NCBI GenBank assembly: GCA_029882395.1
Contig: JAOUKT010000001.1
Span: forward strand, 64,159 to 128,158
Source: Gammaproteobacteria bacterium
Lineage (GTDB): Bacteria > Pseudomonadota > Gammaproteobacteria > SZUA-229
Direction: 5' to 3'
DNA: 64,000 nt
The stretch's first letter is position 1, and each line of letters starts with the position of its first letter. The position numbers and the translations under genes were made by a program. Of the stretch, positions 1 to 64,000 are shown piece by piece. Below the pieces are notes generated by a model, which worked only from the letters and a program-made list of their open reading frames with translations, had not been told where the DNA came from and ran no database searches.

Positions 1-302
1 TTACTCAATGTATAAGCAATGCCGGCGACCTCTAATGATTGTATTAACGCATCAAGATCATCAACCAGTAACGCCGTATGCCGGTCACGACCGCCATGTT
101 CCGGCCGCTTAGCTTTTAAATCGGGATTAGGCACTTCAAGTAAATGTATTTGTTGTTGACCGACGTTTAACCAGGCCCCGGGATAGCCCAGATCTGGACG
201 GCTATTATCGAGCTCAAGCCCCAGTACACCCTGATAAAAGGCCAGCGAATCATGCGTACTGCTGACAATAACACTGCTATGGTGCATGGCCAATACCGCC
301 AT
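1..302 (-). CDS. VOC (glyoxalase/bleomycin-resistance) family protein, 3' end cut by window edge
   Basis: The reverse strand encodes about 100 residues that run off the left edge. It opens MAVLAMHHSSVIVSS and continues with the beta-alpha-beta pattern of a VOC module (FYQGVLGLELD, then a histidine in HLLEVPNP as a likely metal ligand). The start is supported by a strong GGAGG about five bases upstream. VOC proteins are small metal-dependent lyases, dioxygenases or binding proteins; the substrate cannot be told from this fragment. It is divergent from dapC. A second, unrelated VOC gene lies at 2995-3387. Confidence 0.8.
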   Translation of the reverse strand, partial: MAVLAMHHSSVIVSSTHDSLAFYQGVLGLELDNSRPDLGYPGAWLNVGQQQIHLLEVPNPDLKAKRPEHGGRDRHTALLVDDLDALIQSLEVAGIAYTLS

Positions 303-330
303 ATCCCCTCCAAAAAAAACGTTTACAGAC

Positions 331-358
331 TGTATTCAGCCACTAGATCCCCTATAAT
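331..358 (+). promoter_or_regulatory. Candidate sigma-70 promoter for dapC
   Basis: A perfect TATAAT at 353-358 lies about 85 bases before the dapC ATG. A weak -35-like TGTATT at 331-336 precedes it by 16 bases. A better -35-like TTTACA (322-327) is too far away. The -10 box is convincing; the -35 box is not. Confidence 0.4.
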
Positions 359-441
359 AGCCGACTTTTATGGCCGACTTCGTAAATTTGATGACCGGTT
401 TGATCTCAACTTATTGAATCGCCACAGACTAAAGCAATTAA

Positions 442-1653
442 ATGAATCCCAACTTAAACCAACTGCACCCCTACCCATTTGAAAAGTTAGCAACCCTAAA
501 AGCCGGTGTGACGCCCCCTGAGTCGCTTAAACATATTGCATTATCGATCGGCGAACCGAAACACGATGCGCCCCGGTTTGTCGTCAATGCCCTGGTTGCT
601 GCGGTGGATACGCTCAATACTTACCCGTTAACTAAAGGCACGGCTGAATTACGTCAAAGCATAAACGACTGGCTGGTTAAGCGCTTTAAGCTTGACGCTA
701 ACTCGCTGCATATTGAAAACAACATTTTACCGGTCGCCGGCACGCGCGAAGCCCTGTTTGCCTTTGCCCAGGCCGTTATTGATCCGACTGCTGTTCAACA
801 ACCACTGGTATTAATGCCCAACCCGTTTTACCAGATTTATGAAGGCGCAGCCTTGTTGGCCGGCGCCAGGCCTTATTATTACGAGACAACAGCAGAAAAT
901 GACTATCAGCCTGATTTCGACGCCATTGCGGATGATGTCTGGCAGCGCTGCCAGTTACTCTATATTTGTTCACCTGGAAACCCGACTGGTGCCGTCATCA
1001 GTAAACAAACGCTGCAATCTCTGATTACAAAATCCAAAACATTCGATTTTATTATTGCATCAGATGAATGCTACTCAGAACTTTATTTTGATGAATCGAC
1101 ACCACCGACCGGTTTATTGCAAGCCTCTGAGGATATGGGAAATCATGGCCATACTAACTGCGTGGTTTTCCATAGCCTTTCAAAACGCTCAAACCTGCCG
1201 GGCTTGCGCTCAGGCTTTGTTGCCGGTGATGCGAATATTATGAGCGCTTTCCTGAAATATCGCACCTATCATGGCTGCGCGTTGCCGCCAACACACCAGA
1301 TAGCCAGCATCGCCGCCTGGGGTGATGAAGAGCACGTCAGACAAAATCGTGCGTTATATACCGAGAAATTTAAAGCTGTTATCGATATACTACAGCCCGT
1401 CATTACAATTCAGAGGCCAGCAGCATCGTTTTATATCTGGCTGAAGACCCCTATCTGTGAACAGGAATTTGCCCGACAGCTGTTTGCAACACAGAACATC
1501 ACCGTATTACCAGGATCATACCTGTCACGTGATAACAATGGGATCAATCCCGGTGCCAAGCATGTGCGCATGGCACTTGTGGCGCCTCTTGATGAATGCA
1601 TTGAGGCCGCGAAGCGAATTAAACAATTTATTGCATCACTTAAGGCTGCCTGA
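442..1653 (+). CDS. dapC: Succinyldiaminopimelate transaminase DapC
   Basis: A 403-residue fold-type-I PLP aminotransferase. It uses glutamate to convert N-succinyl-2-amino-6-oxopimelate to N-succinyl-LL-2,6-diaminopimelate in the lysine/meso-DAP (peptidoglycan) pathway; cytosolic. The opening (PYPFEKLATLKAG, then SIGEPKH) is characteristic of the proteobacterial DapC family. The PLP lysine is K248 in HSLSKRSNLPGLRSGF, with the usual CSPGNPTG near residue 180 and SDECYSELYF near 207-216. dapD follows after about 80 bases, so two successive pathway steps lie together. Length is normal for the family. Confidence 0.93.
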   Translation: MNPNLNQLHPYPFEKLATLKAGVTPPESLKHIALSIGEPKHDAPRFVVNALVAAVDTLNTYPLTKGTAELRQSINDWLVKRFKLDANSLHIENNILPVAGTREALFAFAQAVIDPTAVQQPLVLMPNPFYQIYEGAALLAGARPYYYETTAENDYQPDFDAIADDVWQRCQLLYICSPGNPTGAVISKQTLQSLITKSKTFDFIIASDECYSELYFDESTPPTGLLQASEDMGNHGHTNCVVFHSLSKRSNLPGLRSGFVAGDANIMSAFLKYRTYHGCALPPTHQIASIAAWGDEEHVRQNRALYTEKFKAVIDILQPVITIQRPAASFYIWLKTPICEQEFARQLFATQNITVLPGSYLSRDNNGINPGAKHVRMALVAPLDECIEAAKRIKQFIASLKAA

Positions 1654-1736
1654 TTAACCGAGGTAGCTTTGATTAATTACTTTATGCGCCGTTTTGCCTA
1701 ACCGCAAACACGCCATTAAATAAACCGGAGAAAATG

Positions 1737-2561
1737 ATGGAAGACATCAAAAAGATTATCGATGAAGCGTTCGAACGTCGCGCTGACATTACACCACGCA
1801 ATGCAGAAGCACATGTAATTGATGCCGTTAACACAGTTATCGGCATGTTAGATTCTGGTGAACTGCGTGTCGCTGAAAAGAAAGACGGTGACTGGGTCAC
1901 TAATGAATGGCTGAAAAAAGCCGTATTGTTGTCTTTCCGTATTAATGACAACGATTTTATCAAAGGCGGTTTCACAAACTACTACGATAAATGCCCGTCA
2001 AAATTCGCTGACATGAATTCAAAAGATTTCCGCGCAACCGGCGTTCGTGTGGTACCGCCTGCCACCGCTCGCTTTGGTTCATACATCGGTTCAGGCACAG
2101 TCTTAATGCCGTCGTATGTCAACATCGGTGCTTATGTGGATTCAGGCACCATGGTTGATACCTGGGCAACAGTGGGCTCATGCGCACAAATCGGTAAAAA
2201 CGTTCACCTTTCAGGTGGTGTTGGTATCGGCGGTGTATTAGAACCCTTACAGGCAACCCCGACCATCATTGAAGACAACTGCTTCATCGGTGCCCGTTCA
2301 GAAGTGGTTGAAGGCGTCATCGTTGAAGAAGGCTCTGTTATTTCAATGGGTGTTTACATCGGTCAGAGCACTAAAATCTTTAACCGCATGACCGGCGAAG
2401 TCACTTACGGCCGCATCCCTAAAGGTTCGGTTGTCGTTTCAGGCAACCTGCCATCGAAAGACGGCACATACAGCCTGTACTGCGCTGTCATCGTTAAACA
2501 GGTTGATGCCAAGACATTAGGTAAAGTGGGCATTAACGAGTTACTTCGTGATATCGACTAA
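1737..2561 (+). CDS. dapD: 2,3,4,5-tetrahydropyridine-2,6-dicarboxylate N-succinyltransferase DapD
   Basis: DapD transfers succinyl from succinyl-CoA to tetrahydrodipicolinate, the step that makes the substrate of the DapC reaction. The central part shows the hexapeptide left-handed beta-helix pattern (residues about 105-230: [39 protein letters not shown]). Two ATGs stand in tandem at 1734 and 1737. I chose 1737 because GGAG then lies six bases upstream and the resulting 274-residue protein aligns from its first residue with E. coli DapD ([20 protein letters not shown]). The gene is followed directly by a strong terminator. Confidence 0.95.
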
Positions 2562-2580
2562 GTCTGTCTGGCTTTAACTG

Positions 2581-2628
2581 AAAAGGCGCTGCTTGACCAG
2601 AACACCTCTGGCCAACAGCGCCTTTTTT
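2581..2628 (+). terminator. Intrinsic terminator after dapD
   Basis: GGCGCTG (2585-2591) pairs with CAGCGCC (2616-2622), flanked by AAAA before and TTTTTT after. An inner stem, TTG-A-CCAG (2593-2600) with CTGG-C-CAA (2608-2615), extends the hairpin. The final T run (2623-2628) completes a classical terminator. It separates dapCD from the downstream ArsC-like gene. Confidence 0.88.
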
Positions 2629-2645
2629 ACATATAGAGAAAAATA

Positions 2646-2990
2646 ATGATTACTGTATATGGCATACCCAATTGTGACACCATGAAAAAAGCCAGAAAAT
2701 GGCTGCAGGAAAACAACATCGACTACGCGTTTCATGATTACAAAAAACAAGGCATTACTAAAACCAAATTAAAAGACTGGTGTAAGCAAGCTGACTGGGA
2801 AATGTTATTAAACCGTCGCGGTACAACCTGGCGTAAGCTGGATGACAACACAAAAGCCAGTATTAATAAAACATTAGCGATTGATATTATGGCTGAGAAT
2901 ACCAGTATTATTAAACGTCCTGTTATTGAAACCGATGATGACCTTTTGATAGGGTTTTCAGTAGAAAGCTTTGAGCAGGTTTTTAAATAG
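2646..2990 (+). CDS. ArsC/Spx-like reductase of the YffB type
   Basis: A 114-residue thioredoxin-fold protein of the ArsC/Spx superfamily. It begins MITVYGIPNCDTMKKARKWL, with a single N-terminal cysteine (C10) and no CxxC. It ends with the family's IKRPVIE-type segment. YffB-like proteins are thought to act with glutathione, but their cellular substrate is not settled, and arsenate reduction should not be assumed. Genes of this family are often found beside dap genes, as here. The following VOC gene starts four bases after its stop, so the two are probably co-transcribed. Confidence 0.85.
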   Translation: MITVYGIPNCDTMKKARKWLQENNIDYAFHDYKKQGITKTKLKDWCKQADWEMLLNRRGTTWRKLDDNTKASINKTLAIDIMAENTSIIKRPVIETDDDLLIGFSVESFEQVFK

Positions 2991-2994
2991 TAAC

Positions 2995-3387
2995 ATGGAA
3001 ATACTATCGCTAGATCACCTCGTCTTAACTGTGAAAGATATAAATATTAGTGTTGATTTTTATTGCAGACTACTTGGTATGAAACATATCCAGTTCGGTG
3101 ATAATCGCCATGCATTGAGTTTTGGTGATCAGAAAATTAATTTGCATCAGGCTGATAATATTTTTTTACCAGCTGCAAAGAGACCCGCAGAAGGTTCTGC
3201 TGATTTATGTTTTATTGTTGGGACGCCGATTGAGCAGATAGTTGCAGAACTGAATGAAGCTGACGTGGATATTATTCAAGGACCGGTTGAGCGAACGGGC
3301 GCAACCGGCAAAATATTGTCGGTTTATATTCGTGATCCGGATATGAATTTATTGGAATTATCGAATAGGGTTAATATTTCCACATAA
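2995..3387 (+). CDS. VOC family protein
   Basis: 130 residues with the one-module VOC pattern: LDHLVLTVKDINISVDFYCRLLGM at the start, an internal His in KINLHQAD, and a Glu near the C-terminus in NLLELSN, which suits a metal site. A TTG start inside the upstream gene is possible, but the ATG at 2995 matches the family's normal N-terminus. It follows the ArsC-like stop by four bases. Function is unknown; relatives include fosfomycin-resistance-like and lactoylglutathione-lyase-like proteins, and nothing here selects between them. Confidence 0.82.
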   Translation: MEILSLDHLVLTVKDINISVDFYCRLLGMKHIQFGDNRHALSFGDQKINLHQADNIFLPAAKRPAEGSADLCFIVGTPIEQIVAELNEADVDIIQGPVERTGATGKILSVYIRDPDMNLLELSNRVNIST

Positions 3388-3818
3388 CATATTACAAGGC
3401 GCAAATAATCAACGTTGTACAAGCCTTTCCGGTATGCGCACCGGTGAGCGAGTCTCTTTTTCCTATAGATGAATCAAAGTCAAAACCGATACTGTCAGTT
3501 AGATTGTTATATTTTAGTTTTTGTTATTTGAATTTTAATTAGCTTTTGACTTGCCCCTCCCTCTTTTAGCAAGCCGAAGAGTGAGTTAAAAACAGGGCGT
3601 ATTGTATGAGGACTGTCTGAGCACTGCTTTTTAGTGCGAGTTCCGCAGCAGCGCTGTTTTTAATGAGCGATGAGGGTATCCGCATGTTTTATATGCAGAC
3701 TTGCGAACGGGGCGTGTTGGTTTGTTTTCTTTTTCCCGCGCAAAGAAAATGAACACGCCTGTCGGTGCGGGAACCGACGCCTTTAATTTTGACCTGGATT
3801 TTAAAAAATATTCATTAA
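3388..3818. repeat. Non-coding convergent region with several strong hairpins, candidate dispersed intergenic repeat
   Basis: No convincing ORF is present in these 431 bases. Stem-loops visible are GCACT/AGTGC (3621-3637), a long one with arms GGCGTGTT (3711-3718) and AACACGCC (3752-3759) plus inner arms TTTTCTTT (3725-3732) and AAAGAAAA (3742-3749), and GTCGGT/ACCGAC (3761-3778). The region lies between two convergent genes. Several hairpins packed close together are typical of mobile or dispersed intergenic repeats, and they may also act as a bidirectional terminator. Only one copy is in this window. Confidence 0.5.
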
Positions 3819-4223
3819 TTAATGACTAAATTGAGACTTGCGTTGTTTTTTCTTCTTATGCATCATCATCAATAAACCAGCCTCACCTTCCGACAACTCA
3901 CACGTTGCCATCAAGTCCTGTTTATTAATGCCCTGCTTTACCAGATTAATTGCTTGTGAGTAAGAGTTACTGCCATTGGCATGTAATTCGAGTTGCTCAA
4001 GTCTTTGGGCCATTAACTTCTGGTTTCTCTCGATTTTTAATAACCGCTCACCAAGACCGATTGAACCGGCATTGAGTGCAGCAAGGTCATTAGACATGCG
4101 ATATGATTCGGGTTGCTGAAGAGGACGAGTCATTAGACTGTTGATTTTTCTTCTATGCCACAGATGTAAATTAACCATGGCTAGAAAAAAAATAATACTT
4201 GTTATCACTAACAGTGCGTTCAT
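3819..4223 (-). CDS. DUF2802 protein of the polar flagellar/chemotaxis cluster
   Basis: A 134-residue protein with one N-terminal membrane segment (NALLVITSIIFFLAMVNL), a short coiled-coil-like middle, and a C-terminal helix-turn-helix-like DUF2802 segment (QDLMATCELSEGEAGLLMMMH) ending in a lysine-rich tail. The ATG at 4223 has GGAG seven bases upstream and is preferred over a longer start. In Pseudomonas and relatives a DUF2802 gene occupies this same place after cheW. Its role is not established; association with the chemoreceptor array or flagellar pole is inferred from position only. Confidence 0.8.
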   Translation of the reverse strand: MNALLVITSIIFFLAMVNLHLWHRRKINSLMTRPLQQPESYRMSNDLAALNAGSIGLGERLLKIERNQKLMAQRLEQLELHANGSNSYSQAINLVKQGINKQDLMATCELSEGEAGLLMMMHKKKKQRKSQFSH

Positions 4224-4263
4224 GTTGTAACTCCACAAGCGACACCGTGGCAAAATTTACGCT

Positions 4264-4734
4264 CTAAAGTGCACCCACATCAAGCCATTCATCATCGGTC
4301 AAGAGCTTGTTCAGATCAACAAGGATCAGTAACTCTTCACCACGACTGACAACACCTTCTATATAACGTGCAGTTTCATCATTACCTACACTCGGTGCTG
4401 TCTCTATATCATCACGGCTGACATTAACAACTTCAGAGACGCCATCCACCACAATACCGACTGTTTGCTGGTCAGATTCAATAATGACAATTCGTGTCGA
4501 ATCGTCCATCTCTTTGGCAGGAAGCGCAAAACGTTTTCGCGTATCAATTACCGTTACCACATTTCCACGTAAATTAATGATACCTAATACAAAGACTGGC
4601 GCCCCGGGAACCGGAGCAATCTCAGTTACCCGAAGCACTTCCTGTACCATCATTACATTAATGCCATAAACTTCGCCCTCAAGGCGAAATGTGACGCATT
4701 GTAGTGGATCAGTGCTGGTATCAGCATCTATCAT
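4264..4734 (-). CDS. cheW: Chemotaxis coupling protein CheW
   Basis: A single CheW domain in about 156 residues; it couples chemoreceptors to the CheA kinase at the inner face of the membrane. Diagnostic segments are LQCVTFRLEGEVYGINVMMVQ, APVFVLGIINLRGNVVTVID and IVIIESDQQTVGIVVDGVSEV. The start at 4734 (MIDADTST) is favoured by the purine-rich GGCGGGG upstream; a start seven codons earlier is possible. A 195-base gap separates it from parP. That is long for this cluster and holds a candidate internal promoter. Confidence 0.92.
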   Translation of the reverse strand: MIDADTSTDPLQCVTFRLEGEVYGINVMMVQEVLRVTEIAPVPGAPVFVLGIINLRGNVVTVIDTRKRFALPAKEMDDSTRIVIIESDQQTVGIVVDGVSEVVNVSRDDIETAPSVGNDETARYIEGVVSRGEELLILVDLNKLLTDDEWLDVGAL

Positions 4735-4756
4735 TTTGTTTCCCCGCCTTTCCAAA

Positions 4757-4791
4757 CCCGATATAGCGTCAAAAAATTTACTCTTATCGGG
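4757..4791 (-). promoter_or_regulatory. Candidate FliA (sigma-28) -10 element inside an inverted repeat upstream of cheW
   Basis: On the reverse strand CCCGATAA (4791-4784) differs by one base from the sigma-28 -10 consensus GCCGATAA. It lies 50 bases before the cheW ATG. The -35 consensus (TAAA about 15 bases upstream) is not evident. The same bases form one arm of a perfect 7-bp inverted repeat, CCCGATA/TATCGGG (4757-4763 with 4785-4791), which could fold in the 5' leader. A late-class promoter for cheW is plausible but unproven. Confidence 0.33.
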
Positions 4792-4928
4792 CTGGTGTTG
4801 TTAATGTGCATGAAATATGCCAAAAGTATATTCATGCTGTTTTTAGTTTAGCCTACTCTGTAAGAAACGCTAGACTCTTCGCCTTGTAAAGTGTGTATTT
4901 TATGTAATAAATTCAAACGCCATGCCTG

Positions 4929-5897
4929 CTATTTTTCACTTGTGAGCATATCAGCAAAGGCACTCGTATCCATGACGGCACACATGTGTTCAATTGCTGT
5001 TCCCAATAGCCAGGGGCGTTTTGTTGTATTGCTCCGCCATTTGACATCATCTTTGTTTAACCAGACAACATCTCCAATAGACTCACAGGCCAGGCCCCAG
5101 CGCTGATCATCTACCAGCAGGATATGACTCAATCGCTCGGCGGCTTCAGCGGCCATGTCTTTTCTGTGTTCTTCGGGCAGCACCATAACCGCCGTATCAA
5201 TGACCTGCACTTTATTGCCATGGTTCATCAGAACACCAAGATACCAGTCAGTTTGATTGGGGGTTTCAACTACGTTTTCAGGCCATGGAATAACACCATT
5301 TAATGTCACCAGAGGAACCGCTAAGGAAAGCCCCCCTACCTGAAACAGCAAACACTGAAACCTGGACTCTGCCCACTCCGGTGGCTCGTTACGTTGCACC
5401 ACTGGGGTCTGTGTTGTCTCGAGAGCAGCCTCCTGATTGACCGTCAGCGTTTTAGCCACTTCAACGTCAAGCTTTTCTTCGACTTTAACTTCGACCTCGA
5501 CTTCAACCTCTGCCACGATCTCTGTTTTAGTCTCAACTGGCTGCGCCAGCGACGGCATCGGTATTCTGATCTCAGTCACAGGCTCAGCAAAATCAATCTC
5601 GGCAGACGTCACTTCTGCTACTTTTTCAACTTTTGCCAGCATATCTGCAACTGAGGGGCGTTGAATAGCTGGTCTGGCAGGAGCGATTATTGCTTCATTA
5701 AGCGTGAGCTTTTGTTCGGCTTGAGTCGCTGTCGTATCGATCATTGTTTCAGCTTGTGGCACCTCAGCTACCGCAGCTACAGGCTTTACCACGACGTTTT
5801 CTTGATCCGCTATTTCAGATGCTACCTCATCTGATAACAATGATTGAAAGTAATCTTCCAGCGCCGATTTCTGATTGCTGAACTTGTGATCTGTCAT
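4929..5897 (-). CDS. parP: ParP-type CheW-domain protein
   Basis: 322 residues. The N-terminal half is a low-complexity Ala/Val/Glu/Pro linker, including a run of alternating Val and Glu. The C-terminal half (about 178-320) is a CheW-like domain (ESRFQCLLFQVGGLSLAVPL, then HILLVDDQRWGLACESIGDV). This architecture and the position immediately after the ParA-like gene match ParP of Vibrio and the corresponding CheW-domain protein of Pseudomonas. ParP links the ParC ATPase to CheA and receptors at the cell pole. Its ATG overlaps the parC stop by four bases (ATGA), so the two are translationally coupled. Confidence 0.82.
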   Translation of the reverse strand: MTDHKFSNQKSALEDYFQSLLSDEVASEIADQENVVVKPVAAVAEVPQAETMIDTTATQAEQKLTLNEAIIAPARPAIQRPSVADMLAKVEKVAEVTSAEIDFAEPVTEIRIPMPSLAQPVETKTEIVAEVEVEVEVKVEEKLDVEVAKTLTVNQEAALETTQTPVVQRNEPPEWAESRFQCLLFQVGGLSLAVPLVTLNGVIPWPENVVETPNQTDWYLGVLMNHGNKVQVIDTAVMVLPEEHRKDMAAEAAERLSHILLVDDQRWGLACESIGDVVWLNKDDVKWRSNTTKRPWLLGTAIEHMCAVMDTSAFADMLTSEK

Positions 5898-6688
5898 AAT
5901 GACGTTTCCACATTTTCAGGGTCAATAACATCCCCGCTCAATTCGATTAAATAATCCAGTAAATGAGAATAGGCCCTGCAACCGCGGCTACTGGGCCGTG
6001 CGATTGATAGCGGCACACCGCGCCGACTGGCTTCACGAAACAAGGTATCAATAGGCACCACACCTTCCCAGATTTTACCTTTATAGTCAGCGCGCAATTG
6101 TTTCAGCGTATCGTGAGAGGCTCTTAGTCGCTGATCAAAAAAGGTGGGCACAATTGAATAGCTAATCTCCTGTTTACGCGCCTTGATGATCATATTAAGC
6201 GTATTCACCATACGCTCGAGTCCTTTTGAAGCCAGAAACTCAGTTTGTACCGGTACCAATAGATGATCGCATGATGCCAGTGCATTAACCATTAGCAGGC
6301 CTAGCACCGGCGGGCAATCAATCACAGCGTAATCGTACTGATCAGAAATAGAATCCAAAGCTGTTTTAATCACCAGCCCCATGCCGCCATTAGTGCCTAA
6401 TTGTCGATCCAGAGTGGCCATAGCAGATGACGCCGGCATAAAAGATATATTTTTGAATTTGGTTTTTATAACAACTTGCTCGGGGCGCGCTGTTTTATGA
6501 AACAAATCATATACCGTTGGTTCCAGCTCATCCGGATCACTGCCAAAATAACTGGTCATTGATCCATGCGGATCGAGATCAACTAATAAGACTCGTTTAC
6601 CCCGCATGCTTAGTGTTCCGCCAATAGTGATTGCAGAAGTTGTTTTGCCAACTCCACCTTTTTGATTTGCAACAGCCCAGACTTTCAT
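5894..6688 (-). CDS. parC: ParA-family ATPase ParC, chemotaxis array positioning
   Basis: 264 residues with the deviant Walker A motif KGGVGKTTSA (about residues 10-19), a Walker B-like VLLVDLDPHGSMTSYF and a second YAVIDCPPVLG. Among ParA/Soj proteins, those located between motD and a CheW-domain gene set the polar location and inheritance of chemotaxis arrays in Vibrio (ParC) and are conserved in Pseudomonas. The 20-base gap to motD and the ATGA overlap with parP support co-expression. The name refers to the chemotaxis ParC, not topoisomerase IV. Confidence 0.85.
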   Translation of the reverse strand: MKVWAVANQKGGVGKTTSAITIGGTLSMRGKRVLLVDLDPHGSMTSYFGSDPDELEPTVYDLFHKTARPEQVVIKTKFKNISFMPASSAMATLDRQLGTNGGMGLVIKTALDSISDQYDYAVIDCPPVLGLLMVNALASCDHLLVPVQTEFLASKGLERMVNTLNMIIKARKQEISYSIVPTFFDQRLRASHDTLKQLRADYKGKIWEGVVPIDTLFREASRRGVPLSIARPSSRGCRAYSHLLDYLIELSGDVIDPENVETSL

Positions 6689-6708
6689 TTTAGTATTTAA
6701 TTATCATT

Positions 6709-7509
6709 TTATGTTTCTGAAAAAATATCATTGCTAGTAAAGATTCTAACAATAACTCTTCTGTTTTTATTTCTGCCTTGTGCTGAGTCATTATTCGCTA
6801 CCGGGCGGTGCTCACCAAAACCAATCGCACCTAATGTTTCAGGGTCAATACCCAGACCCGCAAACAAATTGACCACGCTCACCGCTCTTGCCGCTGACAA
6901 CTCCCAGTTTGATGAATATTTATTAGTATGAATAGGGATATTATCACTATACCCTAATACATAAACAGGTTTATCGTAACCCAATAGCTGATAACTTAGC
7001 GGCTCAAGCAGCTCTACCGCTTTAGAGGATAAAGCTGAACTGCCGCTACGAAATAAAACACCTGTACTTATCTCCACATCTATCCAGCGATTGCTTGATC
7101 GTATTTTAATCTCACCTTTTTGAACCCATGTCTTTAAGTTTTTTGTTAAATTGCGTTTTACCACTTCTGGAGAATGACCCAGCTTATTTAATTTTTCTCT
7201 GTTGTTTTTTTCATTAGCACTCAGGTCAGCAACCTTGTCAGGCACCGGCGCAAGCATTTTTGGGGTTTTTCCTATCTGAATAGGCGTTTTACTGGCAACC
7301 GGCTGTGACTGTGGCCCGGCCTCATCATTGATATTCTGAAATGCAGACACGATGGAATCGGCTAAAACTCGGTATTTACCTTCATTGACAGAAGAAATTG
7401 AGTACATCATGACAAAAAACGCAAACAACAAGGTAATAAAATCAGCGTATGAAATTAACCAGCGATCATGATGCTCACTTTCTTCTTCTGTTTTTTTTCG
7501 TCGTGACAT
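6709..7509 (-). CDS. motD: Flagellar motor stator protein MotD (MotB family)
   Basis: 266 residues. A short basic cytoplasmic N-terminus is followed by one membrane helix (about 18-40, ISYADFITLLFAFFVMMYS) with the ion-conducting aspartate at D23. A periplasmic linker leads to an OmpA-like peptidoglycan-binding domain (about 140-255: GVLFRSGSSALSSKA, GYSDNIPIHTN, LSAARAVSVVNLF, GFGEHRPVANN, NRRVIVRI). It forms the stator with MotC, encoded eight bases upstream. The MotC/MotD designation follows the gene order of Pseudomonas. The coupling ion cannot be told from sequence. Confidence 0.92.
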   Translation of the reverse strand: MSRRKKTEEESEHHDRWLISYADFITLLFAFFVMMYSISSVNEGKYRVLADSIVSAFQNINDEAGPQSQPVASKTPIQIGKTPKMLAPVPDKVADLSANEKNNREKLNKLGHSPEVVKRNLTKNLKTWVQKGEIKIRSSNRWIDVEISTGVLFRSGSSALSSKAVELLEPLSYQLLGYDKPVYVLGYSDNIPIHTNKYSSNWELSAARAVSVVNLFAGLGIDPETLGAIGFGEHRPVANNDSAQGRNKNRRVIVRIFTSNDIFSET

Positions 7510-7517
7510 AAATTACC

Positions 7518-8258
7518 TTAATGTAAAAAACCTTGTAATTTAGTCTCAATTATCCTGGGGTTTTCACCTTCAGAAATCGAAACAATGCCTTCTGTAATTA
7601 GCTCATTTAACTGTGCCTGCTCGCTTACGATCATCTTAAGTTTATTGGCAACAGGTAAAAAAAATAAATTAGCGAAGCCGACGCCATAAATCGTTGCTAC
7701 AAAAGCAACAGCTATACCCGCCCCCAGCTTGCTCGGGTCGGCCAGATTATTCATAACGTGTATCAAGCCCATTACAGCGCCAATAATGCCGATAGTCGGG
7801 CTATAGCCGCCCATCGACTCGAAGACCCGGGCCGCCATCTTGCCCGACCTTTCATTTGCATCAATATCAACTTCTAGAATTTTTCGGATGCTATCTGGCT
7901 CATTACCATCGACAACTAACTGCAGGCTTTTTCTAATGAAAAGCGTTTTTTCAATTTCTAAAAATCTTTCCAGCCCTAATAAGCCTTCTTTGCGTGAGAT
8001 ATGACTCCACTTAATTATTTTTTTTATTTGAGCATCAAAATCGATCTTTGGCGGAATAAATATCCAGCTGCTCATTCTCATTGAGCGGATAAAAACAGAT
8101 AAAGGATACTGTACCATCACGGCACCAATGGTTCCCCCCACCACAATCAAAAAAGCGGTTCCCTGAAACAAGGATGAGATATGGCCACCTTCCAGAAAAT
8201 TACCGCCTAATATAGCGCTGGCACCAATTAGTAATCCCAGAACAGTTAATATATCCAT
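7518..8258 (-). CDS. motC: Flagellar motor stator protein MotC (MotA family)
   Basis: 246 residues of the MotA/PomA family. Two N-terminal membrane helices (about 1-50) surround GASAILGGNFLEGG. The cytoplasmic domain contains the torque-generating charged region. Two C-terminal helices follow (IGIIGAVMGLIHVMNNL and GIAVAFVATIYGVGFANLFF), with the family's conserved prolines in YSPTIGIIG and FLPVANKL. With MotD it makes the ion-driven stator that turns the rotor against peptidoglycan. It lies between cheB (21-base gap) and motD (8-base gap). Confidence 0.92.
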   Translation of the reverse strand: MDILTVLGLLIGASAILGGNFLEGGHISSLFQGTAFLIVVGGTIGAVMVQYPLSVFIRSMRMSSWIFIPPKIDFDAQIKKIIKWSHISRKEGLLGLERFLEIEKTLFIRKSLQLVVDGNEPDSIRKILEVDIDANERSGKMAARVFESMGGYSPTIGIIGAVMGLIHVMNNLADPSKLGAGIAVAFVATIYGVGFANLFFLPVANKLKMIVSEQAQLNELITEGIVSISEGENPRIIETKLQGFLH

Positions 8259-8278
8259 GTTTTCTCGATTTCCTTAAG

Positions 8279-9361
8279 CTAGCCAGCGAGTAATTTTGCG
8301 ATAGCTGGTAACGGCAATATATAATCCGCCAGCTTGGCTTGTGCAACAGCAGCAGGCATGCCATAAATCAGACTGGTTTCTTCATCCTGAGCCCAGACCT
8401 GAGCACCGGTTTGTTTCATCCTGCGGCAGCCCTCTCGACCGTCGGCGCCCATTCCCGTTAATATAATACCTAAGGTTTTTGCTCCAACAGACATTGCAAT
8501 GCTTTCAAATGTATCATCTATACAGGGTTTGTAATTTTGAGCAGCTGAAGACTCTTTTATATTAACAACAATATCCCGCCCTTTTTTAAGCACATCGAGC
8601 TGCATACCACCCGGTGCTATTAACGCCACACCCGCTTCAAGCTTTTCTCCCTGGCTGGCTTCTCTGACAGTGATATTGCATATCTTGTCAAGACGTTTGG
8701 CGAAAGCCTCAGTGAATTTAGGCGGCATGTGCTGCACAATTAAGATAGGCGCTTTAAATGAAGCAGGAATTGCTGTTAATAGTGACTGTAATGCAACAGG
8801 TCCTCCTGTTGAGGTGCCAATAGCAACCAGATCGACTGAACTCTCATCAAACGATTTAAGTGTTCGAGTTTTCGGTGTCGGCGCCTGCTCTTGTTGCGAT
8901 GAAACCGTGGCTTTTTTTAATGCCGAGCTGGTTGATGTATCAACAACGGTGCGACGGCTTAGCGCACCTCTGCCCAGTGCTTTAATCCGGGAAGTTAAGA
9001 GTTTAATTGCCTCTCCGCTTTGACTGGAAATTTCTTCAAATTTTTTCGGTAGAAAGTCTGCTGCACCCGCTTCCAGCGCTTTTAAAGTAGAGGTCGCACC
9101 ATCATAGGTTAAGGATGAAAACATCAGAATACTGGTGGGGTTATCCTGCATAATCTGTTTAGTTGCATCAATGCCATTCATTACTGGCATCTCGATATCC
9201 ATAGTGATTACATCAGGTTTTAGTATACGTGCCTGTTCGATAGCCTGCTGGCCGTTGTTTGCGCTGCCAATTACTTCTATTAGCGGATCACTACTAATAA
9301 TTTCTGTTAACCGCCTTCTGAAGAATCCGGAATCATCGACAATTAAAACTTTAACAGTCAT
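8279..9361 (-). CDS. cheB: Chemotaxis response regulator protein-glutamate methylesterase CheB
   Basis: About 360 residues. A receiver domain (1-120; VLIVDDSGFFRRRL, phospho-acceptor D55 in VITMDIEMPVMNG) is joined by a linker to the C-terminal methylesterase. The esterase carries the catalytic Ser in AIGTSTGGPVAL, His in IVQHMPPKF and Asp in GMGADGREGC. It removes methyl groups from chemoreceptors and also acts as a glutaminase, giving adaptation. The ATG at 9361 gives the normal N-terminus; a TTG four codons earlier is unlikely. No cheR is present in the window. Confidence 0.95.
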   Translation of the reverse strand: MTVKVLIVDDSGFFRRRLTEIISSDPLIEVIGSANNGQQAIEQARILKPDVITMDIEMPVMNGIDATKQIMQDNPTSILMFSSLTYDGATSTLKALEAGAADFLPKKFEEISSQSGEAIKLLTSRIKALGRGALSRRTVVDTSTSSALKKATVSSQQEQAPTPKTRTLKSFDESSVDLVAIGTSTGGPVALQSLLTAIPASFKAPILIVQHMPPKFTEAFAKRLDKICNITVREASQGEKLEAGVALIAPGGMQLDVLKKGRDIVVNIKESSAAQNYKPCIDDTFESIAMSVGAKTLGIILTGMGADGREGCRRMKQTGAQVWAQDEETSLIYGMPAAVAQAKLADYILPLPAIAKLLAG

Positions 9362-9437
9362 TTTATCTCTCAACTATTTTACTTTATGAAAACCATGTTG
9401 GTTAAAACAGATTTTCATAGCATGATTAAGAGGCTCC

Positions 9438-11726
9438 TTAAAAACCTTTAACAGCCCTGTGTTTAAACAAATTTCCTAAATCAAGAATCAATGCAATGCC
9501 ACCATCACCAGTAATTGTAGAACCGGCAAAACCTATTGAACTGGATAAAAATGCACCCAATGGTTTGATCACCACTTCTTCCTGACCAATAACAGTGTCA
9601 ACTACAATGCCCACCGTTTGGTTACCCATCTGAATAATGATTACCTGTCCTTCACCTTCGCCTTTATCTGAAGTTTCTCCATAAGGCAGCAACCAGTTTG
9701 ATAAATAGAAAACGGGCACGGCTTTTTCACGCACCATAATAACAGGCTGACCATCAATTATATTAGGCGTTTTTGTTTCCATTTCTATAATTTCACGCAC
9801 CATTGACAAAGGTAATGCAAATGCATGCTGGCCAAGTTTGACCATCAATGTCGGCAAAATTGCCAGGGTCAATGGAACCTTGATGCTTAACTTGGTGCCT
9901 TTACCCAGCTCCGAATCGATATCCAGATGGCCATTGAGTTGTGTAATGCGTGTTTTTACCACGTCCATTCCGACACCACGACCGGAAATATCGGAGATCT
10001 CTTCTTTGGTAGAGAAACCAGGCATGAAAATCAGGTTAAAACATTCTTTATCTTCCAGCCGGGTTGCAGACTCTCTGTCCATGAGTCCTTTTTTAACCAC
10101 CAGGTCTCGCAAGAAATCAGGATCCATACCCGCACCATCGTCTTCAATCGACAGTAAAATGTGGTCTCCTTCCTGCTCTGCCGCCAAGATAACAGTGCCC
10201 TGTCTTGATTTGCCTACTCTTTCACGCTCATCCGGCATCTCAATTCCGTGATCCACCGAGTTACGCACCAGATGCACTAACGGATCAGCTAACGCCTCAA
10301 CCAGATTTTTATCTAGATCCGTCTCCTCGCCTATCATTTCCAATGAAATATCTTTGTTCAGACTCCGGGCCAGATCCCGAATCACCCTGGGAAAGCGGCC
10401 AAACACTTTTTTAATTGGCTGCATGCGCGTTTTCATCACCGAGGTCTGTAAATCGGCCGTTACAATATCCAGATTAGAAATTGCTTTGCCCATTTCCGAA
10501 TCGCCAAGATCCAGATCATCCTGCAACTTATCAAGGCGATTTCTAACCAGCACTAGCTCACCGACAAGATTCATAATGTCATCGAGTCGCTCGGTATCAA
10601 CTCGTACCGTTGTTTCGCCCTTAGCAACTGCTGCTGCCGCTTTTGGGGCCGCTGCCTTGACAGCTGGTGCTGGTGCTGGTGCTGGTGCTGGTGCTGGTGC
10701 TGGTGCTGGTGCCGCAGTTGCGACTTGTTTTGCATTGCCTGTGGCTTCTGCTTTTTTTGCCGTATTAGCGGGAACAGCCGCAGCTGTTTGTGCTTTTGAA
10801 GTTGGCCCGGCACCTTTTCCATGCATTTCATCCAGCAGGTTTTCAAACTCATCATCGGTAATCAGTTCAGCATCAGATGAAGACCTGGCGGTCTTTGCTG
10901 CAGCACTTTCTTCTTTGTTGTCTTGCTGAACGGCTTCAGCAGGCATCGTTTTTTTCTCACCTGGACTGCCTGAGCCATGCAGCTGATCAAGCAAGTCTTC
11001 AAACTCATCATCGGTGATCAGTTCATCTGCAGATGCCGCTCTGCCCGTCTCAGCCGCATCAGTTTTTTTCACATCTCCCGGTTTACCTGAGCCATGCAAT
11101 TGATCCAGCAAGTTTTCAAACTCATCATCCGTGATCAGCTCGGCACCGCCAGTGTTCTCATTAGTCGCCGGCGGAGCACCTGCCGCCGGGTTTCCGCCGT
11201 GTTTGCCTTTGCCGTGCAAGTCATCCAGTAAATGTTCAAATTCATCATCGGTGATATCTTCTGATGGTGACGCTTCAGTCGTAGCTTCAGGCACAGATAC
11301 TGGCTCGGGTTCAGAAACGGGTTCAGTCGCTACGGCATCTGCAACAGCAAATAAATGCAGGCTTTCTAACAGGCTTTTTTCGGCGGCAACAGGATCATTA
11401 CCGGCCTGAATATCATTAAACATGATATTTACCACGTCCAATGCCTGCAAGATGACATCCATTAACTCAGGGGTAGCTACCCGTTCTCCCTGTCTTAATA
11501 AATTGAATATATCTTCAGCCACATGACAGGTTTCTACCATGACGTCGATGGCAAGAAAGCCGGCGCCGCCTTTAATTGTATGAAAGCCTCTGAAGATGGC
11601 ATTCAGTAATTCGGCATCTTCCGGATTCTGTTCCAGATCAACAAGCTGTTCACCTAATAACTCAAGAATTTCTCCGGCTTCCACCAGAAAGTCTTGTAAA
11701 ATCTCATCATCCAGATCAATACTCAT
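9438..11726 (-). CDS. cheA: Chemotaxis histidine kinase CheA with four internal linker repeats
   Basis: 762 residues. P1/HPt domain (1-110) has the phosphorylated H49 in FHTIKGGAGF. Residues 157-305 hold four copies of an acidic motif (ITDDEFENLLDQLHG and variants), where other CheA proteins have the P2 domain. An Ala-Pro run follows at about 339-356. P3 dimerisation is about 370-430, and P4 ATPase about 430-620 with the N box (HLVRNSVDHG), G1 (DDGAGMDP) and G2 (GRGVGMDVV). P5, the CheW-like domain, is about 620-762. It passes phosphate to CheY and CheB. I see no recognisable globular P2; the repeats may replace it or bind ParP. Confidence 0.95.
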   Translation of the reverse strand: MSIDLDDEILQDFLVEAGEILELLGEQLVDLEQNPEDAELLNAIFRGFHTIKGGAGFLAIDVMVETCHVAEDIFNLLRQGERVATPELMDVILQALDVVNIMFNDIQAGNDPVAAEKSLLESLHLFAVADAVATEPVSEPEPVSVPEATTEASPSEDITDDEFEHLLDDLHGKGKHGGNPAAGAPPATNENTGGAELITDDEFENLLDQLHGSGKPGDVKKTDAAETGRAASADELITDDEFEDLLDQLHGSGSPGEKKTMPAEAVQQDNKEESAAAKTARSSSDAELITDDEFENLLDEMHGKGAGPTSKAQTAAAVPANTAKKAEATGNAKQVATAAPAPAPAPAPAPAPAPAVKAAAPKAAAAVAKGETTVRVDTERLDDIMNLVGELVLVRNRLDKLQDDLDLGDSEMGKAISNLDIVTADLQTSVMKTRMQPIKKVFGRFPRVIRDLARSLNKDISLEMIGEETDLDKNLVEALADPLVHLVRNSVDHGIEMPDERERVGKSRQGTVILAAEQEGDHILLSIEDDGAGMDPDFLRDLVVKKGLMDRESATRLEDKECFNLIFMPGFSTKEEISDISGRGVGMDVVKTRITQLNGHLDIDSELGKGTKLSIKVPLTLAILPTLMVKLGQHAFALPLSMVREIIEMETKTPNIIDGQPVIMVREKAVPVFYLSNWLLPYGETSDKGEGEGQVIIIQMGNQTVGIVVDTVIGQEEVVIKPLGAFLSSSIGFAGSTITGDGGIALILDLGNLFKHRAVKGF
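10663..10710. repeat. Eight tandem GCTGGT hexamers in cheA, encoding an Ala-Pro run
   Basis: The plus strand reads GCTGGT eight times without interruption (48 bases). On the coding strand this gives alternating Ala and Pro, a stiff extended spacer between the acidic repeats and the P3 domain. Six-base units keep frame, so slippage would change linker length without inactivating the kinase. Confidence 0.93.
10812..11258 (-). repeat. Four imperfect ITDDEFE-type repeats in the CheA linker
   Basis: Motifs begin at residues 157, 197, 236 and 288 (spacing 40, 39 and 52). Each reads ITDDEFE, then one variable residue, LLD, and LHG or MHG followed by Gly/Lys/Ser residues. Alanine- and proline-rich spacers separate them. 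They look like short linear binding motifs rather than domains. Confidence 0.88.
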
Positions 11727-11736
11727 AGATTAATAC

Positions 11737-12483
11737 TCAAAATCCCAGACTTGCTAACAGGTCATCCACATCGTCCTGATTATTCATAACATCTTCTGCT
11801 TCTTTACCTGGAATTTGTGGGCCTTCCAGTTTTCCGGTTGTATTCTTTTCAGCACCATCAACGGCTTTAGTCTTCGAGCTTTCTCCCTGTAAACGGATTA
11901 AATTCACTAGATTTGATTCCACATCTTCAACCAGCGTGATCACCCGGCGAATGATTTGCCCCGTTAGGTCCTGAAAGTCCTGAGCCATCAGAACCGTATT
12001 CAGATTCGAGCTGAGTTGTGCTGTGACAATTTTTGAACCGGTTAAGAAAACACCAAGGTCTGAAGCAAGTTGCCTGAACTGATCGGCACTCAATTCTTTT
12101 TTGATAAAACTTGACCAGCGCTGGTCCATGTCGTTGAATTGTTCATTAAGCTCATCCACCTTGGGCTGGCTATCTTCTACCGCTGTCAGTGTTTTGTCGG
12201 CCGACTGCTCGGTCATCGTTAAGACATATTCCAGGCGCTCTTTAGCATCCGGTATTTCGCTTTCTGCAATATCATTAAAGCGATCATCAAGCTGAAAACT
12301 TCTTATCGAATCATGCAGTTCTCGAGTTAACTTGCCCAATTCCTGAAACAAGGTATTTTCTCGATAGGATGCAATCTCATCAAGCATGCCTTCAATATCA
12401 GCATCATCGCCTTTTTCCAGCTTTTCAATCAGTTTTTTACTGGCTGATAGTAACTGCTCTTTATCTACACCCGAATTATCCAT
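11737..12483 (-). CDS. cheZ: Protein phosphatase CheZ
   Basis: 248 residues, mostly helical. It accelerates dephosphorylation of CheY-P. The active-site helix reads MAQDFQDLTGQIIRRV, with D172 and Q176 at the positions of the E. coli catalytic D143 and Q147. The extreme C-terminus DDVDDLLASLGF is the CheY-binding amphipathic helix. It sits between cheY and cheA with gaps of 14 and 10 bases, so it is almost certainly in the same transcript. Confidence 0.94.
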   Translation of the reverse strand: MDNSGVDKEQLLSASKKLIEKLEKGDDADIEGMLDEIASYRENTLFQELGKLTRELHDSIRSFQLDDRFNDIAESEIPDAKERLEYVLTMTEQSADKTLTAVEDSQPKVDELNEQFNDMDQRWSSFIKKELSADQFRQLASDLGVFLTGSKIVTAQLSSNLNTVLMAQDFQDLTGQIIRRVITLVEDVESNLVNLIRLQGESSKTKAVDGAEKNTTGKLEGPQIPGKEAEDVMNNQDDVDDLLASLGF

Positions 12484-12497
12484 ATCAAACCCTTGTA

Positions 12498-12887
12498 CTA
12501 TTGACCATCAATTCGCTCAAAAATCTTATCAATCTTTTCTTTAAGCGTTATTGCGGTAAAAGGTTTGACCACATAACCATTGACACCAGCCTGAGCCGCT
12601 TCAACAATTTGTTCCTTTTTCGCTTCAGCCGTCACTAATAAAACAGGCATTGATGCCAGGTTTTCATCTTCACGGACTTTTTTCAGTAATTCGATACCCG
12701 TCATAACCGGCATATTCCAGTCAGTCACTAGAAAATCAAAATTACCGTTTTTCAGCATCGGCCAGGCCGTTTGACCATCATCAGCTTCCTGCGTGTTGTT
12801 AAATCCCAGATCCCGAAGCAGATTTTTAACGATTCGACGCATTGTAGAAAAATCATCCACAATGAGAATTTTCATATTTTTATCCAA
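12498..12887 (-). CDS. cheY: Chemotaxis response regulator CheY, probable TTG start
   Basis: A stand-alone receiver: acidic pair D11-D12, phospho-acceptor D56 in [10 protein letters not shown], the conserved Thr in LLVTAEA and Lys in VVKPF. CheY-P binds FliM to reverse rotation. I placed the start at the TTG at 12887 because GGGGAG lies at an ideal distance (six bases) upstream and the extra residues before MKILIVDD resemble the LNKN segment I recall before MKIL in Vibrio CheY3. The ATG at 12875 is the conventional alternative and would give 125 residues. Confidence 0.93.
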
Positions 12888-12934
12888 ATGAAGCTCCCCA
12901 GTTCAATAGAATACTGTTAATTTTATGAGTATAG

Positions 12935-13636
12935 CTAACCTAGCCAAGATTGTAAGCGACTCCGCAATCTTATTAAAGCTTGCCCGTGAATCTGACTCAC
13001 CCTCGATTCACTGACATTTAATACGGCACCGATTTCCTTTAAATTTAACTCATCGTTATAGTATAACGACATCATTAACTGCTCCTTTTCGGGCAGTTTT
13101 TGTATTTCGCTGGCCAGCGCCTGCTTAAAGTTGTTTTCTTCCAGCTTTTTCTGTGGCTCTGGCAATTTTGATTGTCCGGCGATACCGTGTTCATCTTCGA
13201 CCTGTTCAAGGCTGAATAAGCGCGCCGTCATACTGTCTTTAAGTATGGTATGGTATTCATCCACACTCAGCCCCATATGTTCTGCGACTTCACTATTGGT
13301 GGAATCACGGCCAAGAATGTTTTCTACTTCGTGTACGGCTCGGCTGACATCACGAATCTTTCGGGTGACTGAACGCGGCGTCCAGTCGGTGCCTCTGACC
13401 TCGTCAAGAATCGCGCCTCGAATTCTGATACCGGCATAGGTTTCAAAGCTCGCGCCTTGACTGGGGTCATAATTTTTTGAGGCTTCCAGCAAACCAATCA
13501 TGCCAGACTGAATCAAATCATCGATCTGTATATTGCTGGGTAAACGGTTGCCAATATGATGCGCGATACGCTTTACCAGCACGACATGTTCTGTAACCAG
13601 CTTGTCGCGTTCATCGTGTTGAATTTGCTTGTACAT
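12935..13636 (-). CDS. fliA: RNA polymerase sigma factor FliA (sigma-28)
   Basis: About 233 residues. Region 2 (LVTEHVVLVKRIAHHIGNRLPSN, DDLIQSGMIGLLEASKNYD, FETYAGIRIRGAILDEVR), region 3 and region 4 (LPEKEQLMMSLYYND, LNLKEIGAVLNVSESRVSQIH) are all intact. It transcribes late flagellar and chemotaxis genes and is normally held by the anti-sigma factor FlgM. The ATG at 13636 (MYKQIQHD) has CAGG seven bases upstream. An ATG six codons earlier is also open. It lies between fleN and cheY as in other polar-flagellate gammaproteobacteria. Confidence 0.95.
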   Translation of the reverse strand: MYKQIQHDERDKLVTEHVVLVKRIAHHIGNRLPSNIQIDDLIQSGMIGLLEASKNYDPSQGASFETYAGIRIRGAILDEVRGTDWTPRSVTRKIRDVSRAVHEVENILGRDSTNSEVAEHMGLSVDEYHTILKDSMTARLFSLEQVEDEHGIAGQSKLPEPQKKLEENNFKQALASEIQKLPEKEQLMMSLYYNDELNLKEIGAVLNVSESRVSQIHGQALIRLRSRLQSWLG

Positions 13637-13673
13637 TACGCAACCTGACGACATCGGAGCAGCCTCTGTTTAT

Positions 13674-14537
13674 TCATTGTGTCTCGACCGCAGCACTGTA
13701 TTTGATCAATCTTTCAACAAAAAACTCAAGCTGACCACTGGCCTGCTTTGGTTTAGGCCAGCGGTTAATTGTTTTAGCCAAAGTAAGAAAAGCCCGCGAT
13801 GATGGACTCGATGGAAACATCTTAAATACCGATTTTTGCTTTCTGACGGCTTTTTTCAGGTTATCGTCATAAGGTATATAACCGGCCATATTCAGGTTCA
13901 CATCAAGATAAAGCCCGGCCACATGATTGAGTTTATTAAACAGCTGACGCGCTTCCTGTTCGCTTGGCACCATATTAGCCAGCACCTGAAAGCGCTGAAT
14001 ACCATGATCCAGGTTTAGCACTTTAATCAATGCATAGGCATCGGTTAAAGAGGCCGGCTCATCACAAACCACGACCAGGACTTCATGTGCGGCCTTGCAG
14101 AAACTGACAACACTGTCACTGATGCCAGCAGAACTATCGATCACCAGCACATCCAGATCCAAATTCAGCTCACCAAAAGCCCGGATCATGCCGGCATGCT
14201 GTTGTTGAGTCAGTTCAGCCATCATCTGTGTGCCGGATGCTGCGGGCACTATTTTTAAATGGTCAGGGCCTTCTACAATAATATCTTCCAGTTTTCTCTC
14301 ACCATTAATCACATGCGAAAGATTGAACGGACTTTTCAAACCCAGCATTAAATCAACATTTGCCAGGCCCAGATCGGCATCAAGTAACATCACCTTGTTA
14401 CCGGCTTCAATTAGCGATAAGGACAAGTTCACCGAAACATTTGTTTTACCTACACCACCTTTACCACTGGCTACAGCTATAACTCTTACGGGTTTTGGGT
14501 TATTCATTCGTCTTAAACCTGCGGCCTGATCAGTCAT
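13674..14537 (-). CDS. flhG: Flagellar number regulator FlhG/FleN (MinD-like ATPase)
   Basis: About 287 residues. MinD/ParA family, with deviant Walker A SGKGGVGKTNVSVNLS near residue 25, Walker B-like VMLLDADLGLANVDLMLGL and VLVIDSSAGISDSVV. It limits polar flagellum number by antagonising FlhF and, in Pseudomonas and Vibrio, the master regulator FleQ/FlrA. FleQ itself is not in the window. The ATG at 14537 is nine bases after the flhF stop; an overlapping TTG four codons earlier is possible. Confidence 0.94.
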   Translation of the reverse strand: MTDQAAGLRRMNNPKPVRVIAVASGKGGVGKTNVSVNLSLSLIEAGNKVMLLDADLGLANVDLMLGLKSPFNLSHVINGERKLEDIIVEGPDHLKIVPAASGTQMMAELTQQQHAGMIRAFGELNLDLDVLVIDSSAGISDSVVSFCKAAHEVLVVVCDEPASLTDAYALIKVLNLDHGIQRFQVLANMVPSEQEARQLFNKLNHVAGLYLDVNLNMAGYIPYDDNLKKAVRKQKSVFKMFPSSPSSRAFLTLAKTINRWPKPKQASGQLEFFVERLIKYSAAVETQ

Positions 14538-14545
14538 TTTTTTCT

Positions 14546-15967
14546 TCAATGAGCATGAATCCTGCCTTCGTTAAATGCCAGAGCTAAATCATTTTCATCG
14601 ATCTGTTCCGGCTTCTTTTTTAATAAATCCAATGCTTTTGCCACCAGCTCTTTGGCATAAGCGCTTTGTAAATCTTCCGGTACCGCTTGCCCATCACTGG
14701 TATACGCGAGCGGCAACTGATGCCTGACAAGCATACTGATTGCTCCTCCCAGGCTGGCAGTTTCATCCAGTTTTGTAAAAATACAGCCACTGATAGCCGT
14801 CTGTTTAAAGCTGCGTATAATTTCATCAAGGGCACTGGTTTGGGAATTTGCCGCCAATACCACATATGACCTGACGTTTTCTGCGCCCTGCTTTAGCGTA
14901 TTGAATTGTTCGCATATCCTCATGTCTTTTTGGCTCATACCGGCAGTATCAATCAAAATCAGTTTTTTGTCGTAAAGATTTTGCAAAACTTTATGTAATT
15001 CATTGGCGTCTTTTGCGTTATGCACCGGAATTCTTAATATTCTTGAATAATTAAACAGTTGCTCCTGCGCACCGATTCGATAATTATCCAGCGTCACCAG
15101 CGCGATATTATCCTGCCCATGCGCCATCACATAGCGGGCGGCCAGTTTCGCAATAGTAGTGGTTTTACCCACGCCAGTAGGCCCTACCAGAGCCACTATG
15201 CCCTGGCGCTTTAAAATATCATCAGTTGCGACGGGGATTGCATGAATCAAGTTATTGATCGCCTGTTTTGATGCCAGTTGTACATCATCATTATTATTAA
15301 CTTTATCAATCACTTGTTTTGATATATCTACGGTTAAGCCTAGTTCAGAAAAGCGTTTTAGCAAGCCAATAGCAATAGGATTTTGCTTTTTTTGTTGCTC
15401 CCAGTTCAGCAGGCTAACCTGGGTTTCCATCATTGAGCGCAATGCCTTTAATTCCTGCTTCAAACCCTCGGTCTCAAGCCGCTGCTGGGCTGATGCGCTC
15501 GCCTGCGATGTGGCAACCGCTTCGGCCTCATCCTCAACAATATACTTTGAATAGTCGATTTTAGGTTTTTTCAGAACCGGCGTCTCAGCAACCGGCTCAA
15601 ATGCCTGAGCTGGCCGGCCGAATGGCGCCTGATGCGGACTTGAATCAAAGAGGCCATCATTGTTTGCTGGCGCTGGGTCATGCGCTGCAGATGCATTATG
15701 GCTTATTTGAGACGAAAACGTTACTCTGTCCTCCTCAAAAGCCGGTCTCAAAGGCTCTTCCGGAATTTCAGCATAAGTCCGGTAAGGGCGTTTTTTTTCT
15801 TTTGGAGCCTGAGCCTGTGCCGAAGTGTTATAGTCATTAGAAGCCAGTATCTCGACGCCGTCATCAACCATTCGATTGGATAATATCACCGCCTCTGCAC
15901 CCAGACTCTCTCTGACTTGCTGCATGGCGCTTCTCATATCTGATGCTATAAAACGTTTTACTCTCAT
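14546..15967 (-). CDS. flhF: Flagellar biosynthesis GTPase FlhF
   Basis: 473 residues of the SRP-type GTPase family. The basic N-terminus (MRVKRFIASDMRSAMQQVRE) and variable B domain occupy about 1-180, an N domain about 190-250, and the G domain starts at about 255 with P-loop GPTGVGKTTTIAKLA (262-276). Further motifs are VTLDNYRIGAQEQL, LILIDTAGMSQKD and FTKLDETASLGG. FlhF marks the cell pole where the flagellum is built. It lies directly downstream of flhA. Confidence 0.95.
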   Translation of the reverse strand: MRVKRFIASDMRSAMQQVRESLGAEAVILSNRMVDDGVEILASNDYNTSAQAQAPKEKKRPYRTYAEIPEEPLRPAFEEDRVTFSSQISHNASAAHDPAPANNDGLFDSSPHQAPFGRPAQAFEPVAETPVLKKPKIDYSKYIVEDEAEAVATSQASASAQQRLETEGLKQELKALRSMMETQVSLLNWEQQKKQNPIAIGLLKRFSELGLTVDISKQVIDKVNNNDDVQLASKQAINNLIHAIPVATDDILKRQGIVALVGPTGVGKTTTIAKLAARYVMAHGQDNIALVTLDNYRIGAQEQLFNYSRILRIPVHNAKDANELHKVLQNLYDKKLILIDTAGMSQKDMRICEQFNTLKQGAENVRSYVVLAANSQTSALDEIIRSFKQTAISGCIFTKLDETASLGGAISMLVRHQLPLAYTSDGQAVPEDLQSAYAKELVAKALDLLKKKPEQIDENDLALAFNEGRIHAH

Positions 15968-15996
15968 CTTTTATCTCTTTATCTCAGGCTTCTTTA

Positions 15997-18114
15997 TCAA
16001 GCTTCTAATGTTTCAGTGTTGTTGCCCACTGTCGCCACCACTTTGATCTGCTTATTGTCGGGTATTTCGTTGTAGGCCATTACATGCAGGCCTCTGATCG
16101 CATGCCGAACCAGCTTGGATAAATACGATCTGATCGGTGGTGCGACTACCAAAATAGAGGCTTCGCCTTTAATTTCCTGCTGTTGCGTTACCTGCTCCAA
16201 CGATTTAAACAAACGGTCAGCCATTCCCGGCTCTATGCCAAGGGCACCATTTGATGCACTCTGTACTGACTCTAGCAATAATTGTTCCAATGCTGGTTCA
16301 AGCGTAATAACCGGCATCTCAGCCTCGACACCAATGATGTTCTGGATGATTGAACGCCCCAGTGTCACCCGCACGTATGAGGTCAGCTCGTCAGGATCCT
16401 GACTCCGGGCGCCGTTATCCGCCAAAGTCTCGGCAATGGATCGCATATCGCGAATCGGCACGGCTTCTTTTAATAAACTCTGCAGGACTTTAACAATGGT
16501 GCCAAGACTGAGTGTTTTCGGTACCAAATCTTCAACCAGTTTAGGTGAGCCTTCGGCCAACTTGTCGAGCATTTGCTGCACTTCTTCATAACCGATTAAT
16601 TCATATGCATGCTCTTGCAGTAGCTGGCTCAAATGGGTAGCCACCACGGTAGCTGCATCGACCACGGTATAACCTAAAGTCTGCGCATGGTCACGCTGAT
16701 TTCCATCGATCCAGACCGCTTCCAGCCCAAATGCCGGATCCATGCCTTTTATACCCTGTAGCTCACCATAAACCGTGCCGGGATTGATTGCCATTTCACG
16801 CTCTGGATGAATCTCAGATTCTCCAATCGGCACACCTAATAAGGTAATGCGGTAGGCATTGGGACTTAAATCAAGGTTATCTCTGATATGCACCGGCTGG
16901 ATCAGAAAACCAAAATCCTGCGAGAGTTTTTTTCTGACACCTTTAATACGACTTAACAACATGCCATCCTGGTTACGGTCAACCAGAGGAATGAGGCCAT
17001 AACCCACTTCCAGACCAATCAGATCAACCTGTTTAACATCATCCCAGCTCAGCTCTTTATTTTCCGCTGCCTGTTCAGGTGATCCCGCCGGTAATTGAGA
17101 ACCACCTAAGACTTCACCACTGATTGTCTCATCAGGCGGGGTTCGGTGATCAAAATAATAAGCCGTTAAAGCTGACATTAACGCCAGCGATAAAAAGGCC
17201 GTATTGGGCATGCCTGGAATCGCACCCAGCATGCCTAAAATAGCCGCCGTGACCCATAAGGGTTTTGTATTTTCAAATAACTGGCCAACAATCTGCTGCC
17301 CTAAATCCCGTGCTTTTGAGTTACGCGTGACAATAATTGCCGTTGCAGACGATAATAACAGCGATGGTATTTGTGCCACCAGACCGTCACCGATAGTCAA
17401 TAGGGTATAAAACTGTACCGCATCACCTGCTGCCAGATCGTGCTGAACCATACCAATGGCTAAACCGCCAATGACATTAATAAACAGGATGAGAATACCG
17501 GCAATGGCATCGCCTTTTACAAACTTACTGGCACCATCCATCGAACCGTAAAAATCAGCTTCGGCCGAGACATCTTCACGCCGGGTACGCGCGGTTTCCT
17601 GATCGATCAAGCCGGAATTTAAATCGGCATCAATCGCCATTTGTTTGCCCGGCATCGCATCCAGCGTAAAGCGAGCACTGACCTCAGAGACACGGCCGGC
17701 GCCCTTGGTAACCACAATAAAGTTAATAATGACGAGAATAGCAAAAACAACTAAACCGACAGCATAGTTGCCGCCGATAACAAATTCACCGAATGCTTCA
17801 ATCACGCTGCCAGCAGCCCCCGTGCCGGTATGACCTTCCAATAAAACCACACGAGTTGATGCCACGTTGACCGACAGGCGCAATAAGGTGGCAATCAATA
17901 ACACCGTAGGAAAGACAACAAAGTCGAGAGGCCTAGCGGCATACACGCAGACCAGCAGCACCACAAGTGATAAACCAATATTAAACGTGAAAAATATATC
18001 CAGCGCTATGGCCGGCATTGGCAATACCATCATCGATAGCATTGCCATTAATAAGAAAGGTGCAGCCAAACCACGTCCAGCAGCGCTCTGTATATTTCTA
18101 AGTACGGCTTCCAT
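15997..18114 (-). CDS. flhA: Flagellar export gate protein FlhA
   Basis: About 705 residues. The N-terminal third has eight predicted membrane helices, with the FHIPEP-family loop (FVKGDAIAGILILFINVIGG, ARFTLDAMPGKQMAIDADLN). The C-terminal half is the cytoplasmic export platform that docks chaperone-substrate complexes. It is the proton-driven core of the flagellar type III export apparatus. GGAG lies six bases before the ATG at 18114; an adjoining GTG at 18117 is the other option. It follows flhB by 13 bases. Confidence 0.96.
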   Translation of the reverse strand: MEAVLRNIQSAAGRGLAAPFLLMAMLSMMVLPMPAIALDIFFTFNIGLSLVVLLVCVYAARPLDFVVFPTVLLIATLLRLSVNVASTRVVLLEGHTGTGAAGSVIEAFGEFVIGGNYAVGLVVFAILVIINFIVVTKGAGRVSEVSARFTLDAMPGKQMAIDADLNSGLIDQETARTRREDVSAEADFYGSMDGASKFVKGDAIAGILILFINVIGGLAIGMVQHDLAAGDAVQFYTLLTIGDGLVAQIPSLLLSSATAIIVTRNSKARDLGQQIVGQLFENTKPLWVTAAILGMLGAIPGMPNTAFLSLALMSALTAYYFDHRTPPDETISGEVLGGSQLPAGSPEQAAENKELSWDDVKQVDLIGLEVGYGLIPLVDRNQDGMLLSRIKGVRKKLSQDFGFLIQPVHIRDNLDLSPNAYRITLLGVPIGESEIHPEREMAINPGTVYGELQGIKGMDPAFGLEAVWIDGNQRDHAQTLGYTVVDAATVVATHLSQLLQEHAYELIGYEEVQQMLDKLAEGSPKLVEDLVPKTLSLGTIVKVLQSLLKEAVPIRDMRSIAETLADNGARSQDPDELTSYVRVTLGRSIIQNIIGVEAEMPVITLEPALEQLLLESVQSASNGALGIEPGMADRLFKSLEQVTQQQEIKGEASILVVAPPIRSYLSKLVRHAIRGLHVMAYNEIPDNKQIKVVATVGNNTETLEA

Positions 18115-18127
18115 CACTCACTCCAGA

Positions 18128-19294
18128 TCATTGTCGACGACCATTAGATGGGTCAAAAAATTCATCAGTAAACTGTTTGTATTCATCAGGTAACGTTGTG
18201 TTAGGGAAATCAGGTTTGTCAGTGCCTTCTTTCTTAGCGGTTTTCAGGTGATAGACATAAGCCAGAATCTGCGCCACAGCCAGATACAGCGCTTCTGGTA
18301 TCTCATCACCAATCTCTGTTTTATAAAAGATGGCCCGTGCCAGAGGCGGTGCCTCCACCAGGGTCACATCGTTGTGCACCGCCACTTTTCGGATACTGGC
18401 AGCAACCAGGTCAGCACCTTTGGCAACAACCATTGGCGCTCTTCCGGTTAGCTGGTCATATTTCAACGCTACCGCAAAGTGTTCAGGGTTGGTTATCACC
18501 ACATCAGCATGGGGTACATCTTCGAGCATTCGGCGTTCTGACATTTCACGTTGTAACTGCCTGATTTTGCCTTTTACTTCTGGCCGCCCTTCAGAGTCTT
18601 TCATCTCGTCTTTGACTTCTTGCAGTGTCATACGCATTTGACGCATGTGATCCCATACCTGAAAAGGCACATCGATGGCTGCAATAATCATCAAGGCTAT
18701 TGTCAGCATCAAAAAACCCCAGCCAAACAGCTCACCGGCATGCGCCATAGCCGTTTCAATAGACTGGCTACCGAGTTTCAAAAAGCTGTCAGACTGTGAC
18801 CACAAAACAATAATCGAGACCGCTGTCACCAGCAGAAACTTAGCCATGGTTTTGACCAGCTCCACCAGGCTTTTAATAGAGAACATTTTTTTAATGCCAC
18901 TGATGGGGTTCAGTTTACTGAATTTTGGTTGCAGTGATTCCCAGCTAAATGCCCAGCCGCCAACTAAAACAGGCGCAACTAAGGCGGCTATAAACATCAA
19001 TACCAGAAAGGGAAAGATAATAATCAGCGCATCAAGAATGCTATCGAGAAGCCGGGTAACAAGTTTAATTGGATCAAAAATATCGGCTCTCGATGGTGTT
19101 AGCCCCTTGATCATTAACTTCGATAAGCCGTCTGTAAACATGTTCCCCATCAGCAACAGACCGGCTGCCGCCAGTGCAACGATGGCCATCGTATTAAAAT
19201 CACGTGAACGTGCAATCTGGCCTTTCTTTTTCGAGTCGGCCTGGCGTTTGGGGGTGGGTTCTTCGGTCCGTTCCTGTCCGCTTTCTTCTGCCAT
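18128..19294 (-). CDS. flhB: Flagellar export switch protein FlhB (NPEH cleavage motif)
   Basis: 388 residues: a charged N-terminus (EERTEEPTPKRQADSKKKGQ is partly visible at 9-25), four membrane helices (about 35-210) and the cytoplasmic switch domain. Autocleavage normally occurs between N269 and P270 of an NPTH motif. Here the four residues at 269-272 are N-P-E-H, so Thr is replaced by Glu while the cleaving Asn-Pro pair is kept. Cleavage switches export from rod/hook to filament proteins. The flhB ATG overlaps the fliR stop by one base. Confidence 0.95.
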   Translation of the reverse strand: MAEESGQERTEEPTPKRQADSKKKGQIARSRDFNTMAIVALAAAGLLLMGNMFTDGLSKLMIKGLTPSRADIFDPIKLVTRLLDSILDALIIIFPFLVLMFIAALVAPVLVGGWAFSWESLQPKFSKLNPISGIKKMFSIKSLVELVKTMAKFLLVTAVSIIVLWSQSDSFLKLGSQSIETAMAHAGELFGWGFLMLTIALMIIAAIDVPFQVWDHMRQMRMTLQEVKDEMKDSEGRPEVKGKIRQLQREMSERRMLEDVPHADVVITNPEHFAVALKYDQLTGRAPMVVAKGADLVAASIRKVAVHNDVTLVEAPPLARAIFYKTEIGDEIPEALYLAVAQILAYVYHLKTAKKEGTDKPDFPNTTLPDEYKQFTDEFFDPSNGRRQ

Positions 19295-20076
19295 TAGTTA
19301 TGCCCCGCACTAATGGCAGCATGCGCGGCATCAAAGGCGTGCATGATTTGATTTGAGAACTGCGGCAACATACTGGGCAAGCTCAGCATTAATAAAATGA
19401 AACCCAGCAGCAGCATCAAAGGAAAACCCACTGCAAAGATATTTAGCTGTGGCGCGGCCCGGGTAATAACACCCATCGCAAGGTTCGACATTAATAACGC
19501 GGTAACAGCCGGTATCGCCACCAGCACTGCGCCCACAAACATCTGGCTGCCCCAGGCCACTACCTGCCAGATACCATCACGGCTCATACCGACGCTAGAA
19601 ACAGGTAATATCTCGAAGCTTTGAATCACCATTTGTAATAATAATAAATGACCATTCATTGAAAGAAATAACAGTGTTGCAATGATAATGAAATACTGCG
19701 CCACCACTGGCACCTGTACGCCGTTTTGTGGGTCCATCATTCTGGCAAAACCAAGCCCCATGGCCATGGCAATGGCTTCACCTGCTATTACCAGCAATTG
19801 AAATGCCATTTGCAAAAAGAAACCCATTGCCGCGCCAATAATGACTTGCTGGCCGAGTATCAAAATGCCCTGCAAGGAAATCGGATCAACCCCTTTAACG
19901 GGTTCAATCACGGGGTATAACGCCGCTGTGACCAGCACCGCAAGAACAATTCTGATGCGAACAGGAAACGACGATGCTGCATAAACCGGGGCAATCATCA
20001 GCATTGCGCTAATGCGCACAAACGGCCAGTAGGCACTGGCAATAATCTCGTTAATTTGTTCAAGATTGATGATCAC
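19294..20076 (-). CDS. fliR: Flagellar export apparatus protein FliR
   Basis: 260 residues with about six membrane helices and the FliR-family segment FPVRIRIVLAVLVTAALYPV. It co-assembles with FliP and FliQ in the export gate. The start is GTG at 20076, with GGAA about seven bases upstream; no earlier ATG in frame fits better. It is 12 bases downstream of fliQ and overlaps flhB by one base. Confidence 0.94.
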   Translation of the reverse strand: MIINLEQINEIIASAYWPFVRISAMLMIAPVYAASSFPVRIRIVLAVLVTAALYPVIEPVKGVDPISLQGILILGQQVIIGAAMGFFLQMAFQLLVIAGEAIAMAMGLGFARMMDPQNGVQVPVVAQYFIIIATLLFLSMNGHLLLLQMVIQSFEILPVSSVGMSRDGIWQVVAWGSQMFVGAVLVAIPAVTALLMSNLAMGVITRAAPQLNIFAVGFPLMLLLGFILLMLSLPSMLPQFSNQIMHAFDAAHAAISAGHN

Positions 20077-20088
20077 TGATTATTCCAC

Positions 20089-20358
20089 TTAACCTAACAT
20101 TGACGGTATATTGGTAATCAGACGCGTCGTGAAGTCGACAATGTTACGTAACATCCACGGACCAAAGACAAACAAGGCCAATACCAGCACGCCCAGCTTG
20201 GGAATAAAACTCAAGGTCATTTCATTAATCTGCGTAGCCGCCTGAAACATACCCACGATCAAGCCCACCGTCAGTGCTGACAACAGCATAGGAGCGGCCA
20301 GTAGTATGGTCATCCACAATGTCTGGCTAGCCAGCATCATTACGGTATCCTGGTTCAT
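20089..20358 (-). CDS. fliQ: Flagellar export apparatus protein FliQ
   Basis: 89 residues forming two membrane helices in the FliQ pattern (SQTLWMTILLAAPMLLSALT, then GLIVGMFQAATQINEMTLSF). Length is that of the family. GAGGA lies about seven bases before its ATG. A 131-base untranslated gap separates it from fliP, unlike the overlapping genes around it. Confidence 0.95.
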   Translation of the reverse strand: MNQDTVMMLASQTLWMTILLAAPMLLSALTVGLIVGMFQAATQINEMTLSFIPKLGVLVLALFVFGPWMLRNIVDFTTRLITNIPSMLG

Positions 20359-20413
20359 GCGATTTTCCTCAACGACAGTTTTTTGACAATATGTAACACT
20401 TAATACAGTAACT

Positions 20414-20427
20414 GCATTAACCGTGCC
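20414..20427 (-). promoter_or_regulatory. Possible sigma-54-type element in the fliP-fliQ gap
   Basis: Reverse-strand GGCACGGTTAATGC keeps the invariant GG-N10-GC spacing of sigma-54 promoters and the GGCACG of the -24 box. The -12 part reads ATGC rather than TTGC. It lies 56 bases before the fliQ ATG, in the only sizeable gap between fliL and flhF. An 8-bp inverted repeat, TCCTCAAC/GTTGAGGA (20366-20373 and 20440-20447), flanks it. It is weaker than the fliL promoter and could be chance. Confidence 0.3.
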
Positions 20428-20489
20428 TATTTATATCAAGTTGAGGATTTTTTAATGCACCTGCCGCTGCAGCAGGCTTTGAGAGCGCT

Positions 20490-21290
20490 TTAAGTGACAA
20501 AACTCATGGCTAAAGTACCTGTAATCAAGGCCCAGCCATCAATCAAAACAAATAACATGAGCTTGAAGGGTAAGGAAATAATCAGTGGTGATAACATCAT
20601 CATACCCATTGCCATCAATACGGAGGCCACCACCAGATCAATAATTAAAAAGGGTATAAACAGCATAAAGCCAATCTGGAAGGCTGTTTTTAATTCACTG
20701 GTTAAAAAAGCAGGCAGCAATAAAGAGAACGGCACACTTTCCGGTGAATCGATGCTGCCATGATCTGAAATGCGTGCAAATAACGCAATGTCATCCTCAC
20801 GTGTTTGCGCCATCATGAAATCATGAAATGGCCGTTTTAATTTTTCAATGGCATCGTCGGCTGAAATCTTTTCTGCCACATACGGGCTATACGCTTCGTT
20901 ATAAACCTTGGTAAACACCGGTGACATAATGAAAAACGTTAAAAACAAAGACAGGCCTATTAATACCTGATTGGAGGGTGTCTGCGCCGTTCCCAGTGCC
21001 TGTCTTAATATTGATAAAACAATAATAATACGCGTGAAGGACGTCATGGTTAATAAAATGGCTGGCAACAATGTAAACATTGTCATTAATGCCAGTATTT
21101 GTAATGTAACGCTGTATTGTTTGCCTGCCGCTGTATCCTGAACGGTAATCGCGGTGAGTCCCCCATCGGCATAGACCGCGCCGGGTAAGAAAGCGATGAT
21201 GAGTGTCAAGAAAACCAGAAAAATGGCTTTCTGCATTTCACTATTAAAAACTAATGTTGTATTGAATACTTTAGAAAGAACAGGTTTCAT
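20490..21290 (-). CDS. fliP: Flagellar export apparatus protein FliP
   Basis: 266 residues. A cleavable hydrophobic leader (the segment from [16 protein letters not shown] to about AVYA-D) precedes a core with the FliP signature ([39 protein letters not shown]) and C-terminal helices. It forms the core of the export gate with FliQ and FliR. The ATG at 21290 overlaps the fliO stop (ATGA). An internal ATG 18 codons later would give a more usual signal peptide and may be the true start. Confidence 0.95.
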
Positions 21291-21721
21291 TTTTTTAGCG
21301 TTTTATTCAGAGCCTGCAAAAGTTTATCTTTGAAGTCTGTGGCGGAGTCCGATGTTTGATTGGCAATATTTTCATATTCACCTTCAAGCTCATGCAAAGT
21401 ATTAACCTGGCCCTGGGCCACGCCTAATAAAAGGCGCTTGTTTTCAATCTGAATTAAAACCACTTTTTCACGTGGCCCCAGAGACAAACCACCTAACAGG
21501 CGAATGCGCTGAGAACCCGACAGTTGCATGCCTCCCATACGACGCACCAGCCAGGCCATAAAGAAAATGACAACAAGCACCAGCCCTAAACCCATGAACA
21601 TATTGGCAATGCTGGCGGCTGATAACGGGTCAACGGGCATGATTTTTTCTTCTGTTGCCGCAGTAACGGTCTGTGAAAACAACAACACAAACAACAGAGT
21701 CAGCTTTTGAAATCGATGCAT
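21287..21721 (-). CDS. fliO: Flagellar assembly protein FliO
   Basis: 144 residues: an N-terminal signal-like helix, a second membrane helix (about 32-55, [20 protein letters not shown]), and a small cytoplasmic domain typical of FliO ([20 protein letters not shown]). FliO helps FliP assemble into the export gate. The ATG at 21721 is preferred to a GTG two codons upstream that overlaps the fliN stop. It overlaps fliP by four bases. Confidence 0.92.
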
Positions 21722-21726
21722 AGTCA

Positions 21727-22191
21727 CTAGCGTAAATGCTTAACACGATCTGCCGGACTGATAATATCCGTCAATCTGAGACCAAATTTTTCGTTTACCA
21801 CAACCACTTCTCCCCGGGCAATCAGCGTTCCATTAACCAGCACATCCATCGGTTCTCCCGCCAGCCTGTCCAGCTCAACAACCGAACCCTGATTCAGTTT
21901 TAACAAATTACGAATACTGATTTGAGTGCGACCAATTTCCATTGAAATGTGTACCGGTATATCCAGAATCGCATCTAACTTTACATCTTCAACAGAACCC
22001 TTTTCAGCAACCATGCTGTTTCTATCAAGGTCTTCCATTTCATGCTTTTGAATATTTAAAGCATCTGCCGGGTTATGATCTTTCACCGCTGGTGCCGCTA
22101 CTTCCGACTCAGTGTCCGCCTGTTCCTCTAAAGCAGAAGCCCAGTCATCATCAGCAGACTCAGTTACCTCAATATCATCTTCATCACTCAT
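21727..22191 (-). CDS. fliN: Flagellar motor switch protein FliN
   Basis: 154 residues. An acidic, disordered N-terminal half (about 1-75) is followed by the SpoA/FliN domain (LDAILDIPVHISMEIGRTQI, LDRLAGEPMDVLVNGTLIA, VVNEKFGLRLTDIISPADRV). It forms part of the C-ring with FliM and FliG. It lies between fliM (25-base gap) and fliO, in the fliLMNOPQ unit. Confidence 0.95.
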   Translation of the reverse strand: MSDEDDIEVTESADDDWASALEEQADTESEVAAPAVKDHNPADALNIQKHEMEDLDRNSMVAEKGSVEDVKLDAILDIPVHISMEIGRTQISIRNLLKLNQGSVVELDRLAGEPMDVLVNGTLIARGEVVVVNEKFGLRLTDIISPADRVKHLR

Positions 22192-22216
22192 TGTAACTAC
22201 TCCACATTCAAAACGA

Positions 22217-23209
22217 TCATTCTAACAATTTAAAATCTATGGCTTCACGCTTAACGACTTCTTCTACCCTGACAGACACATTGCCATTGGACACACCCAT
22301 TTTGCCTCTGAACAAGGGGATATGTTCAACTTCTATAATAACTTTATCGGGCATTTCAAAAGGAATCACATCACCAATTTTCAATTTATTGATGGAAGCG
22401 ATGCTCATTTTGGTTTCGGCTAAATAGGAGGTCAAGTGTAACGGGGCCTCAAAAATTTCACCCCGTAGCGAACCAATCCAGCGGTCATCCACCTCGGTAA
22501 CATCACTTTGCACACCGGCATCCAGTAAATCACGAATCGGCTCAACCATCGAATAAGGCATGGTAATATGCAAATCGCCGCCACCGCCTTCAAGATCGAT
22601 TCTGAAGGTACTGACCACCACCACTTCCGTCGGACTCACGATGTTAGCCAGATGCGGGTTAACTTCAGCACTTTGAAATTCAAACTCTAACTCAACTACC
22701 GGTTCCCAGGCTTTAGACATATCGATAAAACACTGCTCCAGCAACATCTGAATAATGCGCTGCTCGGTAGGGGTAAAATCGCGGCCTTCAATCTTATTAT
22801 AAAACCGCCCTTCTCCGCCAAAGTAATTGTCGACTACAACAAAAACCAGTTTAGGATCTATCACAAATAAAGCCGTGCCTCGTAATGGCTTAACACGCAC
22901 AAGATTTAAGCTGGTCGGCACATACAGGCTGTGTACATACTCTGCAAACTTAAGCATGCGTACACCACTGACCGAGAGCTCTGCATTACGTCTTAATAAT
23001 GTAAACAGGCTGATACGAAAGTTCCTGGCAAAACGTTCATTGATCATTTCCAGCGTCGGTAAACGACCACGAACGATTCTTTCCTGGCTATTAAAATCAT
23101 AACCCCGGGCAATACCATCCTGCAGTTCGGCTTTTGTATCTACTTCACCGCCATCAACTCCGTGCAGTAGCGCATCTATTTCATCCTGACTTAAAACATC
23201 TTGTGCCAT
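22217..23209 (-). CDS. fliM: Flagellar motor switch protein FliM
   Basis: 330 residues. The N-terminal CheY-P-binding peptide reads LSQDEIDALLHGVDGG. It is followed by the CheC-like middle domain (about 45-230) and a C-terminal SpoA domain (VIPFEMPDKVIIEVEHIPLF). FliM receives CheY-P and switches rotation direction. It lies ten bases after fliL. Confidence 0.96.
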   Translation of the reverse strand: MAQDVLSQDEIDALLHGVDGGEVDTKAELQDGIARGYDFNSQERIVRGRLPTLEMINERFARNFRISLFTLLRRNAELSVSGVRMLKFAEYVHSLYVPTSLNLVRVKPLRGTALFVIDPKLVFVVVDNYFGGEGRFYNKIEGRDFTPTEQRIIQMLLEQCFIDMSKAWEPVVELEFEFQSAEVNPHLANIVSPTEVVVVSTFRIDLEGGGGDLHITMPYSMVEPIRDLLDAGVQSDVTEVDDRWIGSLRGEIFEAPLHLTSYLAETKMSIASINKLKIGDVIPFEMPDKVIIEVEHIPLFRGKMGVSNGNVSVRVEEVVKREAIDFKLLE

Positions 23210-23219
23210 ATTGTCTTAT

Positions 23220-23735
23220 CTACTGCATCACGAAACTGGTAAACAAAAAGGCTTCTATCTTATCGGGTTCACCAGCATCTTTTAATACTTTAGATACTAC
23301 CTCGATAGCCTTTTTGCTTAATTCACGTTTACCTTTTACAGTATTTAACTCCTCGTATTTTTGACTGCCAAACAACCAGAGCAAGTCATTTCTAATTTTT
23401 GGCATATGGATGCCAACAGCAACACTCACTGCCTCATCGTATGTCATAATCTGGACATTGACCTGCAAATACGCCGCTTGTGACTGCTCTTCAAAGTTCG
23501 CTAAAAAAGTCGGCTCTAGTGGCACATAAATCGGTGTTTTTTGTTCCATGACTTCAGCAGCAACGACTTCACCATTGGCATTAACAACGGTGCTATTTTT
23601 ATTGTTCATCATTACAAATAAAGCCACGCCCACACCGATCACAATCAGTAATAAAACCACCAGGGCAATCACTATAATTTTCAGTGACCCACCCGAGTCT
23701 TTTGCGTTTGTAGCATCTACTTCATTTTGGGCCAT
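23220..23735 (-). CDS. fliL: Flagellar basal body-associated protein FliL
   Basis: About 171 residues. A short cytoplasmic N-terminus, one membrane helix (about 22-45, IIVIALVVLLLIVIGVGVAL) and a periplasmic domain ending with the FliL pattern (EPTFLANFEEQSQAAYLQVN, LFTSFVMQ). FliL surrounds stators and supports torque. The ATG at 23735 (MAQNEVDATN) is chosen over an in-frame TTG five codons upstream. It is the first gene of the long minus-strand flagellar run, with a sigma-54-type promoter just upstream. Confidence 0.92.
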   Translation of the reverse strand: MAQNEVDATNAKDSGGSLKIIVIALVVLLLIVIGVGVALFVMMNNKNSTVVNANGEVVAAEVMEQKTPIYVPLEPTFLANFEEQSQAAYLQVNVQIMTYDEAVSVAVGIHMPKIRNDLLWLFGSQKYEELNTVKGKRELSKKAIEVVSKVLKDAGEPDKIEAFLFTSFVMQ

Positions 23736-23766
23736 CAGCCTAAACTCCAATTCTTAGTTAAAGAAA

Positions 23767-23782
23767 GCAATATATATGCCTA
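23767..23782 (-). promoter_or_regulatory. Sigma-54 promoter upstream of fliL
   Basis: Reverse-strand AGGCATATATATTGCT matches the sigma-54 consensus TGGCAYRNNNNTTGCW at every defined position except the first, with exact GG-N10-GC spacing. It ends 31 bases before the fliL ATG. Polar-flagellate gammaproteobacteria drive this class of genes with RpoN and a FleQ/FlrA-type activator, so the fit is biologically sensible. A hairpin (AAAAAGC/GCTTTTT, 23801-23818) lies just upstream. Confidence 0.65.
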
Positions 23783-23969
23783 TATTTCATGATAAAGGTA
23801 AAAAGCTATTGCTTTTTATAAAAAAATCGCCTATTCGATTGTTTTCTAAAGAAATAATAGACCATTATGAATAAAAATTTATAATTAAAATAGCTTATTT
23901 GATTTTGTTAGCGATATCAGCGACAAGTTACTGACACCAAATATCTGACATCTGTTATAAACTAGTCAT

Positions 23970-25529
23970 ATGTTTAATTTACCGCCATTACATTCTACTA
24001 AAGCTATCGATGTCAAAGTCATTCCGGCTGTGTTGCAAACATGGCAGATCGGTCAGATATTTGAAAGTCGGGCTAAAACGAGTAGTAACGCTCAGGGAGA
24101 GTTTTTACTGCAAATAGGCCAGCATTTAATCAATGCCAAAATTAAAACACCGGTTCAGGCCGGTGAAGCGTTCACATTACAGGTCACCAAACTGGGACAA
24201 GAGCCTATCTTAAAAATCCTCAACCAGCCCATTAAAACCGACTCAATTACCCTGTATTTAAGACAGGCTGTACCGCAAAGCCACAGTATACAGAAACTAG
24301 TCAACCTGATTAACAGAGTCCAGCATTTAGTGCCCTTGCCAGAAAATGCTCAAACTGCTGGCAATCTTAGTGATAAAGCTGTGACATCGGCGATCACTAA
24401 GAGCATGGATCAGACAGCGTTTAAATCAGCTGATAAAATGACTGATAAAGTCGCTGATAAAGTCGTTGATAAAGTCGTTAATAAAATCCTTGATAAAACT
24501 GTCGATAAAGTCTTTGACAAAGCCGCTATTACACTCTCGGCTAAAGGTGCTGAAACACTGCAAAATGAAGCCGCCATCAGACCCTCTCCACAGGCTTTTG
24601 ATCTAAAAGTCTTAAGCCAACAGCTGCAGACGCTGGCTCAGGTACCCCTTAAGGCCGAGCATATCTCGCCAGAAAACATACAACGTTTTTTACAACAAAG
24701 CGGCTTTGACTTCGAAAATAAGTTGTTAAAAAGTAATGAAATACCGGTTAAAGACCTGAAGTTTCAGCTACTGCAATTAAAACAGACCATTGATCAGGTT
24801 TTAGTTAAGAGCCAGGATCCTTCTCTGATCAAAAACCCTGAGCGAATCAGCACCATAGCTGCAGAATACAGGCTGCCTGCACTTGCTAATTATTTATTAT
24901 ATGGCATCCCGGCTGCCGATAAAGCCTCGATCATCAGCTTTATTGCGCAACCGACAGGCTTTAATAGCCACTTCATCAACAATAATCAGTCTTTTGTTTT
25001 TCAGGCCGTACAAAAATTAAACACCAAGGAGATGAGCCAATTAAAACAATGGATACAGTTTATTCCATCGCTGGCAGAAATACGTCAATTAATAGAACAG
25101 AGCATCAATACCATAACCAATCATCAATTACAGGCATTGCAGGTTGAAGCTGACGCCGATTCGGCCTTTCTGGTGCTGTTTAATCTTCTGTTGTCAAAAA
25201 ATACCGACTGGATTGATTTATTTAACATCAAGATCAGTAAACAGGACGCTGACGAGGACAAGCACTGGAGCGTTACTATTCAACTCGAAATAGCCGGACT
25301 GGGATTGGTAGAGGCAAAGTTAGTATTGGTCAAAAAACAGTTACATGCCGGCTTAACCAGTGAATCCAATGTCACCCATCTGCTGATCAATGAGCATTTA
25401 CACCTTTTGCAATCAGCATTAACACAGGCCGGATTTGATGTCGCTACCTTGAGTAGCAGGCACGATAAAATACAGCCAATTGACCAGCAGCTGCCCAAAC
25501 ACGGGCCATTACTCGAAGATCAGGCGTAA
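23970..25529 (+). CDS. fliK: Flagellar hook-length control protein FliK
   Basis: 519 residues, divergent from fliL. The N-terminal two thirds is Gln/Lys/Ala-rich and contains a block of 4-residue repeats (DKV-type, about 154-185). The C-terminal 150 residues form the FliK C-terminal domain (WSVTIQLEIAGLGLVEAKLV, LINEHLHLLQSALTQAGFDV), which contacts FlhB to stop hook growth. Assignment rests on this domain plus position next to fliL and an FlhB-like gene. Its orientation opposite to fliL differs from Pseudomonas, where fliK is co-directional. Confidence 0.85.
   Translation: MFNLPPLHSTKAIDVKVIPAVLQTWQIGQIFESRAKTSSNAQGEFLLQIGQHLINAKIKTPVQAGEAFTLQVTKLGQEPILKILNQPIKTDSITLYLRQAVPQSHSIQKLVNLINRVQHLVPLPENAQTAGNLSDKAVTSAITKSMDQTAFKSADKMTDKVADKVVDKVVNKILDKTVDKVFDKAAITLSAKGAETLQNEAAIRPSPQAFDLKVLSQQLQTLAQVPLKAEHISPENIQRFLQQSGFDFENKLLKSNEIPVKDLKFQLLQLKQTIDQVLVKSQDPSLIKNPERISTIAAEYRLPALANYLLYGIPAADKASIISFIAQPTGFNSHFINNNQSFVFQAVQKLNTKEMSQLKQWIQFIPSLAEIRQLIEQSINTITNHQLQALQVEADADSAFLVLFNLLLSKNTDWIDLFNIKISKQDADEDKHWSVTIQLEIAGLGLVEAKLVLVKKQLHAGLTSESNVTHLLINEHLHLLQSALTQAGFDVATLSSRHDKIQPIDQQLPKHGPLLEDQA
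24429..24524 (+). repeat. Eight tandem 12-base repeats in fliK
   Basis: Eight imperfect copies of NNNGATAAANNN run in frame (96 bases), giving an Asp-Lys pair every four residues over 32 residues. One unit has AATAAA and the last has GACAAA. The spacing puts the charged pairs on one face of a helix, so the block probably forms a charged helical spacer. Confidence 0.9.
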
Positions 25530-25536
25530 TCAACCG

Positions 25537-25812
25537 ATGAAACAGAAAATACCTGTCGCTATTGCACTGGAGTACGATGAACAAAAAGCCCCTGTCGTCA
25601 AGGCCACTGGCAGTGGCGACCTGGCGCAACACATTTTAAAAATAGCGAAAGAGAATGATATTTACATACAACAAGATGAGGGCTTGATTGAGATATTAGC
25701 CGAACTGGAGCTGGGCGATGAAATCCCTGAACAATTATATAAAGCCGTAGCAGAAGTCATTGCCTTTGCCTACATCATAAAAGGCAAATTCCCAACAAAT
25801 TTTCGCAGTTAA
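25537..25812 (+). CDS. Free-standing FlhB C-terminal-like protein (FlhX/EscU-switch family)
   Basis: 91 residues matching only the cytoplasmic switch domain of FlhB. VAIALEYDEQKAPVVKATGS corresponds to AVALKYDQLTGRAPMVVAKG of the FlhB encoded at 18128-19294. The ends ELGDEIPEQLYKAVAEVIAF and EIGDEIPEALYLAVAQILAY also correspond. It lacks the N-P-x-H cleavage motif and all membrane helices. In other bacteria such proteins can stand in for the cleaved FlhB C-terminal piece. It follows fliK by seven bases, so a link with export switching is likely. Confidence 0.85.
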   Translation: MKQKIPVAIALEYDEQKAPVVKATGSGDLAQHILKIAKENDIYIQQDEGLIEILAELELGDEIPEQLYKAVAEVIAFAYIIKGKFPTNFRS

Positions 25813-26017
25813 AGCAAAACACCTAAACAGCCCCCTTCCACTATAGTGATACCAATAGAAAGCACCTGGTTGGCTGAATCATTGATGCCTGACCGTTTTA
25901 AGCAAACTATTTTTAGTCATGCATTAATATTTTTGCTAGCCAGTTAACAAAGCACACTATAATTAACCGGTATTACTTTTTCCTTGCCCTATAATAATCT
26001 ATACTTTATTAAACTCC

Positions 26018-26031
26018 ATCTTATATAAGAT
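26018..26031. promoter_or_regulatory. Perfect 14-bp palindrome downstream of a -10 box, leader of the exported-protein cassette
   Basis: ATCTTATATAAGAT is a perfect palindrome 30 bases before the ATG at 26061. A TATAAT lies at 25990-25995, so the palindrome would fall around +15 to +30 of the transcript. That is a common operator position. No regulator is identified. Confidence 0.35.
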
Positions 26032-26060
26032 ATTCACGCAGTTAACAGGAAAAACGAAAA

Positions 26061-27227
26061 ATGATTATTAGTGTTCGCCAGATAATCAAGGCAATGTTAG
26101 AGAGAAGAAATATACTAATACTCCTGATCACAACGGTATTATCCTCCCCTTTCGCCATAGCGGGAAGCAACCAAACTCAGTTAAAAGAATACCAGCAGCA
26201 GTTAAATCAGGCCAATAGCAGCCTTAGAAAGTCAAAGGTCCGTTATGAAACACTTGAAATACAGCGCAGCGCATCCACTGCCAAGCTGCAATCAATCAAA
26301 GCCACTGTTGATAGTGAACGCAAAAAGCTCAAAGATTTACGTAAAGCAGAAGAGCAATTTCCCAATATCGATTTTACCGAGCAGCTAAATAAACAACGCG
26401 CCATCTGGCAAAAAGCCAACCGCGATTATCTCACCAATTCAGCCTTTGTTCAGGCACTGGACGATAAAATCAACGATAGTCGCGCCAGCTATGATATCAA
26501 CCTTAAAAAACAAAAAAGCATCCAGGACTCGATTGCTGATCTTTCCGATCAGATGGCGGGTTCGCAATTACAGAATCAGCTAAAAAGCTTACGCACCTCA
26601 AAACGTATCAACGTATCGGTACGCGAAACCTGCAGTCTGACAGTGACCAAAGACAAGTGCCGGGATCAGGCACGGGTCAAGGCCGAGCGTCAAGCCTCTG
26701 AAAAAGGCTCGGTAGTTGTGATTGAGTCAATCACTGAAGTTAAAAACTTCAACTTAACCAAAGATGAAGTCAGAAGTAAGGTAAAAGCCCGTATTTCAGA
26801 TATTCGTGTGACCAACGATTCTTATGACTTAACCAAAGACAAAACTGGCTGGGTTATTGACTACGCTATCAGCGCTCTGGTGACACCGAGCGTGACAAAA
26901 GAAATGATTGCCGACTTAAAAAGCCAGATTATTCAGGGCCTAGGCAGCGATGGTGCAGACACAGCAGCGCTTCCCGGCCCGGTAATAGACAATAGCGCCA
27001 TGCAAAGTAGCAAGCCGCAAACTGAAGAAAGCCTGCAAAGCAAACAACAAAAAGCCCAACTGGAACTGGAAAAAGCATCACAGATGGCATTGAAAGAAGA
27101 TCAGGCCCAGGCCGAGCTTGAGGCCCAGGCCATACGCAGACAAGCTGAAAGCATCGCCCGTAAAGAAGCGAAAAAGCAAGCCGATGACGAAGCCAGTCTC
27201 AATAAAAAATTCTTTCCAACATTTTAA
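26061..27227 (+). CDS. Exported coiled-coil protein of unknown function
   Basis: 388 residues. A signal peptide (hydrophobic core about 17-30, likely cleavage near AIA-GS at 34) is followed by a helical coiled coil (about 38-180). A compact domain follows (about 184-285) with two cysteines (C191, C200), an ARVKAERQASEKG segment and a VVIESITEVKNFNLTKDEV strand-rich part. The Ala/Gln/Glu/Lys-rich C-terminal helix is about 315-385. The 184-285 domain loosely resembles periplasmic domains seen in FlgT-like and sulfatase-modifying-factor-like proteins of gammaproteobacteria, but I cannot assign it. It heads a run with the next two exported-protein genes. Confidence 0.75.
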   Translation: MIISVRQIIKAMLERRNILILLITTVLSSPFAIAGSNQTQLKEYQQQLNQANSSLRKSKVRYETLEIQRSASTAKLQSIKATVDSERKKLKDLRKAEEQFPNIDFTEQLNKQRAIWQKANRDYLTNSAFVQALDDKINDSRASYDINLKKQKSIQDSIADLSDQMAGSQLQNQLKSLRTSKRINVSVRETCSLTVTKDKCRDQARVKAERQASEKGSVVVIESITEVKNFNLTKDEVRSKVKARISDIRVTNDSYDLTKDKTGWVIDYAISALVTPSVTKEMIADLKSQIIQGLGSDGADTAALPGPVIDNSAMQSSKPQTEESLQSKQQKAQLELEKASQMALKEDQAQAELEAQAIRRQAESIARKEAKKQADDEASLNKKFFPTF

Positions 27228-27244
27228 TTTTTGAGGATCCATGA

Positions 27245-27985
27245 ATGAAAAAAGCATTATCAATACTGCTGATAACCTTAGGCACATTGCAAAGCATAGA
27301 TGCCAGTGCACAAATGCTAATCAGGCCCCGTGCATCTATTGGTGTAGCAGCCTACGAACTGGCCTTTGTTGACCCTGCCTCGGGCTCTATCACCGATACC
27401 TCTTATTTAACACTGGGTGGCGGTATTACCCTGGCCAAAGGTAATACATTTTTCGATCTCTCTGTCAGCACTTCATTAGCAGCAGAACATAACTATACTC
27501 AATCTGGTCAAACAGAAACGTTTCAGCGAACCGATTTTGCTGCCACACTGGGTTATGTATTAGATTCCAACATGTCGGTCTTTGGTGGATTCAAATCGGG
27601 CCGCTCTTACTTTGAATACCCGAGTTCTGATGCAAGCTATATGTCATTTGACTCAGCCGGCCTGTTTGGCGGAGGCAGCCTGTCATTTCGCCTGGGCAGT
27701 GATGTGCTTTCCTTCAATGCTGCGCTGGCTTTAATGAACGGCAGTTTGACTGATAATGACATCAATTTTTCTAACCGTCTTAACGAAGAAGCCAATACTG
27801 TTGGTGTCAGCCTGGGTGCATCTTACGTGATAAACCTTTCCAATCAGTCGGGTTTTATTCTGAAAGGCGCACTTCAGAACTACAGCTTCACGAACTGGAC
27901 GGGTAACTATTCAAATACAAATGGCCTGTCTGACCTGAAAGAAACGATTGTCTCTGGAAACCTGGCTTATTTTGTCAATTTTTAA
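27245..27985 (+). CDS. Predicted outer-membrane beta-barrel protein
   Basis: 246 residues. A signal peptide (KKALSILLITLGTLQSIDA, cleavage near SA-Q) is followed by repeated alternating hydrophobic/polar strands with many Gly, Ser, Asn and aromatics. The chain ends NLAYFVNF, a terminal phenylalanine typical of BAM-inserted barrels. GAGG lies eight bases before the ATG at 27245. It follows the coiled-coil gene by 17 bases and precedes a lipoprotein gene. No family name can be given with confidence; an 8- to 12-strand small barrel is likely. Confidence 0.72.
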   Translation: MKKALSILLITLGTLQSIDASAQMLIRPRASIGVAAYELAFVDPASGSITDTSYLTLGGGITLAKGNTFFDLSVSTSLAAEHNYTQSGQTETFQRTDFAATLGYVLDSNMSVFGGFKSGRSYFEYPSSDASYMSFDSAGLFGGGSLSFRLGSDVLSFNAALALMNGSLTDNDINFSNRLNEEANTVGVSLGASYVINLSNQSGFILKGALQNYSFTNWTGNYSNTNGLSDLKETIVSGNLAYFVNF

Positions 27986-28003
27986 ACACTGACCACAGCG
28001 TAA

Positions 28004-28027
28004 TAAGAGGACAGGGAAATCCTCTTA
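28004..28027 (+). promoter_or_regulatory. Perfect 8-bp hairpin between the barrel and lipoprotein genes
   Basis: TAAGAGGA (28004-28011) pairs with TCCTCTTA (28020-28027) around an 8-base loop. No T run follows, so it is a poor intrinsic terminator. It more likely protects mRNA ends or tunes the downstream lipoprotein gene, which starts 16 bases after it and has no evident Shine-Dalgarno sequence. Confidence 0.5.
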
Positions 28028-28042
28028 CTGAAATAAAAAACT

Positions 28043-28447
28043 ATGAAAAAACTGACCTTATTACTCATCAGCTCATTACTCGCCGCCTGCGCTACTAATG
28101 TTCAAAAAACACAGGGCGTGCAATTGCCGGACTGGTTTTACAACCCCAATATTCCGGGTTATGTGGGCGTCAGCAGCATCGCGCCACCGCAGTCTTTTGG
28201 TGGCATTAAAGCGCAACAAAGAGTCGCTGAGCTCAAGGCTCAGGCAGAACTCGGTCGCATGAAACAGCTGCTGGTGCAATCTGAGACCCGACTTCATCAG
28301 TCAAACCAGCAAAAGAGCGATATGCAAACACAATCCAGGCTGTCGTCTGCAACCACTCTGGACTTATCCCGCACAATGGTTCGTGAACAATGGCTACACC
28401 CGAAAACAGGTGATCTCTATCTATGGATGCTGGCACCTAAGCAATAA
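28043..28447 (+). CDS. LPP20-family lipoprotein
   Basis: 134 residues. A lipoprotein signal with lipobox LLAAC (C16 lipidated) is followed by the LPP20 pattern: LPDWFYNPNIPGYVGVSSI, then a helical stretch AQQRVAELKAQAELGRMKQL. LPP20-type lipoproteins include Vibrio FlgP, an outer-membrane component of the flagellar H-ring region, and Helicobacter Lpp20. Position after fliK/flhX suggests a flagellar or envelope role, but this is inferred. It converges on hisC. Confidence 0.78.
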   Translation: MKKLTLLLISSLLAACATNVQKTQGVQLPDWFYNPNIPGYVGVSSIAPPQSFGGIKAQQRVAELKAQAELGRMKQLLVQSETRLHQSNQQKSDMQTQSRLSSATTLDLSRTMVREQWLHPKTGDLYLWMLAPKQ

Positions 28448-28490
28448 AACAGACAGCCGTTTTCTCTGCAAAGAACAAGCAGACTTACCC

Positions 28491-29549
28491 TTAAATCACG
28501 ATCTCATTCAGTGCAGCGACTAAGCTCTCGCATTCTTGCTGAGTCCCAATTGTTATGCGTAAATAGTTGTCTATTCTCGGCTGATTAAAATGCCGCACAA
28601 TAATATTTTTATCCCGTAATGTCGTAGCAATATGCCCGGCTGGCAGTGTCTTATGCGAGACAAATAAAAAGTTTGTTTTCGAGGGAATAATTGAAAATCC
28701 GATGCCGGCTAATTGTGCCGTTAACCATTCACGGCTATTGATGATTTTATCGCATTGCGCGCCAAAATATTCATGATCATTGATCGCTGCAATCGCCCCG
28801 GTCGTTGAAAAGCGATCCATGGGATAGGAATTAAATGAGTTTTTAACCCGTTCAAGCGCATCAATTAAATCGGCCTGAGCTATCGCAAAACCAACGCGTA
28901 AACCGGCCAGTGATCTTGATTTTGACAAGGTTTGAATAACCACAAGATTGGGATAACGATCAACCAGCGTGACCGCGCTTTGCCCGCCAAAATCAATATA
29001 CGCCTCATCTACCACCACAACCGATTGTGTATTGTGTTGCAGAAAATTTTCTATACTTTCTAAAGCCAGTAATTTGCCAGTCGGTGCGTTAGGGTTTGCA
29101 AATATGACGCCGCCGTTAGGCAGTTTATAGTCATCCAGGCAAATGCTGAAATCGTCAGCCAGTGCAATCTGTTGGTATTCTATCTGATAGAGACGACTAT
29201 AGACGCTATAAAAACTGTAAGTGATATCAGGAAACAATAACGGCTGTTCATGTTTTAACAGAGCCTGAAAGCAATGCGCCAATACTTCATCTGAGCCATT
29301 ACCAATAAAAACCTGCTGCGGTTTAAGCTCATAATAATCCGCGATGCAGGCTTTTAAGTCAGCCGATTCAGGATCTGGGTATAGTCTTAGTTTTGCATTC
29401 GCCGCGCCCTGCATGGCTTTAATTGCAACAGGGGATGGCGCATAGGGATTTTCATTGGTATTGAGTTTAATCAGATTATCTGTTTTAGGCTGCTCACCCG
29501 GCACATAGGGCGTCAGTTGATTGACCAGCGCACTCCAGAAACGACTCAT
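28491..29549 (-). CDS. hisC: Histidinol-phosphate aminotransferase HisC
   Basis: 352 residues of the fold-type-I aminotransferases. It converts imidazole acetol phosphate and glutamate to histidinol phosphate in histidine synthesis. Motifs are LNTNENPYAPSP near the start, FIGNGSDEVL (81-90), FANPNAPTGKL (150-160), DEAYIDFGG, and the PLP lysine K210 in IQTLSKSRSLAGLRVGF. No other his gene is nearby, so it is unlinked. Many bacteria carry such stand-alone hisC copies, some of which also accept aromatic substrates. Confidence 0.92.
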   Translation of the reverse strand: MSRFWSALVNQLTPYVPGEQPKTDNLIKLNTNENPYAPSPVAIKAMQGAANAKLRLYPDPESADLKACIADYYELKPQQVFIGNGSDEVLAHCFQALLKHEQPLLFPDITYSFYSVYSRLYQIEYQQIALADDFSICLDDYKLPNGGVIFANPNAPTGKLLALESIENFLQHNTQSVVVVDEAYIDFGGQSAVTLVDRYPNLVVIQTLSKSRSLAGLRVGFAIAQADLIDALERVKNSFNSYPMDRFSTTGAIAAINDHEYFGAQCDKIINSREWLTAQLAGIGFSIIPSKTNFLFVSHKTLPAGHIATTLRDKNIIVRHFNQPRIDNYLRITIGTQQECESLVAALNEIVI

Positions 29550-29643
29550 ATTATAAACACCCCATACTCATACTGATAAAATCAAAACGCTATAATATCA
29601 GGGAATGCATGATCTGATAACTATTTAGCATAACTCGACTGTC

Positions 29644-30651
29644 TTAGTCCCATTTGAAATACCATGAACCCAAGGCTAAAAACACAATGCTTTGAGCCAG
29701 CAATACCAGAATATGGTACCCCACCTCTAGCAAGCTGGCACCGTCGATCATGATGGCTCTGGCTGCGGCTGTTACATGAGTCAGCGGAAACACTTCTGCT
29801 ATTGCCTGCATAGCCGGCGCTGCACCTTCGAGCGAGAACCAGACCCCTGAAAAAAACATCATCGGCCAGCTAAATAAATTAAGCAAGCCACCCGCTGTTT
29901 CCTCACTGGTCATTCTCGCAGCAATTACCAAACCGAGGCTGATCATACTCAATGCACCCAGTGCAAATATCAGAAACAGGCTTAGATGCGAGCCATTCAT
30001 GACAAAATCTACAAAAAAGTTTGTGCCATAAAAAACAAAGGCGGTCACCACCATGATTAACATCATGCGCGATACAATCTGTGCTGATAAATATTCAAAA
30101 GCAGTAATCGGCGTTGCTTTAAGTCGCTTTAACATGCCATTTTTACGGTAACGAACGATAACAAAACCCACACCAAATAAGGCGCTGAACATCATATTCA
30201 TCGACAAAATACCGGGGATTACCCAGTCGATATAGCGGATCTGCTTGCCACTGACACTTTGTTTCTCAAAACCCTGGCTTGCAACACCTAACAATACTTT
30301 TTCAACCATATAACCCGCCGGTGATTCTGTATTGATCCAGTACTGTTGTTTTTCTGCATCAAACAGCATATCAACCTGATGGCGCTGAACTTTAGAAAGC
30401 GCGCTGGTAATTGTATCAACCGGGTAAAAATCAATATGCCTGAGCTCAAGAAAACGTTGCGATTCAGCTGTAGCTGTGTGCTGATTAAGCACACCGACTT
30501 TAAATTGGTTGCCTAAATCTCCTGAAAAAGCAAAAGCAAAACCTGCCACTATCAGTACAGGCATAAGAATATTCCAGCCTAACGAGGAGCGGTCACGCAA
30601 AAATTCTTTATTTCTGGTACTTAATAACGCTAAAAACCTGTTCAGTAACAT
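29644..30651 (-). CDS. ABC-2 type transporter permease
   Basis: 335 residues. A single N-terminal helix (ILMPVLIVAGFAFAF) is followed by an extracytoplasmic loop (about 50-145) and five or so C-terminal helices with the ABC-2 pattern (FVIVRYRKNGMLKRLKATPI, LFSWPMMFFSGVWFSLEGA). It pairs with the ATPase gene four bases upstream. Such pairs export drugs, polysaccharides or lipids, and some affect flagellar or envelope functions; the substrate is not evident. Confidence 0.88.
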   Translation of the reverse strand: MLLNRFLALLSTRNKEFLRDRSSLGWNILMPVLIVAGFAFAFSGDLGNQFKVGVLNQHTATAESQRFLELRHIDFYPVDTITSALSKVQRHQVDMLFDAEKQQYWINTESPAGYMVEKVLLGVASQGFEKQSVSGKQIRYIDWVIPGILSMNMMFSALFGVGFVIVRYRKNGMLKRLKATPITAFEYLSAQIVSRMMLIMVVTAFVFYGTNFFVDFVMNGSHLSLFLIFALGALSMISLGLVIAARMTSEETAGGLLNLFSWPMMFFSGVWFSLEGAAPAMQAIAEVFPLTHVTAAARAIMIDGASLLEVGYHILVLLAQSIVFLALGSWYFKWD

Positions 30652-30655
30652 AATG

Positions 30656-31549
30656 CTAAGCCCTTAATTCCTTACCCGTTAATTCCAGAAATAAATCATC
30701 CAGCGTGCGCGAACGTATCTGCAGCTGAGCGAGTGAAATATTATTTTTTATTAACACCGAAATGACCTCATCCACATCACAGGTGGTAATTTCGACATGA
30801 CCATGCCGGCTATGCGCGGTGAATGCACTCAAATCAAAACCATTCATAACAGATTCCGGCAACTGCAAAACAACATCATTAAAATGTTTGGCAAGTAAGT
30901 CTTTAGGTGTTCCCTCTGCAATAATCTTGCCGTGGTCCATGATCGCAATTTCATCACAAAGAGTATATGCCTCATCCATATAATGAGTTGTCAGGATAAT
31001 AGTTTTACCTTCGGCTTTAATATCATTAATAAGCTCCCAGAAATTTCTTCTTGCCTGAGGATCAAGCCCTGTCGTTGGTTCGTCCAGAAATATAATATCC
31101 GGGTCATTGACCAGTGCAATCGCTAACAATAATCGCTGGCGCTGGCCACCCGATAATTCCCTGTTATCCTGATGCAGGTAATCTGTCAGATTACAGCGTT
31201 GAATGAGTTCGTCGAGGTCAGCATTGCGGGTATAAAAACGCGCAAACATCTTCAGGGTCTCAGCAACAGTAATGTAATCTTGTAAAGCGGTTGACTGAAA
31301 CATAATGCCTGCCTCTTTACGAAACTGGTCGCCAAGGGGCTGTCCTTTGTACAATATATCGCCCGATGTCGGCGACAATATGCCTTCCAGTATTTCCACC
31401 GTTGTTGTCTTTCCGGCCCCATTGGGACCTAATAAGCCAAAACATATGCCTGCATTTAAGCTAATATCGATACCATTTACCGCCTTAACTGACGGGTAAT
31501 GTTTAACCAGGTTATTAATTTCCAGTAATGTGTCGCTCAAACTGTTCAT
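30656..31549 (-). CDS. ABC transporter ATP-binding protein
   Basis: 297 residues of the DrrA/CcmA-like class. Walker A GPNGAGKTTTVEILEG, signature LSGGQRQRLLLA, Walker B DIIFLDEPTTGLDPQ and switch His in LTTHYMDEA are all intact. A C-terminal extension of about 80 residues contains the DrrA-type regulatory segment (TLDDLFLELTGKELRA). It forms an exporter with the downstream permease and is followed by that gene after four bases. It is divergent from the DsbA-like gene. Confidence 0.92.
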   Translation of the reverse strand: MNSLSDTLLEINNLVKHYPSVKAVNGIDISLNAGICFGLLGPNGAGKTTTVEILEGILSPTSGDILYKGQPLGDQFRKEAGIMFQSTALQDYITVAETLKMFARFYTRNADLDELIQRCNLTDYLHQDNRELSGGQRQRLLLAIALVNDPDIIFLDEPTTGLDPQARRNFWELINDIKAEGKTIILTTHYMDEAYTLCDEIAIMDHGKIIAEGTPKDLLAKHFNDVVLQLPESVMNGFDLSAFTAHSRHGHVEITTCDVDEVISVLIKNNISLAQLQIRSRTLDDLFLELTGKELRA

Positions 31550-31634
31550 CCTTTTAATTTTGATGCTGAGAATGCCTGTGTCATGATGTCATTTACCATG
31601 ACATTCTTCAAGAAGCAGCACAGCCCGGAGGCCA

Positions 31635-32267
31635 ATGATGTCATCGAGCAAGACAAACACCCTGTATTATATTCATGATCCCATGTGCAGCTGGTGCTGG
31701 GGCTTTAAACCAGTTCTGGAAGAGCTTCTGAACCAGCTACCTGATACGCTTTGCATAAAATACCTACTGGGGGGCTTGGCAGCAGACTCACAACAGGCCA
31801 TGGCGGATGATATGCAACAGTTTCTGCAACAAACCTGGCACCGCATCCAGCAAAAGATCCCTGCTACTGAGTTTAATTTTAATTTCTGGAAGCAATGCCA
31901 GCCCAGGCGCTCAACCTACCCTGCCTGCAGGGCCGTTATAGCGGCCAGAATACAACAGCCAGATTGTGAAAGGCAGATGATCGATGCCATTCAGCAGGCT
32001 TATTATTTAAACGCCAGCAACCCGTCTGATGATAATGTGTTGATTGAATTAGCTGGCAACTTAAAGCTTGATTTGAAAAAATTTAAGAACGACCTAAACA
32101 GCGCGCAAACACAGATGACGCTAACTCAGGAAATACAAAGATCGCAGGCATTAGGCGCGCAGGGTTTCCCCAGCCTGATATTAAGTAAAGGTAAAAATAA
32201 TACTGTTTTACGTCTGGACTATAACCACGTAGACAGTAATTTAAAACAGCTTATAGATTTATTATAA
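31635..32267 (+). CDS. DsbA-family thioredoxin-fold protein with CSWC motif
   Basis: 210 residues. A thioredoxin fold with an inserted helical domain: N-terminal IHDPMCSWCWGFKPVLEEL with C18 and C21, a helical part (about 60-165) and a cis-Pro-type segment GAQGFPSLIL. No signal peptide is present, so it is probably a cytosolic member related to FrnE/2-hydroxychromene-carboxylate isomerase-like proteins. GGAGG precedes tandem ATGs at 31635 and 31638; the second has the better spacing. It converges on the receiver-like gene with a six-base gap. Confidence 0.82.
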   Translation: MMSSSKTNTLYYIHDPMCSWCWGFKPVLEELLNQLPDTLCIKYLLGGLAADSQQAMADDMQQFLQQTWHRIQQKIPATEFNFNFWKQCQPRRSTYPACRAVIAARIQQPDCERQMIDAIQQAYYLNASNPSDDNVLIELAGNLKLDLKKFKNDLNSAQTQMTLTQEIQRSQALGAQGFPSLILSKGKNNTVLRLDYNHVDSNLKQLIDLL

Positions 32268-32273
32268 AAGAGC

Positions 32274-32645
32274 TTAGGCTAACGCGCTCGCCAGCGCATC
32301 TTCATCAATCGGATATGCCAATATTGAATGCACCTTGCACACTGCCAGTAATCGTTTTAGTTTGTCGGCATTTTCCCGGTCATAGAAAACCACTACACGT
32401 GTATCGGGGTATTTTTGAACTGATGCCAGTAAGGTTTCAAGACTACTGGTGCGGTCACGAAAATCTGACTGGTAATTGAATTCAGCCACAATCATGTCAG
32501 GCTGTTGTTTTTTTATCGCCGCCACCGCCTTGCGCATGGTTTCAACCATTGTTACCTGGTAACCCGCCTTCTGATAAAGCTGATCATAAAGCGGATACCC
32601 TCCCTGCTCTACAATGGACAATAAACGCCGGGCTAACTCAGACAT
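32274..32645 (-). CDS. Degenerate receiver-like protein
   Basis: About 123 residues with the alternating strand/helix layout of a response-regulator receiver: GYQVTMVETMRKAVAAIKKQ, DMIVAEFNYQSDF, TRVVVFYDRENADKLKRLL, and ILAYPIDEDAL at the end. The phospho-acceptor position is Glu (AEF), the early acidic pair is absent and the usual Lys-Pro is Tyr-Pro. It is probably not phosphorylated. It starts two bases after the stop of the DUF2384 gene, so the two are expressed together. Function is unknown; a protein-interaction role is likely. Confidence 0.7.
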   Translation of the reverse strand: MSELARRLLSIVEQGGYPLYDQLYQKAGYQVTMVETMRKAVAAIKKQQPDMIVAEFNYQSDFRDRTSSLETLLASVQKYPDTRVVVFYDRENADKLKRLLAVCKVHSILAYPIDEDALASALA

Positions 32646-32647
32646 TA

Positions 32648-33037
32648 TTAGGGTGAACTCATCCACGAGCAGTCGAGATGCATACGCACAGACACCAAAC
32701 CCTGTAAGCCATCTTCGATAATAGTGTTCACAGGCGTACGCTGTTTAAAGCGACGGTGGCCGCGACGCATCCACAACGCACCCATTTTTTCACTATGGGG
32801 ATAGGTAGTATGCAGCGCATCATCAATAGCAAGAATGTGTTCCAGCCGTTGATTAACATCATCGGTATCAGGCAGAGGCGTATCATCACGAAATGATCTC
32901 AGAACCCGGGTTCTCGTGCCATCGGGCAACGCCAGCACACCGACCTGCTGCTCTGCATTTAATTCCCATGACTCTAACAAACCCATAACATAACGGGTCA
33001 TTTTCATTCTTGCATCTTCAGTCTGTCGTTCAGTCAT
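32648..33037 (-). CDS. MbcA/ParS/Xre-type (DUF2384) protein without a RES toxin partner
   Basis: 129 residues. The C-terminal 60 residues fit the MbcA/ParS/Xre antitoxin toxin-binding domain (ALWMRRGHRRFKQRTPVNTI, then EDGLQGLVSVRMHLD). The N-terminal half (LLESWELNAEQQVGVLAL, then RVLRSF) matches the helical part of such proteins. Classical partners are RES-domain NAD-degrading toxins, but none is adjacent. The linked gene encodes a degenerate receiver instead. A regulatory rather than antitoxin role is likely. Confidence 0.75.
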   Translation of the reverse strand: MTERQTEDARMKMTRYVMGLLESWELNAEQQVGVLALPDGTRTRVLRSFRDDTPLPDTDDVNQRLEHILAIDDALHTTYPHSEKMGALWMRRGHRRFKQRTPVNTIIEDGLQGLVSVRMHLDCSWMSSP

Positions 33038-33194
33038 ACTCTCACCCGGCTAGTCGGGCCCTTTATTAAAAAGTATCGAAGCCAGATTTTAACACAGACT
33101 TAATCTATAATGCAGAGTCTGAAACAGTATCAGCTACAGAAAAAAGCCTTAAAGCCTGCACAGTTGCAAGGGTTAATGAGTTAAAAATTTTGCC

Positions 33195-33752
33195 ATGTTA
33201 AAATTAAATAGCCCCAGACTAATCCTCACCCCGATAGAAAATGAATTCAGTTTAGCGGACACAACATGCTTTATTTCTGCCTTAAAGCGGATAAAGTTTC
33301 TAGGCCCCGAACTGACGCCATCAGCATCACAGCCGTGTTTTGATACTGGAGAGCACTTTCTGCATCAGATCAGTTTTCTGGGTTGCTCGCCCAGGCTTTA
33401 TTCAGATGGCGAGAGTGATATTTTTATCGGCATTGATCAGCAAAGCCGTGTTCAATTTTCCCATTGTCACTCTATGCCTCCGCCACGATGCCCGCATTGT
33501 CAGAAAACAAATAAAAACTGGCCCGTAAACCATCGGCATTGGCTGGCAAACACTGAGACGATGGATAACTGCCCCCAATGTGATAAAGCCTTCCATTTCA
33601 CGGCCATGAAGTGGAAAAAAAATGGCGGATATGGCAGATTACTGTTACAGATTTACGGCGTGCAGGAGCAACTGGCGGTACCTAACCCGTCGTTTCTCGG
33701 TGAACTTGAAGCGCTTACTGAGACTGGCTGGGAATATTTTTTCGCCACATAA
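33195..33752 (+). CDS. Conserved hypothetical protein with a CxxC zinc-ribbon
   Basis: 185 residues. The central part has two CxxC knuckles (RCPHCQKT near 98-105 and NCPQCDKA near 124-131) about 22 residues apart, which suits a zinc ribbon. The region between them is Trp/His-rich (KNWPVNHRHWLA). No signal peptide, membrane helix or catalytic motif is visible. I do not recognise the family beyond the zinc-ribbon. It is flanked by divergent DUF2384 and co-directional EEP-hydrolase genes, neither of which suggests a role. Confidence 0.7.
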   Translation: MLKLNSPRLILTPIENEFSLADTTCFISALKRIKFLGPELTPSASQPCFDTGEHFLHQISFLGCSPRLYSDGESDIFIGIDQQSRVQFSHCHSMPPPRCPHCQKTNKNWPVNHRHWLANTETMDNCPQCDKAFHFTAMKWKKNGGYGRLLLQIYGVQEQLAVPNPSFLGELEALTETGWEYFFAT

Positions 33753-33854
33753 ATGGCAAAACATTTACCACTCAGATGGCCCGAAAAATCTGTCTTTAGA
33801 TGATTTAAAACAATCTGGCCGAAGATATTTAAGTCATATTTAAAACAGAAACCC

Positions 33855-33904
33855 TATAATGAAACGATAATAAAATGATCAGATTATCATCGTCATCCGA
33901 TGAT
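33855..33904 (+). promoter_or_regulatory. Candidate -10 box and 5'-leader hairpin upstream of the EEP gene
   Basis: TATAAT stands at 33855-33860 without a clear -35. A perfect 7-bp stem, ATCATCG/CGATGAT (33886-33904, 5-base loop), follows within the leader, 27 bases before the ATG at 33932. Possible promoter with an mRNA 5' hairpin; no known riboswitch class fits. Confidence 0.3.
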
Positions 33905-33931
33905 GATACGTGGCCATAAAACGGGATAATC

Positions 33932-34684
33932 ATGTCTGATAACACAATAAAAATTGTTACCTATAATATCCACAAAGGTTTTAGTACGACTAACAAACAT
34001 TTTGTTTTACATGACATAAAAACAGCCTTGCAACAGATTGAAGCCGATATTGTATTCCTGCAGGAAATACAGGGCGAACATCAGCTAAAGCGTTCATCTG
34101 TCTTAAACTGGCCCAACGAGCCTCAGCTTGAGTTTCTCGCCGACCAGGTCTGGCCGCATCATGCCTATGGCAAAAACGCCATCTACCAGGCCGGTCACCA
34201 CGGTAACGCCATTCTCAGTAAACACCCATTTCAGCAATGGGAAAATATTAACGTCTCCAACAGAGAAAATGCCAGTCGCAGCCTGTTGCATGGCACAATG
34301 CAGCTACCCCATTTTGAAACTCCCTTGCATGTGATCTGCGTTCACCTTGGTTTATTTGAAAAAGAGCGTAGCCGTCAGTTTAAAACCCTGTGTGAGCGCA
34401 TTGACTCACATATACCTCGAGATGAGCCCCTCATTATCGCCGGTGATTTTAACGATTTCTGGCATCAGGCAGAACACCACCTGCAGGATCATTTAAAACT
34501 ATCAGAAGTCTTCAAACAGCTCACCGGTTCACATGCGCGCAGTTTTCCTGCCTGGCTGCCCATCATGCACACGGATCGTATCTATTACCGTGGCCTTGAA
34601 CCCAGCCACTGTGAGCGCCTCAAACACCAACCCTGGAAGCGTCTGTCTGACCATATACCATTGATGGCTGAATTTTCGCTATAA
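33932..34684 (+). CDS. Endonuclease/exonuclease/phosphatase (EEP) family protein, YbhP-like
   Basis: 250 residues. Mg2+-dependent DNase I-like fold: VTYNIHKGFST at the start, the metal Glu in FLQEIQGEH (about 45), VICVHLGLFEKERSRQ with the catalytic His, GDFNDFWH (Asp/Asn pair) and the terminal SDHIPL. YbhP-type members are often encoded with cardiolipin synthase ClsB; no such gene is next door here. Substrate (nucleic acid, phospholipid or phosphoinositide-like) cannot be predicted. Confidence 0.85.
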   Translation: MSDNTIKIVTYNIHKGFSTTNKHFVLHDIKTALQQIEADIVFLQEIQGEHQLKRSSVLNWPNEPQLEFLADQVWPHHAYGKNAIYQAGHHGNAILSKHPFQQWENINVSNRENASRSLLHGTMQLPHFETPLHVICVHLGLFEKERSRQFKTLCERIDSHIPRDEPLIIAGDFNDFWHQAEHHLQDHLKLSEVFKQLTGSHARSFPAWLPIMHTDRIYYRGLEPSHCERLKHQPWKRLSDHIPLMAEFSL

Positions 34685-34743
34685 ACATGAAATCAACATA
34701 AGAATAAGTTAATATACGGGCATATTTTCCCCTGGAGATTAGC

Positions 34744-35445
34744 ATGAGTGACAATGAGAACAATTCACCTATCGCAGCGGCACCTGAACTGGGTGACAAG
34801 GAGATGCTGGAGCAACAGCTCAAGGAACAGCTAGATCATCTGGAGTCATTACAGCAACGCTTCGGTGCTGATCAACTCACACAGGCCCGGGCACAGCTTG
34901 ATATTGCTGAGACCATGGCAGGCCTTGAACGCGGCGAGGAAGCCTGGAGCCTGGCACGTGGTGCTTTCGATTTATTTTTAAAAGACGAACAATGGCAGGA
35001 TGCCGTAGAGGCCTGTGACATTCTTTACCAATGCGAGCAGCCGGCTTCTATCGCCGCGCTGGGCATGGGCGTCTGGCTGGCCGTCACTTACCCCATTAAA
35101 ATGCAAACCAGTTATGTCATGCTTGAACATATTGTCGATGAAACGCCGGACAAAGCAGATGGTGGCGCGGTTGCTGCTATGGTTGCTCATTACATCGCCG
35201 ATGTGCGTGCAGAAGATGATAAAAAACGCGCCAATATGCAATTTTTAACCATCAACCTGCTCGCCCGTGTTGCCAAGCGCCACAGTGATGTAACAGACCA
35301 GGCCGGGCTTGATTTCTGGATTGAAAAACTTGAACTCAACAACCAGGAAAAGTTATTTTCTCGTTTCTCGCTGATCATTAACGCCATTGTTGAAGACCAG
35401 TGGTGGTTCGACCGGGATGAGTTGAGAAACAAAATACCGGAATAA
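34744..35445 (+). CDS. Conserved hypothetical acidic helical protein
   Basis: 233 residues, very acidic and almost wholly helical, with no membrane helix or signal. The stretch ARAQLDIAETMAGLERGEEA, then WSLARGAFDLFLKDEQWQDA, resembles TPR-like helical pairs. It is Trp-containing and ends WWFDRDELRNKIPE. GGAG lies eight bases before the ATG. I do not recognise a named family; a cytosolic protein-interaction role is the most that can be inferred. Confidence 0.72.
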   Translation: MSDNENNSPIAAAPELGDKEMLEQQLKEQLDHLESLQQRFGADQLTQARAQLDIAETMAGLERGEEAWSLARGAFDLFLKDEQWQDAVEACDILYQCEQPASIAALGMGVWLAVTYPIKMQTSYVMLEHIVDETPDKADGGAVAAMVAHYIADVRAEDDKKRANMQFLTINLLARVAKRHSDVTDQAGLDFWIEKLELNNQEKLFSRFSLIINAIVEDQWWFDRDELRNKIPE

Positions 35446-35630
35446 TTAATTTATGCCATCAGCAGGCTGTTTCAGTTTCAAATAAACAGCCTGGAGACTA
35501 TTAACACAGCGGGCCCGACAAAAAGCTTATAAAATTTTCAACATCAAACAGGTAATTAGCTCTATACTCTTTTAACGATACAACCCTGTGCACATTAAAA
35601 GCAGACTGTCGACGGAAGCGACACATTTTT

Positions 35631-36290
35631 ATGTCGGAAATTATAAAACGCATCGTCGTTATGAATTCAAAAGGTGGTTGTGGAAAAACCACCATCGCCA
35701 CCAATCTTGCCAGCTGTTATGCCCGCCATGGATATGACACAGCGTTGCTGGACTGTGACCCTCAGGAGTCCAGCATGCACTGGCTGCGCAGCCGGGACAA
35801 AAACTTACCCGGCATTTATGGCGTCATCGCTCATAAATCAGCCACCCTTAATAAAAATAAATGCTGGCATTTACGCCTGCCGATCGGTACTCAGCGCGTT
35901 ATTATTGACACGCCGGCAGGCTTACGTGAGACCGATTTGCTGGAAAACCTTCAGAATATTGATGAGGTTGTGATCCCCGTATTACCTTCACCGATTGACA
36001 TCCATTCTACCGCCGACTTTATCCGCGATTTATTGATCCTCGGAAAATTACGTCGTAAGGAAATACGAATCAACATTATTACCAATAAGGTTAAAGCAAA
36101 CACCATTGCTTTTCAGTCGCTGTGCCGATTCTTAAACACATTAAAGATACCGGTAATAGCACAAATAAAAGACACACAAAATTATGTGCATGCCACCGAG
36201 AAGGGACTGGGCATACATGAAGTTAATAAAAAAACGTTACTGGAAGATAAAATATTATGGGACGGAATACTCAAGCATCTGGAATCATAA
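35631..36290 (+). CDS. Orphan ParA/MinD-family ATPase
   Basis: 219 residues. Deviant Walker A SKGGCGKTTIATNLAS (about 13-28), Walker B-like TALLDCDPQESSMHWL, and RVIIDTPAGL. It lacks a DNA-binding N-terminal extension and any adjacent parB, so it is not a standard plasmid or chromosome ParA. Small orphan ParA proteins usually position a protein cargo or complex. It converges on the HU-LysM gene with only 12 bases between stops. The window also encodes ParC and FleN, so it is the third member of this superfamily here. Confidence 0.85.
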   Translation: MSEIIKRIVVMNSKGGCGKTTIATNLASCYARHGYDTALLDCDPQESSMHWLRSRDKNLPGIYGVIAHKSATLNKNKCWHLRLPIGTQRVIIDTPAGLRETDLLENLQNIDEVVIPVLPSPIDIHSTADFIRDLLILGKLRRKEIRINIITNKVKANTIAFQSLCRFLNTLKIPVIAQIKDTQNYVHATEKGLGIHEVNKKTLLEDKILWDGILKHLES

Positions 36291-36302
36291 AAAACGAGCG
36301 CG

Positions 36303-38129
36303 TTAATCTGACAATAATGACAGATTTTCAATATCTGAACGTGCTATTTCTTCTTTATATTTAATTAACAAATCAGCATCGAACCTTTCCACACCTATCA
36401 AAGAAAAGTACGCGTATGGATTGCCTCTTTTTTTATGGTAGAGATAATTGTAATAGTAGCCTGTAGCAATATTATTCTTATCCTGCTTTGTCAGCGCATC
36501 AGGCTCGCCATATAAAGTCGGCAACAAAACCAGCTTACCCATTTTTACACGATCAGGGTTATTGATCTTATTCTGGTTAGCCTGATAAATATGTGGCCAG
36601 TAAAAAGGATTGACATAATATTTTTTTGCCAGACGCCAGAGACTATCGCCGTTGATCAGTCGATAATCCCTGGCTGTAAAAAACGCCGTTTGCACGGCAT
36701 TGTTTTGAGTCTGGCCGTCAGCTACTTCTTGCGTAAGCACAGCTGCCTCATCAATGAGCGCATCCGTATTCACGGCAAGCTGCGATGCGGCAAACTCAGT
36801 CTCAATGTCTGCCGGACGGTCAATAACGCCAGCTGTAAGCTCAGCAGCAGCGTCTTCTTCAACGGTATTGAGAGTGGACAGCTCCTCTTCAATCAATGCT
36901 TGCTCACGGCCAGCCGCAACAGGTTCTTCCGCTACTGAAAAAGCCGGCGTAACTGGCTCAGCCGTGAATGTTTGCATCTCTGCAACAGCCTGAGAATCAA
37001 TTGGCTGATTATCGGCTGTAAAGGTATTAAATAAAGTCGCCACTGCAAGTAAAACAATGACAGCCGCAGCAACCGCTAACAACGGCTTTCTGTTAGCCTG
37101 CAGTCCGCCTTTGTCAGTCTCGCCGTTTAACTTTGAAACGGAATTCAACTCCTTATCAAGATCCTGATCTGATTTTGAATCCGTGGTTTCATACAATGCG
37201 CTTCGTGTTTCCGTGCGCACAATAATTTCAGGAGCGGCAAACTTAGGCGCTGATTTTTCTTTTTGCTCAGTATTTTTAAAATAATGCCGTTCAGAGAGTT
37301 TTTTAATGTGATCTACAACAGACTGATCATTCCACTCAAAATCTTTTTTTGCTACGGGTGGTACAACCGCCTCTTTGTCTTTTTTATCATCAAAAGCGGA
37401 AACATCGGGGGTTTCATTTATTTCTTCATGCGCTGTTTGTTGATGATAGCCAGAGTAAGCAACCGTGACTTTTTCCGCTGGCTCGACTGCTGATTCTTTC
37501 TTAAGGATTTCTGCAACCTGTTCTAAAACCTCTATTTCATCTCTAATATCAGCCACCACAGACTCTGGCTGCGCTATTATTGGATCGGCTCCAGTTTTAT
37601 TTTCAGCCTTGAGATCAACGGACTCTTCCGTCGAGAATTTTTCTTTTTTCTGCTCTGCCAGTTTTGCCACAAGACCGGCCGCTTCTGACAGCACTGGTCG
37701 TTTTGCAGCAAGCGGTTTGGTTTGTAAGACAGCAGGCTCAGGTGCCGGCTCTGGTGTTTTATCTGCTGTTGTTTTGGCCGCAACGGCCTTTGGCTGCAGC
37801 AGCGATGCATGTTCAGCCTCATTCCAGGGCACACGGGCTAAAGGGTTGGGCTCAACCGCCTCTTTCAGTCGCTTTGCCGGTGTAAAAATGACACGCGGGC
37901 GCCCCTGAATCAATATCTTATTACCGGTTGACGGGTTAACACCGTTACGTGAATTCATCCATTTGAGCTTAAAAGTGCCAAACTGATGCAAACGAACCTG
38001 ACCATCCCTGATCAAGCCTTCACGTATAATATCCAATAAAGCCCTGGAAAATTCAGACAAAAACGCCTGTTCATTGCCGTAAACACGGGCAATCTGATCC
38101 ATCAAGGCTTTGTCATAGAGTCGTTTCAT
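36303..38129 (-). CDS. HU-type DNA-binding domain fused through a membrane helix to a LysM domain
   Basis: 608 residues. Residues 1-92 are an HU/IHF domain: LHQFGTFKLKW corresponds to the family's GFGxF region, the arm tip reads RNGVNPSTGNKILIQGRP with the intercalating Pro at 66, and the domain ends RVIFTPAKRLKEAV. Residues 95-345 are a charged, Ala/Glu/Lys/Pro-rich linker. One membrane helix is at about 350-370 (LLAVAAAVIVLLAVATLF). A second acidic linker precedes a LysM domain (488-541: LINGDSLWRLAKKYY, IYQANQNKINNPDRVKMGKL), and a Tyr-rich tail ends the protein. Topology would be DNA-binding side in, LysM in the periplasm. The start overlaps the upstream HU-like gene by four bases. Confidence 0.85.
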   Translation of the reverse strand: MKRLYDKALMDQIARVYGNEQAFLSEFSRALLDIIREGLIRDGQVRLHQFGTFKLKWMNSRNGVNPSTGNKILIQGRPRVIFTPAKRLKEAVEPNPLARVPWNEAEHASLLQPKAVAAKTTADKTPEPAPEPAVLQTKPLAAKRPVLSEAAGLVAKLAEQKKEKFSTEESVDLKAENKTGADPIIAQPESVVADIRDEIEVLEQVAEILKKESAVEPAEKVTVAYSGYHQQTAHEEINETPDVSAFDDKKDKEAVVPPVAKKDFEWNDQSVVDHIKKLSERHYFKNTEQKEKSAPKFAAPEIIVRTETRSALYETTDSKSDQDLDKELNSVSKLNGETDKGGLQANRKPLLAVAAAVIVLLAVATLFNTFTADNQPIDSQAVAEMQTFTAEPVTPAFSVAEEPVAAGREQALIEEELSTLNTVEEDAAAELTAGVIDRPADIETEFAASQLAVNTDALIDEAAVLTQEVADGQTQNNAVQTAFFTARDYRLINGDSLWRLAKKYYVNPFYWPHIYQANQNKINNPDRVKMGKLVLLPTLYGEPDALTKQDKNNIATGYYYNYLYHKKRGNPYAYFSLIGVERFDADLLIKYKEEIARSDIENLSLLSD

Positions 38130-38413
38130 TCAGGCTTCCAGCTTTTGACAAAATCTTTAAGCCATTGTGATGCGCGAAAAAAAGGCACGGTACGGGCAGG
38201 TGTTAGATAGTATTTCTTTTCCGAAGGCAGATAGGTCCTGCGGGCCGCTGTTTGTTTGACCCCGAATGTTCCAAAACGCCTCAGAACCACCTGTGACTCT
38301 GAGTTCATATGTTGCGTTATGATATCCAGCTCCTGTATTAGGCACCGCCGGGCTTCTGCCTGACTTATTTGCAGCCTAATGGAAAGCAATTTAATCACTT
38401 CAGTTGTTGTCAT
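38126..38413 (-). CDS. Small divergent HU/IHF-like protein
   Basis: 95 residues with the HU core: helical N-terminus (VIKLLSIRLQISQAEARRCL), VVLRRFGTFGVKQTAARRTY and VPFFRASQWLKDFVKSW. The arm is shorter and lacks the N-P-x-T-G tip; it carries ARRTYLPSEKKYY instead. DNA binding or dimerisation may therefore differ from classic HU. Its stop overlaps the ATG of the HU-TM-LysM gene (ATGA), and its own ATG overlaps the stop of a 20-codon small ORF. Heterodimerisation with the HU domain of the larger protein is a reasonable inference. Confidence 0.82.
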   Translation of the reverse strand: MTTTEVIKLLSIRLQISQAEARRCLIQELDIITQHMNSESQVVLRRFGTFGVKQTAARRTYLPSEKKYYLTPARTVPFFRASQWLKDFVKSWKPE

Positions 38414-38472
38414 GCGCCTTTTTCACCAAAAAATACAGCCATCACTATTAAATATAGACCTTTTGTGGCCAT
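38410..38472 (-). CDS. Small hydrophobic ORF (20 codons) coupled to the HU-like gene
   Basis: The reverse strand reads ATG GCC ACA AAA and continues to a TGA that overlaps the HU-like ATG (GCATGA). The product is MATKGLYLIVMAVFFGEKGA, with a hydrophobic core of about ten residues. GGGAG lies seven bases before its ATG. That is the best ribosome site in this locus, whereas the HU-like gene itself has none of similar strength. It may be a membrane micropeptide or simply a leader that delivers ribosomes to the HU-like gene by coupling. Confidence 0.5.
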   Translation of the reverse strand: MATKGLYLIVMAVFFGEKGA

Positions 38473-38577
38473 ATTCAATCTCCCTGTTAGACGATATTGT
38501 TAAATTCGTATAAAAAACAAGGAGTTAAAAGCTATCTGTTTTTATTATTATGTTTGTCCAGTCTTTATTAAGCGCTA

Positions 38578-39048
38578 TTATTCGGTAATAAGGTTCTGGT
38601 TAAGATTAGGACCTAATTGATCGGTCAATTGCTGTTTTTGCTGATTTAAATTCTCAATCTGTTCTTTCAGTGATGTAACGTCATTATTCACTTGTACATA
38701 ATCTTTCATAATTTTATTTTTATTTTGTAAAACACTGACTTCGGATGTCAAATTACGCACTTTTTTCTTCAGCCGGTTTGTCTGTCTAAGACAAACTTTG
38801 TATTCGTCATTGATTTTTCCTGAATCCTTCTCGTTCGATTTTACAACCGTTGAAATACTGTTGACTTGTACATCTAATGTTGAGTTTTTTTCCACCAAAC
38901 TGGCAATTTTATTATCCAGACGCATAATCTCTTCATTCTTTAAGGTGATAATTTCCAGCCTTGGATCAATCTGTGAATAAATGTAAACAGAAACGATGGA
39001 CATGCCAATTGAAATTAAAAGGGTCACGAGTGTTCTGACTGATATCAT
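38578..39048 (-). CDS. Single-pass membrane coiled-coil protein
   Basis: 156 residues. One N-terminal membrane helix (about 5-25, RTLVTLLISIGMSIVSVYIY) is followed by a long coiled coil (about 38-145) rich in Lys, Asn, Gln and Glu, with heptad-like Leu/Ile/Val spacing and a single Cys. It ends NLNQNLITE. No named family is recognised. It lies about 105 bases upstream of the small ORF/HU-like/HU-LysM genes on the same strand, so it might belong to the same envelope system, but the gap prevents a firm operon call. Confidence 0.68.
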   Translation of the reverse strand: MISVRTLVTLLISIGMSIVSVYIYSQIDPRLEIITLKNEEIMRLDNKIASLVEKNSTLDVQVNSISTVVKSNEKDSGKINDEYKVCLRQTNRLKKKVRNLTSEVSVLQNKNKIMKDYVQVNNDVTSLKEQIENLNQQKQQLTDQLGPNLNQNLITE

Positions 39049-39155
39049 AATTGTATTTCCTGAAGTAAATTTGCTGTTTTCATGTTGTTAAGAATGCACT
39101 GATCAAACGTGATTATTATAGCCCTGCTAAAACAGCCAGAACCTCATCAGTTGCC

Positions 39156-40448
39156 TTAGCTAAAATAAAGACGCAGCACCCGGAATAAATAATACGCATC
39201 CCAGGTACCTGCTGTTTCTCGAATTGAATGCATCGCGAATGTAGGCACACCGACATCAATAGTCTTCACACCCAGCCCTGAGGCTGTAACCGGGCCAATC
39301 GTACTGCCACAGCCCATATCACTTCTCACAACAAACGATTGTACTGGTACATCTGCCTGCTCGCACAGGTGACGAAAAAAAGCACTGGTTTCCGAACTGG
39401 TCGCATAACGCTGATTGGCGTTGACTTTTATGACGGGCCCTTTGTTCAAAATGGGACCATGATTGGCATCATGCTTATCAGAAAAATTGGGGTGGATACC
39501 GTGTGCATTATCTGCTGAAATCATCAGAGAACGATCAATACAGCGGCTTAAATTTTCTGTTGTATCCGTTAAACGTTGCAGTACCGATTTCAAAAATGAG
39601 CCGTGTGCACCTGCTGCCGACACACTGCCGACTTCTTCATGGTCGCTACAAATCAGCAACGTGTTTTTATTGTTATCCGATTCCAGTAATGCTTTTAAGC
39701 CCACAAAGCAGCTCAGCAGGTTATCCAGTCGTGCCGAGCTGATAAAGTCATCGTGAAAACCGACAATGGATGCTGTCTGCGTATCATACAGACTCAGCTC
39801 ATAATCCAGAACCTGCAGCGCATCCTTGGGTGATGAGGCATCGGCTTTAATTAACTGCAATAATAAATCACGAAAGTCCAGCGCCTTATCTTTTGGTAAT
39901 TGCAATATCAGCGGCGGCAAATCGGTTTGGGCGTTGATTGTTTTATTAGAATTAGCCTCCTGGTCAAGGTGGATAGCCAGGCTTGGGATAATCGCTACCG
40001 GTTTTTCAAAATCGATCAGGCGGCTGACGAGCTCACCATCTGTTGTTTTATAGGTAACACGTCCCGCAATTGATAAATCGCGATCAAACCAGGGATTTAA
40101 TAACACACCACCGTAGACTTCGACACCTAGCTGATAATAACTGTGTTTGCTGATTTCGGGTGTCGGCTTTATTTTCAGGCAGGGACTATCGGTATGAGCA
40201 CCGACCATTTTAAAACCGCTTTCTACTGCCGATTCAGAGGCTTTATTAAATGCGATGATGGCGGAGTCGTTTCGGCAGACGTAATAACGCCCGGCAGCAA
40301 GCCCCTGCCAGCTATCTGCTTCATATAAACGCTGATACCCGGCTTGTTCAAGGCTGATGATCATGCACTCCACGGCATGAAAAGGCGTTGGTGAACAGCC
40401 CAGAAAATCAATCAGCTCATCATTAAATAATTGTTGTGAAGCGTCCAT
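39156..40448 (-). CDS. apeB: M18 family aminopeptidase (ApeB type)
   Basis: 430 residues, normal for bacterial M18 enzymes. A cytosolic dizinc aminopeptidase preferring acidic N-terminal residues. Metal and catalytic segments are VGAHTDSPCLKIKP near residue 80, CSDHEEVGSVSAAGAHGSFL near 265, a central HGIHPNFSDKHD and the C-terminal RSDMGCGSTIGPVTASGLG. It is followed by no partner; the upstream NAD-kinase-like gene ends eight bases before its start, suggesting one transcript. Confidence 0.93.
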   Translation of the reverse strand: MDASQQLFNDELIDFLGCSPTPFHAVECMIISLEQAGYQRLYEADSWQGLAAGRYYVCRNDSAIIAFNKASESAVESGFKMVGAHTDSPCLKIKPTPEISKHSYYQLGVEVYGGVLLNPWFDRDLSIAGRVTYKTTDGELVSRLIDFEKPVAIIPSLAIHLDQEANSNKTINAQTDLPPLILQLPKDKALDFRDLLLQLIKADASSPKDALQVLDYELSLYDTQTASIVGFHDDFISSARLDNLLSCFVGLKALLESDNNKNTLLICSDHEEVGSVSAAGAHGSFLKSVLQRLTDTTENLSRCIDRSLMISADNAHGIHPNFSDKHDANHGPILNKGPVIKVNANQRYATSSETSAFFRHLCEQADVPVQSFVVRSDMGCGSTIGPVTASGLGVKTIDVGVPTFAMHSIRETAGTWDAYYLFRVLRLYFS

Positions 40449-40456
40449 AAATCCTC

Positions 40457-41602
40457 TTAAATCGATATTTTATATAACATGTATTCATCATAACCCGTCA
40501 GTACTCTTACCATGCCCGATAACGCTGAATTAAGTTTCTCATCACCGCTGTCTACGCGCAACGCCCTCCCCATCAAACCGCGTATTTTTTCAGCTGTGGC
40601 CAAATAATGGATATTTTTGAGCCCGACCCTGCGAATAACTTCAGGGCTAAACTGCTGGTTACCGCGTCCAAATACTATGCCCTGACCGCCTATCACTGTG
40701 ACTATTATACGCGCCTCTGCGGCAGAATACTGATCCATATATTGTAAAATCTGTTGTTCGGTTAAATCACTGCCAACCAGTTGCTGATTGATGACAAGGT
40801 CAATTCCCAGCAGGGTATTTTCCAGCCCTAACTCTTGCATAATCGCCGCCGGTGTTGAGCCTGAGCCAATAAAATACAAAACATCCGGCTGCATCTGCTC
40901 AATCACCGTCAGCGCAATGTTTTGTAATGCCAGTGATTCATGCTCGACACCGCCTTCTTTAAGCGCCTGCATGTGTTGATTATCCTGTGGCACCCATAAT
41001 CCGCCATAACGCCGGGCTTTAACAACGCCATCACGAAACGCAACCTCGTCAATATCCATGACGTCAGCTTCTACCAGCCTCGCGGCTTTACCCCTGATGA
41101 TTGATGCCACTAATTCACCGGCATGTAGCGGCGATACAGCATAGACGGCGGAATGAATTTTACAACCCGCAGGAATGCCAACAACCGACACCGAGTCCAG
41201 CGCATTGAGCGCTGATAAGGCATTATAGATGTCGCGTGCGGTGCCATCGCCACCGGCAAACATCAACAGATCAACTTTAGCTTTGACCATCATCTCAACG
41301 GCATGACGAGTGTCCAGCGGCTCGGTTTGTTCAGTCTCAGGGCGCATCACCAGACGATAGTTCAGACCGGCCTCTTCTGCCGCCTCTTGTCCCATAGTGC
41401 CCGCCACAGTGAGCACTTCAAATAACGCTTTTAACGCCGATAATGGCTGCAAGGCCTGCAAGCTCCGAGCCCCGGCCAGGGCTATTGCTCCCTGCTCAAA
41501 AGCGGCCTCGCGGATAACCTTGCCATCACTGCCTTTCAAGCCTAGCCGGCCACCAATACCCGCCACAGGATTAACAATTAAACCCAGTTTAAACAAGGAC
41601 AT
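40457..41602 (-). CDS. ATP-NAD kinase-like protein (AcoX type)
   Basis: 381 residues. The nucleotide-binding motif FAGGDGTARDIYNAL (about 114-128) is the GGDG motif of NAD/diacylglycerol kinases, and GLIVNPVAGIGGRLGLKGSD opens the protein as in the AcoX/ATP-NAD-kinase-like family. Members are long compared with NadK and their true substrate is uncertain. It is probably co-transcribed with apeB and divergent from ispG. I would not call it the essential NadK. Confidence 0.83.
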   Translation of the reverse strand: MSLFKLGLIVNPVAGIGGRLGLKGSDGKVIREAAFEQGAIALAGARSLQALQPLSALKALFEVLTVAGTMGQEAAEEAGLNYRLVMRPETEQTEPLDTRHAVEMMVKAKVDLLMFAGGDGTARDIYNALSALNALDSVSVVGIPAGCKIHSAVYAVSPLHAGELVASIIRGKAARLVEADVMDIDEVAFRDGVVKARRYGGLWVPQDNQHMQALKEGGVEHESLALQNIALTVIEQMQPDVLYFIGSGSTPAAIMQELGLENTLLGIDLVINQQLVGSDLTEQQILQYMDQYSAAEARIIVTVIGGQGIVFGRGNQQFSPEVIRRVGLKNIHYLATAEKIRGLMGRALRVDSGDEKLNSALSGMVRVLTGYDEYMLYKISI

Positions 41603-41607
41603 ACTAC

Positions 41608-41645
41608 AGAGATCTCTAACTAACTATGGATGATAGTGGTATCAT
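41608..41645. promoter_or_regulatory. Two dyads in the ispG/NAD-kinase-like divergent region
   Basis: AGAGATCTCT (41608-41617) is a perfect 10-bp palindrome, and ATGATA-GTGG-TATCAT (41630-41645) a perfect 6-bp inverted repeat. Both lie in the 89-base gap between divergent starts. They are candidate operator sites; no matching regulator is known to me. Confidence 0.3.
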
Positions 41646-41691
41646 ACACCGGCTTACAATTAATCTGCGAATTCTGCTGAGTCAAACATAC

Positions 41692-42924
41692 ATGAATTTC
41701 GAAAATGCCTTTAAAATACGACGTCACTGCCATCGTGTACAGATTGATCATGTCACCGTAGGTGGAGATGCTCCGGTGGTGATTCAGTCGATGACGAATA
41801 CCGATACAGCCGATATTGCCGCCACAGTCAAACAAATCGCGGAGCTGGCCGAAGCCGGTTCAGAGCTGGTTCGCATCACCGTCAATACATCGGATGCCGC
41901 TGCCGCGGTGCCAGAAATCCGCCAACAACTTAATGCCATGGGCTGCCATGTGCCATTGATTGGTGATTTTCATTTCAATGGCCACAAACTGCTGACTCAG
42001 CACCCAGCCTGTGCAGAAGCCTTGTCGAAATACCGAATTAACCCCGGCAATGTTGGCCGTGGTAAAAAACGCGATGAACAGTTTGCTACCATGATTGAGT
42101 TTGCGATCAAATACAACAAGGCGGTGCGCATTGGCGTCAACTGGGGCAGCATGGATCAGGAGCTACTGGCCAGGCTAATGGATGAGAACGCCCAGTCAGC
42201 TGAGCCGGCCGAGCCTAAAGATGTCATGTTTGAAACCGTGATTCGCTCGGCTCTTGATAGCGCCGAAAAAGCCGAAGAGCTGGGTCTTGCCGCTGATAAA
42301 ATCGTGCTTTCATGCAAAATGAGTGCGGTGCAGGATTTAATCGTCGTCTATCGTGAAATGGCCAAACGCTGTCAGTACGCGCTGCACCTGGGATTAACCG
42401 AGGCCGGCATGGGCTCCAAAGGTATTGTCGCCTCCAGCGCCGCATTAAGCGTGTTGTTGCATGACGGTATCGGTGACACCATCAGGATTTCACTTACCCC
42501 TGAACCCGGTGCAGGCCGTGAAAAAGAAGTGATTGTTGGCCAGGAAATTTTACAGACCATGGGGCTCAGAGCCTTCGTGCCCCTGGTGACAGCCTGCCCC
42601 GGTTGCGGCCGAACCACCAGCACCTACTTCCAGACACTGGCTGAAAACATTCAGAACTATGTTCGCGAGCAGATGCCCAGCTGGCGTGAGCGATACACAG
42701 GCGTCGAGCACATGTCAGTTGCCGTCATGGGCTGTGTTGTCAATGGTCCCGGAGAAAGCAAACACGCCAATATCGGCATCAGCCTGCCAGGCAATGGTGA
42801 AAAGCCCGTCGCCCCCGTGTATGAGGATGGGGTTAAAACGGTAACCCTGAAAGGTGATCATATCAGCCAGCAATTTCAGCAAATGGTTGATGACTATATT
42901 GAACGAACTTACGAAAAACTCTGA
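41692..42924 (+). CDS. ispG: 4-hydroxy-3-methylbut-2-en-1-yl diphosphate synthase IspG
   Basis: 410 residues. A [4Fe-4S] enzyme of the MEP isoprenoid pathway; it reduces MEcPP to HMBPP. The TIM-barrel part opens [20 protein letters not shown]. The cluster ligands are in [14 protein letters not shown] and [13 protein letters not shown]. The protein is about 40 residues longer than E. coli IspG (372). Extra residues lie around the [20 protein letters not shown] region, like the longer form I associate with betaproteobacteria. I used the ATG at 41692; an upstream ATG at 41626 would add 22 residues unlike the family. Confidence 0.95.
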
Positions 42925-42978
42925 GCAAAACAGGCCGTCTATAAAATGGCGGCAGGTTAAAACAAAGTGCCCTTGTTT

Positions 42979-43347
42979 TTAATTCAATGTCCTTGAAAAA
43001 GCCACCTCTTCTCCCTGATCATAAACCAGGTCCAGCATCATATTGTCGCCATCGGCATCGGCACGGACTTCAGTCAGTCCCGCTTCTCGTGTTGCCAGAT
43101 AGGCACACGTCGCCACAATCATCTGCTCATTATTAGCGTCTATAGAATGTATCAGGGTCATGGCAACAAATTTGGCCCGGTCTTTGGCACCGGGTTGATC
43201 AATTTTTTCATCGCCGAGCATGAAACCCGCGTCCATATCTGAGTCCATTTTATCGAGATATTCTCTTTGTTTACCGGGCAGACGTTTATTGCGGTCATAT
43301 TCAATGATCGATTCATTATTGATATAGACAGTTAATTTATGGTTCAT
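42979..43347 (-). CDS. Conserved hypothetical protein
   Basis: 122 residues, acidic and soluble. The ATG at 43347 (MNHKLTVYINNESIIEYDRN) has GGAG six bases upstream. Visible features are KRLPGKQREYLDKMDSDMDA, MTLIHSIDANNEQMIVATCA and an acidic C-terminal strand part. No signal peptide, membrane helix or known catalytic motif is seen. It looks like a conserved gammaproteobacterial family of unknown role. It converges on ispG with a 54-base gap. Confidence 0.72.
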   Translation of the reverse strand: MNHKLTVYINNESIIEYDRNKRLPGKQREYLDKMDSDMDAGFMLGDEKIDQPGAKDRAKFVAMTLIHSIDANNEQMIVATCAYLATREAGLTEVRADADGDNMMLDLVYDQGEEVAFSRTLN

Positions 43348-43787
43348 CAGTATCTCCGGCACACATTGTATTAGCCGTGCATTATACAACAGCTGCGATG
43401 CAAAACAGAGCCGTTGTCAGCAGACAGCTAAAAAGCCTGCCAGACACCGATGCCCGGATATCAAACACCGTCGACTGTTTCACTTTTGAATCAGGGACTA
43501 TCAGCAGACATAGACTCTATGCCAGCGTGGGTTTGAAAATAAACACTTCTAAACGACTGCACTCAATGGACTAGCAATGCATAGCTGCAGCGTTCTTCAA
43601 AAGCTTTTAACCGTTAAAGCAAAAACGGCCGCATTATTGTGCAAGCTATTGAAGTCATCATAGAAAAAGAAGATGATAGGCACTGGCGCAATTTTGTAAC
43701 GCGTACTGAAAGACGATGAAACTGAGTTTGGCCGCCTACTCATCTAAAGCGGGTACTGACGCCAAATTCATACAAAGGGACTTGAAA
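43348..43787. other. Intergenic region without a supported gene
   Basis: 440 bases between two divergent genes. A 65-codon plus-strand ORF (43377-43574) has no ribosome site and no recognisable sequence, so I treat it as chance. No tRNA, terminator or strong promoter could be identified. The Shine-Dalgarno sequence (AGGGA) of the following thioredoxin-fold gene is at 43776-43780. Confidence 0.6.
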
Positions 43788-44048
43788 ATGAAAATACAGG
43801 TTTATATGACAGCCATCTGCCCCCGCTGCCTTTATATCTCAAGGGTACTCAAAGAACTCAACCAGACTCACCCTGAGCTCGATATTGAATATATCGAAAT
43901 GCTGACCGATTTCAAACGCTTTTCAAAAGCCGGTATCAAGATATTCCCGGCCATTGTCATCGGTAATGATATGCGAGCCTGGATCATGCCTAAGAAAAGC
44001 GAGATTGTTGAGTTTGTCGAGCAATCTATCGCCACCGTTGCAGACTGA
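43788..44048 (+). CDS. Thioredoxin-fold protein with CPRC motif
   Basis: 86 residues: MKIQVYMTAICPRCLYISRV with C11 and C14, and FKRFSKAGIKIFPAIVIGND, which supplies a cis-Pro-like segment (FPA). Size and motif fit small glutaredoxin/thioredoxin-like redox proteins. AGGGA lies seven bases upstream of the ATG at 43788, deciding the start over a longer in-frame ORF. It is likely a cytosolic thiol-disulfide or metal-binding protein; the partner is unknown. Confidence 0.75.
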   Translation: MKIQVYMTAICPRCLYISRVLKELNQTHPELDIEYIEMLTDFKRFSKAGIKIFPAIVIGNDMRAWIMPKKSEIVEFVEQSIATVAD

Positions 44049-44197
44049 GAGCATCAGTCCCGAGACCTTTAACCACAACAATTTTTCTGTTTTGTGCTGA
44101 CTCGCGTTTTATCTGCACCATGCAAACCGGTACAGTCAAAAAACGGTGGTCACTGAGGCGCAGATGGTCAGCAACAGACAGATTTTATTAGCCCGGT

Positions 44198-46486
44198 TTA
44201 TTCGTCATTCACTTTCAGATCTTTAGTTGAAATATTATGCAGGTGCAGGTCACGTTGCGGGAACGGGATCTCGATATTGTTTTCTCTGAATGCTTTTTCG
44301 ATTGCAAAATTCAGATCACTAATCACTGAAACGCGTTGATCAATATTCACAATATGGCAGCGTAACTCAAAGTCCAGTGAGCTTTCACCAAATGCCAGGA
44401 AATAGACCTGAATCTCGCGACTCTGGTCATCTTTTATCACTTCTGCATGCGAAGCCGCGAGCGCCAGCAGCAAGCTTTTTACTTTCTCTGTATCCGTACC
44501 GTATGCCACTCCCACCGGTACTTTTATCCTTCCCCTGGTATCCCGCAGCATCCAGTTAGTCACCTGACCTGAAATCAGTTCCGAATTCGGCACAATGACA
44601 TCTGCTCTGTCGAAGGTCTGAATCTGTGTCGAGCGAATGCGAATTTTTCTGACATAACCTTCAGTAGCGCCAACCTCAATCCAGTCACCTGTTTTAACAG
44701 GACGTTCAAGTAAAAGAATAATACCCGAGACAAAATTATTTACGATATTCTGCAGGCCAAAACCAATACCAAGCGACAGCGCACCGGCTATAATCGCAAG
44801 GTTAGAAAAATCAAGACCGGCAATACCCAGCGATATAATAGCGGAGAGGATAACACCGGTATAGCCACTGATGGACACTATCGCCTCTCTAGCCCCTCTT
44901 TCGATCTGTGTCTCAGGCAGCCATTTTTTTTCCAGACGGTTCTTAAACCAGCCACTGAAAGATAATAACAAAGCCAGGCTGGCTACCGCGATTATAATGC
45001 GCGAGGGCGTGATTCTTAATGAGCCGATCGTGAAACCATCGATAACATAATGCTGCACTTCATTAATCGCCGTATCTGACAATCCCCAGATACGCAATAC
45101 GGCATAACCGACAACAAACCAGAGACCAATATTGATGATTACCTGCAACCAGAGGATGCCGGGGAAATGTTCCTGCCCATGCAGACCAAATAACTTTCTG
45201 ATCGAGCGGTGCCAGGGCTGAGTACCGTGCTTTAGGCCGTAAAACATATCCTTAAACAGTAGCTGCGTCAGGTATAAAAACCCAAGCATGATACTGGTTC
45301 CAAACAGTACCCTCAAAGACTGAACGGAAAGGTTTCTGAAACCGGCAAGCTCGACAGTTAAAATAGCGATCAGCACAATATGTATGGTGAATTTCAACCA
45401 GAACATATGCTGGAATCGCGGTAAGCCACCCAGCAATCTGATCAGCCATAAAATACCGGCAATAAAGAAAACGGCATAAACTTCGCGGCCAAATAACAAG
45501 ACATTTTCCGGCAGACTTTTTGCGATAATAGTGGCAAAAAACAGGTAACCGATAAAAATCAGCGTTAACAATACTTTAAGATTAACAGCCAGTGACTGCA
45601 TCAGTTTTTTCGGCATTTTGAAAATATGGCTGGCAGGTTTGCAGGGGGCAAATAACACATGAATAACACATAACAAAATAAAATATACCGGCAAACCATA
45701 AGCCAGCATGCTAACAAACGGAATAGTGCTTGCTTTATGCGTTACCGTATAGGCAAAAAATGAAGCCATGACGCTGATTAATATATGCGGCAGAAAATGC
45801 GCCAGGGTCGACATCAACGCGCGATTGAAATATTCAGAAAAACTCTTAATGTAGGTCACACGCTGCAGGTCAGTTAATATGTTTTTTCTGATCGAGCTGG
45901 CGAACCAGTATATGGCAGCGGCAAAGAGCAGAAAAAATAGCGCGTTAGTTAGCGAAAAAAGAGACAGCCCGCTGTTGGTAACAACAAATTCACGACTGGC
46001 TTTAAACCAGACCGCTGGCTGGTCAATATTTTTTTCCAGAATATCAACAACAGTCATTCCCCTGGCAAATAACCTGGCCGCGGTTATTTTTTTATATTCC
46101 AGATTGACAGTATTTAACAGTTCTTCACTCTGCAATAACAGCAGACGACATTTGGACAGTTGTTTCTCAAGGTCTGAGTGTTCTTTTTTTAACTCGTTCC
46201 TTTTACGCGACACATCACCAGGCTCGCCTTTAACAACCTCACCCAGAGACTCCATATCCTGTTTCAGTTTAGTGATCTGCTGCGTTTTCTCCTCGATGCA
46301 GCCCTGCGCCTGTTGTTTAGCCTCTGATAATATAACCGTCCATTTTTTGAATAGCTTTTCATTAAGCCCTGTTTTATTAAGCTGCTTTTCCAGTTTCAGT
46401 ACAGCCTTACCCGTATCATTGATACTGGTTTCGCACAGTGCCGGAACTGAAACCGTCAACAGCAGCAATATAATGAATAAACGCAT
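44198..46486 (-). CDS. Large MscS-family mechanosensitive channel
   Basis: 762 residues. A signal-like N-terminus (RLFIILLLLTVSVPALCETS) precedes a periplasmic coiled coil (about 22-140), then several extra membrane helices (about 170-500), and a C-terminal MscS core with the Gly/Ala-rich pore helix (NLAIIAGALSLGIGFGLQNI, NNFVSGIILLLERPVKTGDW) and cytoplasmic beta domain. This is the MscK/YjeP-like long architecture. It protects cells during hypo-osmotic shock. AAGG lies six bases before the ATG at 46486. Confidence 0.92.
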   Translation of the reverse strand: MRLFIILLLLTVSVPALCETSINDTGKAVLKLEKQLNKTGLNEKLFKKWTVILSEAKQQAQGCIEEKTQQITKLKQDMESLGEVVKGEPGDVSRKRNELKKEHSDLEKQLSKCRLLLLQSEELLNTVNLEYKKITAARLFARGMTVVDILEKNIDQPAVWFKASREFVVTNSGLSLFSLTNALFFLLFAAAIYWFASSIRKNILTDLQRVTYIKSFSEYFNRALMSTLAHFLPHILISVMASFFAYTVTHKASTIPFVSMLAYGLPVYFILLCVIHVLFAPCKPASHIFKMPKKLMQSLAVNLKVLLTLIFIGYLFFATIIAKSLPENVLLFGREVYAVFFIAGILWLIRLLGGLPRFQHMFWLKFTIHIVLIAILTVELAGFRNLSVQSLRVLFGTSIMLGFLYLTQLLFKDMFYGLKHGTQPWHRSIRKLFGLHGQEHFPGILWLQVIINIGLWFVVGYAVLRIWGLSDTAINEVQHYVIDGFTIGSLRITPSRIIIAVASLALLLSFSGWFKNRLEKKWLPETQIERGAREAIVSISGYTGVILSAIISLGIAGLDFSNLAIIAGALSLGIGFGLQNIVNNFVSGIILLLERPVKTGDWIEVGATEGYVRKIRIRSTQIQTFDRADVIVPNSELISGQVTNWMLRDTRGRIKVPVGVAYGTDTEKVKSLLLALAASHAEVIKDDQSREIQVYFLAFGESSLDFELRCHIVNIDQRVSVISDLNFAIEKAFRENNIEIPFPQRDLHLHNISTKDLKVNDE

Positions 46487-46548
46487 AGATAACCTTATCA
46501 GTAGGAAATGTGTCAAAAGCCTGAAACGAAAAGGCCTCGTCTTTTTAT

Positions 46549-47115
46549 TTAATATTTAAGCGCATGCCAGAATGATCTGACATCTGCACGTTCGTGTTTC
46601 ATGATGACCGTAATCAGTATCTCTTCCATTGCCGCTATCACCGAGACAAAGGCAGCCAGATATAAGGGCCACCGCGCCCAGCCCATAAAAACAATGATAT
46701 ATGAAACCACGGTAATAAATACCGCTATTTTTACAGACCAGGTATGGTAACTGGTCAGTCTGTGGAATTTTATCAGGCCGAATAATACCGGTGTTGCAAA
46801 ACTCAGGATAATCGCCACTACGTAGACAAGTTCCTGTTTAATAATTTCCGGCCATAACCACCAGGCAGCAATCGCCAGCGTGGTATATATGACAAAGTCC
46901 CCCCAGCTGTCCAGATGTGATCCCAGTTCAGTGATCATGTTTAAACGTCGTGCCAGATAACCATCCAGCACGTCCGTGAACAAAGTAAATAACAAGACGA
47001 TAAAATAGGTTGTGACGTATTGGTGATGGGCTAACAGCAGTAACAGCGGCGCCATCAAGACCCGGATTATACTGATGATATTGGGTGGGTTTAAGAAATC
47101 TTGTTTTTCAATCAT
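46549..47115 (-). CDS. CDP-alcohol phosphatidyltransferase family protein
   Basis: 188 residues, five or six membrane helices. The CDP-AP signature is complete: D48-x2-D51-G52-x2-A55-R56, then G65-x3-D69-x3-D73. It transfers a CDP-linked lipid head or phosphatidyl group to an alcohol; PgsA-like (glycerol phosphate) and cardiolipin-like substrates are both possible. The gene upstream on the same strand (41-base gap) encodes a CDP-archaeol-synthase-like cytidylyltransferase, so the pair could carry out CDP-lipid formation followed by transfer. Confidence 0.9.
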   Translation of the reverse strand: MIEKQDFLNPPNIISIIRVLMAPLLLLLAHHQYVTTYFIVLLFTLFTDVLDGYLARRLNMITELGSHLDSWGDFVIYTTLAIAAWWLWPEIIKQELVYVVAIILSFATPVLFGLIKFHRLTSYHTWSVKIAVFITVVSYIIVFMGWARWPLYLAAFVSVIAAMEEILITVIMKHERADVRSFWHALKY

Positions 47116-47156
47116 GCCAGGGCACCTCTTAACCAGCCTGTGATGAAGCTGGCTGA

Positions 47157-47636
47157 CTAATATGGTTTTTTTCTAACGCCAAACCTGAACAACACAATTG
47201 ACAAAGCCATTTCTATGATAATAAATATTACTATTATTCCAATGACTTGTATCAATTCCAGGTCATAAACAAGCATACAAAACATTGCCGGCAAGAGCGA
47301 CTCAGGCACCTGGTCGAGCAATAAAAATTGTGAACTTGATGGCTTTTTTAAACGCCGTTTAATAAAACTCGAGAGCAGATCACCGGCCATGGATAACGCA
47401 GCAATCATCAGGCCAAAATAAACAGAATAACCCAAGAACAAAGACAACACCGATGTCATCACTAGCGATGCAAAAAGTCCGCGCCAGGTTTTTGTTTCTC
47501 CAAAAAGATACTGCTGATCCCTTAACCTGTAATACAGATCAACAGGCAATGACTGACGATGAGAAAACAGATAACTCGCAAAAACAGGCGCACCATTTGC
47601 GACCAGAATTAATATAAGACTATTTAATGTATCCAT
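47157..47636 (-). CDS. CDP-archaeol synthase-like (CarS/DUF46) membrane protein
   Basis: 159 residues, four or five membrane helices. It resembles the CarS family (PF01864): FGETKTWRGLFASLV, then MAGDLLSSFIKRRLKKPSSS and LLDQVPESLLPAM. In archaea CarS makes CDP-archaeol from CTP and digeranylgeranylglyceryl phosphate; it is related to CdsA. Bacterial homologues exist but their substrates are mostly untested. Placement directly before a CDP-alcohol phosphatidyltransferase gene supports a lipid role. Confidence 0.8.
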   Translation of the reverse strand: MDTLNSLILILVANGAPVFASYLFSHRQSLPVDLYYRLRDQQYLFGETKTWRGLFASLVMTSVLSLFLGYSVYFGLMIAALSMAGDLLSSFIKRRLKKPSSSQFLLLDQVPESLLPAMFCMLVYDLELIQVIGIIVIFIIIEMALSIVLFRFGVRKKPY

Positions 47637-47709
47637 TCTCTGTTTGACACCTGTGGTTGCATAACAGACCGGGGCTGTCCCGCCGGTTTTTTCCTTTTCC
47701 TGGACCTGT

Positions 47710-50199
47710 CTAGTACCTCAGCGACTTCACAGGCGACTGTTGGGTGATGTTTTTCATGTATAAACGGCTGATCATCAGAATCAAGAACATGGATATTAGC
47801 GGGCCCGTTAGCCATAAGCCGGTATGTAACTCAAACTCCAAAGCAAACACATTGTTATACAGCAGGTAAGCAATGATCTCGGTACCGGATATAGCAAGCA
47901 AGCCAGAGAACAGCCCGAGTAAACTAAACTCGGATAAATGACTTCGCCTGAGGAAAGATTTCTTCGCCCCCAGAGTCCTCATAATAACAGCCGAATGCAG
48001 TCGTTCATCCATGCTCGATTGCATGGCAGCGACCAGCACCATCATGCCGGCCATCAATACGAAGAGCATGACATATTCGACGGCCCGGGTTACCTGCTGC
48101 ATTATTTGTTTAACCTGCTGCATGATGGCATCGATTTCAAGCACGGTCAGAGTCGGAAACTGAGCAATCAGCTGGTTTAATATCTTTTTTTGTGCCGGCT
48201 CAATATAAAAACTACTGATATAACTGACAGGGAAACCGTCTAACGCTGATGGCGGAAATATCACATAAAAATTAGGCTGGAATGAATCCCACTGCACCGA
48301 ACGAATGCTCTGAATACTGGCAACGATGCGCTGATCCGCCACTTTAAACGTGAGACTGTCGCCAATGCCAACCTGGAGCCGGCTGGCCAGTCCTTTTTCA
48401 ATCGAAATAACCGCCTTGCCGGCCTGCTGCTGTTGCCACCACTGCCCGGAAATCAGCTTATTGTTCGTTTGCAACTGCGATGTCCATGACAGGTTAAGCT
48501 CCCTTTTTAATGACTCATCACGTTTTGTTTTATCATCGACTACTGCCATCACATCTATGCCGTTGATTTCTGTAATGCGGCCCCTGACCATGGGATAGAG
48601 GCCCTCATTATCAAGCAAATGCTGACTGAAAAACTGTTGCACGGCCTGCACTTCATCAGACTGTATATTAATCACAAAATGGTTAGGCGCTTTATCCGGA
48701 AGCTGGCCCTGCCAGCGGCTGATCAAATCAGTTCTTAATAAATAAATTGTCATCAGAATCATTAACGACAGACCAAAGGCCAGCATCTGCAGCTGGTTTT
48801 CTTTCCGGTGTCTTATAATTTGCTGTAAGCCTGTCTTCCAGGGACCAGACAGCAAACCGACACTTGCTCGACTAAAAAAGATCAGTATAAATGAAATCAC
48901 GAATAAAATGCCGACACTAACAATAACGCCCAGCACTACTAATACTGTCAGTGTTAGCTGCCCCGACTGCCACCACATCAACAAAATGATACTGCTAACG
49001 GCCAGACCATAAACCAACAGCGAGCTGACCGGCAATGGCGTTATGTCCTGTCGCAACACCCTCAGCGGCGGCACTGATTTGAGCCGTAATAAAGCCGGCA
49101 AACTAAAGCCTGTCAGCGTCACGAAACCTGAAACAAAACCGGTCAATAGCGGGTATATGCCCGCTGACGGCAGGCCCGGGCCAAGAAAGTCTTTGAGTAT
49201 GAGTAACAAACCTTCTTGTGCCAGATAACCAATAAAGCAACCCAGCAGGCTGCCGATTGCAGCCAGAATTATTAATTGCAGGCTAAATATCTGAATGATA
49301 CTCTTTTGTGACGCACCCATACAGCGCATTAACGCCGACTGATCGAAATGCCGCTGGCCGTATCGGTTAGCGGTCATCGCAATCGCAATGCCCGACAACA
49401 TCACGCTCAGCATCGATGCGAGCGACAGATACTGTTCGGCTTTATCCATCGCTGAGTTAACCGCTGCCGAGCCTTCGGTACCACCAACCAGTTTCTGGCT
49501 GCTGGAGAGTTCAGGGCTTAGCCATTTCTCAAACGTCTTGCGGTGGCTCAACTGACCGGCAAAACCGGCGAGGTAAGTGACCCGGCTACCCGGCTGAATA
49601 ATGCCGGTTTTTTCAACATCCTGAATATTCATCAGCAAACGAGGCGCAATCACCATAAAGCTGCTGGCCTGACCCGGGTCGTATTTTAAAACCGCGCCTA
49701 CTTTTAGCTGTGTTTCACCGAGCTCAATACTATCGCCTAACGACAAGTCCAGCAAACTAAACAAACGAGGTGCCAGCCACACTTCACCTGCAGCCGGGCC
49801 ATAGCCAACCGCATGTTCCTCGCCGTACAGTACTGTGGATATTTTAATCTGACTTAATAATGGATAGTGTTGATCCACCGCTTTAATATGCGTTAGCTGA
49901 AACTCATCATTGGCGACAATAACACTTGAAAAGCTGATGCCAGTCGTCACCGATAAGCCGGCCCGTTTTGCTCTGTTGATAATGTCGGTATTAATTTCAA
50001 CGGGGCTTTGCAGTAGCAGATCAGCTCCCAAGAACTGCCCGGCCTGGTCTGTCATCGCCCGATCAATGCGCTGGGTAAAGATACCTATCGATGTCATACT
50101 GGCAACAGCTATTAATAACGCCATCACTAATATTTTCAGCTCACCGGCATGCCAGTCTCTTAACAACAATCGCCAGGCTAATAAAAAGTGGCTATGCAT
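47710..50199 (-). CDS. ybbP: FtsX-like ABC transporter permease YbbP
   Basis: 829 residues. Two FtsX-type halves, each with a large extracytoplasmic domain between helix 1 and a three-helix bundle, about ten helices in all (VMALLIAVASMTSIGIF near the start; IFSLQLIILAAIGSLLGCFI mid; C-terminal FLILMISRLYMKN). It forms an exporter or mechanotransducing complex with YbbA. The order tesA/ybbA-ybbP matches E. coli, so the symbol is positional as well as sequence-based. The ATG at 50199 overlaps ybbA by eight bases; one five codons earlier is open. Confidence 0.88.
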   Translation of the reverse strand: MHSHFLLAWRLLLRDWHAGELKILVMALLIAVASMTSIGIFTQRIDRAMTDQAGQFLGADLLLQSPVEINTDIINRAKRAGLSVTTGISFSSVIVANDEFQLTHIKAVDQHYPLLSQIKISTVLYGEEHAVGYGPAAGEVWLAPRLFSLLDLSLGDSIELGETQLKVGAVLKYDPGQASSFMVIAPRLLMNIQDVEKTGIIQPGSRVTYLAGFAGQLSHRKTFEKWLSPELSSSQKLVGGTEGSAAVNSAMDKAEQYLSLASMLSVMLSGIAIAMTANRYGQRHFDQSALMRCMGASQKSIIQIFSLQLIILAAIGSLLGCFIGYLAQEGLLLILKDFLGPGLPSAGIYPLLTGFVSGFVTLTGFSLPALLRLKSVPPLRVLRQDITPLPVSSLLVYGLAVSSIILLMWWQSGQLTLTVLVVLGVIVSVGILFVISFILIFFSRASVGLLSGPWKTGLQQIIRHRKENQLQMLAFGLSLMILMTIYLLRTDLISRWQGQLPDKAPNHFVINIQSDEVQAVQQFFSQHLLDNEGLYPMVRGRITEINGIDVMAVVDDKTKRDESLKRELNLSWTSQLQTNNKLISGQWWQQQQAGKAVISIEKGLASRLQVGIGDSLTFKVADQRIVASIQSIRSVQWDSFQPNFYVIFPPSALDGFPVSYISSFYIEPAQKKILNQLIAQFPTLTVLEIDAIMQQVKQIMQQVTRAVEYVMLFVLMAGMMVLVAAMQSSMDERLHSAVIMRTLGAKKSFLRRSHLSEFSLLGLFSGLLAISGTEIIAYLLYNNVFALEFELHTGLWLTGPLISMFLILMISRLYMKNITQQSPVKSLRY

Positions 50200-50908
50200 G
50201 ATGCAATCTGCCATTTTCCAGACTTACACAGCGACCACATTTTCTTGCCAGCATTTCATCATGGGTGACGATCACCAGTGTGGTGTTTTTCTCATGATTC
50301 ATTTCAAATAAAAGATCGATAATATGCTGGCTGGTGGCATTATCAAGATTGCCTGTCGGCTCATCAGCAAACAATATCTCCGGTTGCGTTACAAATGCCC
50401 GCGCAATCGCAACACGCTGTTGTTCACCACCAGAAAGCTGCTTCGGATAATGTTCTAATCGCTGCGACAAGCCAACCCGGCTGAGTAAATTAAGGGCCTC
50501 AGTTCTGGCCGCTTTATTTGACTGCAGCTCTAATGGCAGCATCACATTTTCCAGTGCCGTTAAGCTTGGTAATAACTGGAACGACTGAAAGACAAAACCC
50601 ACCTTTTCACCACGCAAAGCAGCCCGTCCATCCTCATCCAGCGTGTTTATATTTTTGCCGGCCAGATAGACCGTGCCACTGCTGGCCTGATCAAGCCCAG
50701 CCAGCAAACCCAGCAAGGTAGACTTACCTGAACCGGATGCGCCAATGATGGCAATTGTCTCAGCAGGCTTGATTTCAAGATTAACAGCCGTCAGGATATC
50801 CAGCATATCACCAGACGGGTTAGCCAGTGCCGGCACCTGTTTGCTTAACATATTTGCATAGATCGCTAAATCAGAAGGGTTTTGTATGTTTCGCTCGTCA
50901 GTATTCAT
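50192..50908 (-). CDS. ybbA: ABC transporter ATP-binding protein YbbA
   Basis: 238 residues of the LolD/MacB-like class. Walker [20 protein letters not shown]-loop [19 protein letters not shown], signature [15 protein letters not shown], Walker [13 protein letters not shown], switch His in VIVTHDEM. The ATG at 50908 is chosen because the E. coli protein aligns to the segment just after it. It overlaps the divergent tesA start by 23 bases; a later ATG at 50851 would avoid the overlap but remove aligned residues. Confidence 0.9.
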
Positions 50909-51500
50909 TATATTTTTATTTATTAGTCCATCGATAGCGGCTGCAAAAAGCCCAGCCGGCTCAATTTTGGTGATTGGTGACAGTATCAGTGCCGCATATG
51001 GCATCAAGCCTGAAGCCGGCTGGGTCAGTCTGCTCGCTAACAAAGTAACACAACAGAAAAAGCCCTATCAAGTGATAAATGCCAGCATTAGCGGTGATAC
51101 CACCATTAATGGAGTGAATCGCATCGAAGCTTTGCTAACAAAATACCAACCCGCTATTGTCATCATTGAACTCGGCGGTAATGATGGCCTGCGCGGTCTG
51201 CCGCTGAAAGTCATGAAAAAAAACTTAAAAAAGATGATAGTCCTGTGCCAGCAATACAAAGCAGAGGTACTGTTAGCCGGCATGAAAATCCCGCCTAATT
51301 ATGGCAAGCGATACAGCGAAGGCTTTTATGACATTTATCAGAGTTTAGCCAGAGAATATACGATCAGGCTGGTGCCTTTTTTACTCGATGGTATCGGCGA
51401 CAAGCGTGCATTAATGCAAGCCGACGGTATTCACCCGAGCGAAGCGGCTCAGCCGGCTATCATGCAAACCGTCTGGAAACAACTCGAAACAATGCTTTAG
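50886..51500 (+). CDS. tesA: Periplasmic SGNH arylesterase/thioesterase TesA
   Basis: 204 residues. Signal peptide (about 1-18, [15 protein letters not shown]). SGNH blocks are GDSISAAYG (nucleophile Ser), a Gly in NASISGDTTING, GGNDGLRGL (Asn) and DGIHPSEAAQ (Asp, His). It hydrolyses acyl-CoA, acyl esters and lysophospholipids in the periplasm. AAGGG is six bases before the ATG. It is divergent from ybbA, as in E. coli. Confidence 0.93.
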   Translation: MFRSSVFIIFLFISPSIAAAKSPAGSILVIGDSISAAYGIKPEAGWVSLLANKVTQQKKPYQVINASISGDTTINGVNRIEALLTKYQPAIVIIELGGNDGLRGLPLKVMKKNLKKMIVLCQQYKAEVLLAGMKIPPNYGKRYSEGFYDIYQSLAREYTIRLVPFLLDGIGDKRALMQADGIHPSEAAQPAIMQTVWKQLETML

Positions 51501-51559
51501 ACCTTGGATTATATCAGTGACTTAATGACCGCCTAACCGCCTTTGGCAGAAGCCGGCAT

Positions 51560-51820
51560 TTATCCGTGCTCGTTTCTGTACTTGAAAACCATCAAAATAA
51601 GCGTGATCACAATGATCAGAAACGCACAGACCAGCAGCGGCATGTTTTTCGTTAATTGTGCATGAGCAAACCAAAAACCATTGCCTAATAGTGACAGTAT
51701 TAACATCCACATTGAAATGTCATGCGTCATTTTTGTTTTAATGGCTTTAATCAGCTGCGGCAAAAAAATAACCGTGGTAAAGATAGAAGCCATCCAGCCA
51801 AACAGTTCTGCCAGATCCAT
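51560..51820 (-). CDS. SemiSWEET family membrane protein
   Basis: 86 residues forming three membrane helices with a PQ-loop: WMASIFTTVIFLPQLIKAIK, a DIS segment after the first helix, and a final helix LVCAFLIIVITLILMVF. SemiSWEETs are small sugar facilitators acting as dimers. It begins 12 bases after the trhO stop on the same strand. The substrate is not predictable. Confidence 0.82.
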   Translation of the reverse strand: MDLAELFGWMASIFTTVIFLPQLIKAIKTKMTHDISMWMLILSLLGNGFWFAHAQLTKNMPLLVCAFLIIVITLILMVFKYRNEHG

Positions 51821-51832
51821 TAAAAGTCCGCC

Positions 51833-52822
51833 TTAACGATGTTGTTGTTTATTTCGTTGCTGTTGTTTTTTTTGTTGTTTTTGCAGGCGGTGCTTTTCGC
51901 TGTATTGCTCCACCTCTGAACCAATATGCGACTCACCGCGATTACTTGCCAGCTGCATCTGTTTCTCTCTTTCCATAAAACGCTGTTTTTGCTGTGCCGA
52001 TAATTTATCATAACAATTTTCACAGCAAACCCCCTGTTGATAGTGCAAACTTTTTTTATCCTCAGCCGTAATCGGCAGTCGGCAGCCGTGACACATATCA
52101 TAGCGGCCTTTTTCAAGCTGATGATTAACACTCACACGGTTATCAAATACAAAACACTCGCCCTGCCAGAGCGATTCCTGCTCCGGTACTTCTTCGAGGT
52201 ATTTGAGAATGCCACCCTGCAAGTGGTAAACCTCTTCATAACCCAGCTGTTTTAAATAAGCGGTGGACTTTTCGCAGCGAATGCCCCCGGTACAAAACAT
52301 GGCAACTTTTTTCGATGATTTTGCATCATGGTTTTTCTTTATGTAATCGGGAAACTGCCTGAACGATTCTGTCTGAGGATCTATCGCATTTTTAAACGTG
52401 CCAATTTTCGTTTCGTAGCTATTGCGCGTATCGATCAATGTAACTTCAGGGTCTGAAATTAATGCATTCCAGTCCTTAGCAGCAACATAGGTACCGACCA
52501 CCTGATTGGGATCAATGCCCTGCACGCCCATCGTCACAATTTCTTTTTTAAGCTTGACACGGGTCCTGTAAAACGGCATCTCATCGTCATAAGATAATTT
52601 ATAGCGCAAAGATGCCAGCCGGGAATCCGATTTAAGCCAGTCCAGCAATTGTTCGACAGCTGTGCCGCTGCCTGCCACCGTGCCGTTGATGCCCTCACTG
52701 GCCAGCAGCAGGCTGCCTTTAACCGCCAGCTCGTGCATTTTATCTAATAGCGGTTGACGCAGCTGTTTATAATTATCGAGAATGACGAAATGATACAATG
52801 CAGCAACGGTGACTTTTGACAT
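51833..52822 (-). CDS. trhO: tRNA uridine(34) hydroxylase TrhO (YceA)
   Basis: 329 residues. A ferredoxin-like N-terminal domain, rhodanese domain with active Cys C177 in [14 protein letters not shown], and zinc-binding Cys residues (CHGC, CCENC) in the C-terminal part. TrhO makes 5-hydroxyuridine at tRNA position 34 in an O2-dependent reaction. The C-terminal tail is rich in Gln, Lys and Arg (about 310-329), probably an RNA-binding extension. It lies upstream of the SemiSWEET gene. Confidence 0.94.
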
Positions 52823-52971
52823 GATACGACCTGATTAATATTTACACAGCATTATAACTTATCTGCGAAGTATTTTACTCAATCATTGTCAACAGCCTCA
52901 GATGCCTGATAACATCATCTGATGTTTGATTTATTCTTTATTGCTAACCGGCTGAATCGGGAGTTTTTTTC

Positions 52972-53673
52972 GTGAACAAGAGTTTGATCACCAATGGCCT
53001 TGCTGGCGCTGTTGTTATTATCGGCATCATCTTTCAGCATCCAATAATTCTAAGCATGGGCCTGTTTGCCCTTTCCGGCGCCGTGACTAACTGGCTGGCA
53101 ATCCACATGCTGTTTGAAAAAGTACCCGGGCTTTATGGCTCGGGCGTTATACCGGCTCGCTTTGAGGATTTTAAACTGGGCATACGCCACCTGATGATGA
53201 ACCAGTTTTTTACTGCCGAAAATATTGATCGTTTTCTAAAGGGCCCTGATGACAAACCCGACCTGCACCTGGCACCGGTTATAGAGAAAGTCGATTTGTC
53301 GCCGTCGTTTGATTCTCTGGTCAAGGTTATTATGGAGTCCTCATTCGGTGGCATGTTAGGCATGCTGGGTGGTGAAGAAGCACTAACCCCCCTGAAAGAA
53401 CCCTTTATCGCCAACATGAAGTCATCGCTGATTGAAATGACACAACAAGAAAGTTTTCAGCAATTATTACGTGAAGAACTGGAACAGCCAGATGTGATGG
53501 CTGAAATACAACAGCAAATTGAAGACATTGTGCAGCAAAGGCTGGATGAATTAACCCCGCAGCTGGTCAAAGAAATCATCCAGGAAATGATTAAAAAACA
53601 CCTCGGCTGGCTGGTGGTCTGGGGCGGCGTGTTTGGTGCGTTGATTGGATTAGTTTCAGCCACCTTTTTATAA
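52972..53673 (+). CDS. DUF445 family membrane protein
   Basis: 233 residues. An N-terminal helix pair (GAVVIIGIIFQHPIILSMGL) is followed by AVTNWLAIHMLFEKVPGLYG and IPARFEDFKLGIRHLMMNQF, typical of DUF445, then a helical domain rich in Glu and Gln and a C-terminal helix (LGWLVVWGGVFGALIGLVSA). The start is GTG at 52972 with GGGAG eight bases upstream. Function of the family is not established. Confidence 0.82.
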   Translation: MNKSLITNGLAGAVVIIGIIFQHPIILSMGLFALSGAVTNWLAIHMLFEKVPGLYGSGVIPARFEDFKLGIRHLMMNQFFTAENIDRFLKGPDDKPDLHLAPVIEKVDLSPSFDSLVKVIMESSFGGMLGMLGGEEALTPLKEPFIANMKSSLIEMTQQESFQQLLREELEQPDVMAEIQQQIEDIVQQRLDELTPQLVKEIIQEMIKKHLGWLVVWGGVFGALIGLVSATFL

Positions 53674-53709
53674 AAAGTCGGATACGCTTAACTAAAAAAG
53701 AATCAGTTT

Positions 53710-54006
53710 ATGAACAGAACGCTTAGAAACTTTAGATTACTGGCTTTGATAGAAGGCATTTCATTATTGCTGCTTTTGCTGGTAGCCATGCCATTAAAAT
53801 ATTATGCCGGTGTCACCCAGGTGGTACCTGTAATCGGTATGATACATGGGTTACTGTTTATGGCTTTTATGATGTTTTCGCTTGATATCAGCCATAAACT
53901 AAACTGGTCTGTGCCGTTCTGGTTGCTGGTTCTATTCTCTTCAATTGTACCGGCCGGTACTTTTTTAATGGATCTAAAACTAAAGAAAATTAACATCCCG
54001 GGCTAA
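53710..54006 (+). CDS. DUF3817 membrane protein
   Basis: 98 residues, three membrane helices, with the DUF3817 pattern: LALIEGISLLLLLLVAMPLK, VVPVIGMIHGLLFMAFMMFS and PFWLLVLFSSIVPAGTFLMD. It has no known role and is sometimes linked to integral membrane partners. It follows DUF445 by 36 bases and converges on ppnN. Confidence 0.85.
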   Translation: MNRTLRNFRLLALIEGISLLLLLLVAMPLKYYAGVTQVVPVIGMIHGLLFMAFMMFSLDISHKLNWSVPFWLLVLFSSIVPAGTFLMDLKLKKINIPG

Positions 54007-54017
54007 AGCCTTATCCA

Positions 54018-54039
54018 GCCCTGCTGTCATAGCAAGGGC
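54018..54039. terminator. Weak bidirectional hairpin between DUF3817 and ppnN genes
   Basis: GCCCT (54018-54022) pairs with AGGGC (54035-54039), extended by GCT/AGC with one bulged base around a 5-base loop. TTATTTT follows on the plus strand. It sits exactly between two convergent stop codons, which fits a shared terminator, but there is no long T run. Confidence 0.45.
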
Positions 54040-54041
54040 AG

Positions 54042-55412
54042 TTATTTTACCAGCTTATAACAGGGTTCGTATTTGCTGCCGGGCAATTTCATTCTTTGCT
54101 GTTCGACAAACGCAATCAGTAACTCATCCATTGGTTCCATTATTTCCTTATCGCCCTGGATTTCGAAACGGCCGTGTTTTTCGATTGCCCTGATACCCTC
54201 ATCTTTGACATTACCGGCAACAATTCCGGAAAAAGCACGGCGCAGATTTGCAGCCAGTTGATGAACTGGCTGGTCCTTGCGTAACTTGAGTGCTTTCATA
54301 TTCTCATGCGTGGGTAGGAACGGACTCTGGAACTCTGAATCTATTTTTATTGACCAGTTAAAATAATAGGCATCACCTTTTTGTTTTCTAAACTCCCTGA
54401 CCTTTTTAAAACCTGAAATTATTTCACGCGCAACCTTTGCAGGGTCATTGACAATAATCTGATAATACTGCCTGGCTTCCTCACCCAGTGTAGCGGCAAT
54501 AAACTGATCAATCTGATGAAAATAATCTTTACTGTTTTCCGGGCCGGTAAAAATTAAAGGAAATGGAATATGCCGGTTTTCAGGGTGCATCAGCACACCC
54601 AGAATATAAAGTATTTCTTCAGCCGTACCGGCACCTCCCGGAAACACCACCACACCATGACCGGTACGCACAAAAGCCTCCAGTCTTTTTTCAATATCGG
54701 GCATGATTACCAGTGCATTGACAATGGGATTTGGTGACTCGGCCGCAATAATGCCAGGCTCAGTAATACCAAGATACTGGCCATCGGTAATGCGTTGTTT
54801 GGCATGGCCGATGGTTGCGCCTTTCATTGGGCCTTTCATCGCACCCGGACCACAGCCAGTGCAAATATTCAGACCCCGTAGTCCCATCTGGTAGCCAACT
54901 TCTTTTGAATAATCATATTCAAAACGGCTGATTGAATGCCCACCCCAGCAGACCACGAGCTTGGGTAAGCTCAAAGATTTTAATATATTGGCATTTCGCA
55001 ATATATGGAACACCGCATTGCTAATACCATCCGTTGACTCAAGGTCAAAGATGCGGCTGGCATAGATTTCATCATTAAGAAAGATAACATCGCGCAGCAC
55101 AGAAAATAAATGCTCATTAATACCCTTTATCATCTCGCCATCAACAAAGGCATGAGAGGGCGCTGATGTTAATTCAAGCTTAATGCCTCTCTCTTGCTGA
55201 ATAACACGGATATTAAAATCATGGTATCGTTCAAGCAGTTTTTTCCCATCATCCAGCGTACTGCCGCTGTTTAACACTGCTAATGAGCAGTTCCTGAAGA
55301 GTGAATATAATCCGCCCTGACTGGTATCGAGTAACTTATTAACTTCAAGCTTGGACAGGATATCAAGACTGCCTAGTGGTGAAATAATGGCATCCATTAC
55401 ATTTCTAGTCAT
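54042..55412 (-). CDS. ppnN: Pyrimidine/purine-5'-nucleotide nucleosidase PpnN (YgdH)
   Basis: 456 residues, the family length. The LOG/Rossmann core has GHSISRFEYDYSKEVGYQ, GCGPGAMKGPMKGATIGHAK and the catalytic PGGAGTAEEILYILG (about 257-271). The N- and C-terminal extensions are those of PpnN. It cleaves nucleoside monophosphates to base and ribose 5-phosphate and is stimulated by (p)ppGpp in E. coli. Confidence 0.93.
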   Translation of the reverse strand: MTRNVMDAIISPLGSLDILSKLEVNKLLDTSQGGLYSLFRNCSLAVLNSGSTLDDGKKLLERYHDFNIRVIQQERGIKLELTSAPSHAFVDGEMIKGINEHLFSVLRDVIFLNDEIYASRIFDLESTDGISNAVFHILRNANILKSLSLPKLVVCWGGHSISRFEYDYSKEVGYQMGLRGLNICTGCGPGAMKGPMKGATIGHAKQRITDGQYLGITEPGIIAAESPNPIVNALVIMPDIEKRLEAFVRTGHGVVVFPGGAGTAEEILYILGVLMHPENRHIPFPLIFTGPENSKDYFHQIDQFIAATLGEEARQYYQIIVNDPAKVAREIISGFKKVREFRKQKGDAYYFNWSIKIDSEFQSPFLPTHENMKALKLRKDQPVHQLAANLRRAFSGIVAGNVKDEGIRAIEKHGRFEIQGDKEIMEPMDELLIAFVEQQRMKLPGSKYEPCYKLVK

Positions 55413-55475
55413 ATATCTACTCAGTTTGTTTATCTAATATTCATTAATAGCTGTTCTGCCCTGATATAACAAGTA

Positions 55476-55970
55476 TCAGGAAAGCGTTTTCATTTCGATA
55501 AAATCTTTTAAATAGTCAACAAACAACTCAGCATCGAATGTCAAAGGTAAGCGCATCAGCATATTAGCCTCTTTATCCAGTATCAGAAGCGTCGGAAAAC
55601 CTTTTAAGTTATATGTCTTCATGAACTGCTTGCCCTCGTCCGTTTCATATTCTATACGGGTGAATATATAATGCTCCGCAATGGCTTGTTTGACGATTTC
55701 TTTTGAAAATATTTCTTTATCTAATTTTCGACAGGTCGGACACCAGATTGCCGACATGTCCGCCAGAATAAAGCGGTTTTGTTGTTTCGCCAGAATTAGT
55801 GCCTGCGACAATTCAACCCGATTTATTCCCGTCGCCTCCAGCGCCTGCTGACCAAGATAGGTCTGTATTTTAAAAAACAGGAAATAGGCCAGCAAAAACA
55901 TTAGCAAAATAACCAGCAGCACTCTCATTCGTTTTGTATTCATTATTAGCTGTTCTCTTTTTAAATTCAT
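55476..55970 (-). CDS. Membrane-anchored thioredoxin-like protein
   Basis: 164 residues. One N-terminal membrane helix (about 16-33, VLLVILLMFLLAYFLFF), then a periplasmic thioredoxin-like domain with CPTC in SAIWCPTCRKLDKEIFS and a cis-Pro segment LKGFPTLLILD. It resembles the C-terminal domain of DsbD. Likely reduces or senses periplasmic thiols. It starts next to the GNAT stop. An ATG nine codons downstream (55943) is possible. Confidence 0.85.
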   Translation of the reverse strand: MNLKREQLIMNTKRMRVLLVILLMFLLAYFLFFKIQTYLGQQALEATGINRVELSQALILAKQQNRFILADMSAIWCPTCRKLDKEIFSKEIVKQAIAEHYIFTRIEYETDEGKQFMKTYNLKGFPTLLILDKEANMLMRLPLTFDAELFVDYLKDFIEMKTLS

Positions 55971-55971
55971 A

Positions 55972-56493
55972 TCATCTAAATTTTTTTTCAAGCGTCTCAA
56001 GTACAAGATCATGCCGCAGCGGTATGCCATAGCGCGGCTCTTCATAAGGGAAAGCCTTGAACTTACCCGTTTTCATATAACCCTGACGCAAATACCAGTG
56101 GATTAATTCGCTACGAATACTGATAACTGTCATTAGCATCGCAACGCAATGCCATTGCCTGACAGCATAATGCTCAGCCTGCAGTAACAATGCTTTACCT
56201 GTGCCCTGGCCCTGGCCTGAAGGCTCAACGGCAAACATACCGAGACAGGCTTTATTGCCTAGCTTGCAAAGATGCACTGAGGCCAGCAGTCTGCCACCGC
56301 TTTCACAAAGCAGAAAAGCATTATTTGAAGCGTTCATCAAAGTAGCAACCTCATCATAATCGGTTCTCTGGCCTTTAATAAAGTCAGCTTCTGTAGTCCA
56401 GCCCTGGCGACTTGATTCGCCTCGGTAGGCCGATTCAACCAGTGTAACAATATTTTCAATATCCGCTTTTGAAGCCAGCCTGTAAGTTAACAT
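55972..56493 (-). CDS. GNAT family N-acetyltransferase
   Basis: 173 residues. GNAT fold: the N-terminal LTYRLASKADIENIVTLVES, the acetyl-CoA P-loop EPSGQGQGTGKALLLQAEHY and the C-terminal RQGYMKTGKFKAFPYEEPRY. The acceptor is unknown; such genes may acetylate small amines, antibiotics or proteins. Its stop is adjacent to the start of the thioredoxin-like gene, so the two are coupled. The ATG at 56493 fits the family start; an upstream TTG would add six residues. Confidence 0.87.
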   Translation of the reverse strand: MLTYRLASKADIENIVTLVESAYRGESSRQGWTTEADFIKGQRTDYDEVATLMNASNNAFLLCESGGRLLASVHLCKLGNKACLGMFAVEPSGQGQGTGKALLLQAEHYAVRQWHCVAMLMTVISIRSELIHWYLRQGYMKTGKFKAFPYEEPRYGIPLRHDLVLETLEKKFR

Positions 56494-56583
56494 CGATAGT
56501 TTACGTGCCAATTTTTTTTAAACAGCTTTTATTTTTGATCTATAATATAGACAAATATTTTAAAACTAAAGGACTATTTTTTC

Positions 56584-56880
56584 ATGAAACGCTCAGACAT
56601 TCGGCATGAAAACAACAATGCTTACCTGGTGATTGACCGCGGCAATGATGCAGAAAGTGACAGCCATTCAAGGCATTACCCGATTCAAAACCTGAGCCGC
56701 GGTGGCATCCGATTTTGCAGTAATGAACATTTTGAGATTGATGAAAGAGTCAACCTGCTGCTTTATATTGACGAAAAGCTATCTCATCAAGCCTGCGGCC
56801 GAATTTGCTATCATGATGAAGATCAGCAACATAATAATTATTATGGCATCAGCTTTCTCGATAAATACCTGAGCTTGTAA
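56584..56880 (+). CDS. PilZ-domain protein, likely cyclic-di-GMP receptor
   Basis: 98 residues, essentially one PilZ domain. The c-di-GMP-binding motifs appear intact: RxxxR as R3-S-D-I-R7 and (D/N)xSxxG as N-L-S-R-G-G near residue 37. It probably responds to c-di-GMP and regulates motility, surface attachment or polysaccharide; no linked effector gene identifies the target. Given the flagellar genes in the window, a motility brake is one possibility. Confidence 0.88.
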   Translation: MKRSDIRHENNNAYLVIDRGNDAESDSHSRHYPIQNLSRGGIRFCSNEHFEIDERVNLLLYIDEKLSHQACGRICYHDEDQQHNNYYGISFLDKYLSL

Positions 56881-56937
56881 TGGCCAGCCAGCTTCACTGC
56901 CGAGCTATTCACTCTGCAGACGCTGTCATTAAAAATA

Positions 56938-56962
56938 ACAAAGGCCAAGCAGCAGCCTTTGT
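56938..56962 (-). terminator. Intrinsic terminator of the DUF302 gene
   Basis: ACAAAGGC (56938-56945) pairs perfectly with GCCTTTGT (56955-56962) around a 9-base loop. On the minus strand the stem is followed by TATTTTTAA, a U-rich end. It stands 18 bases downstream of the DUF302 stop on that strand and is also placed to stop PilZ transcription. Confidence 0.75.
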
Positions 56963-56979
56963 CAGGGGTGCCAGTAAAT

Positions 56980-57483
56980 TCAGAAATTACCCGCAGCGCC
57001 TGCCCGTAAAATAGTCTTAAGTGTTTTATTGACACGTTCAGCCGTTTTTTTAACAACCAGCGGTAACGGGTTTTTATTAATCAGCACATCCAGACTGATC
57101 ATCATTAACCAGTGCTGTTTATTCTCATCCTCAACCAGTGCTATTTTACACGGCATGTAGGCTGCAAAAATTGGATTATGTTTAACCATGACCCGCGCAT
57201 CATAGGGATTACAAAACTGGAAAATTTCTATTCTGCGTGAATCGATTCCCCTGGCTATCAGCTCAGCAGACAATGGCTGATGAGAAACCAGTTTCATATT
57301 CAGTTCAATGGCTTTCGATTTTAATGCATCAACAGCATCAGCAGGCTTGATGCCCTGAGCCAGGGGTACTTTATAGAGCTGCTGTTCAATAATGTGGACT
57401 TCTTCCTGAGCCCCGTTTGCAAGCGATAAAAACCCGCACAAAAGACAACTGATCAGAACTGTTATTATTTTTTTCAGACTCAC
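56980..57483 (-). CDS. Exported DUF302 protein
   Basis: 167 residues. A signal peptide (about 1-24, IITVLISCLLCGFLSLANGA) is followed by a DUF302 domain (IEIFQFCNPYDARVMVKHNP, FAAYMPCKIALVEDENKQHW). DUF302 proteins bind heme or small ligands in some structures, but no function is assigned. Two Cys remain after the signal peptide. It is downstream of ycgN by about 67 bases on the same strand. Confidence 0.85.
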   Translation of the reverse strand: MSLKKIITVLISCLLCGFLSLANGAQEEVHIIEQQLYKVPLAQGIKPADAVDALKSKAIELNMKLVSHQPLSAELIARGIDSRRIEIFQFCNPYDARVMVKHNPIFAAYMPCKIALVEDENKQHWLMMISLDVLINKNPLPLVVKKTAERVNKTLKTILRAGAAGNF

Positions 57484-57550
57484 GTTTAAACTCCCTCTTT
57501 TTTAAGCAATCCATATTAGGATAGTTTGTTTTTTATCATTTATACAGTTA

Positions 57551-58009
57551 TTAGCGTTTTTCACTGATATAGTCTTGCAACTGATCCGGATGAATATACT
57601 CTTCGGAAATGGCATAATGGCTGACCGAGACTTCCTGGTTCTGCAGCACTGACTGATTTTGGGTAAGCAAAGGGTGCCAGTCATGCAATGTTTTACCTTC
57701 ATACAATAAACGATAGGCGCAGGTCTCTGGCATCCATTCAAATTGTTCGGGTTTATCCAGCGTGACTTTGACACACGCGGCTACTTTCTCGAAGCGGTGG
57801 GCGTAATCGCGGCAACGGCAGCTTTTTAAATCCAGCAGCTGACAACTAACACGGGTTTGATAGACCTTCGCCGTGTCTTCATCTTCCAGTTTAATCAGGC
57901 AGCACTGGCCGCAACCATCACACAGCGATTCCCATTCCTGGGCATTCATCTGGGCTAACGATTTGGTTTGCCAGAAGGCAGTGCCCGCATCGCTCACATT
58001 GCAATCCAT
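57551..58009 (-). CDS. ycgN: YcgN/YkgJ-family cysteine-cluster protein (UPF0260)
   Basis: 152 residues. The family's Cys pattern is complete: LCDGCGQCCLIKLEDEDT, VSCQLLDLKSCRCRDYAHRF, ACVKVTL and PETCAYRLL. It aligns end-to-end with E. coli YcgN. The cysteines probably bind zinc or an iron-sulfur cluster; function is unproven. Its start overlaps the stop of the IMPase-family gene by 16 bases; the ATG at 58009 is used, and a GTG at 58018 is the alternative. Confidence 0.92.
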   Translation of the reverse strand: MDCNVSDAGTAFWQTKSLAQMNAQEWESLCDGCGQCCLIKLEDEDTAKVYQTRVSCQLLDLKSCRCRDYAHRFEKVAACVKVTLDKPEQFEWMPETCAYRLLYEGKTLHDWHPLLTQNQSVLQNQEVSVSHYAISEEYIHPDQLQDYISEKR

Positions 58010-58782
58010 TGTTTCCACTGAAGGAAAAGTGACTCATCTGTTGCCGCAAGCACTGAGCGCGGCTCCAGGGTATTTGTGAAAACAGGCTCTGCATCGACAG
58101 TACAGGCATACCCCCCTGCCTGTTTGAATATCAGATAGCCTGCTGAATAATCCCAGATGTTTTGTTTGCCGTGCAGGTAAAGATGCCCTCTTGCTGCAGC
58201 TAACCAGCACCAGTCAAGTGCCGAGGCACCATAGTTACGTTGCGATGAAAACGGTTTTTCTTTTATGATTCGGCAAGCCAGGTCATCACTCAGGCGCTTG
58301 AAATCAATGATTGCGGATGTCTGCTTTAGATTAATTCCGGCCGGCTTTAAGCTCAGTGTCTTGTTATTTAATTCAGCGGCTGCGTTTTGCTGGCTAAAAA
58401 AACATTCATCTCGAAGCGGATCATAGACCAGCCCGAGTTTAATTTCGGCCTCCTGGATAAGGGATAATGACACTGCAAAATACGGTATGCCGGCGGCAAA
58501 GTTGCTGGTGCCGTCAAGCGGATCAAGACACCACACAGGCTGACCAGACGACAGGGCTTGCTGCTGTTGCTGCACTGTCATTTCTTCAGACAGAATGACA
58601 AACTCAGGCCAGCCGGAAGACAACTGCTCGATGAGCCTGTTATGCACGGCATAATCAGCCTCGGTTACGATACTGCCATCAGTTTTGTGTTCTCTTTCTA
58701 CTTTTGCAAAACGCGGCAGTAATTCATCTTGTGCTGCGCTTTTAACAATCTCTTTTACTGTAATGATATCTTTAACATTCAT
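57994..58782 (-). CDS. Inositol monophosphatase-family phosphatase
   Basis: 262 residues. Metal-site motifs ILSEEMT, LDPLDGTSNFAAGIPYFAVS (about 92-111) and WDYSAGYLIFKQAGG (about 218-232) define the IMPase/CysQ/FBPase superfamily. The substrate could be inositol phosphate, PAP or another small phosphate ester; the sequence does not decide. The ATG at 58782 is 17 bases after the chemoreceptor stop and matches the family start; an overlapping TTG is possible. Confidence 0.9.
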   Translation of the reverse strand: MNVKDIITVKEIVKSAAQDELLPRFAKVEREHKTDGSIVTEADYAVHNRLIEQLSSGWPEFVILSEEMTVQQQQQALSSGQPVWCLDPLDGTSNFAAGIPYFAVSLSLIQEAEIKLGLVYDPLRDECFFSQQNAAAELNNKTLSLKPAGINLKQTSAIIDFKRLSDDLACRIIKEKPFSSQRNYGASALDWCWLAAARGHLYLHGKQNIWDYSAGYLIFKQAGGYACTVDAEPVFTNTLEPRSVLAATDESLFLQWKQWIAM

Positions 58783-58798
58783 TGTATTTTTAGATGAT

Positions 58799-60376
58799 TT
58801 ATTTTCTGGCAAACTGTTGCACCATCGCCCTTAGACGCGTTGATTCGCTCAGTAGCTGGCGAGCTTCTTCTGCAGTATCCGCCGATGCTCTGGCAGTCTG
58901 ATCGGCAACGTCATTGATATTCACTATATTTTTGTTAATCTCATTTGAGACCGCCGTTTGTTCTTCTGCAGCCGTGGCAATTTGCAGGTTCATTGAATTG
59001 ACCGTTTGTACTGAACCACTGATCTCAGCCAGGTTCTCAGCCATTTCTTCGATCGTTTCCATGTTCGTCTCGGCACTCGACTGAGCTTTCAACATCACAT
59101 CAACGGCTTTCTTCGCTTCCACCTGCAAGCTTTCAATCATGTCCTGAATTTCCTGAGTAGATGTATGCGTTCTGCTCGCAAGCGTTCTGACCTCATCTGC
59201 GACCACAGCAAACCCCCTGCCCTGTTCACCGGCACGCGCCGCCTCAATCGCAGCGTTTAACGCCAGCAAATTAGTCTGCTCTGCAATGGCACGAATCACA
59301 TCAAGCACAGTGCCGATAGTTTCAGTCTGCGTCGCCAGCTTACTAATAACATTAGCTGCCAGTTCTGCATCACTGACCATATTCATAATAGAGGAAATTG
59401 AATTAGTAGATACCAGGGCGCCCTGGCTGGCTAATTTTTCAGCTTTATTGGTGGCAACAGAGGCATCGCCGGCGTTTAAGGCAACCTCCTGAACTGTGGC
59501 CGACATCTGGTTCATGGCCGTGGCAACCTGCTCGATTTCCATTCGTTGCTGATTAATACTGCTATTGGTTTGCTCAACCACGGCAGCCGCTGAATTGGCA
59601 ATGCCATCAAGCTTGCCTGCCGCTTCATCGATTGACCAGACAATGGTTCTTAAACGTTCCTGTTGAGAATGAATCACCAGCTGCAGCTGGCCTAATTCGT
59701 CTGCCCGGCCTGTAAACACATGCTGAGCCACGGCATTGGAAAATATTTTTTCAGATTCACGCGCATAGGTTACCCAGGGTTTGGCTATCATAGAAGCGAC
59801 GATAACAGCCAGCACAGCACTGGCTGAGATTGCGGCAATAGCCTCAACTGAAACACCCCCGGATGCTAACAATAAAAAAATCGGTAATAATGCAAACAGA
59901 TAACCGCTTATCATTTTGCCGGTTAAGCCCAGCTGAAACTTGTTTTTTACGCTTTGCCAGAGCGAACCACCGTTATTGAGCTGCTGATATAAGGCCTTGG
60001 CTCTTTCCACGATCTCAGGCCTGGGTTTTACCCTTACCGACTGATAACCCACTACCTGGTCGGCCTCATAAACTGGTGTCACATAGGCATCCACCCAGTA
60101 ATAATCACCATTTTTACAGCGATTTTTAACAATGCCCATCCAGGGCTTGCCCTGTTTCAGATCACTCCACAAATTGGCAAACGCCGCGGGGGGCATATCC
60201 GGGTGTCTGACAAGGTTGTGGTTCTTGCCCATCAGTTCAGTGTCTGTATAACCGGATATATTGATAAAATCTTGATTACAGGAGGTAATCGAACCTTTAA
60301 GGTCGGTACTGGAGACTATATGTGTCTCTTCAGGGTAATTATTTTCCTGCTCGGTGACAGGAAGATTCGTTTTCAT
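58799..60376 (-). CDS. Aer-like PAS-domain chemoreceptor (methyl-accepting chemotaxis protein)
   Basis: 525 residues. N-terminal PAS domain (about 15-125: [51 protein letters not shown]), as in E. coli Aer, likely binding FAD. Two membrane helices (about 158-195) and no periplasmic loop follow, then a short HAMP-like part and the signalling tip ([35 protein letters not shown]). It senses redox or oxygen from inside and signals through CheW-CheA. The upstream region of about 400 bases may hold its promoter. Confidence 0.93.
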
Positions 60377-60793
60377 TAATGCCCACCTAAAGTGCTCTTA
60401 ACAGTCGGCAAACGTAAAATAGTTAGCCGTTTTTCAATATTATAATTGTTTTAAGCACTCAACAAACAGCTAATCTTTATTCCGATAAGTGTATCGCTAT
60501 ACACAAAATTGTTTGATAGGTTGAATGAAACAACAATTACGACAAGAAACCAGGGCTTAATAATAACAAAAAATTCGCTAAAATCAGCAGAAATGCCTTT
60601 TAATAGCTGTTTTAATACACTCTTTGTGGTTTTTTTTAGAATCTGGCGTTCGGCTTCGTTAATTCAGCTGTGAAAAAAAGCCGCAGTGTAAAGTACAAAA
60701 ATAAAGCGCCGCGATCTAAAAAACATTAACCTACTGCAGTCGTAATGCTGCCCTGACTGTTCTAGCTCGCTTTCTGGCATCGCATTCGATCAA
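60377..60793. other. Intergenic region without a supported gene
   Basis: 417 AT-rich bases between the Aer-like gene and ybaN, both on the minus strand. A perfect 6-bp inverted repeat GTGTAT-CGCT-ATACAC is at 60489-60504. It lies upstream of the chemoreceptor gene and could be an operator. I see no ORF with a ribosome site, no tRNA and no clear terminator for ybaN. Confidence 0.55.
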
Positions 60794-61159
60794 TTAAGCA
60801 TCAGGCCGCGATGGTTTTGAAAGAATAAACCAGATTCCATAGAGCATTATTGAGGCAACTGGCAGCAGGAACACAAGCGCCAGCTCTCTAAAAAAAGCGA
60901 GATAGATAAAACTGGCTGTCATCATCGTCACAGACATCAGCTTGGCCGAAAATGGAATCACCCTGTTTTCACTCCATTGCTGAAGAGCCGGTCCAAAAAA
61001 CGGATGTTGATACAGCCAGTTGTGAAACCTTTTAGAACTTTTAGAAAAACACCATAATGCCAACAACATAAAGGGTGTCGTCGGCAACACCGGTAATACC
61101 GTGCCCACAGCGCCTGTTGCAAAGAAAAACCAGCCTAAAAAGAAATACATCAGATTCAT
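60794..61159 (-). CDS. ybaN: DUF454 inner-membrane protein YbaN
   Basis: 121 residues, three or four membrane helices, with the DUF454 pattern: GAVGTVLPVLPTTPFMLLAL, CFSKSSKRFHNWLYQHPFFG and ENRVIPFSAKLMSV. Length fits E. coli YbaN. No function is established. It is divergent from selD with a gap of about 240 bases. Confidence 0.9.
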   Translation of the reverse strand: MNLMYFFLGWFFFATGAVGTVLPVLPTTPFMLLALWCFSKSSKRFHNWLYQHPFFGPALQQWSENRVIPFSAKLMSVTMMTASFIYLAFFRELALVFLLPVASIMLYGIWFILSKPSRPDA

Positions 61160-61338
61160 TAACGTTATGTCTCGACTCTTTATATAAATATAGAAGCTAA
61201 TAACACCTAACTCTAGTTCAACTTTATTGAGTTATCAGCATCGTCATGGCATTTACTTTCATAGCGCTAATCAAGCAATTGCCTGATATATGCACGCTGA
61301 TATTTGCCAGCCTATTATCAGCGCTTCATTGCTCACGG

Positions 61339-61367
61339 CATACAGCACCCTGTTTTGCTAGTATAAT
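61339..61367 (+). promoter_or_regulatory. Candidate sigma-70 promoter for selD-mnmH
   Basis: CATACA (61339-61344) and a perfect TATAAT (61362-61367) are separated by 17 bases. Transcription would start near 61374, about 26 bases before the first selD ATG. The -35 box matches TTGACA at only three of six positions. Confidence 0.42.
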
Positions 61368-61399
61368 GGCTTCATTAGATTCTGACTATTGTGTAAATT

Positions 61400-62461
61400 A
61401 TGACAACAAAAGACCAAAACAAAAAAGCCAGCGAGATTAAAATGACGCAATACAGCCATGGTTCGGGCTGCGGCTGTAAAATATCACCCAAACTCCTCGA
61501 TGATATTCTAAAGACTGATCAGCAGGTATTTGCAGACACGCGTTTACTGGTGGGTAACCAAAGTAAAGATGACGCAGCGGTATATGATTTAGAAAACGGC
61601 AGCTCTGTCATCAGTACCACTGATTTTTTTATGCCCATTGTTGATGATCCTTTTGAATTTGGCCAAATTGCAGCAACCAATGCCATCAGCGATATCTACG
61701 CCATGGGCGGTACGCCTTTGATGGCTATATCCATTTTTGGCTGGCCCATCGACAAACTCGGAGCAGATATAGCCAGTCAGGTCATTGATGGCGGCAGACA
61801 TGCCTGTCAACTGGCAGGCATACCACTTGCTGGCGGCCACTCTATTGATTCACCGGAACCCATTTTCGGACTGGCCGTAACAGGACAGGTAGAAAACAAA
61901 CATTTAAAACGAAATGACAGGGCCACAGCCGGCTCAAAACTTTTTTTAACCAAGCCAATAGGCATCGGTATTTTAACCACCGCGTTAAAAAAGAAAAAGC
62001 TAAAAACCGAACACATGCAACTGGCTTCTGCAACAATGCGAATTCTAAATAAAGCCGGTGCTGAGTTTGCAAAGCTTGACGCCGTGACAGCAATGACCGA
62101 TGTCACCGGCTTCGGTTTACTCGGTCACCTGACTGAAATCTGTGAAGGCAGCGCGCTACAGGCGCGGCTCGATTATAAAGCCGTACCCAAACTCGACGAC
62201 ATTGAATATTACGTTGCTGAAGGCTGTTCGCCTGGTGGCGCCCAGCGAAACTTCGATAGTTACGGTGAAAAGATAGCACCGATGACAGCGATGCAGCGCC
62301 AGATTCTTTGTGACCCGCAAACCTCTGGCGGTTTACTGGTCGCGGTTAAAGCAGATGAACTTGACATATTCCAGCAGACAGCAAAAACACTGGGACTTGA
62401 GTTAGACTGCATTGGTGAACTGATCGCGCCTCAAAACCAACACCTGATCGAAATCATTTAA
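61400..62461 (+). CDS. selD: Selenide, water dikinase SelD (cysteine form)
   Basis: 353 residues. It makes selenophosphate from selenide and ATP. The active-site motif is HGSGCGCKI, with C24 and K27 in the places of E. coli C17 and K20; this is a Cys enzyme, not a selenoprotein. Other blocks are [44 protein letters not shown] and [11 protein letters not shown]. The ATG at 61400 gives an E. coli-like N-terminal extension. An ATG at 61442 has a GAG seven bases upstream and may be the true start. mnmH follows after six bases. Confidence 0.95.
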
Positions 62462-62467
62462 GCCGTT

Positions 62468-63577
62468 ATGACTGAATTACCACAAATAAGTGATTATAAA
62501 AGTATATTTCTTAACGATACAGAAATGATGGATGTTCGCGCGCCTGCTGAATACAGTCAGGGTGCCTTCCCGCATAGCTACAGTCATCCTCTAATGAATG
62601 ACGATGAACGCCATGCCGTTGGCTTACGATATAAAGAAATGGGACAGGACAGCGCCATCGAACTGGGGCATCAACTGGTATCGGGCGAAATAAAATCGTC
62701 ACGGATAAATAACTGGTGCGATTTTATCAAACATCACCCGCACGGCGTTTTATATTGTTTCAGGGGCGGGCTTCGATCCAGAATCAGCCAGCAATGGATT
62801 TTTGAAAAAACAGGCATCCGCTTACCCCGAGTAAAAGGCGGCTACAAAGCATTGCGCCGGTTTTTAATTGACGAGCTTGAAAACAACACCGGTATAATTC
62901 AGCCGATAATTTTAGGCGGCAGAACCGGCACCGGGAAAACGATCCTGCTCAAGCAGATAAAGCAGAAGATTGATCTGGAAGGACTCTTTAACCACCGTGG
63001 TTCAGTTTTTGGAAAACACGTTACACCTCAGCCATCACAAATCGACATTGAAAACAGCCTGTCTATAGAGCTCTTAAAACTGGTCAATGCAAATAACAAA
63101 AATATCATTTTTGAAGATGAGGCACCCAATATAGGCTCACGCAACATTCCCAAAACGCTCTACTCAAAAATGAAAGCATCACCACTGATACTGCTTGAAG
63201 AAACAGTGGAAACAAGAACTGATATTATCTTTGATGAATACATCAGCAACTCATTACAGGAATACCAGTCGATACATGGTGAAGCAAATGGCTTCGAACT
63301 CTGGTCAGAACAATTACTCGCCTCACTATCAAGAGTTCAGCGAAGACTGGGGGGCGAGCGTTTTAAAATAATAGATCAGATTATGCGTAACGCCATTAGC
63401 ACACAGCTATCGAGTAATGATGACAGCCCTCATAAAGAGTGGATAATAAAGCTTTTAACTGATTATTATGACCCTATGTATGATTATCAGCTTACCAAAA
63501 AAAGCGAACGGGTTGTGTTTCAGGGTAATGCCACAGCGATAGCAGAGTTTTTGAAAAAAAATTACCACTTAACTTAA
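62468..63577 (+). CDS. mnmH: tRNA 2-selenouridine synthase MnmH (SelU/YbbB)
   Basis: 369 residues. N-terminal rhodanese domain with the essential C97 in LYCFRGGLRS, the same residue number as E. coli, followed by a P-loop domain (ILGGRTGTGKTILLKQI, about 148-164). It replaces sulfur of 2-thiouridine at tRNA wobble position 34 with selenium, using selenophosphate. The tight selD-mnmH pair is a selenium-to-tRNA unit. Confidence 0.95.
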   Translation: MTELPQISDYKSIFLNDTEMMDVRAPAEYSQGAFPHSYSHPLMNDDERHAVGLRYKEMGQDSAIELGHQLVSGEIKSSRINNWCDFIKHHPHGVLYCFRGGLRSRISQQWIFEKTGIRLPRVKGGYKALRRFLIDELENNTGIIQPIILGGRTGTGKTILLKQIKQKIDLEGLFNHRGSVFGKHVTPQPSQIDIENSLSIELLKLVNANNKNIIFEDEAPNIGSRNIPKTLYSKMKASPLILLEETVETRTDIIFDEYISNSLQEYQSIHGEANGFELWSEQLLASLSRVQRRLGGERFKIIDQIMRNAISTQLSSNDDSPHKEWIIKLLTDYYDPMYDYQLTKKSERVVFQGNATAIAEFLKKNYHLT

Positions 63578-63651
63578 TACTTACTGCTTTTCACTTCTTC
63601 TGCTTGTATTATATTATTTAGTCGAGACGATATCGTAGGCATGGACACTCA

Positions 63652-64000
63652 ATGGGCAATCGCAAAAAAACAGTATCTCTTGTATTAGGCAGCGGTGGAG
63701 CCAGAGGACTAACCCACATTGGCATCATTCACTGGCTTGAAGAACATAATTACGAAATAAAAACCATTTCCGGTTCATCAATCGGGGCTCTGGTTGGGGG
63801 TATTTACGGTGCCGGCAAACTCGACACCTTCGAGGGCTGGCTCCGTGCATTGCAAAAGCGTGACGTGCTTAAACTGCTTGATTTTGCCTATAGCATGTCC
63901 GGGCTATTCAGTGGCGACAAAATCATGCAGACCCTCGAAAAGTTACTCGGTGATATCAACATCGAAGATTTACCGATCAAGTTTACAGCGGTAGCCTGCG
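63652..64000 (+). CDS. Patatin-like phospholipase, 3' end cut by window edge
   Basis: About 116 residues present. The oxyanion motif VLGSGGARGLTHIG and nucleophile TISGSSIGALVGGIY (GxSxG) define a patatin-like serine acyl hydrolase of the RssA/YchK type. The catalytic Asp lies beyond the window. The ATG at 63652 begins MGNRKKTVSLVLGSGG; an out-of-frame ATG at 63641 is ignored. No signal peptide is seen, so it is probably cytosolic. Confidence 0.88.
   Translation, partial: MGNRKKTVSLVLGSGGARGLTHIGIIHWLEEHNYEIKTISGSSIGALVGGIYGAGKLDTFEGWLRALQKRDVLKLLDFAYSMSGLFSGDKIMQTLEKLLGDINIEDLPIKFTAVAC

Follow-up and report, generated by a model that had tools for sequence, protein, structure and literature searches.

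The window analysed in this study is a stretch of 64,000 nucleotides taken from a 163-kb contig within the 3.29-Mb draft genome of a Gammaproteobacteria bacterium. It was found that two genes encoding HU-family proteins lie directly next to each other in this window. The stop of a small, soluble HU gene and the start of the following gene share 4 bp, ATGA (..GAATGAAA..). The second gene encodes a protein of 608 aa with an HU/IHF domain near its N-terminus and a LysM domain near its C-terminus. The features of the locus are as follows.

36303..38129, minus strand: membrane-anchored HU-LysM gene, 608 aa, ATG start (ORF, Pfam, AF2)
37851..38129, minus strand: HU/IHF domain, residues 1-93 (PF00216, AF2, PDB match, charge)
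37923..37937, minus strand: N65-P-S-T-G69 at the arm tip, which in HU/IHF inserts into DNA (sequence, homologue alignment)
37086..37850, minus strand: cytoplasmic linker, residues 94-348, 255 aa, with predicted disorder interrupted by short conserved helices such as 189-214
37020..37085, minus strand: single membrane helix, residues 349-370, with a positively charged N side (hydrophobicity, AF2)
36687..37019, minus strand: residues 371-481, an acidic periplasmic linker that evolves fast
36504..36686, minus strand: LysM domain, residues 482-542 (weak Pfam match, AF2, family profile, PDB match)
36306..36503, minus strand: C-terminal extension, residues 543-608, helical and conserved, with no family assigned (AF2, pLDDT mostly 86-95)
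38126..38413, minus strand: soluble partner HU gene, 95 aa, directly upstream of the HU-LysM gene (PF00216, AF2)
35631..36290, plus strand: gene for a ParA-family ATPase, converging on the HU-LysM gene, whose end is 12 bp away
38578..39048, minus strand: genus-specific neighbour upstream of the pair, encoding a coiled-coil protein with a hydrophobic N-terminal segment

In a profile scan, residues 7-92 of the 608-aa protein matched PF00216 with an E-value of 1.8e-18 (67.0 bits versus a cut-off of 22.4). An AF2 model of the whole protein was made with ten homologues as input. It has two confident blocks, residues 2-92 and 482-607, and is of low confidence elsewhere; since the mean pLDDT is only 51.9, the placement of the blocks relative to each other has no meaning. 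In the first block, helices and strands follow the canonical HU order, and VIA-align matched the head with the Anabaena HU-DNA complex (1p71; Z 9.9, 93 residues). The domain is basic, with a net charge of +8 and a pI of 10.5 computed over residues 1-95. The [NH]P of the arm tip was found in 13 of 13 gammaproteobacterial membrane HUs, and all of these heads have a net charge between +3 and +11 and a pI of at least 10. Thus, a preliminary description, which had read residues 1-92 as a full HU/IHF fold with an NPxTG tip and had proposed a structure prediction of this part, was correct about the HU head.

The best hydrophobic 19-mer of the protein is residues 349-367, with a mean Kyte-Doolittle value of 2.72 (0.86 for the second-best segment), and 0 of 300 shuffles matched it. 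AF2 puts a helix at residues 350-370, in agreement with the single hydrophobic helix described there before. In all ten aligned homologues, the best hydrophobic segment lies between HU and LysM, and the helix is marginal in a Chromatiales MAG (L043), where 74 of 300 shuffles were equally hydrophobic. The N side of the helix is mostly positive or neutral and the C side neutral or negative among the aligned homologues. Since the HU fold begins at residue 2, there is no room for an N-terminal signal peptide. Structure prediction, charge bias, and conservation all support a predicted N-in/C-out topology, so that the cytosolic HU end and the periplasmic LysM end proposed earlier remain the probable arrangement. 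The cytoplasmic linker is acidic (48 D/E versus 37 K/R in 253 residues). It is about 180-260 aa long in the window's genus versus about 60-98 aa in other aligned genera and families.

The LysM domain gave a Pfam score below the cut-off (PF01476 on residues 490-536, 17.7 versus 20.9 bits), while the same profile matched six of ten homologues at E-values of 0.01 or less, the best being 1.7e-6. The signature GDxLW...N...NP...G and the fold are present in residues 482-542, which AF2 modelled with a pLDDT of 78-93. The model resembles the LysM of Kbp (Z 6.1 with 7pvc; 1.3 Å over 55 residues with 7vcm, VIA-align), and a family profile matched LysM chains of Kbp and of the TsaP type at about 2e-6. 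These matches confirm the LysM domain placed at residues 488-541 in the first account, and they assign it to a predicted Kbp/TsaP subtype. Given the Pfam score below the cut-off, and since Kbp, the closest solved relative, is a potassium-binding protein, binding of sugar by this LysM is less than certain. Structure prediction of the C-terminal part, also proposed at the outset, returned the LysM fold followed by helices (residues 482-607). The VIA-align list for the full model consists mostly of HU and LysM and says nothing on the fold of the C-terminal extension. A separate locus, L053 (G335; 1483-2070, minus strand), encodes a protein of 195 aa that lacks an HU head; it has a hydrophobic segment near the N-terminus and a LysM domain matching the family profile. 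Thus, the C-terminal part exists on its own.

Comparison with the closest relative revealed that the parts evolve at very different rates. Identity is 91% in the HU head, 92% in the LysM domain, 89% in the extension, and 91% in the partner HU, versus 53% in the cytoplasmic linker and 30% in the periplasmic linker. Likewise, dN is 0.046-0.059 for the four slow parts and 0.42 and 0.71 for the linkers. Wherever dS could be estimated, dN/dS of the slow parts is about 0.03. Slow ends and fast linkers are as expected of two working ends joined via spacers. Selection acts on both ends of the HU-LysM protein.

The partner is also an HU by its match to PF00216 (E-value 7.2e-17, 61.9 bits versus a cut-off of 22.4) and by its AF2 model (pLDDT 90.8), which has the HU fold with a TM-score of 0.90 to 1p51. 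A small HU gene lies upstream in 14 of 14 gammaproteobacterial loci with readable upstream sequence, mostly with a 4-bp overlap; one more locus (L044) is cut off by a contig end and stands outside this count. However, the partner has lost the proline tip that the membrane subunit keeps. In the window, its arm tip has changed to Y-L-P-S-E, NPxTG was found in none of the 14 gammaproteobacterial partners, and the arm is largely deleted in L039-L042 and probably in L090. The preliminary description was right about the architecture and had missed this second, translationally coupled HU gene, the conserved C-terminal extension, and the ParA neighbour.

Is this arrangement restricted to one organism? 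The preliminary description had known of no characterised gammaproteobacterial counterpart. I found no paper describing an HU-LysM protein in a partial search of the literature; on the other hand, the architecture itself occurs in several gammaproteobacterial families and in Bacteroidales. The order HU, linker, one membrane helix, linker, and LysM was found in 13 gammaproteobacterial and 4 Bacteroidales proteins (the helix was scored by script in 10 of the 13 and by eye in 3), and this architecture is near certain. The named relatives come from gammaproteobacterial MAGs, of which two carry the label Chromatiales. In its own family, the module is present in the window's species, two more species of the genus, and four further genera. 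Outside this family, it was found in the families of the genomes G050, G137, and G190 and in the Chromatiales-labelled MAGs L043 and L045. Homologues in four further genera and several other families rule out a trait unique to the organism or an accident of assembly.

The distribution is sparse. Among 398 Pseudomonadota genomes searched at E-values of 1e-20 or less, the window's own genome was the sole match. Of 369 genomes sampled evenly across the class, five matched the C-terminal profile, four of which have the HU head. Such a patchy distribution (5/369) indicates that the module does not serve a core function in the class. The copy at L046 (G026) groups with the Chromatiales copies, not with those of its own family (support 91/99), and is present in one species of the genus g10, while the other g10 genomes searched have no module. 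It lies at 5949-7390 between leucine-biosynthesis-like genes and unrelated genes. Both the tree and the differing gene context suggest that this copy was probably transferred horizontally. An origin of the module from phages or plasmids was rejected: phages gave no match to the full architecture, and the plasmid collection matched only Bacteroidales records with chromosomal gene content.

A weak tblastn match to a Prevotella record revealed a similar pair in Bacteroidales. There, a gene for a 97-aa HU overlaps by 8 bp with a gene for a 458-aa protein composed of HU, linker, membrane helix, and LysM, downstream of RimO-like and FtsY-like genes. Records of Parabacteroides distasonis, Bacteroides finegoldii, and Phocaeicola massiliensis have an identical gene order. 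In the two annotated records, the neighbours bear the names ftsY and rimO, and each HU gene of the pair is listed simply as 'HU family DNA-binding protein'. The small HU is upstream in four of four loci, and the genes of the pair overlap by 4-8 bp in most of the 14 gammaproteobacterial and 4 Bacteroidales loci. As in the window, a linker stands on either side of the helix. In contrast, the LysM lies near the C-terminus, with no counterpart of the extension at residues 543-608. Thus, the architecture is wider than Gammaproteobacteria.

The proline tips are reversed in Bacteroidales: NP was found on the small partner in 4 of 4 pairs and on the membrane HU in 0 of 4, whereas the membrane subunit carries the proline in gammaproteobacteria. 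That each pair has one proline tip, carried by the membrane subunit in one phylum and by the small partner in the other, is explained most simply by heterodimers in which one arm suffices. These sequence features suggest that the two HUs may form an obligate heterodimer. The best tree unites the two phyla both for the membrane HUs (72/70) and for the partners (76/80), while AU tests did not reject separate origins of the gammaproteobacterial and Bacteroidales pairs (p 0.39 and 0.41). The membrane HU of Bacteroidales lacks the proline and is near neutral in charge; if it is homologous, the membrane subunit need not contact DNA strongly. A tentative and rather doubtful proposal is that the pairs represent an ancient two-gene system common to Gammaproteobacteria and Bacteroidota, whose HU heterodimer, through its one membrane-spanning subunit, would tie the nucleoid directly and mechanically to peptidoglycan, with no dedicated centromere.

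What might the pair do? A tether is plausible, given the support for the architecture and for the N-in/C-out topology. The two genes would yield a heterodimeric HU with one subunit anchored in the inner membrane. The dimer would bind and bend chromosomal DNA on the cytoplasmic side, the membrane subunit, on its flexible linker, would cross the inner membrane once, and the periplasmic LysM would hold peptidoglycan. Patches of the nucleoid would thereby be fixed to the cell wall, and the chromosome might be positioned or organised in this way during growth or division. Here I infer HU-HU pairing, DNA binding in the cell, peptidoglycan binding by the LysM, and tethering as the outcome. In my estimate, a heterodimeric, membrane-tethered HU linking nucleoid DNA to peptidoglycan has an even chance of being the true function. 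Attachment of the bacterial nucleoid to the envelope is an old question; if the proposal is true, this one protein would bridge DNA and wall directly. The pair also follows ftsY-rimO in Bacteroides, Parabacteroides, and Prevotella, which can be cultivated, so that the idea is testable with working genetics, beyond uncultured MAGs.

Membrane-anchored HUs with a wall-binding domain have already been predicted in Bacteroidota. The HU-CCDC81_bac/HU-SPOR proteins (PF18174, PF18175) have cytoplasmic HUs, a membrane helix, and an outer peptidoglycan-binding domain, and are predicted to link the chromosome and the wall. However, these proteins carry tandem HUs in one chain together with SPOR, while the present module has one HU per protein, two genes, and LysM. 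The partner scored 23.9 bits against PF18175, below its cut-off of 35, and the 608-aa protein gave no match. No SPOR match was found in the 608-aa protein or its homologues by the profile scan. What is new here is that LysM replaces SPOR and two genes replace the tandem HUs. The heterodimers of IHF and HU have two diverged subunits, as predicted here for the pair; however, both of their subunits are soluble and proline-tipped, whereas here one is membrane-bound and one tip has been lost. In the features tested, the HU-LysM module differs from HU-CCDC81_bac/HU-SPOR, HubP/FimV, and ToxR/CadC.

ToxR/CadC and RodZ share with the 608-aa protein a cytoplasmic head of a DNA-binding type, one membrane helix, and a periplasmic domain, while their heads are winged-helix or HTH rather than HU and they have no LysM. 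Two alternatives follow their examples. As in ToxR/CadC, the protein could be a membrane-bound sensor-regulator whose periplasmic LysM or extension senses the wall and whose HU/IHF-like head alters expression. The topology would be identical, IHF-like HUs regulate genes, and the extension, whose conservation roughly equals that of the LysM, could do the sensing. I nevertheless consider a regulator unlikely: no conserved neighbour offers itself as a target, as the pair is constant while its neighbours vary between families; HU binding is mostly without sequence preference; and the winged-helix domain of ToxR/CadC was absent in the profile scan. Alternatively, the HU head could be a protein-binding module, like the helix-turn-helix of RodZ for MreB, making the protein an envelope scaffold without DNA binding. 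The partner has lost its arm tip and, at four or five loci, the greater part of the arm, which would fit a scaffold, as would the Bacteroidales head without proline and positive charge. The gammaproteobacterial head, however, keeps [NH]P in 13 of 13 proteins and a pI of at least 10, where drift would be expected in the absence of DNA binding. A scaffold therefore also seems unlikely, by a shade more.

HubP and FimV offer a further comparison. They share a periplasmic LysM, one membrane helix, and an acidic cytoplasmic part with the 608-aa protein, but they have an N-terminal signal peptide and LysM, a C-terminal TPR/FimV domain, and no HU, so that the orientation is reversed. No FimV match was found in the 608-aa protein, whose LysM is C-terminal and whose HU is N-terminal. 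Vibrio HubP binds ParA1 and, through ParA1, holds the origin of chromosome 1 at the pole; its partners bind the acidic cytosolic part (PMC8789113). In FimV, a polar landmark, the LysM binds sacculi, and polar placement of the protein requires it (PMC12918733). Thus, HubP is a precedent for LysM-anchored chromosome positioning. The ParA gene of the window adjoins the module in the other two module-carrying species of the genus as well. Among the readable stretches of the loci, no ParA was found beside the module in other genera and families, which have no long cytoplasmic linker either. By analogy, the long linker of the genus may perhaps recruit the neighbouring ParA ATPase, and only by inference do I count ParA as part of the system. 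Could the protein act as a HubP-like landmark that depends chiefly on its acidic linker and the neighbouring ParA, with only a secondary role for the contact between HU and DNA? The LysM, the acidic cytoplasmic linker, and the adjoining ParA of the genus would favour it. This is improbable, since other families keep HU, helix, and LysM without a long linker or adjacent ParA, and the domain order is opposite to that of HubP with no FimV/TPR domain found.

A role in defence or in a mobile element, with the membrane-bound HU recognising incoming DNA, would suit the patchy distribution, the likely transfer between families (G026/L046, 91/99), and the expansions of HU in Bacteroidota that Burroughs et al. 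in 2017 reportedly linked to conflict, but it is very improbable given that PADLOC gave no match for the two HU proteins, that the full architecture is absent from the phage collection, and that the Bacteroidales pair keeps a fixed housekeeping position after ftsY-rimO.

Other genes near the module may be mentioned. The coiled-coil protein encoded at 38578..39048 could belong to the complex, though this is uncertain. In the window's genus, a gene for a receiver-like protein (32274-32666) and a gene for an unassigned 233-aa protein (34744-35445) lie near the module, and other genera of the family also have genes similar to both beside it. In L043 (426-3227), the genes preceding the pair encode, as judged by eye, a kinase-like protein, a PP2C-like phosphatase, and two FHA-like proteins, which hints at phosphorylation control or at chance proximity. 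The window's genome encodes another HU at L006 (G000:C9; 1408-1803, plus strand), a 131-aa protein with a lysine/alanine-rich, histone H1-like N-terminal tail.
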